DNA from: Anaerolineales bacterium
GTDB lineage: Bacteria; Chloroflexota; Anaerolineae; Anaerolineales; Villigracilaceae
Direction of reading: 5' to 3'
DNA: 50,878 nt
Assembly: GCA_017882145.1 (NCBI GenBank)
Contig: JADGQB010000004.1
Location: 1-50,878, forward strand
Position 1 is the first letter of the stretch. Each line of letters opens with the position of its first letter. A program made the position numbers and the translations under genes. Under the pieces are notes generated by a model. The model worked only from the letters and a program-made list of their open reading frames with translations. It had not been told where the DNA came from and did not search any database. This document shows, piece after piece, positions 1 to 50,878 of this stretch.

Positions 1-90
1 CGGCATGCCAGCATCCAGGTCACACAGCGCTATGCCCATCTATCGAACGATGAACTGGATAAGGGCTATCACGACATTTTTGAAAAGTAA
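1..90 (+). CDS. C-terminal end of a tyrosine recombinase/integrase, 5' part outside window
   Basis: Frame 1 from base 1 reads RHASIQVTQRYAHLSNDELDKGYHDIFEK*; H-A-S-I-x-x-T-x-R-Y-A-H matches the C-terminal catalytic Tyr region of XerC/D-type recombinases. Not in the ORF track because it has no start in the window. Confidence 0.75.
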   Translation, partial: RHASIQVTQRYAHLSNDELDKGYHDIFEK

Positions 91-91
91 A

Positions 92-859
92 TCAGCGGAT
101 TATCAATGGCAGAAAGATCGCTTGGAATGCATTTGTCAGGCTGAAATTTACATTAGTCGCGCCCGCGGAGCTGGCGGTCACGCTGTAGGGACCACCTGTC
201 AAGCCATTCGCAGTCACACTGACGCTGACCAAACCGCCGGTAATTGTAACTGGGCTGCCGCTGATGACCGCGCTTGGCCCGGAGATAGGAGGAGTAAAGC
301 TGACTACACCGCCGTCCACCGGCTCCTCATACGAGCTTGTTACAGTCAATGTGAGTGGGTTGGCGAAGGCGGTATTGAAAACCGTCCACTGATTGTCACC
401 CCCAGTTTTCGTCAGTGAAAAGCCCCGTGACTCGAATGCGCCGCTGTCGCAGGTAGCGCCGCGCGCTATGCCGCGTTCGTCAAAGGCAGGACAATTCGCA
501 CTGGCCGCGTTGATCGCCGGGGAGCCCGGCAGCAGCGGCAGGATTGGAGTAACACCGCCATCATAGCCCAGCGTTCCGAGCAACGGGTTGGCATTCGCGC
601 CGGGGCAGCTGCCGCCGCCCCACACCAGGTTGCCCCCATCGTCGATGAATGTGCCCCCGCTGTTATCGCAGTTGGGACCATTAGTAGCGGAATTATTGAC
701 GAACACATTGTTACGAAACGTCACCGTACCCCAGTTATTCAGGATTGCGCCGCCATATCCGCCGCTAAGCGCGGCCGTGTTGCCGGTGAAGGTGTTGTTG
801 GTCAGGATCATGCTGCCGTAAAAAACCTGGATGGCACCGGCAACCCATGGCGTCGTCAT
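92..859 (-). CDS. Choice-of-anchor Q / parallel beta-helix type surface protein fragment, apparently N-terminally truncated
   Basis: Asn/Gly-rich repeats (NNTFTGNTA, RNNVFVNNSA), 'SPAINAASANCPAFDERGIARGATCDSGAFE' typical of choice-of-anchor Q proteins, C-terminus IFLPLIIR. No signal peptide; in-frame TGA four codons upstream of the ATG. Confidence 0.6.
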   Translation of the reverse strand: MTTPWVAGAIQVFYGSMILTNNTFTGNTAALSGGYGGAILNNWGTVTFRNNVFVNNSATNGPNCDNSGGTFIDDGGNLVWGGGSCPGANANPLLGTLGYDGGVTPILPLLPGSPAINAASANCPAFDERGIARGATCDSGAFESRGFSLTKTGGDNQWTVFNTAFANPLTLTVTSSYEEPVDGGVVSFTPPISGPSAVISGSPVTITGGLVSVSVTANGLTGGPYSVTASSAGATNVNFSLTNAFQAIFLPLIIR

Positions 860-1021
860 GGAAAGCGGTCAGGTACGCCTGGAAGGAACAAGCCAAGAGC
901 TTTTGGGTAATTCGCAAATAAACCATCTCTATTTAGGCGGAACGCTGGTTTCTCAAGAAGTATAAAAATGGACTGATTATAGGTCGAAAATGAAGAACGA
1001 TTTTGGAACGAGGTCACACTA

Positions 1022-1876
1022 TTAGAGATCCCTTTTATGGAAAACCCGCACCGTTAAGGCCAGAACCACAAGCAGATAAAGCACTGCATAGGCGATCATA
1101 AACAGGCTGGGCACGGAGGTGGCTCCAAAAGGGGAAATTCCTAAAAGACCGGAGAGCGGCGACTGCATTTCGTAGGAAGCCCTGCGCCATAATGCTTCGC
1201 TGGGGATAATCAGGCTGGTCAGTATGCCTACCGTCACGGCCGTTGGGCTGTTGAGTACTGCGCCGATCTGTTCGATCCAGCCGCCAATAAAAGCCAGCCC
1301 GTACAGGCCAAAAACTACCCCACCTGTAGCCAAGGCAGACAGCCGGCTTGAACAAAACATGGCTATGGTCATGATCAGCAAGCTTTCCAGGTAGATTAAA
1401 ACCAATCCTGCGAATAGGTGGGGAGCCACGTAGCCGGATTGCACCAGAATACTTAGGGTTGTCCCACCTTCCAGAAGCAACAAGTACAGGCCTAACAATC
1501 CGGCAAATCCCAACCATTTGCCAAAAACGACATCCGAGCGGCGGATGGGCTTGGTAACGATTACCTGGATGGTGCCTGAATTGATTTCTCCGGCCAGGGT
1601 GTCCGCACCCAATAAAGCTGCCATGGCAATCCCCAGGAAAGTTACCGCGTATAAACCAGCCAGGAACAATCCACTGGATTTTTCAGTGTCTACAATGTGC
1701 TGGATGCCTTGTCCGCCACCCGGAGTGATCGCTCCAATAGTGCTGGTGTTAATCATATGAAAACCGATCGAAAAAATAACCAGGAAGCAGATACCCAGCA
1801 GTAACCCGGTGAGAACAATGCGCCGGCGAACAGCCTGAACGAATGTCATGCGGGCCAGGATGTAGATTGCGTTCAC
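1022..1876 (-). CDS. ABC transporter permease (ABC-2 type)
   Basis: Multiple TM segments, 'LAGEINSGTIQVIVTKPIRRSDVVFGKWLG' ABC-2 motif; overlaps the upstream ATPase; GTG start preceded by GGAAAGGAGG. Confidence 0.85.
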   Translation of the reverse strand: MNAIYILARMTFVQAVRRRIVLTGLLLGICFLVIFSIGFHMINTSTIGAITPGGGQGIQHIVDTEKSSGLFLAGLYAVTFLGIAMAALLGADTLAGEINSGTIQVIVTKPIRRSDVVFGKWLGFAGLLGLYLLLLEGGTTLSILVQSGYVAPHLFAGLVLIYLESLLIMTIAMFCSSRLSALATGGVVFGLYGLAFIGGWIEQIGAVLNSPTAVTVGILTSLIIPSEALWRRASYEMQSPLSGLLGISPFGATSVPSLFMIAYAVLYLLVVLALTVRVFHKRDL

Positions 1877-2793
1877 AGCCCGCCCTCCTTTCCAACCGTT
1901 TCGATAAACAGTTCTTCAAGTGAAACATGCTTAGGCGAGATTTCATACACCGCCACTCCATGCGTCACCAGGTAGCGATTAATTTCCGGCAAGGCCTCTT
2001 CGTTTCGGGCAGTCAACGTGAGCTGATGTTTGTCCAGCTGAATGGCATCGGCCCAAGTCGAAAGGCCGGAGGCAGTTTCTTGAGATAATTCGCCTACACG
2101 CAAAATGACCTTAACCTGGCCAGCATCCAACGAAGCCAGTTCCAACAACCTGATCACCTCGCCGTGGCTGATGAAGGCCACACGATTGCAAGTTACTTCG
2201 ATCTCACTTAGCAGGTGGGAATTCAAGAAAACGCAGGTACCCTGTTGGCGCAATTCTCCGATAATGTCCCTGACCAGTACACGACCAACCGGGTCCAGCC
2301 CGGAGGTCGGTTCGTCCAGGAAGACCAGTGCAGGCTGGTTAAGCAAAGCCTGGGCCAGGCCGATGCGCTGCAGCATACCCTTCGAAAATGTGGAAAGCGG
2401 TTTGTCCCGGAAGCCGGCTAACCCAACCCGTTCGAGCAGCTCATTAATGCGCGCAGTCAGGCGGGTTCTTTCCATCCCGAAGAGGTTACCGTGCAGGGAT
2501 AGGAATTCGTGTGCTGTTAACCACTCCTGGAAACGAAAATGCTCCGGTAGAAAGCCAATCTGAGCACGTGTATTTCGGTCTCCAAGCGGCGCTCCCAAGA
2601 GGGCGGCCTTACCGGAGGTCGGCGTGATCAGCCCCACCAGCATCTTGATTGAGGTGGTTTTACCGGCCCCGTTCGGCCCCAGGAATCCAAACACCTCACC
2701 CTGCTGGATCTGCAGGGTGAGGCACTTCACTGCGGCGTTATCGCCGAATTCTTTTCTTAATTCATCTGTTTCAATGGCAGGCGCTAGCGGCAT
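1873..2793 (-). CDS. ABC transporter ATP-binding protein
   Basis: Walker A GPNGAGKTTS, signature FSKGMLQRIGLA, Walker B LVFLDEPTSGLDP. Confidence 0.93.
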   Translation of the reverse strand: MPLAPAIETDELRKEFGDNAAVKCLTLQIQQGEVFGFLGPNGAGKTTSIKMLVGLITPTSGKAALLGAPLGDRNTRAQIGFLPEHFRFQEWLTAHEFLSLHGNLFGMERTRLTARINELLERVGLAGFRDKPLSTFSKGMLQRIGLAQALLNQPALVFLDEPTSGLDPVGRVLVRDIIGELRQQGTCVFLNSHLLSEIEVTCNRVAFISHGEVIRLLELASLDAGQVKVILRVGELSQETASGLSTWADAIQLDKHQLTLTARNEEALPEINRYLVTHGVAVYEISPKHVSLEELFIETVGKEGGL

Positions 2794-2802
2794 ATCAATC
2801 CA

Positions 2803-3978
2803 TTATGGGAGGCTGTTTGCAATTTGAAGGGCCTGTTGGGTATTGGTGCCCAGGCTGCTAATGGCATAGATGATACCATCCTTGACCCACAGCAGGGCAT
2901 ACTGAGGGGCATCATCAGCAGGTCGCTGGATGAGTGTCCCGGTCACGCCGTCGACCGAAACTTGTTGGTAAGTGGCTGCATTCCTGGGGAGCGGGATAAC
3001 AAGGGTTGATGTCCAATCGACAGTCTTCGTGAAGGCGGCGGCCTGCTCACTGGTCATGCCGGTAAACTCAAGGCCAATCTGGGCCAACTGGGCAATGTTC
3101 AAATCTGCAGGAGCTGATACGACCGGAGTTGGGATTTCCGCCAGGATGACACAATCGGGATATTGGCGTCCAGCGGACCCATTCGTGTTGACGCCATTTG
3201 AACTATCCAAAGCGGCCGGATCCGGGCAAGTCCCAAAGGCAACGCTAACGCTGGATGGGATATTCACGGATACTTCCTCGCCGTTGATCGAGCTGGGTAA
3301 CACCAGGTCGGAACGCCCGGATTCATTCAAAAGCGCCTGGGCCTTGGCGACATCCACTTTGACCGAGAAAGCCGCCGCGCCTACCACGCTGATCCTGGAG
3401 GGTGTCATGGATTGGGGAACACGTACGGAAAAACCGGACAACTGGCTGGCCTTGGCAGCATCCACAGCAGTAACGGGATTCCCGGGTTTCTGCTGGGTGG
3501 TCACGGAACTTGCGATCAGGTCGCTAACCTGTTTGCCGAGGGTATTATTTCCTGTTAGCTGTTGCATTCCGGTGAAGTCGACCGGTACCACCACAACCTG
3601 TTGGACGCGGAAGAGATTCAAGAATTTTTCAGCCAGCGCACGTGTCGAAGGTACCGACAGAACGACTGCCAGAACGACCACGATTGCCAGCCCAACCTGC
3701 AAGAGCCGTGAGCTAAATATTTTTTTGAACATTGAAGTCTCCTTTTGGTTCGTAATACGGATATTGAAATGGTTCAAGGCTGTTTTGGCAGCCTGGCCCG
3801 TTTGACGGGCCGGAGAAGCCAGGAAAGACAACTTGCCGGTGGCTGCCTGGGCAGTTACCTCGATCAGGGCTTGCCGCTTTCGACAAGAAGGACAATCTTC
3901 AAGGTGGCGAAGACTCGCTACATCCAATTCGCCGTCCAGGGCTGCCCGTAATTGTCCTGCGTTCAGATGTCTGTTCAT
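2803..3978 (-). CDS. Anti-sigma factor-like membrane protein with N-terminal zinc-binding motif
   Basis: N-terminal HLEDCPSC (HxxxCxxC), internal TM 'LLQVGLAIVVVLAVVLSVPS', large extracytoplasmic domain; overlaps the ECF sigma gene. Confidence 0.75.
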   Translation of the reverse strand: MNRHLNAGQLRAALDGELDVASLRHLEDCPSCRKRQALIEVTAQAATGKLSFLASPARQTGQAAKTALNHFNIRITNQKETSMFKKIFSSRLLQVGLAIVVVLAVVLSVPSTRALAEKFLNLFRVQQVVVVPVDFTGMQQLTGNNTLGKQVSDLIASSVTTQQKPGNPVTAVDAAKASQLSGFSVRVPQSMTPSRISVVGAAAFSVKVDVAKAQALLNESGRSDLVLPSSINGEEVSVNIPSSVSVAFGTCPDPAALDSSNGVNTNGSAGRQYPDCVILAEIPTPVVSAPADLNIAQLAQIGLEFTGMTSEQAAAFTKTVDWTSTLVIPLPRNAATYQQVSVDGVTGTLIQRPADDAPQYALLWVKDGIIYAISSLGTNTQQALQIANSLP

Positions 3979-4586
3979 ACTTCCTCCTGATTCAAGGCGC
4001 GATACGCCTTCTCGAATTCGCGTTCAGCACGCAGCAGCAGCGGACCGATGGATGTTGGTGAAAGGCCCAGGGCTTTCGCGATATCCTTGTAATTCAATCC
4101 TGTGTACCGCAGTATCAGCAGCTCGGCCCGGCGGCGATTCATATCGGCGAGAGCCAGGCGGGTCAGGCGATGATCCTCTTTGCTTTCGAGGATTTCTGCC
4201 GGGCGATCTTCCTGAGCTGCTTCCCAGATGCCTTTTCCGGCCGCCAGTTCATAATGCTCCCGGCGTTTATAACTGCGGATGGAGCGCAGCCCCAGGTTGG
4301 TCGCCACCCGGTATAACCAGCCACCCGGGTTATAGCCAACGCCGGTCTTCGGCGGTCGCTGGTGAAATTTAATGAATGTTTCCAGCGCCAGGTCTTCAGC
4401 TTCGGCAGGGTCTCCAGTAATGTGCAGGAGCAACCGGTAGATCGAATTCCAGTGTTCGAGGAAAAGATCCTCAAATGACTGCATGGATTGCGCTGCTTCA
4501 TCGGGACTGGTCCGGGTATCGACCGGATCCGACTTGCGGACCTTCATCGCCTGAATTGTGCTTTCTTGGGTAAGGAATTCATCCAT
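3975..4586 (-). CDS. RNA polymerase sigma factor, ECF subfamily
   Basis: Region 2 'FEDLFLEHWNSIYRLLLHITGDPAEAEDLALETFIKFHQR...GGWLYRVATN' and region 4 'LNYKDIAKALGLSPTSIGPLLLRAEREFEKAY'. Confidence 0.9.
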   Translation of the reverse strand: MDEFLTQESTIQAMKVRKSDPVDTRTSPDEAAQSMQSFEDLFLEHWNSIYRLLLHITGDPAEAEDLALETFIKFHQRPPKTGVGYNPGGWLYRVATNLGLRSIRSYKRREHYELAAGKGIWEAAQEDRPAEILESKEDHRLTRLALADMNRRRAELLILRYTGLNYKDIAKALGLSPTSIGPLLLRAEREFEKAYRALNQEEV

Positions 4587-4683
4587 CGGATCTGCTTGTC
4601 TTTCCTAGTAAATAAACCCCTCCCGATGGGTATATAAGACAGATTCATCTTGATCGACTCATCTCAGAATAAATGGCAAGGTA

Positions 4684-5781
4684 TTAACTTGAATTCCCGA
4701 TTGCCTCGATTAAACGGTCGATTTGCTCGCTGGTATGAGTGCTAAAGATGGCAATCCGTAAAGCCCCGCCCGCGGGAGTGCTGGTATAAGAACGGACGAG
4801 TTCTATGGCGATGTCTTGCTCGAATAAATTCTTTTTAATACGTTCCAGGCTAACTCCGGGGCGGCTCGCCAGGCACAGGATGGGTACCGGTGTATCCGCC
4901 AGCTCCCAGCCAAGGGCACGTATACCGTTGCGGGCTTGTTTCACACGCTCCCGCAGGCGCTGGCGCAGTTCAGGAGATGTATGTGCCACTTCCAAGGCGA
5001 TTGCCGAAGCGGCTGTTACCACCAAAGGAGGCGGGCTGGCGCCAGCACAAATCCGGGAAGCCTGGTCGATATAATCCACCCATTTTGCGGTACCCCAGAT
5101 CACACCTCCAAAGCCGCCCAGCGCCTTGGCCAGGGTTGCCGAGGTATAGCAGCTCTGATCTTCGATTTCATAATATTCCGGCGTACCACGCCCATTCTTG
5201 CCTAGCACACCTACTGCATGGGCATCATCCAGATAAACTAATCCTTTCCTGGGCTTTACCAAATCCAGGTAATCCGGAAGCGGAGCGATTTCTCCGGAGA
5301 CGGGGAAAACTCCATCGCTTAGCACCAAAGGCCTTTCCTGCGAGCGCAAATCTCTATTCAGATGCTCTGCCAGGCTTTGGGCGCGTAAGTGGTGGAAAGG
5401 GGTGATGGGCAGATTGGTGGCGTGGGCTGCATCCCACAGGCTGAAATGGGCCGACGAGTCGATGAAGATATGCTCGAAACGGTTGTTGGTAGCCTGGGTC
5501 AGGATGGCCGAGCCCAGATACCCGGAAGCATAATAAATAACTTTCTCGGCTCCAAAATAAGCGCAGGCGGCTATTTCCAGCTCAGCATAAATAGGATGCT
5601 CGCCGAACCCACCCCGCGAGGTGGCAGTTGAAAAACCATAACGCTGCAGGGCTTTCTGGGCAGCCTGCAATACGGCGGGATGGCTTTGAAGGCCCAGATA
5701 ACCCGAACCGCCAAAGTAATCCATCGTGCGGCCGTTGAAGATCGTTTGTGCCCCTACGGGACTTTCCATTAAAAGCGCCAT
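4684..5781 (-). CDS. PLP-dependent alpha-oxoamine synthase family aminotransferase (BioF/Kbl-like)
   Basis: 'MDYFGGSGYLGLQSHP', 'YLDDAHAVGVLGKNGRGTPEY', PLP Lys context 'TSATLAKALGGFGG'. Confidence 0.8.
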   Translation of the reverse strand: MALLMESPVGAQTIFNGRTMDYFGGSGYLGLQSHPAVLQAAQKALQRYGFSTATSRGGFGEHPIYAELEIAACAYFGAEKVIYYASGYLGSAILTQATNNRFEHIFIDSSAHFSLWDAAHATNLPITPFHHLRAQSLAEHLNRDLRSQERPLVLSDGVFPVSGEIAPLPDYLDLVKPRKGLVYLDDAHAVGVLGKNGRGTPEYYEIEDQSCYTSATLAKALGGFGGVIWGTAKWVDYIDQASRICAGASPPPLVVTAASAIALEVAHTSPELRQRLRERVKQARNGIRALGWELADTPVPILCLASRPGVSLERIKKNLFEQDIAIELVRSYTSTPAGGALRIAIFSTHTSEQIDRLIEAIGNSS

Positions 5782-5864
5782 ATTTAATCACAGCTATCTT
5801 ATCATAAACCTCATGGGAGGCCTCAAGTATAATAACGACGCTATCAGAGAGGAGAATTTGTTTA

Positions 5865-7271
5865 TTGGAAATTATCAGGAACCCGATCCGGCGCGTGGCG
5901 GATTTTTATCATGATCGATTCTTTTTTAAGCAACTCTATCGATTGGCTGCACCGATAGCATTACAAAACCTCCTTACCGCTTCCCTGGGGATGGTGGCGA
6001 GTGTGATGGTTGGTCAACTTGGGGATGCAGCCATAGCCTCGGTGGGGTTGGCCGGTCAGGTTTTCTTCCTGCTTAATTTGATTTTGTTCGGGATTGGCAG
6101 CGGATCGGCCATGTTTACAGCCCAGTTGTGGGGAAAAAAGGATATTGTAAGTCTGCATAAAGTGCTTGGCTTGTGCCTGGCGATGGGTATAGCTGTTGCT
6201 TCTTTCTTCTTGATCTCATGCGAGCTCTTCCCAACCAGGATCATTGGCATTTTCACAGTTGACCCGCAGGTGATCGCCCTGGGCAGTGAATATTTGCGAA
6301 TCTATGCGGTAGCTTTTCTATTCTTCTCAATAACATCCGGTTTTGCTTCGGTTTTACGAAGTGTTGGCGAAGTAAAGCTTCCCATGTTGGTCACTGTTTC
6401 TGCGCTGGCGCTAAATATCGCCTTGAATTACATTCTTATCTTTGGTGCTCTGGGTTTTCCTGCGATGGGCATCCGTGGCGCCGCCATTTCGGCTGTGATA
6501 GCACGCGTCGCTGAATGCCTGGTGTTGGTTCTAATTACATACTGGAAAAAGTATCCAGTGGCATCCAGGATCAACGAATTACTTGGTTTAAATCTGGGTT
6601 TCTTTGTTAAAATCTTTAAGCCTGTCTTTCCAGTAATCCTCAATGAATTATTGTGGTCATTGGGGGTGACAGTTTACAGTGTAGTCTACGCCCGCATTGG
6701 CACTCCATCCATCGCTGCCATGAATATTGTCGCGACCGTCGATAACCTGGCACTGGTTCCTTTCATGGGACTTTCCACCGCGATAGCAATCAATACCGGC
6801 CATAAAATTGGCGCAGGCGAGGAAGACCAGGCGTTTCGAGATGTCGGGCGAACATTGGGGCTGACCGCGGGCATTGCAATCCTGATCAGTGCGATAGTCC
6901 TTCTTATCAAGGGACCGGTGATTGGCCTGTATAAAATTACGCCCGATGTGGCAATCTACACCAACCGGGCATTGATAATCCTCGCATGTTGGCTGATCGT
7001 CCGTTCTCAAAACATGATTTTGGTGGTGGGCATGATGCGCAGCGGAGGTGATACGCGCTATTCGCTCTTCCTGGACGGCGTCATAATGTGGATATTGGGA
7101 GTTCCCATGGCAGTCATGGGCGGCTTTATCCTGCACCTGCCTGTCTATTGGGTTTACTTGATGGTCATGTCGGAGGAATTAACCAAGTGCATCCTCGGCC
7201 TCCGGCGCTATTTCACTCGTAAATGGATCCATGATTTAACATTCTTACATAATGCTCCCGTGGTGGATTGA
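5865..7271 (+). CDS. MATE family efflux transporter
   Basis: 12-TM pattern; 'FKQLYRLAAPIALQNLLTASLGMVASVMVGQLGDAAIASVGLAGQ'; TTG start with GAGGAG upstream. Confidence 0.93.
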   Translation: MEIIRNPIRRVADFYHDRFFFKQLYRLAAPIALQNLLTASLGMVASVMVGQLGDAAIASVGLAGQVFFLLNLILFGIGSGSAMFTAQLWGKKDIVSLHKVLGLCLAMGIAVASFFLISCELFPTRIIGIFTVDPQVIALGSEYLRIYAVAFLFFSITSGFASVLRSVGEVKLPMLVTVSALALNIALNYILIFGALGFPAMGIRGAAISAVIARVAECLVLVLITYWKKYPVASRINELLGLNLGFFVKIFKPVFPVILNELLWSLGVTVYSVVYARIGTPSIAAMNIVATVDNLALVPFMGLSTAIAINTGHKIGAGEEDQAFRDVGRTLGLTAGIAILISAIVLLIKGPVIGLYKITPDVAIYTNRALIILACWLIVRSQNMILVVGMMRSGGDTRYSLFLDGVIMWILGVPMAVMGGFILHLPVYWVYLMVMSEELTKCILGLRRYFTRKWIHDLTFLHNAPVVD

Positions 7272-7416
7272 GATCGAAGACCTTGTTCCTCTCAATGGGA
7301 GGATTTGACTAAAATAATCAATGAAATTTGGAAAGGCAAACAAATTACTCATTCAGCGCTTCTGGCAGCCCAATTCACCCGCGAAGCCAAGGTTGCTGCA
7401 ATGAAGAAATAATCTG

Positions 7417-8400
7417 CTAAAGCTGATCCACACTTATCGGAACCTCAACCTGTTTTAATAGTTCCTGTACTATCGTTTCCGTTGTCTCGCCTCCCATGGC
7501 ATTCTCAGGGTTTACCACCATCCGGTGCGCCAGGCAGGCGACGGCAATGGATTTCACATCATCCGGCAGGGCAAAATTGCGTCCGTCCACGGCGGCGCGT
7601 GCCTGGGCGGTCCGAAAAAGAGCCAGGCTGCCACGCGGACTAGCCCCCAGTCCCAATGCAGGGTTCGTGCGCGTGGCATTCACCAGGTTCAGGATATACC
7701 TGCGCACACTTGCTGCCACATGAACTTCGCGTACCTTACTTTGCAGGCTTACAATCCGGTTCCCTTCGATTGCTTCGGATAAACTCTCGATCGGATGAGC
7801 CAGTTGCTGCATACGCAGCATGTTGTCCTCATCTTTAGGGGCTGGATACCCCAAGCTCAAACGTAACAGGAACCGGTCGAGTTGGGCCTCTGGCAAAGGG
7901 AAAGTTCCTTCGAACTCTATCGGGTTTTGAGTAGCCATCACCAGGAATGGCTTTGGCAGGCGGTAGGTTACGCCATCAACTGTGACTTGTCCTTCACCCA
8001 TGGCCTCCAGGAGGGCGCTTTGAGTGCGCGGAGTGGCACGGTTGATCTCGTCAGCCAGCAGGATATTGCTTAGGACTGGCCCGGAGCGAAATTCGAACTC
8101 ACGTGTCTTCTGGTTAAAAACTGAAACGCCGGTAATATCATTCGGCAGCAGATCAGGGGTGCATTGTACGCGCTTGAACTCCAATCCGGTGCTGATCGCC
8201 AGGGCGCGTGCCAGCATGGTTTTTCCGGTTCCGGGGGCATCCTCAAGCAATACGTGACCTTCACATAATAATGCAATCAATAACCGTTCAATGACCTGCC
8301 GTTTCCCTACGATGACCTTTTCGACGTTATCAATCACCTTATCGGCAAACACCTGGACACTATTTAAATCGTCTGGCTTACCCGCTTGATTGGTTGTCAT
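7417..8400 (-). CDS. MoxR family AAA ATPase
   Basis: 'GHVLLEDAPGTGKTMLARALA', 'NILLADEINRATPRTQSALLEAMGEGQVTVDG', 'MATQNPIEFEGTFPLPEAQLDRF'. Confidence 0.93.
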   Translation of the reverse strand: MTTNQAGKPDDLNSVQVFADKVIDNVEKVIVGKRQVIERLLIALLCEGHVLLEDAPGTGKTMLARALAISTGLEFKRVQCTPDLLPNDITGVSVFNQKTREFEFRSGPVLSNILLADEINRATPRTQSALLEAMGEGQVTVDGVTYRLPKPFLVMATQNPIEFEGTFPLPEAQLDRFLLRLSLGYPAPKDEDNMLRMQQLAHPIESLSEAIEGNRIVSLQSKVREVHVAASVRRYILNLVNATRTNPALGLGASPRGSLALFRTAQARAAVDGRNFALPDDVKSIAVACLAHRMVVNPENAMGGETTETIVQELLKQVEVPISVDQL

Positions 8401-8423
8401 TAATAAGTCCTATATAAAATGAA

Positions 8424-10787
8424 TTATCCGACAGATTCACCTGATTGTGAATACCCACTGATTCTTCTGCCTTTAACAATTTTCAGGATCCAAACCAGCC
8501 ATAACTGCCAGCGCAATCTCTGCCATTGGGAGGCCAATCCTGCCACTGAAGATGAAGGAGCCCTGAAACTGGCAAATACAATTTCACCGATAAGCTTCTG
8601 AACGTCTTCCAGTAGATCTGATTTAATAAAAACCTGTAAGCCACGGGCATTAAGAGCTCCCAATCCGGTTCTTAAAGCCTGTGAGAATTCGTAAGGAGTG
8701 GCGCCTGGCTCTGTCTGTATACCCAGCCGGTATGCATGCTGCCTTAGCCGGCGATATACCTCTACAGCTGCCGCCAACCCTGAGAGTTTGCGCAGACGAT
8801 ATCCATCCACGCCCAACCAGACAATTCCAAGCAGCGCCAGCAGGCCGACCAGAACTTCAGGGAAGCTTAACCAGGGGATACCGTTTTTTTGTACCTGCCC
8901 GGATGGCTGGCTTGGAAGAATTCCTACCGGGGTTGGTTCAGTAAGGAAGGGCTGGCTTCGGTCCAGAACCGGGCGAGAGGGTGTTGCTTCCACCGGCACC
9001 CAGCCAATTTCAGGGAAATATACCTCGGCCCATGAATGTGCATCGGCTTCGGTGACTATGAAACGTTTTGAGTTGAGATTATAAGTACCCGACGCATACC
9101 CGATTGCCAGACGCGCAGGGATGCCGGATGCTCTTGCCAGCACAACCATTGCAGTAGCAAAATAGTCACAGTAGCCTTTCTTTAAGTCGAACAGAAAATA
9201 ATCTGTCACGTCTCGCTGAGGCGGAGGAAAAGGTACATCGAGCGTATATGGATATGTGCGCAAGTAATTCTCAATCGCCACAGCCCGGTCATATGGGGTA
9301 ATGGCAGAGGCGGTCAAGCGCAAAGCCAGGCTTTTTACGCGCTCTGGTACATCTGGCGGCAAACTCAAGAAGCGCTTTACCACCCAGTCTGGGTAAGTCT
9401 CACCGGCCCGCCGTAATTCTTCTGCATCGACAATCGGGATTAACGAAAAAACTTCGTAGGCCGAGGCAGTCTCGCTTTGCAGCCCAAACAAATCACCCGG
9501 CGAGCGCCACGCAATTTCACTTGGAATATTAACCCTAACCGGTTCTCCGGATGCATAGATCGTTCCGCCCAAATCTTCAACAGGCGAAAAATCTTCCTGT
9601 ATAAGCAAATGATCCATTGCATGATCCGCTTCCATTGCCGCGTTGACCGCGACTGGAGAGCTACTGGTCTCTGAGGAACTCCAACCCTGGCCTGTGTAAA
9701 TATCGTATGTGAAACCACGCCAGTACAGGGGCAAGGGTTGGCCTCCTTGCGAAAGATCAGGTAGAGCAGCCACTTTGACGGTCATCACTACACGGCCGGA
9801 GAGTTCAGGTCCTGATCCAATTAAATGATCACGCGGTAAGCCCGGGCTTCGCACTGCCTTGAATGGATCCGGTGGAATTGTGCCGGCGGGTACGATTCCG
9901 AGCGATTGAGCAAGGTTACTCTTCTGCTGCGGGACTGGCTTACGTAATTCATCAATCCAATGCCGGATTCGCTCAGCCGAAAGGCTTGATAACCCGGCCG
10001 ATAGAAGAACCAACATGACCGAAATAAGCAAAGCAGAGTTAATGATCTGCCTGCCCTTATGGGCCGGATAGGCCGATCCGTCTGCGTTCCAGTCCCGTTG
10101 CCTGCGTTCCTGCTTTTCGACGCCCAGCAGCAGGAGAGTTAATCCGAGCAGCAAGTACAAGCCGGGCACCATTCGTTGTCCTGAGGAAAGCGTTCCCAGA
10201 CTGAGCAGGAGAGCCGGGAGCACGGCCAGGAAGGCATTCCCGAAGGTTTCCAACATCCATCCCGCCCAACAGGCTACGATCCAGACGACCGCATTCCATA
10301 CCAGGTTGGCGGCCAGCGGGTCGAAAGCCGGATTCCCTGCCGCCAGAGCTTTCATCCATGCCTGCGAGCGCTGGACGAGAATGGCTGCAGTATTGTCAAA
10401 GTCGAGTAACAAGGATGCGAGTTGGCTTGCATCCGTCTTCCCCCCATGGTAATACGGGATCAATCCGAGCAACCAGCGGATTGCTCCACTAATGAGTGGA
10501 ACCAATTTACTTGCCAGACCGCCAGGCAGGAGCAGCAGATATAGGCATCCCACCAGGAATAGAAATAGAATAGCCCTGAAGGCAGGTTGGCGTATATAGG
10601 CCAATCCCCAGGCTAATAACAGTCCGATGAGAAGGCTAAACCAGAGCGCGGCCAGATCCGGACCTCGCAAAGCTGCCGTCAGGCCTGCAATGGCAGTCGC
10701 CAGCAAGCTAAAAAGGATAAGAAGGATCAGGACTTTGCTCGGGCTGCGTGTGCGCCAGACCGGACTGTTCAATCCATGCTCTGCCAA
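8424..10787 (-). CDS. Transglutaminase-like domain membrane protein (TgpA-like)
   Basis: N-terminal TM cluster; Cys/His/Asp context 'KGYCDYFATAMVVLARASGIPARLAIGYASG' and 'DAHSWAEVYFPEIGWVPVEATP'. Confidence 0.9.
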   Translation of the reverse strand: MAEHGLNSPVWRTRSPSKVLILLILFSLLATAIAGLTAALRGPDLAALWFSLLIGLLLAWGLAYIRQPAFRAILFLFLVGCLYLLLLPGGLASKLVPLISGAIRWLLGLIPYYHGGKTDASQLASLLLDFDNTAAILVQRSQAWMKALAAGNPAFDPLAANLVWNAVVWIVACWAGWMLETFGNAFLAVLPALLLSLGTLSSGQRMVPGLYLLLGLTLLLLGVEKQERRQRDWNADGSAYPAHKGRQIINSALLISVMLVLLSAGLSSLSAERIRHWIDELRKPVPQQKSNLAQSLGIVPAGTIPPDPFKAVRSPGLPRDHLIGSGPELSGRVVMTVKVAALPDLSQGGQPLPLYWRGFTYDIYTGQGWSSSETSSSPVAVNAAMEADHAMDHLLIQEDFSPVEDLGGTIYASGEPVRVNIPSEIAWRSPGDLFGLQSETASAYEVFSLIPIVDAEELRRAGETYPDWVVKRFLSLPPDVPERVKSLALRLTASAITPYDRAVAIENYLRTYPYTLDVPFPPPQRDVTDYFLFDLKKGYCDYFATAMVVLARASGIPARLAIGYASGTYNLNSKRFIVTEADAHSWAEVYFPEIGWVPVEATPSRPVLDRSQPFLTEPTPVGILPSQPSGQVQKNGIPWLSFPEVLVGLLALLGIVWLGVDGYRLRKLSGLAAAVEVYRRLRQHAYRLGIQTEPGATPYEFSQALRTGLGALNARGLQVFIKSDLLEDVQKLIGEIVFASFRAPSSSVAGLASQWQRLRWQLWLVWILKIVKGRRISGYSQSGESVG

Positions 10788-12091
10788 GCCGACCTGCCCC
10801 TTTCCATATAACGTCGGGTGGTTTCCACTCCACCTGGGTGTTTGCGCCTATCTCTTGAAGATGAAGAATATGCTTCCTCCAGCAGCACGCGTGGGATTTT
10901 GGTATGCGGAATTCCCCGGCGTGTCAAAGCTTCGAAGACTGTGCTTGTATTGACACTCCTGCCAAATTCGAGTGAATCAACCAACAAGGCCGTCACACCA
11001 CCATGCTTATAGCCTCTTTCGATCGCGGCTACCCACGTCGAATCACTTGAAGGTGTGATAACTATCAAGCTGGCGGTCAGCATTGGCCCAGCCAAACTCA
11101 ATAATTGAGTCAGGCTGTGCTCTCCAGCCCCTGCCATGGACAAAGTCCGCATTAAGCTCCAGCGATGAGCAATGCCAGAACGCGGCTCCTGCAATATCAA
11201 TTTGGGACCGGCCAATGCCAATCCCACGCGGCGATGTTCCCTGAGCGCACGGTTTACCAGGGAGGCTGCCAGTACGATCGATAATTCCAGTGTAGAATCC
11301 TGACCGGTTCCAGCCTGGACGGCTGCTTCCAGGTCGACAAAGATCCACCAATCTGTTGAGGCTGCAGATTCGAGTTGCCTGACAATCAGACTGTCAGAAT
11401 GGGCAGAAGCGCGCCAGTGGATACGCCTTAAGCTGTCCCCTGGAGCATATTCCCGGACCCCTGCGGTACTGATCTCGCGCTCCAAACTTTGAATGCGGCG
11501 TTGCCGGTCACCAGCCCAGCCGCCCGGAGCAACCTGCAAATGAGATAAAGGCAATTGTGGGGGCGTCACCAAAATACTGCTGGCCTGGAGGTCATACAGG
11601 GTCAGGCTGTAAATGCCGAAAGGATCACCGGTTAATAAACGGGTCGGACCAAGCGTGAATAGTCCGCGCCGTTTGAACTGGTGAATCGGATGTCGCCGCC
11701 GTGAGGAATACGCTTCGACATCCGTAACCAGCCGGATCGGATCTACAAGCGAATCCGATTCATCGATGATCTCGACCCAGATCGCCGGAAGCCAGCTTTT
11801 ATTTGTGAGGATGAGCTCTTCGGGCACCGAATCGCCCACGTGTGCCCAGGCATAATGGATTGTACGAGTCACACTTAATCCGCGGGCCAGTACGCCCACC
11901 CAGATGGCTGCCACCAGCCAAACCCCCAGCAAACCGATCCCAAAGACCAGCCAGCCGCGAAATCCGGTCAGGCCATAGAACAGCAAGAATAAGGCAGACA
12001 GCACCGGCACAAGCTTTACTTCCAGCCTGCGTCTGGGTGCTGGACTGGTTGGTTTTGATGATCGATTTTTAACGAGGCTGTTTGGTAACAT
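10769..12091 (-). CDS. DUF58 domain-containing protein
   Basis: 'REYAPGDSLRRIHWRASAHSDSLIVRQLE' DUF58 motif; overlaps the transglutaminase gene and shares the operon with MoxR. Confidence 0.9.
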   Translation of the reverse strand: MLPNSLVKNRSSKPTSPAPRRRLEVKLVPVLSALFLLFYGLTGFRGWLVFGIGLLGVWLVAAIWVGVLARGLSVTRTIHYAWAHVGDSVPEELILTNKSWLPAIWVEIIDESDSLVDPIRLVTDVEAYSSRRRHPIHQFKRRGLFTLGPTRLLTGDPFGIYSLTLYDLQASSILVTPPQLPLSHLQVAPGGWAGDRQRRIQSLEREISTAGVREYAPGDSLRRIHWRASAHSDSLIVRQLESAASTDWWIFVDLEAAVQAGTGQDSTLELSIVLAASLVNRALREHRRVGLALAGPKLILQEPRSGIAHRWSLMRTLSMAGAGEHSLTQLLSLAGPMLTASLIVITPSSDSTWVAAIERGYKHGGVTALLVDSLEFGRSVNTSTVFEALTRRGIPHTKIPRVLLEEAYSSSSRDRRKHPGGVETTRRYMERGRSAWQSMD

Positions 12092-12114
12092 CGCAAATTA
12101 TCTATTAATGTTGA

Positions 12115-12137
12115 CCCCCGAGAACATGCCTCGGGGG
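12115..12137 (-). other. 8-bp perfect inverted repeat hairpin between oppF-like and DUF58 genes
   Basis: CCCCCGAG-AACATGC-CTCGGGGG; no clear U-tract on either strand, so terminator function is uncertain. Confidence 0.5.
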
Positions 12138-12196
12138 CTATTATGTACCGGTTTATCAATCGCGCGGATGAATAATCTCATCCGTTCGTTTGCTGA

Positions 12197-13255
12197 TCAT
12201 TTCAAGAGTTCCTCCGCATGATGACAGGCTACGAAGTGCTCCGGACGGATTTCCCGCCATAACGGTTCTTCCACCGAACATATCGCTGTAGCCAGTGGAC
12301 AGCGTGGATGGAAATGGCAGCCCGAAGGTGGGTTGATGGCATTTGGGATTTCACCGGCTGGCATTGCTTCTGTGCGACGCAAACTTGGATCTGGGACTGG
12401 TACAGCCTCAAGCAAGGCATGGGTATAAGGATGAGCGGAGTTCCCATAAACTTCGTTCAATGGGCCCATTTCGCACAATTTCCCAAGGTAAAGGATGGCG
12501 ATCCGGTTGCAGACATATTTTGCAGTGGCAAGGTCGTGGGTGATAAAGAGATAAGTCAGGTCAAACTCCTCTTTCATCTTCATCATCAAATCTAAAAGTA
12601 CCGCCCGGACCGAAACATCCGCCATCGCGATCGGCTCATCTGCAACGATAAATTCAGGGAACGTCACCAGGGCGCGTGCCAGAACAACTCTTTGTCGCTG
12701 GCCGCCTGAAATCTGGTGTGGGAACAGATCGTAGAAAGCCTCCGGTGGGTTCATGCCGACAGCATGAAACATCTCTAGAACTTGCTTACGCCGGTCTGCA
12801 GCGGTGAATTCCGGCATGTGGATCTGGGCAGGATGCTCAATGGCCTGTCCCAAGGGCATTCGTGGGTTAAGGGATGCCAGTGGGTCCTGGAACACAATCT
12901 GCATACGTGCCCGCATTCGCCGCATTTCCTCTTCCGGCAGGCTCGACAAGTCAATCCCATCGAAGAGTACTCGTCCGGAAGTCGGCTCGTACAGGTTCAA
13001 GACCAACCGGCCGATGGTTGATTTTCCTGAACCGCTCTCACCCGCCAATCCAAAAACTTCGCCGCGCCGGATCGTAAAGCTAACGCCGTCAACCGCCTTT
13101 ACAGTCGGGATATTGCCTCGATTTAGCAGAGTGGCCAGGAAACCAGTTTGGATAGGGAAATGTTTACGCAGGTCTTCTACCCGTACCAGGTCTTCACCTG
13201 CAGTCGCAATCCGGACAGATGCGGATTTCTCGTTGATGGGCCTCTGTCTAGCCAT
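12197..13255 (-). CDS. oppF: Oligopeptide/dipeptide ABC transporter ATP-binding protein (OppF/DppF-like)
   Basis: 'GLAGESGSGKSTIGRLVLNLYEPTSG', '[15 protein letters not shown]', 'FIVADEPIAMADVSVRA', C-terminal Cys-rich 'GCHFHPRCPLA'. Start placed at MARQRPINE rather than the longer ORF start at 13291. Confidence 0.9.
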   Translation of the reverse strand: MARQRPINEKSASVRIATAGEDLVRVEDLRKHFPIQTGFLATLLNRGNIPTVKAVDGVSFTIRRGEVFGLAGESGSGKSTIGRLVLNLYEPTSGRVLFDGIDLSSLPEEEMRRMRARMQIVFQDPLASLNPRMPLGQAIEHPAQIHMPEFTAADRRKQVLEMFHAVGMNPPEAFYDLFPHQISGGQRQRVVLARALVTFPEFIVADEPIAMADVSVRAVLLDLMMKMKEEFDLTYLFITHDLATAKYVCNRIAILYLGKLCEMGPLNEVYGNSAHPYTHALLEAVPVPDPSLRRTEAMPAGEIPNAINPPSGCHFHPRCPLATAICSVEEPLWREIRPEHFVACHHAEELLK

Positions 13256-14261
13256 GACGAATCTCCTGCTTGCCAGTGGTCTTCTCAGCAACTGCCTTTT
13301 GGTAAAGCCAGCAAGATGCCAGGTGGTCGCCGATCACTGGCTCAAAAGCAGGTTCCTGCACTGAGCAAATATCCATGACAAACGGGCAGCGCGGGTGGAA
13401 CCGGCAGCCGCTAGGCGGGTGCAAAAGGCTCGGAGGCTGTCCGCCCATTTTATATAAGTCACCGCTATCCAACTTGATGTTAGGCACAGATTTCAATAAA
13501 CCCTGGGTGTATGGATGTTTTGCGTCGGCGAAAACATCCTGGACAGTACCTACTTCAACCATTTTGGCAGCATACATAACGGCCACCCGATCCGCCACCT
13601 CAGCCACCACGCCAATATTATGCGTAATTAGCAATATTGTTAGGCCAAATTCCTTTTGTAGTTCTTTCAACAAATCCAGGAATTTCGCTTCTACGATCAC
13701 ATCCAGGGAAGTGGTGGGTTCATCAGCAATCACCAGCTTGGCCCGCAAAGCCAGGGCCAGGCTGATCATCACGCGTTGGCGCATTCCGCCAGACATTTGA
13801 TGTGGATATTCTTTCAAACGTTCATGCCGAATGCCCAGACGTTCAACCAGTTCATCTGCCCGAGTGCGTGCAGTGGCAATACTGGTTTCAGGTTCATGCG
13901 TCTGGATTGTCTCAGTCAGGTGGTCCAGAATACGTTGGACCGGATTGAGAGAGGTCATCGGGTCCTGGAATACCATACCAATCTCGGCTCCGCGGATATC
14001 CGGCATTTCACGCAGGGATAAATTCATAAGATTCCGGCCATCAAAAACGAGTTCGCCGCCAGTGATACTGGCAGGCCCATCGTGCAGCCGCATCAAGGCT
14101 TTCCCAAGAGTGGATTTTCCGCAACCCGATTCGCCCACCAGACCCAGGATCTCGCCACGTCGGATGTCGAGGGATACATCATCCACAGCACGTACCGCAC
14201 CTGCACGCGTCTTATATTCGACGGTCAGGTTTCGAATAGAATAAAGAATATCGTCAGGCAT
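13248..14261 (-). CDS. oppD: Oligopeptide/dipeptide ABC transporter ATP-binding protein (OppD/DppD-like)
   Basis: '[23 protein letters not shown]', '[16 protein letters not shown]', '[13 protein letters not shown]', '[11 protein letters not shown]'. MPDDILYS start at 14261. Confidence 0.9.
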
Positions 14262-15544
14262 CAGCGATCCCTCAGTTTTGGATTGAAGATTTCCGTCAAT
14301 CCCTCGCCCATCAAAGTGAATGCCAGCACAATAAGCATAATGGCCAAGCCGGGAAAGGTGATCATCCACCAGGCAGTCTGAATAAACCGCTGGCCGCGTG
14401 CCACATCGATACCCCAGTCCGCTAAGGTTGGTGGCAGTCCCAGTCCAAGGAACGAGAGCCCAGCCCCGGTCAAGATGGCGTCCGCTACGTTAACCGAAAA
14501 AATGATGGCTACAGATGGGATCACGTTCGGGAAAATATACCGCCTCAGGATTTCCGGCCTGCGCGCGCCAATGCTTTTGGCAGCCTCAATGTACACTTCC
14601 TCTTTTACCGAAAGCGTCTGCCCGCGGACAATCCGATAATAAGTGGGAATATAAAGGACAGAGATGGCGATAATGATATTGAATATACTTGGACCCAAGA
14701 CAGCCGTGATGGCAATTGCCAGGATCAAACCTGGAAAGGCGTACAAGCTGTCCATCAACAGACTGAGCAGGCGATCAAAAGTCCCGCCAAGGAAACCGGC
14801 GAGCAATCCCAACGGGACGCCTATAACCAACGATACAATCGAGGAGCTGAATCCGATGATCAGGGCAATGCGGGTGCCCCAAATCAGCCGGCTCAACACA
14901 TCCTGACCAATGTCATTGGTACCAAATGTGAACCCACCGGAGGTTGAAGTTACTCCGGTGATTGACGAAGCCTCCTGCAGAGTGGGGAATTGGGCTTTAA
15001 TGGCATTGTACTGCGTCGTCTGGACGACAGCTATCATATCAGTCCCGTTTTCGACAGCCTGCAAGGCTTCTTCCAGGGTAGGGTAGCGGTCAATAACCGG
15101 CCGCAGGCGCAAGCCGCCCGGTTGGTTTTTAATTACCTGATCTATCTTTTGGGATTGCTCGTTCAGGGCTCCTCCGGTCGGAGCGCCCTCTATTACGGCC
15201 ACGGTTGGGCGGTCAGCACCGGGCGCAACTGCCAGATCCTGCAGTTTTTTTACTGGCGAATTCACGGGTACAACCAGTACCGGTAGATCTACATGTGCAC
15301 CTGGAGCCAGAAAGCTCGGCCCTACCAGGGCATACGGCGAATAAGGGGCAAATAATCCCGGGAAGAATGCAATAATAATAAATACAACCACTCCTAAGGA
15401 TGAAATGGCGACAAACCACCAGTCGGCTCCATACCAGCGGCGGGCCATCAAGAGACGGCGGACAAAACCAACCCGTTTAAGTTCGACCTCCCAGGTTGCT
15501 CCTTCGGGAAGGGCTTCAGGCAATTTCTCTTTAAGTGTAGCCAA
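14261..15544 (-). CDS. oppC: Oligopeptide ABC transporter permease (OppC/DppC-like) with a large extracytoplasmic insertion
   Basis: 'FGTNDIGQDVLSRLIWGTRIALIIG', EAA-type loop 'YIEAAKSIGARRPEILRRYIFPNVIPSV'; 427 aa, longer than typical OppC/DppC. Confidence 0.9.
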   Translation of the reverse strand: MATLKEKLPEALPEGATWEVELKRVGFVRRLLMARRWYGADWWFVAISSLGVVVFIIIAFFPGLFAPYSPYALVGPSFLAPGAHVDLPVLVVPVNSPVKKLQDLAVAPGADRPTVAVIEGAPTGGALNEQSQKIDQVIKNQPGGLRLRPVIDRYPTLEEALQAVENGTDMIAVVQTTQYNAIKAQFPTLQEASSITGVTSTSGGFTFGTNDIGQDVLSRLIWGTRIALIIGFSSSIVSLVIGVPLGLLAGFLGGTFDRLLSLLMDSLYAFPGLILAIAITAVLGPSIFNIIIAISVLYIPTYYRIVRGQTLSVKEEVYIEAAKSIGARRPEILRRYIFPNVIPSVAIIFSVNVADAILTGAGLSFLGLGLPPTLADWGIDVARGQRFIQTAWWMITFPGLAIMLIVLAFTLMGEGLTEIFNPKLRDR

Positions 15545-15547
15545 TTT

Positions 15548-16645
15548 CTAGTACCTCACACGTGGATCGACAAGAGAATAGATTACGTCAACTGCCAGGC
15601 TGATCAAAGCGACCAGTATGGCGAAAACAGTGATGACACTTTGCACGGCAGTATAATCCCTGGCGGAGATGCGTTCAACCAGGTAGCTGCCCATGCCCGG
15701 CCATGAGAAAACAGTCTCTGTTAGTACGGCCCCCGCCAGCAGGATCGCCACCTGCAATCCGATCAATGTAATGACCGGGATCATCGCATTCTTAAGGGCG
15801 TGACCGTAGATCAATATCCTCTCCCGGATGCCGCGTGCCCGGGCCGCCCCGATGAAGTCGGCCTGCATCGTTTCGATGACATTGATGCGTGTCATGCGCA
15901 AGAATACGCCAGATAAGATCAAACCTAATGTAATGGTCGGCAGAACGAGGTGCTCGAGAACAGAAAAGAATGCCGGCCAATTCCCCGAGAGCAAGGCATC
16001 CAGACTGTAAATATTGGTAACCGTTTTGAGTTGGGTGCCAATAATTGCATCGATACGCCCAGAGATCGGCAGCCATCCAAGGCGGACCCCGAAAAAGAGC
16101 TGCAAAAGTAACCCAAACCAGAATATCGGTAGGGAATAAATGACCACCGAGTAAACCCGCAAGGAGTAGTCGAGCGTTTTCTTACGTTTGGAAGCTGCTA
16201 AAGCTCCCCCGTACACTCCAATCAATAACGCGAGGATCGAGGCAGGGATTATCAATTCCAACGTAGCCGGAAACCGTTCGCTCATCTCGTCGATGATCGG
16301 ACGGTGGCCACCCACCAGCGAATTCCCGAAGCGCAAGGTTACCATGTTCCACAGGAATCGCCCATATTGCACGATCAGCGGATCGTTCAAGCCAAGCGTG
16401 GCGCGGATATGCTGGATCATTTCTGGGGTGCCTTTAGGCCCCAGCGCGGATGTGACCGGGTCTCCTGGCAGAATACGCAAGATGAAGAAAACCATGGTGG
16501 CCAGGATGAAGATCATCGGCAGGGTCAAGGCAATACGGGTCAAAATATAACGGCGCAGTCCCGTTGAACCCCGCGCAAAGACATACGCCAGAAGCAGGAG
16601 TGACGGAATGCCGATTATGAGGGCGATTATTGCAATTGGGGACAC
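15548..16645 (-). CDS. oppB: Oligopeptide ABC transporter permease (OppB/DppB-like)
   Basis: 'ILRILPGDPV', 'DFIGAARARGIRERILIYGHALKNAMIPVITLIGLQ', 'AGAVLTETVFSWPGMGSYLV'. Confidence 0.92.
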   Translation of the reverse strand: MSPIAIIALIIGIPSLLLLAYVFARGSTGLRRYILTRIALTLPMIFILATMVFFILRILPGDPVTSALGPKGTPEMIQHIRATLGLNDPLIVQYGRFLWNMVTLRFGNSLVGGHRPIIDEMSERFPATLELIIPASILALLIGVYGGALAASKRKKTLDYSLRVYSVVIYSLPIFWFGLLLQLFFGVRLGWLPISGRIDAIIGTQLKTVTNIYSLDALLSGNWPAFFSVLEHLVLPTITLGLILSGVFLRMTRINVIETMQADFIGAARARGIRERILIYGHALKNAMIPVITLIGLQVAILLAGAVLTETVFSWPGMGSYLVERISARDYTAVQSVITVFAILVALISLAVDVIYSLVDPRVRY

Positions 16646-16671
16646 GTTGAATTTAAGTTTCCTGATTTTGG

Positions 16672-16699
16672 ATTGGGGCGGGATTGCTCCCGCCCCAAT
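16672..16699 (-). other. Intercistronic stem-loop between oppA-like and oppB-like genes
   Basis: 12-bp perfect stem ATTGGGGCGGGA-TTGC-TCCCGCCCCAAT just after the SBP stop codon. Confidence 0.75.
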
Positions 16700-16712
16700 T
16701 TGGAGAGTTTTA

Positions 16713-18473
16713 TTACTTTGATTTACTCAACTCTGAGTAGAAGAACAGGATGTCCGGACCGATATTCAGGTTTTCGGGCTGGGCGTTGTTGGCATCGCCC
16801 TTGATGTTGCTTCTATACACGATATGCTCTGCATTGAAGAACAACGGCACCGTGACTACCAAATCGGCATACAGGTTCTGCGCCTGCTTGTATAGGTCGG
16901 CGCGTTTGGTCAGGTCGGTCTCGATATCGGCTTGGTTCAGGAGTGCAACCAGTTGTTTGGCCTTATCATTGATCGGAGTGCCGGTCAGACTGCCGGTGGC
17001 AGGGATTGTAACGTTGGTACCTTCACCGCGATTGAAGACGAATGGGTCAAGATAGTTGGAGGGGTCCGGGTAATCGAAGAACCAGCCCAGCACGCCAGCT
17101 CCATAGGACTTGCCGCCGGTCAGTGCAGGAACGTAGGTGCTCCATTCCTGGGAAGTCAGGGTAACCTGGATCTCTCCAGTGGCTTCGAGTTGGGTCTTAA
17201 TGAGCTGCATCCAGGCCGCGGTAGAAGCGCCGTAGTGCTCGGGTGGGTACCACATCTCAAGCTTAACTGGATTCGTGGCTGAGTAGCCAGAGGCTTCCAG
17301 ATACTTCTTGGCCTGGTCAACGTTCGGAGCGGAATACATGGTATCGAAGGATTCGTCTGCGCCCAGGAAGCCGGGTGGAATCATCGAATAGAGCGGGGTA
17401 ACCTGTCCAGCGTAGACAGTGTCCGCAATCGCGTTGCGGTCTACTGCCGAGGCAATGGCTTTGACGACATTCGGATCATCGTATGGTTTTATGGTGTGAT
17501 TGAGAACCAGGTAGCGGATCGAACCACCATTAATCGCTCCAACGGTCAAGCCGCTGACTTTCTTGAGCGAGGTGAGTTGGTCCGGCGAAAGGATACGCCA
17601 GGCAACATCAACCTCGCCGCTCTGGACGGCCAGAGCCATGGTATTGGGATCCGAGTAGAAGCGAACAATGATCTGCTTCACCTGCGGTTTCAGTGGGCCG
17701 GTGTAATACGGATTGGGCAAGAGCACCATTTGTTCGTCCGCGTTGTACTGCGAGATGTACCAGGCGCCCACTCCGTAAACCGGGGCGGTTGGGAACAGGT
17801 TGCATGCATCGGCTTTGAAGGTTTTTGGATCGGTGGCGACGTACGGACCACCGGCCAGGATCTGCGGGAAGAACGCGATCGGGGTCGTTAGTTGGAAAAC
17901 AATGGTCTTATCGTCCGGAGCGGTGATGCTCTTTACATACGGGACGGCCAGGGTATCGGCGACATCATTCGGACACTTAGGCCCGATGGTGAGCAGGCGA
18001 TTTAGCTGTGCAGCATAAATGGTGGCGGTCAATGGGGTGCCATCACCGAATTTAATTCCGTCTCTTAGTGTATAGGTATAGGTCAAACCATCCGGAGAAA
18101 TCTTGCCCATATCAGTGGCCAGATCAGGCGCCAGGTCTGTGGTGCCTGGCTTCATGTACACGAGGCCGTCGCTAATGTTTCGGAGAATTTCCCAGTCGTG
18201 GGTTGCATAGGCGTCCGCCGCATCCAGGCTGGCGAGCTTATCGGTTGTACCGATGATAATGGTATCCGGATTGGAAGCCGCAGGCGGAGTCGTGGCTACC
18301 GGTGCAACGGTTGCCGGTGCGGCAGTTGCAGGAGCGACGGTCGCGGGAGCGGCGGTCGCTGGGGGTTGGGTTGCCGGGGCAACAGTGGGTGTCGCGGCGG
18401 TTCCACAAGCGGACAAAATCATACTTGCCACCACTAACAGGGCGGCGGCAACAAACAGTCTTTGGCGATTCAT
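16713..18473 (-). CDS. oppA: ABC transporter substrate-binding lipoprotein, family 5 (peptide-binding)
   Basis: Lipobox LVVASMILSACG, Ala/Pro/Thr linker, 'GDGTPLTATIYAAQLNRLL', 'DEQMVLLPNPYYTGPLKP', 'LVLNHTIKPYDDPNVVKAIASAVDRNAI'. Confidence 0.92.
   Translation of the reverse strand: MNRQRLFVAAALLVVASMILSACGTAATPTVAPATQPPATAAPATVAPATAAPATVAPVATTPPAASNPDTIIIGTTDKLASLDAADAYATHDWEILRNISDGLVYMKPGTTDLAPDLATDMGKISPDGLTYTYTLRDGIKFGDGTPLTATIYAAQLNRLLTIGPKCPNDVADTLAVPYVKSITAPDDKTIVFQLTTPIAFFPQILAGGPYVATDPKTFKADACNLFPTAPVYGVGAWYISQYNADEQMVLLPNPYYTGPLKPQVKQIIVRFYSDPNTMALAVQSGEVDVAWRILSPDQLTSLKKVSGLTVGAINGGSIRYLVLNHTIKPYDDPNVVKAIASAVDRNAIADTVYAGQVTPLYSMIPPGFLGADESFDTMYSAPNVDQAKKYLEASGYSATNPVKLEMWYPPEHYGASTAAWMQLIKTQLEATGEIQVTLTSQEWSTYVPALTGGKSYGAGVLGWFFDYPDPSNYLDPFVFNRGEGTNVTIPATGSLTGTPINDKAKQLVALLNQADIETDLTKRADLYKQAQNLYADLVVTVPLFFNAEHIVYRSNIKGDANNAQPENLNIGPDILFFYSELSKSK
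18290..18400 (-). repeat. Degenerate short tandem repeats encoding an A-P-A-T-[AV] linker
   Basis: Repeated 'gcggttgcaggagcgacggtcgcgggagcggcggtcgc' units encode PATQPPATAAPATVAPATAAPATVAP after the lipoprotein Cys. Confidence 0.7.
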
Positions 18474-18590
18474 ACTTGCTCCTCTCGAGTCATTTCTAAT
18501 GGTTGAGACAATGAATATGGTAGAACAAACTAACTATGTATCCTATGCTCGTGCCTCCTTTCATTTTTGTAATAAAAAAGATAATTATCC

Positions 18591-18618
18591 ATTATACGCT
18601 TCATGAAAGAGATGTCAA
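18591..18618 (-). promoter_or_regulatory. Perfect-consensus sigma70/SigA promoter for the opp operon
   Basis: Minus strand TTGACA-N16-TATAAT, about 110 nt upstream of the oppA-like ATG. Confidence 0.75.
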
Positions 18619-18686
18619 GTAAACTTCGTATATCTTTAATTTTCCAATAAGGCTGGCCTCATACTTATGTATCAGACTGATTAGCA

Positions 18687-18716
18687 TTGACATATCGCCT
18701 GCTTCAATGATAAACT
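18687..18716 (+). promoter_or_regulatory. Putative SigA promoter of leader module L1
   Basis: TTGACA-N18-TAAACT (N16 with GATAAA), 42 nt upstream of a micro-ORF with a strong SD. Confidence 0.55.
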
Positions 18717-18757
18717 CGGAACCGTTAATAGAATTCTAAGGAAAGGAGGCGCACTTC

Positions 18758-18850
18758 ATGATGGTTAAGAGTACAGTTCGAATCATTCGAATCCGCATCA
18801 ATGCTGTTTCTGGTGTGGTTTTGCCTACGCGTAGTGCGCCTGCTGACTGA
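18758..18850 (+). CDS. Micro-ORF (leader peptide candidate L1): MMVKSTVRIIRIRINAVSGVVLPTRSAPAD
   Basis: ATG preceded by AAGGAAAGGAGG at good spacing; 30 codons ending at TGA 18848-18850 inside a perfect hairpin, followed by an intrinsic terminator. Confidence 0.6.
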   Translation: MMVKSTVRIIRIRINAVSGVVLPTRSAPAD

Positions 18851-18859
18851 TAAGTCAGC
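18842..18859 (+). promoter_or_regulatory. Perfect 7-bp hairpin overlapping the L1 micro-ORF stop codon
   Basis: GCTGACT-GATA-AGTCAGC. Confidence 0.7.
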
Positions 18860-18876
18860 CAAGTTCGTCGCTTTGA

Positions 18877-18907
18877 CCACGGTGCACTCCCTGCACCGTG
18901 GTTTTTT
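18877..18907 (+). terminator. Intrinsic terminator in the leader of the ABC exporter operon
   Basis: CCACGGTGCA-CTCCC-TGCACCGTGG-TTTTTT, ending 26 nt before the exporter ATG at 18934. Confidence 0.85.
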
Positions 18908-18933
18908 GTCTGGAATATATAGAGAGAATAATT

Positions 18934-20769
18934 ATGGCTGTCATCGCTCCCCCCAAAACTTACTTTGATTTCCGCAAAGCTGTGACGAAGAATAAACTGG
19001 TTGGCTTGTGGCGGATGATGCCCGATTACCGGCTGTCCTACGCGGCTGCCAACCTGTCTTTGGGTATCTCGGCACTGGCAAAAATGACTACGTACCTGTT
19101 ATTACGGAATTTTGCCGATACGATCCTGGGGACCACCCAACCCTTTGCTGGCACCCTTACCCGAACCCTTATCCTGATCGCAGCTGGATTTGTTGTCCTG
19201 GCGCTATTTGAAGGCGGGTTCGCGTTCCTGTCTGGGCGCCTGGCGGCCTACTCGGCTGAAGGCATTACCCGCCGGTTTCGGAATTTCCTCTATGACCATA
19301 TCCAGAGGCTAAGCTTTGCCTATCACAGTAAAACTCCCACCGGCGACTTGATCGAACGGGTCACATCCGATATGGATGCAGTGCGTGGATTCTTCAACGA
19401 GCAAGCCATCGGGGTAGGCCGCATCATTGCGTTATTCGTCATCAACTTTCTCGCCATTCTGGACCTAAGCTGGAAATTGGCGCTGGCCTCCATTGCGGTG
19501 GTGCCGGTCATCCTGGTAGTTTCATTGTGGTTCTTCAAGAAGGTAACCAAAGCCTACGAGGCTTACCAGGAACAGGAAGCGATACTTTCAACCACTCTTC
19601 AGGAGAACCTGACGGGTGTTCGTGTTGTCAAAGCCTTTGCCCGGCAGGATTACGAAAAGGAAAAGTTCGAGAAGGATAATCTGGAAAAATTCCTGCGCGG
19701 ACGGAAGTTCATCAGGATGCATTCGCTTTTTTGGCCGCTCTCGGACCTCGCCTGTGGTTTCCAGATGCTGGTTGGATTTGTTTTCGCAGCCTATTTGGCT
19801 ATTCATGGTGAGATTTCCGTAGGGACTTACCCTGCCTATGTTGGTCTTGTAGTCTGGTTGATCTGGCCAATGCGTAACTTGGGCAGGCTGGTTGTTCAGA
19901 CTTCGACCGGATTGGTATCCTACGAGCGCCTGATGGAAATTGTCAGGCAGGAGCGTGAACCTCTCTCAGATGGCAAAATCCAGCCAGAAGGTCCGGTGGA
20001 TGGTCAGATCATCTTCGAAAATGTTTCGTTCCAATACGAAGATGGGAATAATGAGGTGCTTAAAGACATCTCATTCAGTTGCCAGCCTGGCCAGGCGATT
20101 GCGTTGCTGGGCTCAACCGGATCCGGCAAAACCTCTCTCGTAAATCTGCTTCCGCGTTTCCATGATTACACGGATGGACATATCCTTCTGGATGGCGTGG
20201 AACTGAAAGACTACTCGCGTGAGTACCTGCGCCGGCAGATAGGCATCGTCGAACAGGAGCCTTTCCTGTTCAGCCGTTCGATCGGCGAGAATATCATGTA
20301 TGGTGTCGACCGCCATGTTCCACAGGAAGAAATTGAAAAAGCCGCCAGAGCGGCCGCCGTCCATGATGTAATCTGTTCCTTCCCGGATGGCTACAACACG
20401 CTGGTAGGCGAAAAAGGCGTGACACTTTCCGGTGGACAAAAACAGCGTGTGGCGGTAGCACGCACCCTGCTCAAGAATCCGCGCATTCTTATCTTGGATG
20501 ATTCTACATCTTCCGTGGATACTGAGACTGAAGCAGAAATCCGTACTGCCCTGGATGGGTTGATGAAGAACAGGACCACTTTCATCATTGCCCATCGTAT
20601 CCAGTCGGTTATGAATGCCGATCTGATCCTGGTTATGGACAAAGGCGCCATTATCCAAATGGGCCGTCACGCAGATCTGGTTGCCCAAAAAGGTATGTAC
20701 CGGCAGATCTATAACATTCAGACTCGCATCGACGAGGAATTGGAAACGGAAATTGCTTCTGTAAATTGA
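18934..20769 (+). CDS. Heterodimeric ABC exporter subunit 1 (TM domain plus NBD, non-canonical Walker B)
   Basis: Walker A GSTGSGKTS, signature LSGGQKQRVAVA, Walker B ILILDDSTSSVD (D in place of catalytic E). ATG at 18934 preferred over the ORF start at 18898, which lies within the terminator. Confidence 0.93.
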   Translation: MAVIAPPKTYFDFRKAVTKNKLVGLWRMMPDYRLSYAAANLSLGISALAKMTTYLLLRNFADTILGTTQPFAGTLTRTLILIAAGFVVLALFEGGFAFLSGRLAAYSAEGITRRFRNFLYDHIQRLSFAYHSKTPTGDLIERVTSDMDAVRGFFNEQAIGVGRIIALFVINFLAILDLSWKLALASIAVVPVILVVSLWFFKKVTKAYEAYQEQEAILSTTLQENLTGVRVVKAFARQDYEKEKFEKDNLEKFLRGRKFIRMHSLFWPLSDLACGFQMLVGFVFAAYLAIHGEISVGTYPAYVGLVVWLIWPMRNLGRLVVQTSTGLVSYERLMEIVRQEREPLSDGKIQPEGPVDGQIIFENVSFQYEDGNNEVLKDISFSCQPGQAIALLGSTGSGKTSLVNLLPRFHDYTDGHILLDGVELKDYSREYLRRQIGIVEQEPFLFSRSIGENIMYGVDRHVPQEEIEKAARAAAVHDVICSFPDGYNTLVGEKGVTLSGGQKQRVAVARTLLKNPRILILDDSTSSVDTETEAEIRTALDGLMKNRTTFIIAHRIQSVMNADLILVMDKGAIIQMGRHADLVAQKGMYRQIYNIQTRIDEELETEIASVN

Positions 20770-20812
20770 TTTGGCAAGGTACAGCATGGCTGCACCTTGC
20801 TGGAGATAAGAA

Positions 20813-22642
20813 ATGGCCGATGAATTGATTGAAATCGAAGAAGAAGAATATACCAGTCAATTGACTGGGCCGACATTTGCCCGTATCGCTGCCCTGGTAA
20901 AACCGCATTGGCGCTGGATGGCCGGATTCTTGACCGCCATCGTTGTGACAGCCGCTTTGGATGCTTTTTTTACTTACATTAATAAGCTCATTATTGACAA
21001 CGGGATTGTCCCTGGAAACTTCAACCTGGTATTGAAATATGCTGTCTATTATGGCGGTATCCAACTGGTTCAATCCGGTTTGGTGTTTACGTTCATTTAC
21101 CTGGTCGGCATCCTGGGCGAGCGCATCCAGTACGATTTGCGCAAGTCCACTTTTAATCACCTGCAGGATCTTTCACTTTCCTACTACAGCCAGAACGCGG
21201 TTGGCCGATTGATGGCACGTGTCACATCCGATTCTGGACGTGTTTCGAACCTGATGACCTGGGGCTTATTGGACGTCACCTGGGCAATTGTGAATGTTCT
21301 CACGTCCACGATCTTCATGTTGATTATCAACTGGAAATTGGGATTGATCGTGTTCAGCATTATCCCGATCCTGGTGATCATCGCAGTTAACTTCCGCAAG
21401 AAGATCCTGACGGAATTCCGCAAGTCCCGTCGAAACAACTCGAAGATCACTGGCGAATATAACCAGAACTTCCAGGGCGTGCGTGTGGTCAAGGCTCTTG
21501 GCCGGGAAGAGGAAAACCTGCGGGAATTCTCGATCCTTACCGATAACATGTTCCGCGCCAGTTACCGGGCTGCCTGGTTGTCAGCTCTATTCCTGCCAAC
21601 AGTACAGATCATATCTGCCTTTGCGCTGGGTGCCATCGTCTGGTACGGTGGGCTGCAGAGTCAATATGGCGCGTTTACCGTTGGTTCCATCAACGCTTTC
21701 GTCTCCTACCTGACCTTTATGATCTGGCCGATCCAGGATCTGGCGCGTGTATATGCTGAAATGCAGCACTCCATTGCCTCCGCTGAGCGGATCTTCAAAC
21801 TGATCGATACTCCTCCCGAGGTACAGGACCGTCCAGAAGCGCTCTCTGCTGATACAATCCGCGGAGAAATCGAATTCGAGCACGTGGATTTCTACTACGA
21901 GGACCGGAAACCAATCCTGACCGATTTTTCTTTGAAGGTCAAACCTGGTGAGACGATCGCCCTGGTCGGTCCAACCGGCGGTGGCAAGACCACCATCGTT
22001 AACCTGTTATGCCGCTTCTATGAGCCGAAGAATGGCATCATCCGCATCAACGGGCACGACTACACGGATTACACCATGCAAAGCCTGCAATCGCGCGTCG
22101 GCATTGTGCTCCAGACACCGCATTTGTTCTCCGGGATGATCCTCGAAAACATTCGCTATGGCCGTTTGGATGCTTCCGATAGCGATGTAGAACAGGCTGC
22201 GAAAGTCGCCGGGGCACATGAATTCATCGCATCCTTCGAGAAAGGCTATGCCCAGGATGTGGGTGAAGGCGGCAACCTGCTTTCAGTTGGACAAAAGCAG
22301 CTTATCAGCCTGGCGCGCGCCGTTCTGGCCAAACCCGAGATCTTCATTATGGACGAGGCAACTTCAAGCGTCGATACCCTGACGGAAGCACTGATCCAGC
22401 GCGGTATGGAAGCCCTGATGCAGGGGCGCACATCTTTTATCATCGCCCATCGTTTGAGCACCATACGCCGGGCTGACCGGATTGTCGTGATCGAGGCAGG
22501 TGGCATCGCCGAGATGGGTACGCACGCCGAGTTACTACGCCAGCGCGGCCATTATTACCGCTTGTACACACAACAGTTCAAGTTCGAAAAAGAACGGGCA
22601 TATGGTGTGTCAATGCCGGGCGTGGTGCCGGTAATCAAGTAA
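20813..22642 (+). CDS. Heterodimeric ABC exporter subunit 2 (TM domain plus NBD, non-canonical signature)
   Basis: Walker A GPTGGGKTT, signature LSVGQKQLISLA, Walker B IFIMDEATSSVD, H-loop FIIAHRLST. Confidence 0.93.
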   Translation: MADELIEIEEEEYTSQLTGPTFARIAALVKPHWRWMAGFLTAIVVTAALDAFFTYINKLIIDNGIVPGNFNLVLKYAVYYGGIQLVQSGLVFTFIYLVGILGERIQYDLRKSTFNHLQDLSLSYYSQNAVGRLMARVTSDSGRVSNLMTWGLLDVTWAIVNVLTSTIFMLIINWKLGLIVFSIIPILVIIAVNFRKKILTEFRKSRRNNSKITGEYNQNFQGVRVVKALGREEENLREFSILTDNMFRASYRAAWLSALFLPTVQIISAFALGAIVWYGGLQSQYGAFTVGSINAFVSYLTFMIWPIQDLARVYAEMQHSIASAERIFKLIDTPPEVQDRPEALSADTIRGEIEFEHVDFYYEDRKPILTDFSLKVKPGETIALVGPTGGGKTTIVNLLCRFYEPKNGIIRINGHDYTDYTMQSLQSRVGIVLQTPHLFSGMILENIRYGRLDASDSDVEQAAKVAGAHEFIASFEKGYAQDVGEGGNLLSVGQKQLISLARAVLAKPEIFIMDEATSSVDTLTEALIQRGMEALMQGRTSFIIAHRLSTIRRADRIVVIEAGGIAEMGTHAELLRQRGHYYRLYTQQFKFEKERAYGVSMPGVVPVIK

Positions 22643-22656
22643 ATAATACTAATCCC

Positions 22657-22697
22657 CATCCCGCAGGTTCGACTTCTCAAACTTGCGGGATGTTCTT
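22657..22697 (+). terminator. Probable terminator after the ABC exporter genes
   Basis: CATCCCGCAGGTT...AACTTGCGGGATG (13 bp with one G:U), short pyrimidine tail. Confidence 0.5.
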
Positions 22698-22714
22698 CAA
22701 AACCAGGAGAGCTC

Positions 22715-23500
22715 ATGGATGCCACCAGCAAGATCAATCGCGAACGTTGGAACGCCTTGGCACAAGCCAATGTTGAATACTCCCGACCGTTCCTGGATTT
22801 TACTGTTGAAAATGCCGCTGAACATGTTTATCGACATGGGATCTTAAAAGATGTTGCCGGCAAGCAGGTTCTTTGCCTGGCCAGCGGCGGCGGACAGGAT
22901 TCGGTTGCTTTTGGGATGCTGGGAGCCCATGTCACTGTGCTGGATCTTTCCGATGTTCAGTTGGAACGCGATCGCCAGGCATCAGACCACCATGGGCTTC
23001 AGACCAGGCTGATTCAGGGTGACATGCGCGACCTTACGATCTTCCCGGATAACCAATTCGATATTGTCTGGCAAATCTATTCGATCAATTTTGTCCCATC
23101 GCTGGATCCGGTCTTCAGCGGAGTCCGGCGGGTGCTAAAACCAGGTGGGATCTATTTCCTGCAGTTCGCAAATCCTTTTGCCATTGGCATTGATGATCAA
23201 AAATGGAACGGAAATGCATTCCCTTTGAACAGCCTGTATATTGAAGGTGAAGATATGTCCGGTCGCTTCCCAAATTGGGATGTTGAACAACCAGATGGAA
23301 CCAGGCTTGTTTGTGCCAGCCCGCATGAATTTCGCCACACCCTGGGTAATGTGATGAATTGCATGGCAGGCAACGGCTTTATTCTGCTTGGTTTGTGGGA
23401 ATGGATGAAGGAAGAAGATGATCCACAGCCCGGTTCCTGGGCGCATTACACTCAGGTCATTCCGCCATGGTTCAGCACCTTCTGGAGGCTGGAGAAATAA
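22715..23500 (+). CDS. Class I SAM-dependent methyltransferase
   Basis: 'GKQVLCLASGGGQDSVAFGMLGAHVTVLDLSDVQLERDRQ', 'NQFDIVWQIYSINFVPSLDPVFSGVRRVLKPGGIYFLQ'. Confidence 0.92.
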   Translation: MDATSKINRERWNALAQANVEYSRPFLDFTVENAAEHVYRHGILKDVAGKQVLCLASGGGQDSVAFGMLGAHVTVLDLSDVQLERDRQASDHHGLQTRLIQGDMRDLTIFPDNQFDIVWQIYSINFVPSLDPVFSGVRRVLKPGGIYFLQFANPFAIGIDDQKWNGNAFPLNSLYIEGEDMSGRFPNWDVEQPDGTRLVCASPHEFRHTLGNVMNCMAGNGFILLGLWEWMKEEDDPQPGSWAHYTQVIPPWFSTFWRLEK

Positions 23501-23510
23501 TTAGGATCAG

Positions 23511-23540
23511 AAAAAGGCGTCCCACATGGAACGCCTTTTT
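23511..23540. terminator. Bidirectional intrinsic terminator between convergent genes
   Basis: AAAAAGGCGT-CCCACATGGA-ACGCCTTTTT. Confidence 0.85.
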
Positions 23541-23547
23541 CTATTGA

Positions 23548-24573
23548 TTATTTTGCCTGCTCATTCCGTTTCCAGAATTTAAGATCGCCCGGGTTATCTG
23601 CATCCAGCAGCCGGGGATGAACCTCCGGCCTTAAATGGTACCCATGTGCAGTCCAAAGCTCTGCCGCCAGTCGTTGCGGTTTGAGCAAAAGCCCCTGCCT
23701 GATGAAATACTCACACAATCGGGTTATATCGCGTTCGAAAATGGCATACGCGTTCCGGTTGTGTTCGGGCGAGACCACTTGCGGGAAATCGATCAGTGAG
23801 ACCTTCCCTTCCCAATATAGAACGTTATAAGCCGACAGGTCACCGTGCACATGCCCGTGCGTAAGCAGGATATCCAGATCCTGTTTCAAGCGGGCGAAAA
23901 GTTGACCGGCTTCTTCCCGATCGAGGCTTACATCGTTGAGTGTTGGCGCAGGCATCGCCAAATTACCTACATAATCCATCAGAATGGCATTATGTGCCAT
24001 CTCATAAGGTTGTGGAACGTCCGCACCGGCTTCGAAAAGGGTCTGCATGGCAGTATACTCATGCGCGATCCAGGATTGGTGCCGGACCTCCTCCCCGTAG
24101 CGAGAACGTGTCAAAACGGCATGGATGGAGCCTTCATCGTGCAATTCACGTCCATCTTCATCCAAATCCGTCCGGCCTTCCCGGTAAAGATGATCGTCGC
24201 GCAAGTTGCGCAACATGCGCGGCCGGTACACCTTCGCAGCGACAAGTTGAGCCTCCACTTGTTCTCCCGCCCGACACAAGTATACGGAAGCTTCCTTTCC
24301 AGCCTTGATCTTAAGTAAAACGTCAGATATCCATTTCTGCTCGTAAAAATAACCAAGTGAATCCAACAGCCAGCCTTCCTCAAAGCGGGCGGCTTTGTAG
24401 GTATAAGCGAAAGTGTGGCGGCTGTCGTCCTGCTTTTGGACGAATTGCTGGATTGCGGCAGGGATCTGTTTTGGGTTGCGCCTCGGAAGGTATTTACGGC
24501 CAGTGTCCGGTAGTTCGAATTGGCCCTCATTATCGAGCTCATCATAATATTTGATATTTTTACTTGAATCCAT
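23548..24573 (-). CDS. RIO-family serine/threonine protein kinase
   Basis: 'KAGKEASVYLCRAG...LVAAKVYRP', 'HGHVHGDLSAYNVLYWEGKVSLIDFPQVV'. Start set at MDSSKNIKYYD (24573; 24591 also possible); the ORF-track start at 24663 lies upstream of/inside the hairpin. Confidence 0.85.
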   Translation of the reverse strand: MDSSKNIKYYDELDNEGQFELPDTGRKYLPRRNPKQIPAAIQQFVQKQDDSRHTFAYTYKAARFEEGWLLDSLGYFYEQKWISDVLLKIKAGKEASVYLCRAGEQVEAQLVAAKVYRPRMLRNLRDDHLYREGRTDLDEDGRELHDEGSIHAVLTRSRYGEEVRHQSWIAHEYTAMQTLFEAGADVPQPYEMAHNAILMDYVGNLAMPAPTLNDVSLDREEAGQLFARLKQDLDILLTHGHVHGDLSAYNVLYWEGKVSLIDFPQVVSPEHNRNAYAIFERDITRLCEYFIRQGLLLKPQRLAAELWTAHGYHLRPEVHPRLLDADNPGDLKFWKRNEQAK

Positions 24574-24638
24574 AAGAGAGACTCTCTTCATACTGAATGC
24601 GGAAATAATCTCTCGCCCTGGGCTGTCTAGAATCAAAA

Positions 24639-24661
24639 GCCGCAGGCGTTGCGCCTGCGGC
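24639..24661 (-). terminator. Intrinsic terminator-like hairpin in the RIO-kinase leader (L2)
   Basis: Minus strand GCCGCAGGCG-CAA-CGCCTGCGGC-TTTTGATT, 10-bp perfect stem with short T-run. Confidence 0.65.
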
Positions 24662-24683
24662 AAGATAATACAATGATATCAAA

Positions 24684-24749
24684 TCAACTGTAACCTTGCA
24701 CAGGAGGCGCGTTCAACACAAGCAGATTGGCCAATTTGTTTTCCGACAT
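24684..24749 (-). CDS. Micro-ORF (leader peptide candidate L2): MSENKLANLLVLNAPPVQGYS
   Basis: ATG preceded by GGAAAGGAGG (9 nt spacing); 21 codons plus TGA, followed by the 24639-24661 hairpin; upstream region homologous to L1. Confidence 0.6.
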   Translation of the reverse strand: MSENKLANLLVLNAPPVQGYS

Positions 24750-24793
24750 GGCTTTCGAGCCTCCTTTCCAAGTGAATTCTACTAACAACTGCG

Positions 24794-24822
24794 AGTCTAT
24801 CACCTGCAAAGCATACCGTCAA
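24794..24822 (-). promoter_or_regulatory. Putative SigA promoter of leader module L2
   Basis: Minus strand TTGACG-N17-TAGACT; -10 region and downstream sequence align with L1. Confidence 0.55.
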
Positions 24823-24904
24823 GTTCCGTGCTCACAAAAAAATATCTAACGGTACGTACGCAAAAGAATAAAAATTAGCGCATAAGTCGCGCGGATGAGG
24901 CGGC

Positions 24905-25084
24905 TTATACCTGATGCTTCTGATTTATGTCTGCTTGCAGGTCATGCAGGCGCTCCAGCCGCCTGGCTGCAAGCACCAATGAACAGCCAAGTTCTGCAAA
25001 TTGGCGGGCAAATTCTGCCCCCAATCCCCTGGAAGCACCGGTAATAAGAGCTGTTTTCCCTTGCAAATTCGTTTTTATAGTCAC
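24905..25084 (-). pseudogene. Truncated short-chain dehydrogenase/reductase (N-terminal Rossmann segment only)
   Basis: GTG-initiated 59 aa VTIKTNLQGKTALITGASRGLGAEFARQFAELGCSLVLAARRLERLHDLQADINQKHQV*; TGASRGLG motif present, remainder of SDR absent. Confidence 0.75.
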
Positions 25085-25185
25085 TCCACTTTAAAATTCG
25101 GCAAAATTATACAGCGGTTTAAGAAGAGTGCTTTATAATTGTTTTACATCGTACAGATCATAAAAATAGAGAGGAAGACTATGCA

Positions 25186-25533
25186 ATGAGACGCTCCAAT
25201 ATTTTCAAAATTGCTGCTGTCATTATTCTGGGCTTAATGGTTCTTTTTTGGCTGGTCACATCGGTAATTGGAATGCTTGCAGGCGTAACTGGTGAGTTGA
25301 ATAATTTGATCATCATGCTTGTTGTCGTTCTCCTGGCATTCCTGGCTTGGAAACGTCTCTTGCTTGGAGGGCTGCTTATTTGCGGATTTGGAGTCCTCCT
25401 GGCACTGTACTTCTTTTTATTACCAACCGATCTTCAAACAATAACCCCGCAATTAATTCTTATGTGTGTCCCGCTCACGCTTGCTGGGCTGCTTTTCATC
25501 GAAGCCGATTGGGCTTCCAAGAAAAGGAATTAG
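25186..25533 (+). CDS. Small membrane protein, hypothetical
   Basis: 115 aa, about four hydrophobic segments; SD AGAGGAAG upstream. Confidence 0.6.
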   Translation: MRRSNIFKIAAVIILGLMVLFWLVTSVIGMLAGVTGELNNLIIMLVVVLLAFLAWKRLLLGGLLICGFGVLLALYFFLLPTDLQTITPQLILMCVPLTLAGLLFIEADWASKKRN

Positions 25534-25563
25534 TTTTCCAACCGTTCCCCAAAGGAGAGACAA

Positions 25564-26433
25564 ATGACTGAACCAACCGTACCACCCCGAAAGAAAATAA
25601 CCTTGCCGTACTTGTTCAAGAAAGTCGCGGATGCCAGTCCGATCACCTGGCTCACCTGCTATGATTACCCAACCGCCTATCTGCAGGAGCAGGCAGGTAT
25701 TGAGATGATCCTGGTTGGCGATAGCCTGGGTATGACCATGCTTGGGTATGACTCGACTCTGCCCGTGACGATGGATGATATGGTCCGGCATGCCCAGGCG
25801 GTCCGGCGAGGTGCTCCCACTGCATTTGTGGTTGGGGATATGCCGTACATGACCTATCAACCCAGCGTGGAGACCGCCATCCGCAACGCCGGCCGCTTTA
25901 TGTCCGAATGCGGTTGTGACGCTATCAAGTTGGAAGGTGGAATCGAACAGGCCGACAAGATCAAAGGCATTGTAAGCGCGGGTATCCCGGCCATTGGCCA
26001 TCTTGGGTTAACTCCCCAATCGGTTAGCGCTCTGGGAGGCTACCGCGTACAGGGCAAGAATGCGCTCCTGGCCAAGAAGATCATCGATAATGCCAAGGCA
26101 CTTGAACAGGCCGGGGCATTTGCAATCCTGCTCGAGATGGTTCCTGACCGGGTTTGTCAGATCATCACCGAGCGTGCCGAAGGTTGTATCATTATGAGCC
26201 TGGGATCAGGACCAAATGCTCATGGCCAATTGCTCATTTACCATGACATGTTCGGCCTCTATCCGAAGTTCAAGCCAAAGATGGCGAAAGTTTTCGGCAA
26301 CGCCGGTGAAGTGATCCTGAATGGTTTGAAGAACTACCATGACGAAGTGATCTCCAAGCAGTTCCCACAACCGGAAAATTGGTTCGGGATTCCGGATGAG
26401 GAATTTGAAGAACTGAAAAAGACGCTTTCATAA
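25564..26433 (+). CDS. panB: 3-methyl-2-oxobutanoate hydroxymethyltransferase (PanB) homologue, possibly a divergent paralogue
   Basis: 'TCYDYPTAYLQEQAGIEMILVGDSLGMTMLGYDSTLPVTMDDMVRHAQAVRRGAP', 'KLEGG', 'GHLGLTPQSVSALGGYRVQG'; C-terminal GIGAG replaced by SLGSG. Confidence 0.85.
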   Translation: MTEPTVPPRKKITLPYLFKKVADASPITWLTCYDYPTAYLQEQAGIEMILVGDSLGMTMLGYDSTLPVTMDDMVRHAQAVRRGAPTAFVVGDMPYMTYQPSVETAIRNAGRFMSECGCDAIKLEGGIEQADKIKGIVSAGIPAIGHLGLTPQSVSALGGYRVQGKNALLAKKIIDNAKALEQAGAFAILLEMVPDRVCQIITERAEGCIIMSLGSGPNAHGQLLIYHDMFGLYPKFKPKMAKVFGNAGEVILNGLKNYHDEVISKQFPQPENWFGIPDEEFEELKKTLS

Positions 26434-26443
26434 GGAGCTTTCC

Positions 26444-27706
26444 ATGACTGACCTGCGAAAACTGCTGGCAATACCCCAGGATCGTCTTGATTCCATTAAC
26501 TCCGTCCTGCTCGACCCCAATGAGAAAGTGATGGAGGATTTCCTGGCGGTTGTTGCCAAATACGGCACCCCGGAGGAAATTAACCGCCGTCATGCCGAAT
26601 CCCGTAAATTGTCCAATTTGCTAAAGAAAGTAGAAAGCAGTAGTCCTAACTATATCAAAGATCTGAACTGGTTGATGGAACAGCGCGATAAGGACGCCTT
26701 TATTCCCGTCGCAGATTACCGGCGTAATCTGCTCGGAGCCAGGGCTGAGAAATTGAAATTTAGTGATGAGTCCGCTGTCACACTTGAGGTCTCTGCTCTG
26801 CAGTACTTCCCGTGGATCCGTCCGATGTGCGAGCGCGCCATCCTGGATGGCTCACTCGTCCCAGGGCGTTTCATTGCTGTCCGGAATATGAAAGAATCCG
26901 AAGCGGATGGCGACCTACCGGCCATCGTCGCCGCCCTGGACATTATCGGTGCTTCTTTTGTCGAGACGCTCGATACAAAGGGCACGGATGGCTCGAATCC
27001 TCATTTGGGCGGACCGGCTACCATCACCGGTTATTTCGGCGGCATCGGCCAGCCGAACGACCATGCCCTGATGTGGCTGGATGAGTTCCTGTACTATTAC
27101 ACCAATTACGGCGTCCAACACGTTCTGAATTTTAACGCCGGGACGATCCTTTTGGGTTTCCTGCTCTATCGACTGGGCGTTAATATCCAGTTCAAGATAT
27201 CGGTCTTTTTCGGTTCAGATAATCCTTACCATGCCCTCTGGATCATGCTGGCAGCCAAGCTTTTCAGCCGTGAGGATGGCAGCAGTCCGTTGATTGGTTT
27301 TAACTGGGCAAACTCGATCAACAACCAGACCATGGAACTGACATCACAGTTCCGCAAGGCGCTTGGCTTCGAGGAGGTTGTCCGCTTCGAGCATCACATT
27401 ACTGAGACCTGGAAGAGCATTGTAATCCAGCCTTACGACCGCCGTTCCGAACTGGTTGAGGTGGCAGACCATGTGGCTAACATTTCCGCCAAGCATGAGG
27501 GTGGTGATCCTGAAGTCGAACAAACCCGGGCGCACCAGTCCGATATCCTGGATTACTTCCGTGAGAAGAAGGAAGTGATTGAAGCTGGTGATTGGGATGC
27601 CATGCAAATGAACTTCATGGACAAGGTCGACGCATGCAACCACTCTGCGCGCGCCTTGACCGAGGCTGGCTTGAGCTTCGTGGCAGCCAGGCACCTTCAT
27701 AAATAA
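26444..27706 (+). CDS. Protein of unknown function, 420 aa
   Basis: Long ORF 10 nt after panB-like stop, SD AAGGAG; no family I can assign with confidence. Confidence 0.85.
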   Translation: MTDLRKLLAIPQDRLDSINSVLLDPNEKVMEDFLAVVAKYGTPEEINRRHAESRKLSNLLKKVESSSPNYIKDLNWLMEQRDKDAFIPVADYRRNLLGARAEKLKFSDESAVTLEVSALQYFPWIRPMCERAILDGSLVPGRFIAVRNMKESEADGDLPAIVAALDIIGASFVETLDTKGTDGSNPHLGGPATITGYFGGIGQPNDHALMWLDEFLYYYTNYGVQHVLNFNAGTILLGFLLYRLGVNIQFKISVFFGSDNPYHALWIMLAAKLFSREDGSSPLIGFNWANSINNQTMELTSQFRKALGFEEVVRFEHHITETWKSIVIQPYDRRSELVEVADHVANISAKHEGGDPEVEQTRAHQSDILDYFREKKEVIEAGDWDAMQMNFMDKVDACNHSARALTEAGLSFVAARHLHK

Positions 27707-27727
27707 AGTCTCGTATTGGAGCTAACG

Positions 27728-28033
27728 ATGTACATCGTTCATGTACACATTCGCGTAAAGCCTGAATCCATTGAAGAATTCAAAGTCGTTTCGTTGGAGA
27801 ATGCGCAGAAAAGCATCCAAGAGCCGGGCATTGCCCGCTTTGATGTGCTCCAGCAAACGGACGATCCGACTCACTTTGAATTGATTGAGGTCTATCGCAC
27901 CCCTCAGGATCCGGCAAAACATAAAGAGACGGCTCATTACAACAAATGGCGTGAGCTTGCCGAACCGCTGCTGGCTGAAGCGCGTACACGCACTACCTAC
28001 ACCAACATCTTCCCTGCCAACCAGGATTGGTAG
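27728..28033 (+). CDS. Antibiotic biosynthesis monooxygenase (ABM) domain protein, LsrG-like
   Basis: 'MYIVHVHIRVKPESIEEFKVVSLENAQKSIQEPGIARFDVLQQTDDPTHFELIEVYRTPQDPAKHKETAHYNKW'. Confidence 0.85.
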   Translation: MYIVHVHIRVKPESIEEFKVVSLENAQKSIQEPGIARFDVLQQTDDPTHFELIEVYRTPQDPAKHKETAHYNKWRELAEPLLAEARTRTTYTNIFPANQDW

Positions 28034-29185
28034 ATGCAGTTCGAGTTTGCCACTGCCAACCGTATCCTGTTTGGACCGGGAACTGCCGCTCAAATTCCCA
28101 ACCTGGCCGCCAGGTTGGGACAGCGTGTTTTCGTTGTGACCGGTTCAAAGGAGCGCTCTTCGACTCTGGTTGATGGATTGTTGGCATCAGGTTTGTCTGT
28201 TGATTTATTTGAAGTAAATGGTGAGCCGGATTTGGATTGTGTGTTAATGGCTACACGCAATTCACGCAAATTTGGCACGCAGGTTGTTCTTGGATTCGGG
28301 GGTGGGGCCGTTCTGGATGTTGGCAAAGCTGTCGCTGCCTTACTGACCAACTCCGGCGACCTGCCCGATTACCTTGAAGTGGTTGGCGCCGGGCGTGCGC
28401 TGGAAAAGCCTTCACTCCCCTATGTTGCCGTTCCAACTACCGCCGGAACCGGGTCTGAGGTGACTCGCAATGCGGTTATCGCGGTGCCAGAGAAACGCGT
28501 TAAAGTCAGCTTGCGCAGCCCTTTCATGCTGCCGACTTATGCGATTGTTGATCCGGAATTAACTGTTAGCTTGCCACCGACAGTGACCGCCTCCACCGGA
28601 ATGGATGCGCTGACCCAACTCATCGAGCCATTTGTCTGCAGCACCCCTACTCCGCTGACAGATGCCATTTGCCGGGACGGAATTGGCCGGGCAGCCCGTT
28701 CGCTTGGCAAAGCTTATGAAAATGGAGCGGATGTCGCTGCCAGGCAGGAAATGGCTCTCGCCAGCCTTTACGGAGGAATGGCCTTGGCAAATGCCCGCCT
28801 GGGTGCCGTGCATGGGTTGGCAGGCCCGATTGGAGGAATGTCACACGGCCCGCATGGGGCGATCTGTGCCCGTTTATTACCCTTAGTGATTGAAACCAAC
28901 CTCCACGCACTGCGCACTCGCCAACCGGGCTTACCTGCTATCGAGCGTTATAAAGAAGTTGCCCGGATCCTGACCGGAAACGGAAACGCCCAGGCCGAAG
29001 ATGCGATTTTCTGGGTGAGGCAGCTTAGCGAAGTGCTCAATATTCGCCCACTGTCAGAATATGGATTGGCATTGGGTGATTTTCCAGCCCTGGTGGAGCA
29101 ATCCCAAAAAGCCAGCAGCATGAAGGGCAATCCGATATCACTTACAGATGCCGAACTGCTTAGCATCCTTACACAAGCCGCCTAA
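28034..29185 (+). CDS. Iron-containing alcohol dehydrogenase family protein
   Basis: 'GFGGGAVLDVGKAVAAL', 'VPTTAGTGSEVTRNAVI', 'TGMDALTQLIEPFV', 'GAVHGLAGPIGG', 'PHGAICARLLP'; starts directly at the end of the ABM gene. Confidence 0.9.
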   Translation: MQFEFATANRILFGPGTAAQIPNLAARLGQRVFVVTGSKERSSTLVDGLLASGLSVDLFEVNGEPDLDCVLMATRNSRKFGTQVVLGFGGGAVLDVGKAVAALLTNSGDLPDYLEVVGAGRALEKPSLPYVAVPTTAGTGSEVTRNAVIAVPEKRVKVSLRSPFMLPTYAIVDPELTVSLPPTVTASTGMDALTQLIEPFVCSTPTPLTDAICRDGIGRAARSLGKAYENGADVAARQEMALASLYGGMALANARLGAVHGLAGPIGGMSHGPHGAICARLLPLVIETNLHALRTRQPGLPAIERYKEVARILTGNGNAQAEDAIFWVRQLSEVLNIRPLSEYGLALGDFPALVEQSQKASSMKGNPISLTDAELLSILTQAA

Positions 29186-29220
29186 AATGTTTGTTACATC
29201 CGGAATCGATTTCGAAAAAA

Positions 29221-29257
29221 ATCCCCCGCCGGTACTTACTAACAGCGGGAGATTTTT
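29221..29257. terminator. Terminator between convergent genes
   Basis: ATCCCCCGC...GCGGGAGAT (one mismatch) then TTTTTG. Confidence 0.65.
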
Positions 29258-29260
29258 GTA

Positions 29261-30013
29261 TTACAAATCCTGATATTTCGAGTCGTCAATTTCCTTCCGA
29301 ACTTCTTCCTCTTCATGAATCCCGCTGGACTGTTGGGGTTTCCCCCATTCCAATTCCAGCTTTTCAGCTTCACGTAATTTGCTGATCGATTCTACCCGTA
29401 CCATGCTCCACTTACCGCAGTACGGACAAGGAGCGAATTTGGATATCCCCAGGTGCATACTGAAAAAAGGCAGGGCAAACGGTCTATGACATTTGGGGCA
29501 GATTCCTCCGCCGCCTGCGCCGTAATTCCGCTCTGCCCCCAGGGCTGTACTCGTGCGTTTGTTACGAGTGGCAAGAAACGGCACAAGCGTCGACAGCAGG
29601 ATGGCCAGCACAATGACTCCCAAAACTGGCAGGATGATCTTCGCCGAAGATTGTTTCGGTACGAAGTTCGCAGTAATAATATTGGAACGATATTCCTGCC
29701 CACCGGTGGAATGTCCAACCGCATAAAGTTTATGGATGCCTAAGGGATAATTATCAGTGGTAAATTGCAGATTAAACGGCGATTGTGTCACGCCACCGAT
29801 TTTCGTCTCATCAATATAGTAATCCACGCTAGCCAGATCCGCCGGTCCAGTCACCCGCATCGAGAATAAGCCTTCGATATCACCATTTAAACCGCCGTAG
29901 CCCCAATCTCGCGACATCTTGAGTGATAATTGTTCTGTCTGGGCAATGGCTGTGGAAACAACGACCAGGCTGAAGAATATTGCAGCCAGGAATGCCAATC
30001 GAATTTTCTTCAT
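29261..30013 (-). CDS. Single-pass membrane protein: signal peptide, extracytoplasmic Ig-like domain, TM, cytoplasmic zinc ribbon
   Basis: N-terminal signal; 'SPFNLQFTTDNYPLGIHKLYAVGHSTGGQEYRSN'; TM 'IILPVLGVIVLAILLSTLVPFLA'; CPKC...CPYC pair. Confidence 0.65.
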   Translation of the reverse strand: MKKIRLAFLAAIFFSLVVVSTAIAQTEQLSLKMSRDWGYGGLNGDIEGLFSMRVTGPADLASVDYYIDETKIGGVTQSPFNLQFTTDNYPLGIHKLYAVGHSTGGQEYRSNIITANFVPKQSSAKIILPVLGVIVLAILLSTLVPFLATRNKRTSTALGAERNYGAGGGGICPKCHRPFALPFFSMHLGISKFAPCPYCGKWSMVRVESISKLREAEKLELEWGKPQQSSGIHEEEEVRKEIDDSKYQDL

Positions 30014-30017
30014 CTTC

Positions 30018-30818
30018 TCACTTCCATCTCGTTAGGATTTGTTCGCGTTGGAAAACGCGCGTCGCCAGGTAGACCATCAATACATCCAACGCCAGCATAA
30101 CCACTGCGACGATTGAAATAATTTGTTTGTTCAAAACGAACAGGCCGGCTACCTGGCCGAAGAAACCTCCCAATACCGGCAGGATAATGATCATCGATAT
30201 CTGTTCCGCTACGCGTGGATCATTAACCCGTGAGGAAATCATCAACGAAAAGACAACCGCCAGGAGCGCCAATAATGGACCCACCAGGAAAATGGCAATC
30301 AGCCAGCGCGCGTCCAATAAAGCTGATAGCAGCACCTTATTGGCGACGATCATCCAGGACCCCAAAGCAAAAATTCCAAAAGCCGCGTATGTCGCCAGGA
30401 TCGCTGGAATTACAGCCGCCAGGCATTTCCCAATCAGAAGTTCTGCCGTGGTAATCGGTGTTGCCAGGAGCGGCTCCAGACTGCGCGTCGTTTTCTCACC
30501 GACGATGGAATAGGCTGCTATGGTCACTGGGATCGCCACCGGCACGAGCATGAAAAGCATCATGAATTCACTAACCATGAAAACCTGGAAACAATCCGAT
30601 CCGCTCAAGCCACTCGGGCACATGGATTGGGTCACTCCGGAGGGTAATTGGTTGTTTATTGCATTGCTGGTTCCTGAGACTGTCCCGCGCGTGCTGTAGA
30701 TGATCCCAAGAGGGATGGCAGTCATCAGGAGCGGCAGGAATGCCACAGTAAAGATCACCATACGGTTTCTAAAAACCTCGGCCCATTCTTTTCGGATAAT
30801 TGTCTTGATCTTATTCAT
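30018..30818 (-). CDS. ABC transporter permease (ABC-2 type)
   Basis: 'IRKEWAEVFRNRMVIFTVAFLPLLMTAIPLG', 'GEKTTRSLEPLLATPITTAELLIGKCLA'. Confidence 0.9.
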   Translation of the reverse strand: MNKIKTIIRKEWAEVFRNRMVIFTVAFLPLLMTAIPLGIIYSTRGTVSGTSNAINNQLPSGVTQSMCPSGLSGSDCFQVFMVSEFMMLFMLVPVAIPVTIAAYSIVGEKTTRSLEPLLATPITTAELLIGKCLAAVIPAILATYAAFGIFALGSWMIVANKVLLSALLDARWLIAIFLVGPLLALLAVVFSLMISSRVNDPRVAEQISMIIILPVLGGFFGQVAGLFVLNKQIISIVAVVMLALDVLMVYLATRVFQREQILTRWK

Positions 30819-30824
30819 AGTACC

Positions 30825-31733
30825 TCAGGCACTTTTGACTAGCTGGAGATAAACATCTTCCAACGAATGGCGTAACTCGCCGACAAATTGAATGTCCGCA
30901 CCGGCCGCTACCAACACCCGGGTTACCTCGGGATTGCACTTCTCGGGATCGTCCAGGGTAATTACCAACTTATTCTCAACCACCTTGACATCACGCACAA
31001 ATGCCAGCTTGCGGACATATTCCGCCATCCCATCATCTGCGACACGTAAATGGAATATCACTTTCCGTCCAAAGACAGATGAACGCAGCTTGGCAGGTGT
31101 ATCCACTACCAATAAGCGGGTTTTGAATACGCCCACCCTGTCGCATAAGTGGTCTGCTTCATCCAGGTTGTGGGTGCACAGGAATATCGTCCGACCTTGC
31201 TTTTTTAGTTCGATTATGAACTCACGCACAAGATGAGCGCTTTCCGGGTCCAACCCGGCGGTTGGTTCATCCAGAAATAGGATGCGCGGTTCATGGAGCA
31301 GAGCACGCGCGATCGCAAGTTTTTGTTTCATTCCCTTGGAAAAAGTCCCGGCTGCGTCGAAGCGCCGCTCCCACAAACCAAGCATCTTAAGATATTTCTC
31401 AATTTGGCCGGGTACATCTTTGACTTCACACAGTTCGGCAAAGATGCGCAAATTATATTCGGCGGAAAGGTTGTCATACATCCCAGGTGTCTCAGTCAGT
31501 ACGCCTACCGTTCGCCGGATATCGGTATCCTGCCTGCCCAGGATGAAACCAGCCACCTTGGCAGTGCCTTGTGTAGGAGCAATGAGACTGGCTAGCATTC
31601 GGACCGTAGTGGTCTTCCCTGCGCCATTCGGGCCAAGGAAACCAAACACCTCTCCCTCAGCCACATCCAGACTGAGGTCGTCTACGGCCAGGGTTTCTTT
31701 GAAGCGCTTTGTCAGGTTTTCAGCATGGATCAT
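30825..31733 (-). CDS. ABC transporter ATP-binding protein
   Basis: Walker A GPNGAGKTTT, signature FSKGMKQKLAIA, Walker B ILFLDEPTAGLDP. Confidence 0.93.
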   Translation of the reverse strand: MIHAENLTKRFKETLAVDDLSLDVAEGEVFGFLGPNGAGKTTTVRMLASLIAPTQGTAKVAGFILGRQDTDIRRTVGVLTETPGMYDNLSAEYNLRIFAELCEVKDVPGQIEKYLKMLGLWERRFDAAGTFSKGMKQKLAIARALLHEPRILFLDEPTAGLDPESAHLVREFIIELKKQGRTIFLCTHNLDEADHLCDRVGVFKTRLLVVDTPAKLRSSVFGRKVIFHLRVADDGMAEYVRKLAFVRDVKVVENKLVITLDDPEKCNPEVTRVLVAAGADIQFVGELRHSLEDVYLQLVKSA

Positions 31734-31735
31734 AT

Positions 31736-32599
31736 TTATTGGTACCTTGTTTTTTCGAGATTTTCCGGAGTCTCCTCCAACGGCACAAGCGGAGGTGTGA
31801 ATGTCTCCGGCGCGCCAGGCAAATTTTCTTCGTGAGGCTCAGGCTGGCGCAATAGGAAGATGATAACTACGCTCAATATCGCAAACAGGCCGAGCACGCC
31901 TTCCAGGCCAATCGGGCTGATATATCTTATACCAAATACCGCCACCGCGTCCAGCAAGGTATGGTACCCGATTGCCGCGAACAGCCACCCGATATTTCTC
32001 CGGGTGAAGGCCTGCATGACCATAACAGCCATGGCTATCTGGCATGGAATGGTAAAAAAGCGTTCCAGTGCACCCAGCATTGCGGCATACCAGGTTGTGG
32101 ACCAATAGGCATGTACTTGTTGTTGTGCGGCTGCAAGTTGATTGGGAGGAAAGAGCCTGGGCAGATCGGCATTTCGGATGGTAGCCAATTGCAGAAATGT
32201 ATAAAACACCAATACGCCAAGAATAATCGCCTCGGCGCCGCCATGCCCGGCACCGAACAAAACCCCTTTCCGCCAGGAACGAGCATCCTTTAACCAATAC
32301 CGGAGTATCAGGTAGCGAGCCCCCTCTTCAAAGACTCCCGCGCTCAGTCCAAGAAATAACGCATTGAATATCAATTGGGCAGTCGGACTCCAGGCAACCA
32401 TACCGGTCTGGTTTAGAAGCTTGCTCACCACCTGATTAAACGGGATATGGCCGATTTGCGACAAGATGAACGTGGCTGTCCCGATCCACCAGATCCTTCC
32501 ACCGAGTTTCCAACGGCGTGTTAGAAAGATAGCCAATCCAACTGGCATGGCAATCATCAAGAGCCCATTAAGCAGATGGGCGACGAATAAAATATCCAT
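31736..32599 (-). CDS. YhfC-like glutamic-type intramembrane protease
   Basis: Multi-TM; 'GVFEEGARYLILRYWLKDARSWRKGVLFGAGHGGAEAIILG' and 'AIGYHTLLDA'. Confidence 0.8.
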   Translation of the reverse strand: MDILFVAHLLNGLLMIAMPVGLAIFLTRRWKLGGRIWWIGTATFILSQIGHIPFNQVVSKLLNQTGMVAWSPTAQLIFNALFLGLSAGVFEEGARYLILRYWLKDARSWRKGVLFGAGHGGAEAIILGVLVFYTFLQLATIRNADLPRLFPPNQLAAAQQQVHAYWSTTWYAAMLGALERFFTIPCQIAMAVMVMQAFTRRNIGWLFAAIGYHTLLDAVAVFGIRYISPIGLEGVLGLFAILSVVIIFLLRQPEPHEENLPGAPETFTPPLVPLEETPENLEKTRYQ

Positions 32600-32663
32600 A
32601 TCTCTATCTACGCTCCAGAGTCAACAAGGTTTTCAATGTGAGTTCGATTTAGTCCACTTTTCT

Positions 32664-33473
32664 TTATGAAATGGGCTGCCCCGAAGCATCCGCCGAAAAA
32701 CTATCAGCTGCCTTCGGGTGTCGTAAAGCCAGTATGATCAGGAGACTAATGATGGCGAAAAAGCCCTGGACCGTATACATCAAGACTTCGTTCGATAAGT
32801 TCACAGTGATGACACGCGCTGCCTCCACCAGGGTATGGAAACCTATCGCAAGCGGTACCCAATACCATTGCTTACGAACAAAAGCCTGCAAAACCATCAC
32901 CGCCAGGCAGATCTCGATCGAGAGCATGAATAATTGGCCAAGTGCTTCCCGGAATGTGGCATACCAGGGGGCCGACCAAAACGCGGATAACTGCGCTTGT
33001 AGAATTTGCACCTGGTCCGCCGGCACAAGGGTGGATAGGTCCTGGTTGCGGATCATTGCCATATTAACGAAATTATAAATCACCAAAAAAGCCAGGAAGA
33101 TCGAGGCAGCTCCGCCTGATCCTGTCCCAAGCAGAAGGCCGCTTTCAAAGCTGCGGGCATCCTTCGTCCACCAGCGGAACATGGAATAGCGTAGTAGTTC
33201 TTCAAATATACCTGCGCACAGGCCGAGCACCAATCCTCCGAATAGCAAAACCTCTATGGATGGCAGTTTCCCCGAGAAGCTCAGGTTGTTTAGGAATGGA
33301 TTTACCAAATAATTTTCCAAAGGGATCAAAAAAATTTGAGACAAAATATAAACAACTGCGCCGATCCACCACCACCTGCCCTCTAGGTAGAATTTTCGAA
33401 CCAGGAAGATACCCAGGGCAATGGGCATGGCAAACAGGAGCAGGATATTAAGCGTGTATGTCAAATACAACAT
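32664..33473 (-). CDS. YhfC-like paralogue with degenerate catalytic motif (candidate pseudoprotease)
   Basis: Aligns with the neighbour: 'GIFEELLRYSMFRWWTKDARSFESGLLLGTGSGGAASIFLA', 'AIGFHTLVEA'; H119 to S and E123 to A. Confidence 0.75.
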   Translation of the reverse strand: MLYLTYTLNILLLFAMPIALGIFLVRKFYLEGRWWWIGAVVYILSQIFLIPLENYLVNPFLNNLSFSGKLPSIEVLLFGGLVLGLCAGIFEELLRYSMFRWWTKDARSFESGLLLGTGSGGAASIFLAFLVIYNFVNMAMIRNQDLSTLVPADQVQILQAQLSAFWSAPWYATFREALGQLFMLSIEICLAVMVLQAFVRKQWYWVPLAIGFHTLVEAARVITVNLSNEVLMYTVQGFFAIISLLIILALRHPKAADSFSADASGQPIS

Positions 33474-33595
33474 AATTATATTTACCTCAAATTCTTTGCG
33501 TCTTCCAGGGTCAGAGCTGCCCTATCCATGCTTCCCGGGACAATCTCATCCCTCCCTACAGTCATGCTGGCGAGTCTATCCATTATAATATCAAC

Positions 33596-34561
33596 ATGCC
33601 GAAAAACATAAAGGCAATCTGCGCGCTCATTTTCCTGGTGTTAACTTTTTCCATTCCGCAAGCCGCTCAAGCCGAAACTTCCGCTAAATCCCCCACTTTG
33701 TCAACTGGATCCGAACTGATTAACGCCGTAAACGCACTGCGCGCCAGTCATGGTCTCGCTCCTTACCAGGTCAATTCCATATTGATGAGTGTCGCCCAGG
33801 CGCAAGCCGACTACCTGATTTCGATCGGTACCATGACGCATACAGGCCCCGACGGATCCCGTCCATTTCAACGCGCCCTGGCTGCCGGTTACCTTGTAGG
33901 AGGTGATTTAACACAGGGTGGTTTCTTCTCAGAAAACATCACCGGCGGAGTAGGCCAAACTGCCGAGGAAGCCGTTCAACAGTGGATGGGCGATGATCCG
34001 CACATGAACACCATGCTCTCCGGGGTACTGCAAGATGCCGGTGGAGGCGTCGGGGTATCCGGGAACACCTTCTATTACGTTTTGGATGTCGGTGCCGCCA
34101 CTGGTGGAACGCCGGTAGCCTACACGCCTCCCGCACCGCCAGTACCATTTACACCCACGATTGTGCCAAACACACCCAATGCGGACGGCTCCATCGTTCA
34201 TGTTACTCAGCGTGGGGATACGCTCGGCTCACTCAGCATGGCCTACAACGTCCCTTTGGCGGATATCCTTAAATTGAATAACCTGACGCTTAAATCAACC
34301 ATCTATGTGGGTCAAAAGATTAATATCCGAGCAGCGTTTACACCCACTCCGACACAGCCGACTTCCACCCCGACAATCCCACCTACGAATACCCCTTTAC
34401 CCACAACCACCCCCACATTCACCGCGACCAGCATTCCGCCCACACCTACGCCTTCACCGGGTCTGCCAGTATCTGCGGCCGGCGGAGCCGTCGCTGCAAT
34501 TGTCGTTTCTGCTCTGCTGCTGGCCGGTTTGATCGCCTTGCTCGGCCGGCGACGAACTTAA
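33596..34561 (+). CDS. CAP/SCP-domain secreted protein with LysM and C-terminal membrane anchor
   Basis: Signal peptide; CAP 'ELINAVNALRASHGLAPYQVNSILMSVAQAQADYLISIGTMTHTGPDG'; LysM 'VTQRGDTLGSLSMAYNVPLADILKLNNL'; Thr/Pro linker; C-terminal TM plus RRR. Confidence 0.88.
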   Translation: MPKNIKAICALIFLVLTFSIPQAAQAETSAKSPTLSTGSELINAVNALRASHGLAPYQVNSILMSVAQAQADYLISIGTMTHTGPDGSRPFQRALAAGYLVGGDLTQGGFFSENITGGVGQTAEEAVQQWMGDDPHMNTMLSGVLQDAGGGVGVSGNTFYYVLDVGAATGGTPVAYTPPAPPVPFTPTIVPNTPNADGSIVHVTQRGDTLGSLSMAYNVPLADILKLNNLTLKSTIYVGQKINIRAAFTPTPTQPTSTPTIPPTNTPLPTTTPTFTATSIPPTPTPSPGLPVSAAGGAVAAIVVSALLLAGLIALLGRRRT

Positions 34562-34571
34562 TCCCTTAAAT

Positions 34572-34605
34572 AAAAAGCTGACGCCTTATCTGCGTCAGCT
34601 TTTTT
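34572..34605. terminator. Bidirectional intrinsic terminator
   Basis: AAAAAGCTGACGC-CTTATCT-GCGTCAGCTTTTTT. Confidence 0.9.
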
Positions 34606-34607
34606 AT

Positions 34608-35363
34608 CTACTTCGCTTTCCCTTGGGCAGCAACCGCTTCGGCTGCCTTCCGGACCGTTTCTTCATCGGCCAGGTAGTAGTGATTGACAGCCTTCAGATC
34701 TTCATCCAATTCGTAAACCAACGGGATCCCTGTCGGGATATTGAGCTCTGTAATTTCCTCATTCGAGACATTATCCAGATATTTGACCATCGCACGGATA
34801 CTATTTCCATGGGCAGCGATCAACAGGTGCTTGCCCGACTTGATCACAGGTGCGATCCTGGAGTGCCAGAATGGCAGGACACGCTCCAAAGTAATCTTTA
34901 GTGACTCTGTTGCTGGCAATTCTGATTTACTAAGACCGGCATAACGTAGGTCAAAATGAGGGTGGCGTGGATCATCCCATTCCAAAGAGGGCGGCGGGAC
35001 GTCATATGAGCGCCTCCAGATTTTTACCTGGGCTTCTCCATATTCCTTGGCAGTTTCTGCCTTATTTAGCCCTTGCAAAGCACCATAATGACGCTCATTC
35101 AACTGCCAGACATTTTCCACCGGGATCCACTCCAGACTCATTTCCTGGAGAACAATCCAAAGAGTCTGGATGGCACGCCTTAATACCGAGGTATATGCCA
35201 AGTCGAATGGATATTTATTATCCCGCAATAATTGGCCGGCTGTATGCGCTTCCTGCATCCCCTGCTCGGTCAGGCCAACATCTGTCCAGCCTGTGAAACG
35301 GTTTTCCAGGTTCCAGGTGCTCTGTCCATGTCGCAAAAGCACAAGTTTGAATTTAGTTCCCAT
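34608..35363 (-). CDS. gpmA: 2,3-bisphosphoglycerate-dependent phosphoglycerate mutase
   Basis: '[29 protein letters not shown]', '[18 protein letters not shown]', '[17 protein letters not shown]'. Confidence 0.95.
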
Positions 35364-35383
35364 ATTTCACCTCCAATAAGCAT

Positions 35384-35420
35384 GATAAACCGCCAGGGCT
35401 GTTATACCTGGCGGTTTATC
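35384..35420 (-). terminator. Terminator-like hairpin after the UgpC/MalK-type ATPase gene
   Basis: GATAAACCGCCAGG...CCTGGCGGTTTATC, 14-bp perfect stem. Confidence 0.65.
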
Positions 35421-35434
35421 ATTATAGGATCGAA

Positions 35435-36532
35435 TTAGCGGATAGCTTTCTCGGTGTCAGGATCGAACAGCTGAACCTTGTCCATATTGAAAGCTACTTG
35501 AACCTTGTCACCCATCCGGAAATCGGTGCGTGGATCGACACGGGCTACAATACTATCCTGTCCTGCCAGCAAGTACAGGTTGATTTCGTTACCCATCAAC
35601 TCGGTCACATCAACTTTTGCTTCAACAGGGGCGGCATGAATGCCGGGGGCAACAAACGCCGGGTTGTGAATATCTTCCGGCCGGATGCCTAACACAACTG
35701 CCTTATCAACAAAGTTCTGATAAGCTTTCTTTTCTGCCACCAACGGGACTTTGAACGCGCCAGCTTCCACCAGGAGATGGCTGCCGTCTCTGCGGATCTT
35801 GGCCTTGAAGAAGTTCATTGCCGGGGAGCCCATGAAACCGGCTACAAACATATTATCCGGCCGGTCATAAAGGGTCTGCGGGGTATCCAACTGCTGGAGG
35901 ACGCCTTTGTTGATGACCGCGATGCGGGTCGCCATGGTCATGGCTTCAATCTGGTCATGGGTCACATAGATGAATGTAGTCTGCAAGCGCTGGTGCAGCT
36001 TCGTTATCTCAGAACGCATTGCAATACGCAGCTTCGCATCCAGGTTGGAGAGCGGTTCGTCGAAGAGGAAGACCTTCGGTTCACGAACGATTGCTCGGCC
36101 AAGTGCTACACGCTGGCGTTGTCCACCGGAGAGTTGGCGAGGCTTGCGGGTGAGCATGTCCTGGATGCCCAGGATTTCGGCGGCTTCTTGCACGCGCCGC
36201 TTGATATCCTGCTTGGGTGTCTTCCGCAACTTGAGGCCAAAGGCCATGTTATCGTACACCGTCATATGCGGGTACAAAGCGTAGGATTGGAACACCATAG
36301 CGATGTCACGATCCTTGGGCGGCACATCATTCACGACGCGATCGGCGATCTTTACTTCACCTTTGGTAATCTCTTCCAACCCTGCCAGCATCCGCAAAGC
36401 AGTAGTCTTCCCGCAGCCCGAAGGGCCTACGAGGACGATGAATTCTTTGTCGTCAATAGCCAGATTAAGATCGTTCACAGCTACGACATCACCGAATTCT
36501 TTGGAAATATGATCGTACGTTACACTTGCCAT
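35435..36532 (-). CDS. ugpC: Sugar/glycerol-3-phosphate ABC transporter ATP-binding protein, UgpC/MalK family
   Basis: '[21 protein letters not shown]', '[36 protein letters not shown]', TOBE-like C-terminus. Start at MASVTYDHI, not 36715. Confidence 0.92.
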
Positions 36533-36668
36533 TTGAACCTCCGTTTCGAAAGAGTATAGTGGCTTCATTATACCAAATGCTCGCATTGTCTGTGAAGGAA
36601 AACGCAATCCGTATGCCATTCTCACTTGGAAGTGTGTGCTTTTCTTCAAGACGCAGTAAAATGGAACC

Positions 36669-39266
36669 ATGACCGACGATGTCACGCCCATCCGCCAGCA
36701 ATATTTGGAAATCAAGCGCCAATATCCTGATACGATCCTACTCTTTCGGCTTGGAGATTTTTACGAAACCTTTGACCAGGATGCCGAGATCGCTTCACGC
36801 GAGTTGGATATCGTCCTTACATCGCGTCCTATTGGCAAAGGACGGCGAGCCCCGTTAGCCGGGATACCCTACCATGCGATTGAGAATTATCTGTCCCGAC
36901 TCATCGATAAGGGCTACCATGTTGCCATCTGCGAACAGGTCGGTGACCAGCCCGCCAAAGGTATCTTTCCTCGCAAGGTCGTCCGGGTGGTAACCCCTGG
37001 GACAATTATCGAGCCAGGTCTCCTTCGTGGAGATTCCAACAATTACCTGACCTCCATCGTGCTGGATGATTCGCATGCCGGTATCGCCTATGTAGATATA
37101 ACCACTGGTGAATTCGCAGTCACCGAATTGGAAGTCTCATCGGATATGGCCTCGCTGCGAGCCGAGTTGACACGCCTGCGCCCTGCGGAAATTATCCACC
37201 CTGACAATCTAATTCTTCCCAATGGTATTCCCGGTCACCTGACACCCTGGCCTGCCTGGCGCTTCGAACCGGGCAAGTGTCAGGAGATGCTTCTTATGCA
37301 TTTCGGCGCGTCCACCCTGGATGGCTTTGGTTTGCAAGGAATGTCACTGGCGATTCGTGCTGCAGGCGGGATTCTTCAATACCTGCGTGAGACTGAAGGC
37401 GCCGCGCTCGCCTTGTTATCGGGCTTGCGAGTGTACAGTCTGGGCGAATTCATGACTCTCGATGCCGCCACCCGCCGCAACCTGGAGCTGACCGAAACAC
37501 TGCGCGGCGAAATCAAAGGTTCGCTGCTGGGTGTGTTGGACCGGACGGTCACGCCGATGGGAAAAAGACGCATCCGCCAGTGGGTTAGCCAGCCCTTGCT
37601 GGATGTTGATCGTGTCTGCAAGCGGCAGGATGGAGTAGCTTTCTTTGTCAGCCACTCCCTGCTTCGTACTGAGCTGCGTGCAGCTCTTAAGCCATTGTCA
37701 GACCTGGAACGCCTGACCAACCGCATTCTGTCTGGCCATGCCCTTCCCCGTGACCTGGTTGCGCTAAGGAGTACCTTGACCATGCTCCCGGCGGTGCAAA
37801 AGGTTTTGCATCAGAGCCTGGATGGTCAACAACCCACAGAACCTTTTGATCCCGCTTTTTTGCCCTCAATAAACAATTGTTCAGAAGAATTATCCCTGCT
37901 TCAATCCTCCATTGATGAAGATCCTCCGGCTACCCTTCAAAATACCGGCATCATCCGCGCGGGTTATTCGTCCGAATTAGACGGTGTCATCGAGGCCTCC
38001 CGCCACGCTCGCGACTGGATCAATAACCTGGAACCCGCCGAGCGCGAACGTACAGGGATAAAAACGCTCAAAGTTGGATATAACAAGGTCTTTGGGTACT
38101 ATATCGAGATCTCGCATGGGCAGGTTGCCAACGCTCCAGCGGAGTACATTCGTAAGCAGACTCTCGTCAATGCCGAGCGCTATATCACTCCCGAGATGAA
38201 AGAATACGAGACGCTTGTCCTGAATGCCGAGGAACGTATCCGGGAGATCGAGTTGCGTCTGTTCCATGAAATTTGTTCAGTTCTATCTAAATCCGCCGTT
38301 CAGTTACTGGATACTGCCCATTCACTTGCAGAATTGGATGTTCTATCTGCCCTGGCGGAATCTGCCGCCCTGGGCAATTATGTCAGGCCTCAAGTAGTGA
38401 ACGATAATGGCCTCGATATTCGCGAAGGGCGCCATCCGGTAGTCGAACAGATGCTGCATGGCGAACGCTATGTACCCAACGATATCACTTTTGAACAAGG
38501 GGAGGCCATCCGGATCATTACCGGCCCTAATATGTCAGGTAAATCCACCTACCTGCGACAGGCGGCGCTGATTGCCCTGATGGCCCAAATGGGATCCTTC
38601 GTTCCGGCAGCCTCAGCAAAAATCGGTCTGGTTGACCGTATTTTTACCAGAATTGGCGCCCAGGATGAAATCCATGCCGGGCAATCTACTTTTATGGTGG
38701 AGATGATTGAGGTCGCCAATATTCTCCACCACGCCACTTCCCGCAGTTTGCTCATCCTGGATGAAATCGGACGCGGTACCAGTACCTATGATGGCGTTTC
38801 AATTGCCTGGGCCGTTGTCGAATATATCCATAATCATCCTCAATTACACGCCAAGACGCTGTTCGCAACCCATTACCACGAGCTGACCCAGCTGGCAGAC
38901 TTACTTCCAGGTGTGCGCAATTACAACGTGGCTGTCACTGAGGCGGATGGGAATGTGGTTTTCCTGCATAAAATTATCCCCGGCGGCGCCGACCGGTCAT
39001 ACGGCATCCATGTTGCGCAATTGGCAGGGCTACCCCGCCCTGTTATTCAGCGAGCCACCGAGATCATGGCGGATCTCGAGAAGTCTTCCGGGCAGGCCAT
39101 TCGTATCAATCCGCATGCAGCGCAACAAGTGGCGCTGTTTCCAGAGACCAACCCGCTCCTGGATGAATTAGGTAAAATGGATATGAACTCGCTTTCTCCT
39201 ATCGAGGCGCTTAATAAGTTATATGAATGGCAGCACAGGTATTTAGGTGATAAAAAGAAAAGTTAA
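36669..39266 (+). CDS. mutS: DNA mismatch repair protein MutS
   Basis: 'TPIRQQYLEIKRQYPDTILLFRLGDFYETF', 'ITGPNMSGKSTYLRQAALIALMAQMGSFVPA', 'LLILDEIGRGTSTYDGVSIAWA'. Confidence 0.98.
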   Translation: MTDDVTPIRQQYLEIKRQYPDTILLFRLGDFYETFDQDAEIASRELDIVLTSRPIGKGRRAPLAGIPYHAIENYLSRLIDKGYHVAICEQVGDQPAKGIFPRKVVRVVTPGTIIEPGLLRGDSNNYLTSIVLDDSHAGIAYVDITTGEFAVTELEVSSDMASLRAELTRLRPAEIIHPDNLILPNGIPGHLTPWPAWRFEPGKCQEMLLMHFGASTLDGFGLQGMSLAIRAAGGILQYLRETEGAALALLSGLRVYSLGEFMTLDAATRRNLELTETLRGEIKGSLLGVLDRTVTPMGKRRIRQWVSQPLLDVDRVCKRQDGVAFFVSHSLLRTELRAALKPLSDLERLTNRILSGHALPRDLVALRSTLTMLPAVQKVLHQSLDGQQPTEPFDPAFLPSINNCSEELSLLQSSIDEDPPATLQNTGIIRAGYSSELDGVIEASRHARDWINNLEPAERERTGIKTLKVGYNKVFGYYIEISHGQVANAPAEYIRKQTLVNAERYITPEMKEYETLVLNAEERIREIELRLFHEICSVLSKSAVQLLDTAHSLAELDVLSALAESAALGNYVRPQVVNDNGLDIREGRHPVVEQMLHGERYVPNDITFEQGEAIRIITGPNMSGKSTYLRQAALIALMAQMGSFVPAASAKIGLVDRIFTRIGAQDEIHAGQSTFMVEMIEVANILHHATSRSLLILDEIGRGTSTYDGVSIAWAVVEYIHNHPQLHAKTLFATHYHELTQLADLLPGVRNYNVAVTEADGNVVFLHKIIPGGADRSYGIHVAQLAGLPRPVIQRATEIMADLEKSSGQAIRINPHAAQQVALFPETNPLLDELGKMDMNSLSPIEALNKLYEWQHRYLGDKKKS

Positions 39267-39305
39267 TCTAATTATTTCAATGGCTATGCGCAGACTTTAT
39301 TAACT

Positions 39306-39340
39306 AAAGAACCTCCCATCTTTGATGGGAGGTTCTTTTT
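39306..39340. terminator. Bidirectional intrinsic terminator
   Basis: AAAGAACCTCCCATC-TTT-GATGGGAGGTTCTTTTT. Confidence 0.9.
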
Positions 39341-39361
39341 GCTTCTTTCTCGAATCAGTAA

Positions 39362-41701
39362 TTAGGCTTTTTCGACTTCCAATTCAGCTGCGGGAGCCTT
39401 GGAGCGTGCAATTGCCCAGATGGTCGCGGCTAAAAGAACAACTGCTACCATGACAACAACAATATTGATGCTGCCGTCCGCATTCTGGATCGGATACTTG
39501 ACGATGATCGGTGCTGCCAGGAGGCTGACCAGGTTTGCAACCTTGATCATTGGGTTGAGTGACGGGCCCGCAGTATCCTTCATTGGATCGCCCACGGTAT
39601 CGCCAACCACGCTGGCCTTGTGTCGTTCCGAACCTTTACCGGTATTAGCCGCCAGGTCGCGTGGTTCGTCCTCAATGGATTTCTTGGCATTATCCCAGGC
39701 ACCGCCTGCGTTGGACATGAATACTGCCAGCAGCTGACCGGACAGGATGATACCTGCCAGGAAGCCGCCCAGAGCCTCCACTTGAAGTACCAAACCGATT
39801 ACGAGCGGCATTAACACGGCGATGGTCGCCAGAGGAATAAGTTCCTTCTGGGCCGATGCGGTGGAAATCCCAACAACTTCAGCGTAGTCAGGCTTCCTCG
39901 TGCCTTCCATAATTCCGGGGATCTTGAATTGGCGTCGGACTTCTTCGACTATCTTGCCAGCCGCGCGGCTTACTGCACGGATGGACAGAGACGAAAACAG
40001 CCAAGGTAAGGCACCGCCCAACAGCAGGCCGATGAATACCTTGGTGTCTGATACACGGATCGACGACATGACAGCCATTCCGAGTTGAGTCTGTACACGC
40101 CCAACGTCGGCAATATAGGAGCCGAACAAGCTGACCGCCGCAATCACGGCGGATGCAATGGCAACACCCTTGGTAATGGCTTTGGTGGTGTTCCCGACCG
40201 CATCCAGGTCGGCCATGATCTGGCGGGCCTTTTTGGTGTCTTCATCTTCCATATCATGCCAGGCCATCTCGCCAATGCCATTTGCATTGTCTGAAATAGG
40301 GCCGTAAGAATCCATGGCAACGTTGTTACCAGTATGGCTGAGCATGCCGATACCAATCATGGCGATGGCATACAGGACATACTTGGGATCGCCAGCGCCG
40401 CCGTAAAGTAACAGGCCAAGGATAAAGCTGATCGCGATCACGCACAGTGCCCAAACGCTTGATTCCATCCCAACAGAAAGACCAGACAAAATGGTGGTGG
40501 CCGCCCCGGTGGTGGTTGACTTTACGATCTCCTTGACCGGTGGTTTCTTAGTGGATGTGAAATACGATGTCAGCGGATTGAATGCCACTGCCAGCCCTAC
40601 ACCCACTGCAGTAAGCGCAGCCAGGCGCAGGTCATGTGCATAGAACCATGCCAGGAAGATCGACAGGGTTACAGTGAAAACACTGGAGACCTCGTACGAC
40701 CGGAACATGGATTCTTCTGCATCGTGGGCCCGCAAGAACTTGAGCGGGAATTTTTCCCAGATCGGGACCGTAAAGGTTCCCAACATGGAACTGATCACTC
40801 CGATTGCGCGGATGATCAAAGGGTACACAATCCATTCCAGTTTTCCGGTCAGAGCCACGAGTGCCAGCCCCAGGATCAGACCAGATACGATGGTTGTCTC
40901 GTAAGACTCAAAGATATCCGCGGCCATGCCGGCGCAATCGCCTACATTGTCACCTACCAGGTCAGCGATGACAGCTGCATTACGGGGATCATCTTCAGGG
41001 ATGTCTTTTTCTACTTTTCCAACCAGGTCAGCACCAACATCGGCTGCCTTGGTGTAAATGCCGCCACCCACACGCATGAAGAGCGCCAGGAGGGTTCCGC
41101 CGAAGCCGAACCCAAGCAGGGCATCCGGAGCAGCTCTACCAAAAATTATGAAGATCAAAGTTCCGCCGAGCAAACCTAGGCCGTCGGTGAGCATGCCGGT
41201 GATCGTGCCGGCATAATAAGCAATCGACAAGGCTTCATTAAAACCGCGCCGGGAAGCCGAAGCGACCCGGATATTCGCCTGAACTGCCATGCGCATGCCT
41301 AATTGGCCGACAATCAAGGAGAAGGATGCACCCATGATGAACGCAATGGTGCGTCCAATGGCAATAATCAAAGTGATGCCTTGAGTACCGAAAGCTTTAA
41401 ATTCCTGGGTAGCTTCCACACTTGGAGGAACAACATACACGCTAAAAAACATTACCAAAGTCAGCACGGCGATCAGAGGAAGTATGGTCTTGAGTTGGCG
41501 CTGAAGGTAGCTGTTCGCGCCAATTCGAATTGCATTCCATATTTCCTGCATTTTCTCAGTGCCCTTGTCTTTCTTGAGCACAATGCCCCGCAGCCACCAG
41601 GCGTACGCAAGGCTAATAAATGCGGCAAGAAGTACAAAAATGATGGCAATCTGTTCAAAGCTGTCTAGGCCATGACGACTGCCGAGCCAAAGAAGATTCA
41701 T
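39362..41701 (-). CDS. hppA: Membrane-bound (H+-translocating) pyrophosphatase
   Basis: 'DVGADLVGKVEKDIPEDDPRNAAVIADLVGDNVGDCAGMAADIFESY', 'GDTVGDPMKDTAGPSLN', 'GNTTKA'. Start at MNLLWLG with GGAGGCAAC SD. Confidence 0.96.
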   Translation of the reverse strand: MNLLWLGSRHGLDSFEQIAIIFVLLAAFISLAYAWWLRGIVLKKDKGTEKMQEIWNAIRIGANSYLQRQLKTILPLIAVLTLVMFFSVYVVPPSVEATQEFKAFGTQGITLIIAIGRTIAFIMGASFSLIVGQLGMRMAVQANIRVASASRRGFNEALSIAYYAGTITGMLTDGLGLLGGTLIFIIFGRAAPDALLGFGFGGTLLALFMRVGGGIYTKAADVGADLVGKVEKDIPEDDPRNAAVIADLVGDNVGDCAGMAADIFESYETTIVSGLILGLALVALTGKLEWIVYPLIIRAIGVISSMLGTFTVPIWEKFPLKFLRAHDAEESMFRSYEVSSVFTVTLSIFLAWFYAHDLRLAALTAVGVGLAVAFNPLTSYFTSTKKPPVKEIVKSTTTGAATTILSGLSVGMESSVWALCVIAISFILGLLLYGGAGDPKYVLYAIAMIGIGMLSHTGNNVAMDSYGPISDNANGIGEMAWHDMEDEDTKKARQIMADLDAVGNTTKAITKGVAIASAVIAAVSLFGSYIADVGRVQTQLGMAVMSSIRVSDTKVFIGLLLGGALPWLFSSLSIRAVSRAAGKIVEEVRRQFKIPGIMEGTRKPDYAEVVGISTASAQKELIPLATIAVLMPLVIGLVLQVEALGGFLAGIILSGQLLAVFMSNAGGAWDNAKKSIEDEPRDLAANTGKGSERHKASVVGDTVGDPMKDTAGPSLNPMIKVANLVSLLAAPIIVKYPIQNADGSINIVVVMVAVVLLAATIWAIARSKAPAAELEVEKA

Positions 41702-41861
41702 GTTGCCTCCAAAGAAAATTGAATTAAACTGCACAATTGCATCAATTTTTCGCAATTCTGCGCAATTTTACCACCAATGAATATATAACAAGCAGTGGAA
41801 TCATACGAAACGATACAACACCGGTCACTGATTAGGGTTTCATTAGAATATGCGAAACCTA

Positions 41862-41891
41862 TTGACATACCCTCTCAATTTATTGTATAGT
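41862..41891 (+). promoter_or_regulatory. Putative SigA promoter upstream of the GldA-like operon
   Basis: TTGACA-N18-TATAGT. Confidence 0.6.
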
Positions 41892-41989
41892 TTTCTCGGT
41901 TGATTAGCGCGAATTTTCCGGCACTGCTGCCTTCTGGCTGCTGTGCCGTTTCTTACGCAAAAAATCATCACTTGCAAGAAGGAGAACGA

Positions 41990-42925
41990 ATGATTCGCAC
42001 TTCTGGTCTCACGAAGGATTATGGCGCAAGAAGGGCAATAGAAAACTTGACCTTCGAAGCCAACCAGGGTGAAGTAGTTGGGTTTCTCGGCCCAAATGGT
42101 GCCGGAAAGACCACCACCATGCGCATCCTGGCGGGTTACATGCCACCAAGCTTCGGGACAGCCCAGGTGGCTGGTTTCGACGTGATCGAGGAATCGATTG
42201 AAGTACGCCGGCGGGTGGGATACTTGCCTGAAACCGTCCCCCTCTATCCTGATATGACCGTGTTTGATTACCTTAAATTCATGGCGGATTTACGCCATTT
42301 GCCCAATGCCGATGAAATGGTTGACAATGCCCTCGAGCTGGTTCAAATGGAACAGCGTGCCGAAGGTTATATCGCCAATTTGTCCAAAGGCATGCGCCAG
42401 CGTGTAGGCCTGGCACAGGCCTTGCTGCACAAACCCGAAGTCTTGATACTGGACGAGCCGACGATCGGACTCGATCCGGCTCAAGTTGTCGAAGTCCGCA
42501 GCATTATCCGGGATATCGGTAAGGAGCGCACAGTCCTACTTTCAACACATATCCTCTCAGAGGCGCAACAATTATGCGACCGTGTTCTCATCATTAATAA
42601 AGGTCATATTGTTGCTGAAGATACGCCCGAAAACTTGCAGGCCCGCCTGGTGGGAGCAGAACGCTCGATCCTGCGAATTAAAGGGGACACGGAAGAGCTG
42701 ATGGCCCAAATCGCCAAGATTAAGGGCGTACAAGATATAAAAACCCGTCCGGATGGCGCACTGGAATTCCAATTTGCCCCCGGTGTGGATGTCCGACCGG
42801 AAGTTGCCAAAACAGTCATCATGTCTGGGTACGATTTGCTTGAGCTCAGTCCAGTCGGGCTTAGTTTGGAAGAGATATTCCTTGAGCTGACGCGCGATGT
42901 TGCGTCTACGAAAAAGGAGAAGTAG
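41990..42925 (+). CDS. ABC transporter ATP-binding protein (GldA-like)
   Basis: 'GFLGPNGAGKTTTMRILAGYMPPSFG', 'LSKGMRQRVGLAQALLHKPEVLILDEPTIGLDP'. SD AAGGAGAACGA before ATG at 41990. Confidence 0.93.
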   Translation: MIRTSGLTKDYGARRAIENLTFEANQGEVVGFLGPNGAGKTTTMRILAGYMPPSFGTAQVAGFDVIEESIEVRRRVGYLPETVPLYPDMTVFDYLKFMADLRHLPNADEMVDNALELVQMEQRAEGYIANLSKGMRQRVGLAQALLHKPEVLILDEPTIGLDPAQVVEVRSIIRDIGKERTVLLSTHILSEAQQLCDRVLIINKGHIVAEDTPENLQARLVGAERSILRIKGDTEELMAQIAKIKGVQDIKTRPDGALEFQFAPGVDVRPEVAKTVIMSGYDLLELSPVGLSLEEIFLELTRDVASTKKEK

Positions 42926-42927
42926 AA

Positions 42928-43674
42928 ATGCGCAACGTTTGGACAATTGCACGACGTGAGATCCGGCTGTACTTTGCCAGCCCGATTGCATACATTGTAG
43001 GTTTGCTCATTCTGCTGATTACTGGAATTTATTTTGTATTGGTTGTATATCTGGCTGGGCAATCTGCCTTTACCACCGGATCTGCGCCAGCGCCTGGCCC
43101 TGATTTGGTGATCGGGCTGATGGTTTTCCTTTTCTTGTTCGCAGTCCCGGCCTTGTCGATGCGGTTGATGGCGGATGAGCATCGCAATGGCACGCTCGAA
43201 TTATTGCTCACCGCCCCCATTAACGAATGGGAGCTCGTGGTCGGCAAATGGCTTGGCTCATTTTTGTTTGTTTTCATGATTATACTGGTCACCTTCATTT
43301 ACCCGATCGTTCTGAACAGCCTGGTTACTCCAGGAATTGACCAGGGCCTGATGATGGCTAATTATCTGGCCATCACTCTTGTTGCCGCGGCATTTTTAGC
43401 AATTGGAACAGCCATTTCTTCCTTTTTCAATAACCAGTTCGCGGCATTTTTTGCCACGATCGCCGCGTTGTTCTTTCTTTGGGTAGTGATCGGATGGCCG
43501 GCAGTGGTCATGCAAGGCAGCGGCGCCATCTTTGATTACCTGAATATGAGCAAGCATTTTGCTGATATGCAAGCTGGAACGATTGCATTATCGGATATAG
43601 TTTATTACCTGAGTCTGACTGCCCTTGGCCTGTTCCTGGGTACGACCGCGGTTGAAATTCGAAGGTGGAAATAA
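42928..43674 (+). CDS. ABC transporter permease (ABC-2/GldF-like)
   Basis: 'RNVWTIARREIRLYFASPIAYIVGLLILLITGIYF', 'MADEHRNGTLELLLTAPINEWELVVGKWLGSF'. Confidence 0.92.
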   Translation: MRNVWTIARREIRLYFASPIAYIVGLLILLITGIYFVLVVYLAGQSAFTTGSAPAPGPDLVIGLMVFLFLFAVPALSMRLMADEHRNGTLELLLTAPINEWELVVGKWLGSFLFVFMIILVTFIYPIVLNSLVTPGIDQGLMMANYLAITLVAAAFLAIGTAISSFFNNQFAAFFATIAALFFLWVVIGWPAVVMQGSGAIFDYLNMSKHFADMQAGTIALSDIVYYLSLTALGLFLGTTAVEIRRWK

Positions 43675-43676
43675 TC

Positions 43677-45287
43677 ATGAAAAAGTCGAATTCATCCCAA
43701 AAAATGACTGTAAAGCGCTTCGCGCCCGCAGGTTTGTGGATCTCCGGCCTTGCAGTACTGGTAGTCCTAAGCACACTTGTTGTGAAACTTCTGGTTTTTA
43801 TAGGGTTATATTCTCCAACCAATCAAAAAACAATAAACCTGGTGCTCTGGATAAGCCTTGGAGTGGCGATTGTTGGCCTGGCTCTTTTTGCACTTTTTGA
43901 TCCACAGCGCATCCGGGAATTCATTGCGGGCAGGCAGGCGCGCCGTGGAAGCAATGCCATCGTTATGCTGATTGCATTTGTCCTCATTTTGGTAGTGGTC
44001 AATGCAATCGTTTATCAAAATCCCATCCAATGGGATTGGACCGAAGGCAAACAGAATACACTTGCACCTGAAACGATTGATACACTTAACGCTCTTCCAG
44101 CTCCAGTCCATGCGATTGGCTTCTTCACAACGCGTACTTCCAACATCAGCGTGCTGGATCTATTTACCAAAGTTACAGCCAAAAGCAACGGGAAGTTCAG
44201 CTATGAATTTATAGATCCGGAAACAAATCCGTCCAAGGCTCTTCAATACAAAATTACACAAGATGCCTCCGTTGTATTGGTGTTGCAAGGGCGTCAGGAA
44301 GTGCTCTCAAACCCCACCGAACAGGATTTCACTAACGGTCTGGTGCGTTTGATGAACCCCGGTCAACACGTAATTTATTTCCTGACCGGTCATGGAGAAC
44401 GTGATATCCAAAATGCCGCCGACAAGGCCTATACGCGAGCTCGTACAGTGCTTGAATCAAAGAACTACACAGTAAAGACTCTAAACCTTCTGGCAGAAAA
44501 CAAGATTCCAAGCGATGCCTCAACTATCATCATTGACGGTCCGACGCAACCAATTTCAAGCTCAGAGATGACTCTTTTAAAAGGCTTTGTAACCAGTGGA
44601 AAATCCCTGATTGTCATGGAAGACTCAACTCTTGCATCAGATGCGGGCAAACCGGCTGATCCGTTGCTTGATTATCTTACAACAACCTGGGGAATCACCA
44701 TGAACAATGACCTGGTGATCGATCCAAGTTCGAGCCAGATCATTGTCTCGATTGAAAACGCTTACGGCTCTCATGCGATTACTGCCAAGCTACAAAGCCA
44801 GAACCTGCTTTCTTTTTTCCCGACCGCCCGCAGCCTTACTCTAAAAACGGGTGTACAGGGTGTGCAAACAACCGGACTGGTTACCACCATAGATCGCGCC
44901 TGGGGCGAGACGGATTTTGCGGCTTTACAAAATAACCAGGTGGCCTTCGATGCAGCCACCGATTTCGCCGGGCCTTTGACGATTGCAGCCGCTGCCCAGA
45001 ATTCCACGACAAATTCCCGCATCGTCGTGATTGGGGATGCATCCTTCGCGAGCGACCTTTATTTCGACCAGTACGGCAATGGCAGTCTATTCATCAATTC
45101 GGTAGATTGGGCTGCTGGCCAGGGAAACATCATCAACTTGACATCCCGTCAGGCCATCTCCCGGCAAATGCGTTTGCCAAATAGCTTTACCATTCTTCTA
45201 TTGGCGTTCGTTTTTGTCATCCTGATCCCGGGTCTGGTTATTGCCGCCGGCGTTACTTCCTGGGCGATGCGGCGTAAACGAGGTTAG
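43677..45287 (+). CDS. GldG family ABC-associated membrane protein
   Basis: 'LAPETIDTLNALPAPVHAIGFFTT', 'YFLTGHGERDIQNAADKAYTRARTVLESKNYTVKTLNL', C-terminal TM. Confidence 0.88.
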   Translation: MKKSNSSQKMTVKRFAPAGLWISGLAVLVVLSTLVVKLLVFIGLYSPTNQKTINLVLWISLGVAIVGLALFALFDPQRIREFIAGRQARRGSNAIVMLIAFVLILVVVNAIVYQNPIQWDWTEGKQNTLAPETIDTLNALPAPVHAIGFFTTRTSNISVLDLFTKVTAKSNGKFSYEFIDPETNPSKALQYKITQDASVVLVLQGRQEVLSNPTEQDFTNGLVRLMNPGQHVIYFLTGHGERDIQNAADKAYTRARTVLESKNYTVKTLNLLAENKIPSDASTIIIDGPTQPISSSEMTLLKGFVTSGKSLIVMEDSTLASDAGKPADPLLDYLTTTWGITMNNDLVIDPSSSQIIVSIENAYGSHAITAKLQSQNLLSFFPTARSLTLKTGVQGVQTTGLVTTIDRAWGETDFAALQNNQVAFDAATDFAGPLTIAAAAQNSTTNSRIVVIGDASFASDLYFDQYGNGSLFINSVDWAAGQGNIINLTSRQAISRQMRLPNSFTILLLAFVFVILIPGLVIAAGVTSWAMRRKRG

Positions 45288-45291
45288 ACCC

Positions 45292-45897
45292 ATGGTCAAA
45301 CGTCCCACATGGATACTACTCGTAATTCTCGCCCTGGTGGTAGGTGCGTACTTCTTGATCAAGAAGTATCCATTAAAGGCCACACAGCCAACTCCCACCG
45401 TTAGTGCGGCCACTTATCTCATCACCCAGGCGGACGGAGTCTTGCAGAGCATCCGCATTGTTGATAATAAAGGCGATGCCTTTCAAATGCAGAGGGATCT
45501 CAGCAAAACCTGGGTAATAACCGCCCCGACTTCCAGCGTGGCGGATCAAGGTCTGGCCGGCGCTGCAGAGAGCCAGGTTGGTGCTTTGAGCATTATCGCG
45601 GCTCTGGCTACCTCACCCGCAGCGAGCGAGGTTGGGTTCGACTCTCCAACCTACACCATGGAATTGGGATTTGTAAGCGGCGCGAGCCACAGGATCGAAG
45701 TAGGAAAGTTAACCCCGACCAGTAGTGGATATTATGTCCGCTTCGATGGCGGGAAAGTATTTGTGATCAGTCAATCAGGGATCGATGCGCTTTCGAATCT
45801 ATTGAAAGCCCCACCTTATCCCCCCACCGCGACGCCTGTCGCAACGGCTGAATCCACAATTACCCCAACACCCGGGATCGCTACACCGACACCTTAG
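45292..45897 (+). CDS. DUF4340 domain-containing protein
   Basis: N-terminal TM then 'DGVLQSIRIVDNKGDAFQMQRDLSKTWVITAPTSSVADQGLAGAAESQVGALSIIAAL'; follows GldG. Confidence 0.75.
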   Translation: MVKRPTWILLVILALVVGAYFLIKKYPLKATQPTPTVSAATYLITQADGVLQSIRIVDNKGDAFQMQRDLSKTWVITAPTSSVADQGLAGAAESQVGALSIIAALATSPAASEVGFDSPTYTMELGFVSGASHRIEVGKLTPTSSGYYVRFDGGKVFVISQSGIDALSNLLKAPPYPPTATPVATAESTITPTPGIATPTP

Positions 45898-45964
45898 TTA
45901 TGGGTATTGAAATTCGAACGAAAAAAGAGTATTCTAATATAAATCAATGTGAGAAGGAAATAAA

Positions 45965-47170
45965 ATGGAAAATCCATTACTGCTAGAGGAGGAGGAAGAG
46001 TATTCGCCGATTGCCCGCTTGATTGAATTGGGGCGACAAAAGACTTATGTCACCATCGACGATATTCTGCACTTCTTCCCTGAAGCCGAACAAGATGTAG
46101 AACAATTGGAAGAAGCATTTGCGGCATTACTGAGTGCGGGAGTAGCTTTCGTAGAAGATACGCCGGCTACAGAACCGCCTGAGGATGAGTTGGTCGCTGT
46201 TGAGGAGACCGAAACAGAGGTAGAACCTGAACTTTCCTTGGATGATTACCTCGCCAATATCGATACGGATGATACGATCGGGCTGTATCTCAAGGAGGTC
46301 AGCCGTGTACCCTTATTGACTGCCACACAGGAAGTCGAGCTTGCCCAGCGGATTGAACGCGGCCGCATGGCTCGTGAAGAATTAGCGCGTGGCAATGTCA
46401 GTTCGCGTCGTCGGATCGAATTGCGAAAACTAATTGAAGATGGCTGGGCAGCCCGTGAGCACCTTATTACGGCAAACTCCCGGTTGGTAATCAGTGTCGC
46501 CAAGAAATATATGGGACGCGGCGTGCCATTCCTTGACTTGATCCAGGAAGGCAATATCGGACTCATTCGCGCCACGAAAAAATTCGATTACCGCCGTGGC
46601 CATAAATTCAGCACATATGCAACCTGGTGGATCCGCCAGGCTGTTACACGTGCCATCGCTGACCAGGGGCGTACCATCCGTGTCCCTGTACATATGGGCG
46701 ACCAGATTAATAAGCTTTTGCGCGTTCAGCACCAATTGACCCAGCGGCTTGGTCGCGAACCAACCGTTGAGGAAGTTGCTGAAGCTTTGGAGGTTCCACC
46801 CAAAAAAGTAGAAAACATGATCCAGGTGGCTCGCCGTCCACTCTCTCTGGAGACGCCTACCGATGATGAAGAAGATTCGGTACTTGGCGACTTCATTGAA
46901 GATGATGAGGCCGCTCCGCCGGATGAAACCGCTACATATAATTTGCTGCGTGAGCACCTGGGCGAGGTCCTTAATGGCCTGCCACCCCGCGAGGTTCGAA
47001 TTCTGCAGTTACGCTACGGCTTGTTGGATGGGCAGGCGTATACGTTGGAAGAAGTCGGACGCAAGATGGGTGTAACCCGTGAGCGCGTCCGCCAGATCGA
47101 AGCGCAAGCGTTAAGTAGGCTGAGGCACCCTTCCATCCGTCGCAAATTGCGCGACTACCTTGGTGAATAA
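45965..47170 (+). CDS. rpoD: RNA polymerase primary sigma factor RpoD/SigA
   Basis: '[56 protein letters not shown]', '[62 protein letters not shown]'. Confidence 0.95.
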
Positions 47171-47180
47171 CCGCATTCCA

Positions 47181-47215
47181 AAAACCCCGTTACTGCAAAA
47201 GTGGCGGGGTTTTTT
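47181..47215 (+). terminator. Intrinsic terminator after rpoD
   Basis: AAAACCCCGTTACT-GCAAA-AGTGGCGGGGTTTTTT. Confidence 0.88.
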
Positions 47216-47274
47216 GTATCCCCTCGCAGCGGAATGTCCACACTATCCGAACCAAGAAGCAGTAAAATATCCTC

Positions 47275-48726
47275 ATGAAATTTACACTCCGCCAAGTCTT
47301 TTTTGTTGTCCTGGTTTTAGGTTTATTCTTGATGACCTTACGTCCGGTTGCCGACCCGGATTTTTGGTGGCATCTCCGCACCGGACAACTTATTGTTCAA
47401 AATCAATCCATTCCTCATACCGACCCCTTTTCATATACAAAGGCCGGTGCGCCTTGGATTACCCATGAATGGTTATCAGAGCTTCTAATCTATGGCATCT
47501 TCCGGTTAGGCGGATATGGGTTATTAATAATTATTTTTTCCATAATCATAACTTCATCTTTTATGCTTGCATACTTTTGCAGTCCGGCAGAATCCCGGCC
47601 GTACGTAGCCGGATTCGTGCTCCTGCTGGGTGCAATTTCAACTGCTCCAACATGGGGGGTGCGTCCGCAAATGATTTCGCTTTTTATTACCAGCCTTTTT
47701 CTATTTTTGTTAGCCCGTTATAGGCGGAATGGTAAACTAAAATTTATTCTCCCAATCCCGGTTATTACTTTGGTATGGGTCAATCTGCACGCCGGCTATT
47801 TCCTGGGGCTGGTTCTGATTGGAATTTTCATCATCGGTGCGCTGGCTGAACTACTCATGGCAGAATTCCACTTGGTAGAAGGGGCCGGTCCCCCTCCTTC
47901 TTTGAAATCGATCTTGATTATGTGCGGCCTGTTGGGAGCCTGTGTTATCGCAACTCTCGCCAACCCAAATGGTATCCGGATCATTATCTATCCTTTTCAA
48001 ACCCTGACCAGCCCCTCCATGCAGCAGTTTATCCAGGAATGGTTTTCTCCGGATTTTCACCTGGCGATATGGCAGCCTCTGGCCTGGCTTTTCCTGGCAC
48101 TCATCGGATTTGGGATGCTTGGCAAAAAAAACATCTCGCCAACAAATATCCTCTTGACCCTGGTGTTCGGATATGCCGCACTGCGCTCGATGCGAAATAT
48201 TCCCCTTTTCGCCATCGCTGCCATCCCGGTACTTTCGGAACAGATTGGCTCGCTCGTGAAAATCAGGTTTGCCGATCGGGCGCCGAGCCGGTTGCTCCGA
48301 CTCGCAGTTCCTGTTCTGATGATATGCGTGGTTTTGGTAGTAGGCGTGCGCTTCGTGCAGGTTGTCCGCGAGCAGCCGACAACAGAATCGAAAATCTTTC
48401 CTAAAGCCGCTGTGGATTGGCTCTTGGAGAATCAGCCCAAAGGGAATTTATTCAACTCATATGGTTGGGGAGGCTATCTCATTTGGCGTACTTACCCCGA
48501 GTATCGGGTCTACATTGATGGCCGTGCGGATGTTTACGGAGATTCGTTTATCTATGATTATATGAGCATTTACCGTGCAGAATCTGGCTGGCAAGACAAG
48601 CTAAAAAATGAAGGCATCCAGACAGTCTTGGTCGAATTCGATTCCCCACTGGCAAACATGCTGCTTCAATCCTCCGCCTGGCATGTCGCCTTTACAGATA
48701 AGATTTCTACCATCTTTATGCGTTGA
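47275..48726 (+). CDS. Polytopic membrane protein, GT-C glycosyltransferase-like
   Basis: Multiple TMs; 'LRPVADPDFWWHLRTGQLIVQNQSIPHTDPFSYTKAGAPWITHEWLSELLIYG'; C-terminal soluble domain. Confidence 0.65.
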   Translation: MKFTLRQVFFVVLVLGLFLMTLRPVADPDFWWHLRTGQLIVQNQSIPHTDPFSYTKAGAPWITHEWLSELLIYGIFRLGGYGLLIIIFSIIITSSFMLAYFCSPAESRPYVAGFVLLLGAISTAPTWGVRPQMISLFITSLFLFLLARYRRNGKLKFILPIPVITLVWVNLHAGYFLGLVLIGIFIIGALAELLMAEFHLVEGAGPPPSLKSILIMCGLLGACVIATLANPNGIRIIIYPFQTLTSPSMQQFIQEWFSPDFHLAIWQPLAWLFLALIGFGMLGKKNISPTNILLTLVFGYAALRSMRNIPLFAIAAIPVLSEQIGSLVKIRFADRAPSRLLRLAVPVLMICVVLVVGVRFVQVVREQPTTESKIFPKAAVDWLLENQPKGNLFNSYGWGGYLIWRTYPEYRVYIDGRADVYGDSFIYDYMSIYRAESGWQDKLKNEGIQTVLVEFDSPLANMLLQSSAWHVAFTDKISTIFMR

Positions 48727-48784
48727 GCTCTCAAAAATGACAGAGTGGTGAACGTTTTGCGTCCACCACTCTCCCGAGTTCTTA

Positions 48785-49261
48785 TCAAAGGCCCTTGGCT
48801 GCCTCAAGAACCTCGGCGCTGTGTTCGGCTGGCCTGACATTTTCGAACACTTTTGCGATGCGGCCATTCGAGTCGATCAGAAAAGTCGTACGTATCACAC
48901 CTTCATATCCGCGTCCCATAAATTTCTTGGGCCCCCACACCCCATATAAATTACAGATCTTATGCTCATCGTCCGCAAGCAGCGAGAAGGGCAGTAAGTA
49001 TTTTTCCTTAAATTTTGCATGTGACTTGGGTGTATCCGGACTGACTCCCAAAACAACCAGATCGGCATTCACATAAGCGCTGTAATCATCGCGGAAGTTG
49101 CAGGCTTCGGTCGTACAGCCAGGCGTATCATCTTTTGGGTAGAAGTACAACACAACCGGTCGACCGCGATATTCTGAAAGCCGGCGGACCTTATTGTTCT
49201 CATCAGGCAGCGAAAATTCTGGTGCTGGAATTCCAGGACTAATTGTCACTTCAGCCTCCAT
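48785..49261 (-). CDS. bcp: Thioredoxin-dependent thiol peroxidase (Bcp/PrxQ-type peroxiredoxin)
   Basis: 'VVLYFYPKDDTPGCTTEACNFRDDYSAY' with CTTEAC peroxidatic/resolving Cys pair. Confidence 0.94.
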   Translation of the reverse strand: MEAEVTISPGIPAPEFSLPDENNKVRRLSEYRGRPVVLYFYPKDDTPGCTTEACNFRDDYSAYVNADLVVLGVSPDTPKSHAKFKEKYLLPFSLLADDEHKICNLYGVWGPKKFMGRGYEGVIRTTFLIDSNGRIAKVFENVRPAEHSAEVLEAAKGL

Positions 49262-49357
49262 TTTTATACTGATTATTATTATCCATATTGTAAATAAAAA
49301 TGCGACGGTTGACTAGTCTTCCGCCGCACAATCTGATGCAACTCAAATATTAACCGG

Positions 49358-49723
49358 TTAGAGAATTTTAGCTGTCTTCAAGACACCTTCAAGTATTCCG
49401 ACCATCACCGGCTTGAGAATCACATCGTTTGCCCCGCCGGCCAGAGCGCGCTGGGCTGTTTCCGGTTGATCATCGGAAGTGACAATGATAACGGGTAATT
49501 TTGCCAGCCTCGGCTCACGGCGCAAGAAAGACAATATCTCAAACCCATCCACACCTGGCATATTTATATCTAGAAAAATTATATTGGGGGTTGCCTCTGC
49601 AAGGATCTTCATTGCCGCGCTTGGGCCCAGGGCTGTGCGTGCCTTAATATCCCAAATCTTAAGCATTTGAACCAGGGCGTCTGTGGTCTGTTTATTATCG
49701 TCAATCACAAGCGCAATCGTCAT
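49358..49723 (-). CDS. Single-domain response regulator (receiver domain)
   Basis: 'ALVIDDNKQTT', 'IIFLDINMPGVDGFEIL', 'PVIIVTSDD', 'GANDVILKPV'. Confidence 0.93.
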   Translation of the reverse strand: MTIALVIDDNKQTTDALVQMLKIWDIKARTALGPSAAMKILAEATPNIIFLDINMPGVDGFEILSFLRREPRLAKLPVIIVTSDDQPETAQRALAGGANDVILKPVMVGILEGVLKTAKIL

Positions 49724-49788
49724 GTTGCATCCTCTTCACAAGAGATTGTCGCGTAGATTATACCTTTAACATGATCATTGTTCGAGAT

Positions 49789-50676
49789 TCAACGTATCCA
49801 AAAAGTAAAAGCCAACAAATAGACGGCCAATCCAAAGGTTGCAACTGCCAGGGTGGTAGTGAAATTCCAGAGAGCGCGCCCGCCCATGGCTATACGCTGG
49901 AGCCAAAATACTTGAATAACCGCGAATGGCAATGCCAGGAACACCGGCCAGACCAATCCCCATGGAAAACCCAGGAATGGAGTTGTAGCGAAGAACATGA
50001 AAGCCAAGAGTACCAGGAAATGGTGGGTCGGGATGGCGCGCTGCCAGGTCAGGCGGGTCAAAAGAGTGTTTCGTCCATATTTCAGATCTGTGGCAAAAGT
50101 GGGAAAATCATTAACCAGTAAATACGCCAACGCAAGCAGTGTCAGAGGGAAGGTTGCAAATGTCAGCAATCGGTGGAAATCACGAAATTGAAGCAGGAAA
50201 GACAATGCCGGGAAAAGCGTTCCCAATGCCACAGCCAGTACCAATTCACCGTAGCCTGCATCCGAAAGGCGCAAGGGAGGCACCGCATAGGCAACAAAGA
50301 AAAGGATAATCAGCCCAAAGAGCACCCCTGCAGACAAAGGCAGTAACCGGGTCAGGAAAAGAGTCACAACGATTGCACCAGCTACTGTCAGCAAGGCAGT
50401 AGCCGATTGAAATAGACCTGACCGGAGCGCTTCACGATGACGCGGCGTCTCGTCTTTCTCCAATGGCATAAAGGGAAGACGGAAATATTCCACCAGCCAG
50501 TAGGCAGCCACTTGGATCGATAAGATCGCCAATAGCCCTAATCCAAAAGCCGCAACGTGGATCGGGTGGCCCAGGTAACGGGCGATTCCTGCACCCAGGC
50601 TATAAGTTAGTGCAGCCAGCAAAAGCTGGACCGGCCGTGCAAGTTTGCCAAATGTTCTGAAGTTTAGCATAGGCAC
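49789..50676 (-). CDS. UbiA-like prenyltransferase-family membrane protein with degenerate first Asp motif
   Basis: Eight or so TM segments; second motif-like 'LVNDFPTFATDLKYGRNTLLTRLTWQRA'; first motif position has 'VEYFRLPFMPLEKDE'. Confidence 0.6.
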   Translation of the reverse strand: MPMLNFRTFGKLARPVQLLLAALTYSLGAGIARYLGHPIHVAAFGLGLLAILSIQVAAYWLVEYFRLPFMPLEKDETPRHREALRSGLFQSATALLTVAGAIVVTLFLTRLLPLSAGVLFGLIILFFVAYAVPPLRLSDAGYGELVLAVALGTLFPALSFLLQFRDFHRLLTFATFPLTLLALAYLLVNDFPTFATDLKYGRNTLLTRLTWQRAIPTHHFLVLLAFMFFATTPFLGFPWGLVWPVFLALPFAVIQVFWLQRIAMGGRALWNFTTTLAVATFGLAVYLLAFTFWIR

Positions 50677-50701
50677 CGCTCACAAATTCAAAATATTAGA
50701 T

Positions 50702-50878
50702 CAATGAATATCCGCTATCCACGACAATTGTTTGTCCTGTGACAGATACATTTTGGATCAGAAACTCCAAAGCCATGGAAATTTCTTCAAGCAAAGCAGG
50801 ATGTTTAAGAGGCAAACGGTTAAGCAGTTTTTCCCATTCATCCGTTGAAATCTCTGTGGATGGCAGTACCGGGCCTGG
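50702..50878 (-). CDS. Short-chain dehydrogenase/reductase, C-terminal portion (N-terminus outside window)
   Basis: Minus strand reads PGPVLPSTEISTDEWEKLLNRLPLKHPALLEEISMALEFLIQNVSVTGQTIVVDSGYSLI*; 'TGQTIVVDSGYS' is the typical SDR C-terminus. Confidence 0.85.

Follow-up and report, generated by a model that had tools for sequence, protein, structure and literature searches.

Probable ribosome-controlled transcription attenuators upstream of an ABC exporter and a RIO kinase belong to a leader family widespread in Anaerolineae

Two leaders in an Anaerolineales genome, L1 upstream of an ABC exporter and L2 upstream of a RIO kinase, are probably ribosome-controlled transcription attenuators that activate genes acting against translation inhibitors. 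Both lie in the window, the whole stretch of 50,878 nucleotides that was analysed (contig JADGQB010000004.1), and both contain a promoter, an extended Shine-Dalgarno sequence (SD), a micro-ORF and a terminator (Table 1). The ABC exporter consists of two adjacently encoded subunits, the second being the probable heterodimer partner of the first. The RIO kinase resembles archaeal Rio1 structures, and its NCBIfam match, of the PA4780 type, falls below cut-off.

Table 1. Positions of leader elements and downstream genes in the window
Feature	Sequence	Position	Strand	Basis or remark
Leader L1		18687-18907	+	Upstream of ABC exporter
L1 promoter -35	TTGACA	18687-18692	+	Sequence reading; predicted
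L1 promoter extended -10	TG-A-TAAACT	18708-18716	+	Sequence reading; predicted
L1 extended SD	GGAAAGGAGG plus CGCACTTC	18739-18757	+	Complementary to anti-SD
L1 P1 5' arm	AGGCGCACT	18747-18755	+	P1 helix 94% of cells paired, 59 ABC leaders
L1 leader ORF, 30 codons	MMVKSTVRIIRIRINAVSGVVLPTRSAPAD	18758-18850	+	Sequence reading; homologues
L1 anti-SD / antiterminator element	AGTGCGCCT	18833-18841	+	Complementary to SD 18747-18755 and terminator 5' arm 18881-18888
L1 hairpin P2	GCTGACT-GATA-AGTCAGC	18842-18859	+	Overlaps leader stop codon
L1 intrinsic terminator P3	ACCACGGTGCA-CTCCC-TGCACCGTGGT-TTTTT	18876-18907	+	MFE fold and alignment
ABC exporter subunit 1, 611 aa		18934-20769	+	Pfam ABC_membrane and ABC_tran
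ABC exporter subunit 2, 609 aa		20813-22642	+	Pfam
Leader L2		24822-24635	-	Upstream of RIO kinase
L2 promoter -35 (spacing to -10, 17)	TTGACG	24822-24817	-	Sequence reading; predicted
L2 promoter -10	TAGACT	24799-24794	-	Sequence reading; predicted
L2 extended SD	GGAAAGGAGGCTCG	24750-24769	-	
L2 P1 5' arm	AGGAGGC-T-CG	24765-24756	-	P1 paired in 86% of cells, 25 RIO leaders
L2 leader ORF, 21 codons	MSENKLANLLVLNAPPVQGYS	24749-24684	-	Sequence reading
L2 anti-SD / antiterminator element	CGCGCCTCCT	24702-24711	-	Complementary to SD
L2 intrinsic terminator P3	GCCGCAGGCG-CAA-CGCCTGCGGC-TTTT	24635-24661	-	MFE fold; 99% paired in RIO alignment A1
RIO-domain protein kinase, 341 aa		23548-24573	-	Pfam RIO1 E=5.9e-34

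The first-pass annotation had described the two leaders as sharing a 29-mer and a common layout, and these elements are real. The 29-mers agree at 23 of 29 positions, differing by five transitions and one G/C transversion, and in both leaders the same string, GGAAAGGAGGC, comes 3 or 4 nt later. Each leader has a micro-ORF of the length reported (Table 1) and 3' of it a strong hairpin with a T-run, which we read as the terminator of a three-state switch; the main ATG follows ∼26 nt past the hairpin in L1 and ∼61 nt in L2. That description caught only part of the deeper RNA architecture, in which SD, anti-SD and the 5' arm of the terminator are mutually complementary; in L2, for example, GCGCCT of the anti-SD complements AGGCGC at 24656-24651 in that arm. 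The shared string GTTARTAGAATTC is not what defines the leader family. A search with the motif put forward as a family signature returned only L2 when the spacing was fixed and up to 3 mismatches were allowed; once the spacing could vary, L1 and L2 were the only matches. Since TAGAATTC-N(1-8)-GGAAAGGAGG is limited to these two sites in the 4.15-Mb genome and is absent from all 60 relatives searched, it qualifies neither as a generic repeat nor as a signature of the family, and structure-based models were therefore used in its place.

Among 100 relatives, leaders built like L1 and L2 are found upstream of orthologues of both genes (60 were parsed for the ABC exporter and 26 for the RIO kinase), and most relatives with either orthologue carry one. 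TTGAC-N17/18-TGATARACT lies upstream of most ABC leaders in relatives. We find that three mutually competing helices form the common core. In P1 the SD is paired with an anti-SD located towards the end of the micro-ORF; in AT the same anti-SD is paired with the terminator 5' arm; P3 is the terminator itself. The 59 aligned ABC leaders (alignment A2) are 88.5% paired over P1, P2 and P3, with two-sided changes at 18 of 26 pairs and a covariation of 0.265 (≤0.092 when the pairing is slid); for AT the paired share is 92.2%, compared with ≤63%. Every one of the 7 P2 pairs shows two-sided changes in this alignment, as do 9 of 10 pairs in P3, where 93% of cells are paired. In 48 leaders drawn from all gene classes (A3), P1 and P3 are 90.7% paired, 15 of 17 pairs have two-sided changes, covariation reaches 0.375 versus ≤0.124, and the covariation of AT was equalled by 1 of 500 shuffles. 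The 25 RIO leaders (A1) are 91.2% paired over P1 and P3, with one P1 mismatch in most, and 89.5% paired over AT, whose covariation does not go beyond shuffles in this alignment. Antiterminator and terminator are thus mutually exclusive on comparative grounds, with clear covariation in A2 and A3 but not in A1. An SD and a translatable leader ORF lie between promoter and terminator, and P1 corresponds to an anti-antiterminator. Nearly all homologues keep an SD and an ATG followed by an ORF of 19-34 codons that runs into or through the anti-SD (140 of 145 leaders contain it within the ORF). Comparative evidence establishes the ORF, P1, P3, AT and their mutual exclusivity, together with regulon membership and taxonomic range.

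Covariance models were positive in 83 of 101 relatives (R2) and 59 of 101 (R1), so L1 and L2 are not merely two chance matches, and yielded ∼80 further leaders. Of 60 model loci examined, 56 precede genes for a GNAT (28), an ABC or ABC-F protein (16), the RsgA GTPase (7) or an MFS pump (5). A third leader in this genome lies upstream of RsgA-RNHCP; a probable but tentative fourth (C15), with E=1.5e-4 and no visible SD, precedes ABC-F. One genome has the order leader-RsgA-RIO. The 79 pattern matches over GTDB species fall in records labelled as Chloroflexi/Anaerolineae or in apparently misnamed MAGs. The leader family is widespread in Anaerolineae (Chloroflexota), and the module is ancient, occurs throughout the class and for the most part stays with its gene.

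These features suggest how the switch may work. Transcription would start just upstream of the SD. With no ribosome loaded, the SD would pair with the anti-SD (P1), P3 would form and the gene would be off. During normal translation of the micro-ORF, the ribosome would pass over the anti-SD and mask it (the stop lies a median of 13-22 nt beyond), so that P3 again forms and the gene stays off. If a drug that targets ribosomes, for instance, slows or halts a ribosome in the first part of the micro-ORF, that ribosome would cover the SD and prevent P1; the free anti-SD would then pair with the terminator 5' arm, blocking P3, and read-through would allow the exporter or the RIO kinase to be made. 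When the SD and first codons were masked in partition-function folding of the intermediate transcript, AT formed with a median probability of 0.98 (ABC) and 0.91 (RIO). For RIO leaders free of ribosomes, folding at equilibrium often prefers AT to P1, and the ribosome-less off state would therefore need kinetic formation of P1. From sequence we infer that the promoters are active, that stalling is the signal, that drugs induce the response and that the products are protective.

Instead of a general slow-down being sensed, a nascent peptide (..R-S-A-P-V-D.. or ..A-P-P..) might arrest the ribosome in a drug- or peptide-specific manner, as ErmBL and MsrDL do. The anti-SD is read in frame 0 as a C-terminal Ala-Pro in 124 of 145 leaders, across different gene classes, and because of this some role of the leader peptide is conceivable. 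We nevertheless consider specific arrest improbable: frame shifts (e.g. in leaders L049 and L050 and in RsgA leaders) alter the peptide but leave the RNA element intact, a ribosome halted at Ala-Pro would mask the anti-SD and promote termination, which is the wrong sign for induction, and much of the conservation is explained by RNA pairing alone. The early leader ORF shows no conserved stall codon and no conserved arrest motif.

One regulatory module does precede unrelated genes, as had been proposed; the further suggestion, that L1 and L2 are copies of one duplicated or mobile element that moved between genes at this locus, fails the nearest-neighbour test and we regard it as very unlikely. 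It would account for the close resemblance of the two leaders between the -10 and the SD and for a string found nowhere else in this genome or in 60 relatives, but the similar stretch is largely promoter and SD. The nearest neighbour follows the downstream gene in 59 of 60 ABC and 24 of 26 RIO leaders. L1 is closest to ABC-exporter leaders of other genomes, with L2 ranking ∼129th among its matches, and L2 is closest to RIO leaders from other genera. Bit scores agree (the ABC model gives 125 for L1, and the RIO model gives 26.6 for L1 and 93 for L2), and neither flanking repeats nor IS-like structures were found in the 18400-25000 stretch. Leaders group by downstream gene and not by genome; L1 and L2 are therefore not copies of recent origin, and mobility finds no support.

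The proposed attenuators share with trp-type systems the presence of leader ORFs and the logic by which ribosome position picks antiterminator or terminator. Starvation control of the trp/his kind, with stalling at regulatory codons when charged tRNA is short, is nonetheless a poor candidate: no run of regulatory codons was found in the leader ORFs, the early part of the ORF has a mixed codon content (I 11%, V 10%, T 9%, F 9%, W 0.1%, H 1.6%), and the targets are neither biosynthesis genes nor tRNA synthetases but genes for efflux, acetyltransferase and ribosome factors. Equally implausible is a ligand-binding riboswitch or protein-binding leader with an incidental ORF, which would explain a structured, conserved leader with a terminator but not the lack of a compact aptamer-like core, the variable length and sequence between ATG and anti-SD, the retained SD, ATG and open frame, or the lack of an Rfam match.

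The attenuator family has apparently not been described before. In line with the original assessment that no named family fits, none of 4227 Rfam families matched at gathering in the window, and nothing relevant appeared at E≤1 for the two leader loci. In the open-licence literature we found no paper linking Chloroflexi/Anaerolineae to leader-peptide attenuation of such genes, and none linking RIO kinase to uORFs. The work provides a computed model of the family, maps its regulon in a large phylum with mostly uncultured members, and offers an example of a regulon built only from repeated cis-attenuators. The leaders predict uncharacterised resistance genes (GNATs, exporters) and give a functional handle on bacterial RIO kinases, which they group with RsgA and genes for drug resistance, and so with ribosome stress.

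Attenuators of ABC-F and HflXr genes in Firmicutes likewise place a short uORF and a terminator before ribosome-protection or -recycling factors (VmlR, PMC9226507; MsrD, PMC10314930; HflXr, PMC6310831; uORFC-6-1 motif, PMC8632094); the available excerpts of these papers describe single-gene systems in other taxa and report no SD/anti-SD/terminator three-way code. The bmrB leader of bmrCD in Bacillus subtilis, where sensing of translation inhibitors by ribosomes has been demonstrated, also combines a leader ORF, a terminator with an alternative antiterminator, a predicted anti-antiterminator and a heterodimeric ABC multidrug exporter (PMC4191407). Among solved structures, subunit 1 of the L1 exporter matches YheH (BmrD) of BmrCD, as well as TM_0288 and a TmrAB-type chain. 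bmrB has 53 codons and stem-loops inside the ORF (PMC4191407), whereas in the shorter Chloroflexota leaders the terminator follows the stop, the leader's own SD takes the part of the anti-antiterminator, and many gene families share a single design. The gene content, with its translation-inhibitor resistance functions, resembles the WhiB7/WblC regulon of Actinobacteria, which includes ABC proteins, Gcn5-type acetyltransferases, MFS pumps and ribosome-associated GTPases; there, a uORF attenuator on the regulator senses translation inhibition, and one attenuator controls one transcription factor that controls the rest, whereas each Chloroflexota target has its own cis attenuator (PMC7157823). 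The best explanation appears to be the logic of the demonstrated bmrB-bmrCD system (PMC4191407), extended over a whole Chloroflexota regulon that resembles the WhiB7 regulon. More tentatively, a single cis RNA code (SD/anti-SD/terminator) before efflux pumps, acetyltransferases, ABC-F, RsgA and RIO kinase may constitute a decentralised translation-stress regulon that does in Chloroflexota the job of WhiB7 in Actinobacteria, with the RIO kinase, twinned with RsgA, as a small-subunit factor induced by translation inhibitors, in parallel to archaeal and eukaryotic Rio1/Rio2.

Direct reading upheld the likeness that the first-pass annotation had described between L1 (the plus-strand leader before the ABC exporter) and L2 (the minus-strand leader before the RIO kinase): 23/29 identity over a 29-mer, the exact common string GGAAAGGAGGC, micro-ORFs of 30 (L1) and 21 codons (L2), and a GC-rich hairpin with a T-run after each, with the main ORF another 26 nt (L1) or 61 nt (L2) on. 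The similarity is mostly promoter (TGATARACTCG) and extended Shine-Dalgarno (SD). The string between them is not kept even in the nearest RIO leaders, and TAGAATTC-N(1-8)-GGAAAGGAGG, once taken for a wider motif, occurs twice in the genome (4.15 Mb, 448 contigs, estimated 87% complete; the window is the entire contig C391) and not at all in 60 relatives. A class I methyltransferase ORF directly 3' of the second exporter gene, convergent with the RIO gene and separated from it by an inverted repeat, is possibly part of the exporter operon.

Pairing segments of L1 and L2, neighboring features, and leader loci in the source genome (G000) and a relative (G039)
Feature	Sequence	Position	Strand	Remark
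L1 SD arm	AGGCGCACT	18747-18755	+	in register with L2
L1 anti-SD	AGTGCGCCT	18833-18841	+	in register with L2
L1 terminator arm	GGTGCACT	18881-18888	+	in register with L2
L2 SD arm	AGGAGGC.CG	24765-24756	-	in register with L1
L2 anti-SD	CGCGCCTCCT	24711-24702	-	in register with L1
L2 terminator arm	AGGCGC	24656-24651	-	in register with L1
Methyltransferase ORF		22715-23500	+	
Inverted repeat		23509-23542		
L193		G000:C116:1000-3800		before RsgA and RNHCP-domain protein
L301		G000:C15:7300-9740		before ABC-F protein
L210		G039:C71:129500-132140		leader, RsgA, RIO kinase in one array

Using the two proteins as queries against 100 relatives, we found the RIO kinase in 29/101 and the ABC exporter in 82/101 genomes. 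Most of these genes share an upstream layout: a promoter TTGAC-N17-TGATAAACT, then GAAAGGAGG(C/-)GCAC.., ATG, a short ORF that has GCGCC(T) close to its end, then a spacer, and last an intrinsic terminator with an SD-like GGCGC/GGTGC segment in its 5' arm. Such a leader was not seen at a minority of the loci, chiefly those furthest removed (e.g. L084, L088, L089, L091, L095, and L096). In many RIO leaders another terminator hairpin resembling the first (CCGCAGG..CCTGYGG-T) follows ∼40-60 nt past it (tandem terminators in L005, L007-L012, L017-L019, and L023).

Structures were drawn by eye from MAFFT alignments, which were not fitted to structure. In 59 ABC leaders, the SD:anti-SD helix (P1), the stop-codon hairpin (P2), and the terminator (P3) are paired in 88.5% of cells, and 18/26 pairs are changed on both sides (covariation score 0.265 versus ≤0.092 in slid controls). 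For the antiterminator helix (AT, anti-SD with the 5' arm of the terminator) the paired share of cells is 92.2%, versus ≤63.2% when slid. In 25 RIO leaders P1 and P3 are 91.2% and AT is 89.5% paired, and AT covariation is not above shuffles. Across 48 leaders of every gene class, P1 and P3 are 90.7% paired, with two-sided changes in 15/17 pairs, and 1/500 shuffles equals the AT covariation; in all these tests, controls preserve composition or relatedness, never both together.

In 140/145 leaders the anti-SD falls within the leader ORF, and the stop codon comes a median of 13-22 nt later; in 124/145 the anti-SD is translated in frame as Ala-Pro. Because the RNA element persists where the frame over it differs (e.g. 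L049, L050, and the RsgA leaders), the firm constraint is RNA pairing; the peptide may have an additional role.

Covariance models built from RIO, ABC, and all leaders matched in 59/101, 83/101, and 31/37 relatives, respectively. We fetched 60 model-found loci, excluding the two original genes, and classified genes by BLAST clustering and Pfam/NCBIfam scans of representatives. At 56/60 the first downstream gene encodes a GNAT acetyltransferase (28), an ABC protein (16: exporters, DrrA-like ATPases, and one ABC-F), the GTPase RsgA (7, as a rule with an RNHCP-domain gene next), or an MFS efflux protein (5). After several tandem GNAT genes bearing such a leader (L157, L160, L165, L171, and L172) come a small unknown ORF and a HAD-type hydrolase gene, an arrangement that may be a drug-modifying operon. 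In the source genome the all-class model recovers L1, L2, the RsgA-RNHCP locus (E = 7e-11), and, weakly, the ABC-F locus (E = 1.5e-4). The former, L193, is a third copy of the module with a 10-bp P1 and a 12-bp AT of sequences unlike those of L1 and L2. In the weak fourth leader, L301, no SD is visible and a TATAAT box almost touches the micro-ORF's ATG, which suggests a leaderless micro-ORF. With its leader-RsgA-RIO order, the L210 array connects the RIO kinase of bacteria with small-subunit assembly. Positives number 64/298 genomes in a class-wide sample, spread across many families, and 27/301 phylum-wide, where two lie outside the class, with leaders in front of a GNAT gene and an ABC exporter gene. 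An exact-pattern scan of GTDB species returned 79 stretches, all in Chloroflexi/Anaerolineae-titled or apparently mislabelled MAG records; titles such as 'Chthonomonas calidirosea' and 'Chloroflexus sp.' (L244 and L289) look wrong for the Anaerolineae-type leaders they carry.

The first-pass reading of L1 and L2 as a duplicated or mobile cassette was not supported: in pairwise comparison of all leaders, nearest neighbors share the downstream gene rather than the genome (ABC 59/60, RIO 24/26), L2 ranks only ∼129th among the matches of L1, and no flanking repeats were found around them (18400-25000). Since neighbors follow the gene, each leader has long been tied to its own. All leaders plausibly descend from one ancestor, given their shared frame and 5' consensus, but they may instead have converged on one three-way code.

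When the transcript is folded at the intermediate stage where the 3' arm of the terminator is yet to be made, P1 and AT compete without a ribosome, and masking of the SD and first codons makes AT the prevailing helix (median probability 0.98 for ABC, 0.91 for RIO). A stalled ribosome would cover this segment and let AT win. Folding and ORF position together thus point to attenuation; drug induction of the controlled genes, where transcription starts, and what the RIO kinase does are inferred. Searches of Rfam and of open-licence papers found no sign of this leader RNA family, its three-way code via the leader's own SD, its regulon-wide spread in Chloroflexota, or its connection with a RIO kinase of bacteria. 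The type of mechanism is already known: the proposed scheme matches the demonstrated bmrB-bmrCD system, whose heterodimeric ABC exporter is induced by antibiotics that target the ribosome, through ribosome-mediated transcription attenuation that depends on translation of the leader (PMC4191407). Among solved structures, the exporter of L1 matches the BmrD chain. The gene content resembles that of the WhiB7/WblC regulon (PMC7157823), but in Chloroflexota each target has its own switch.
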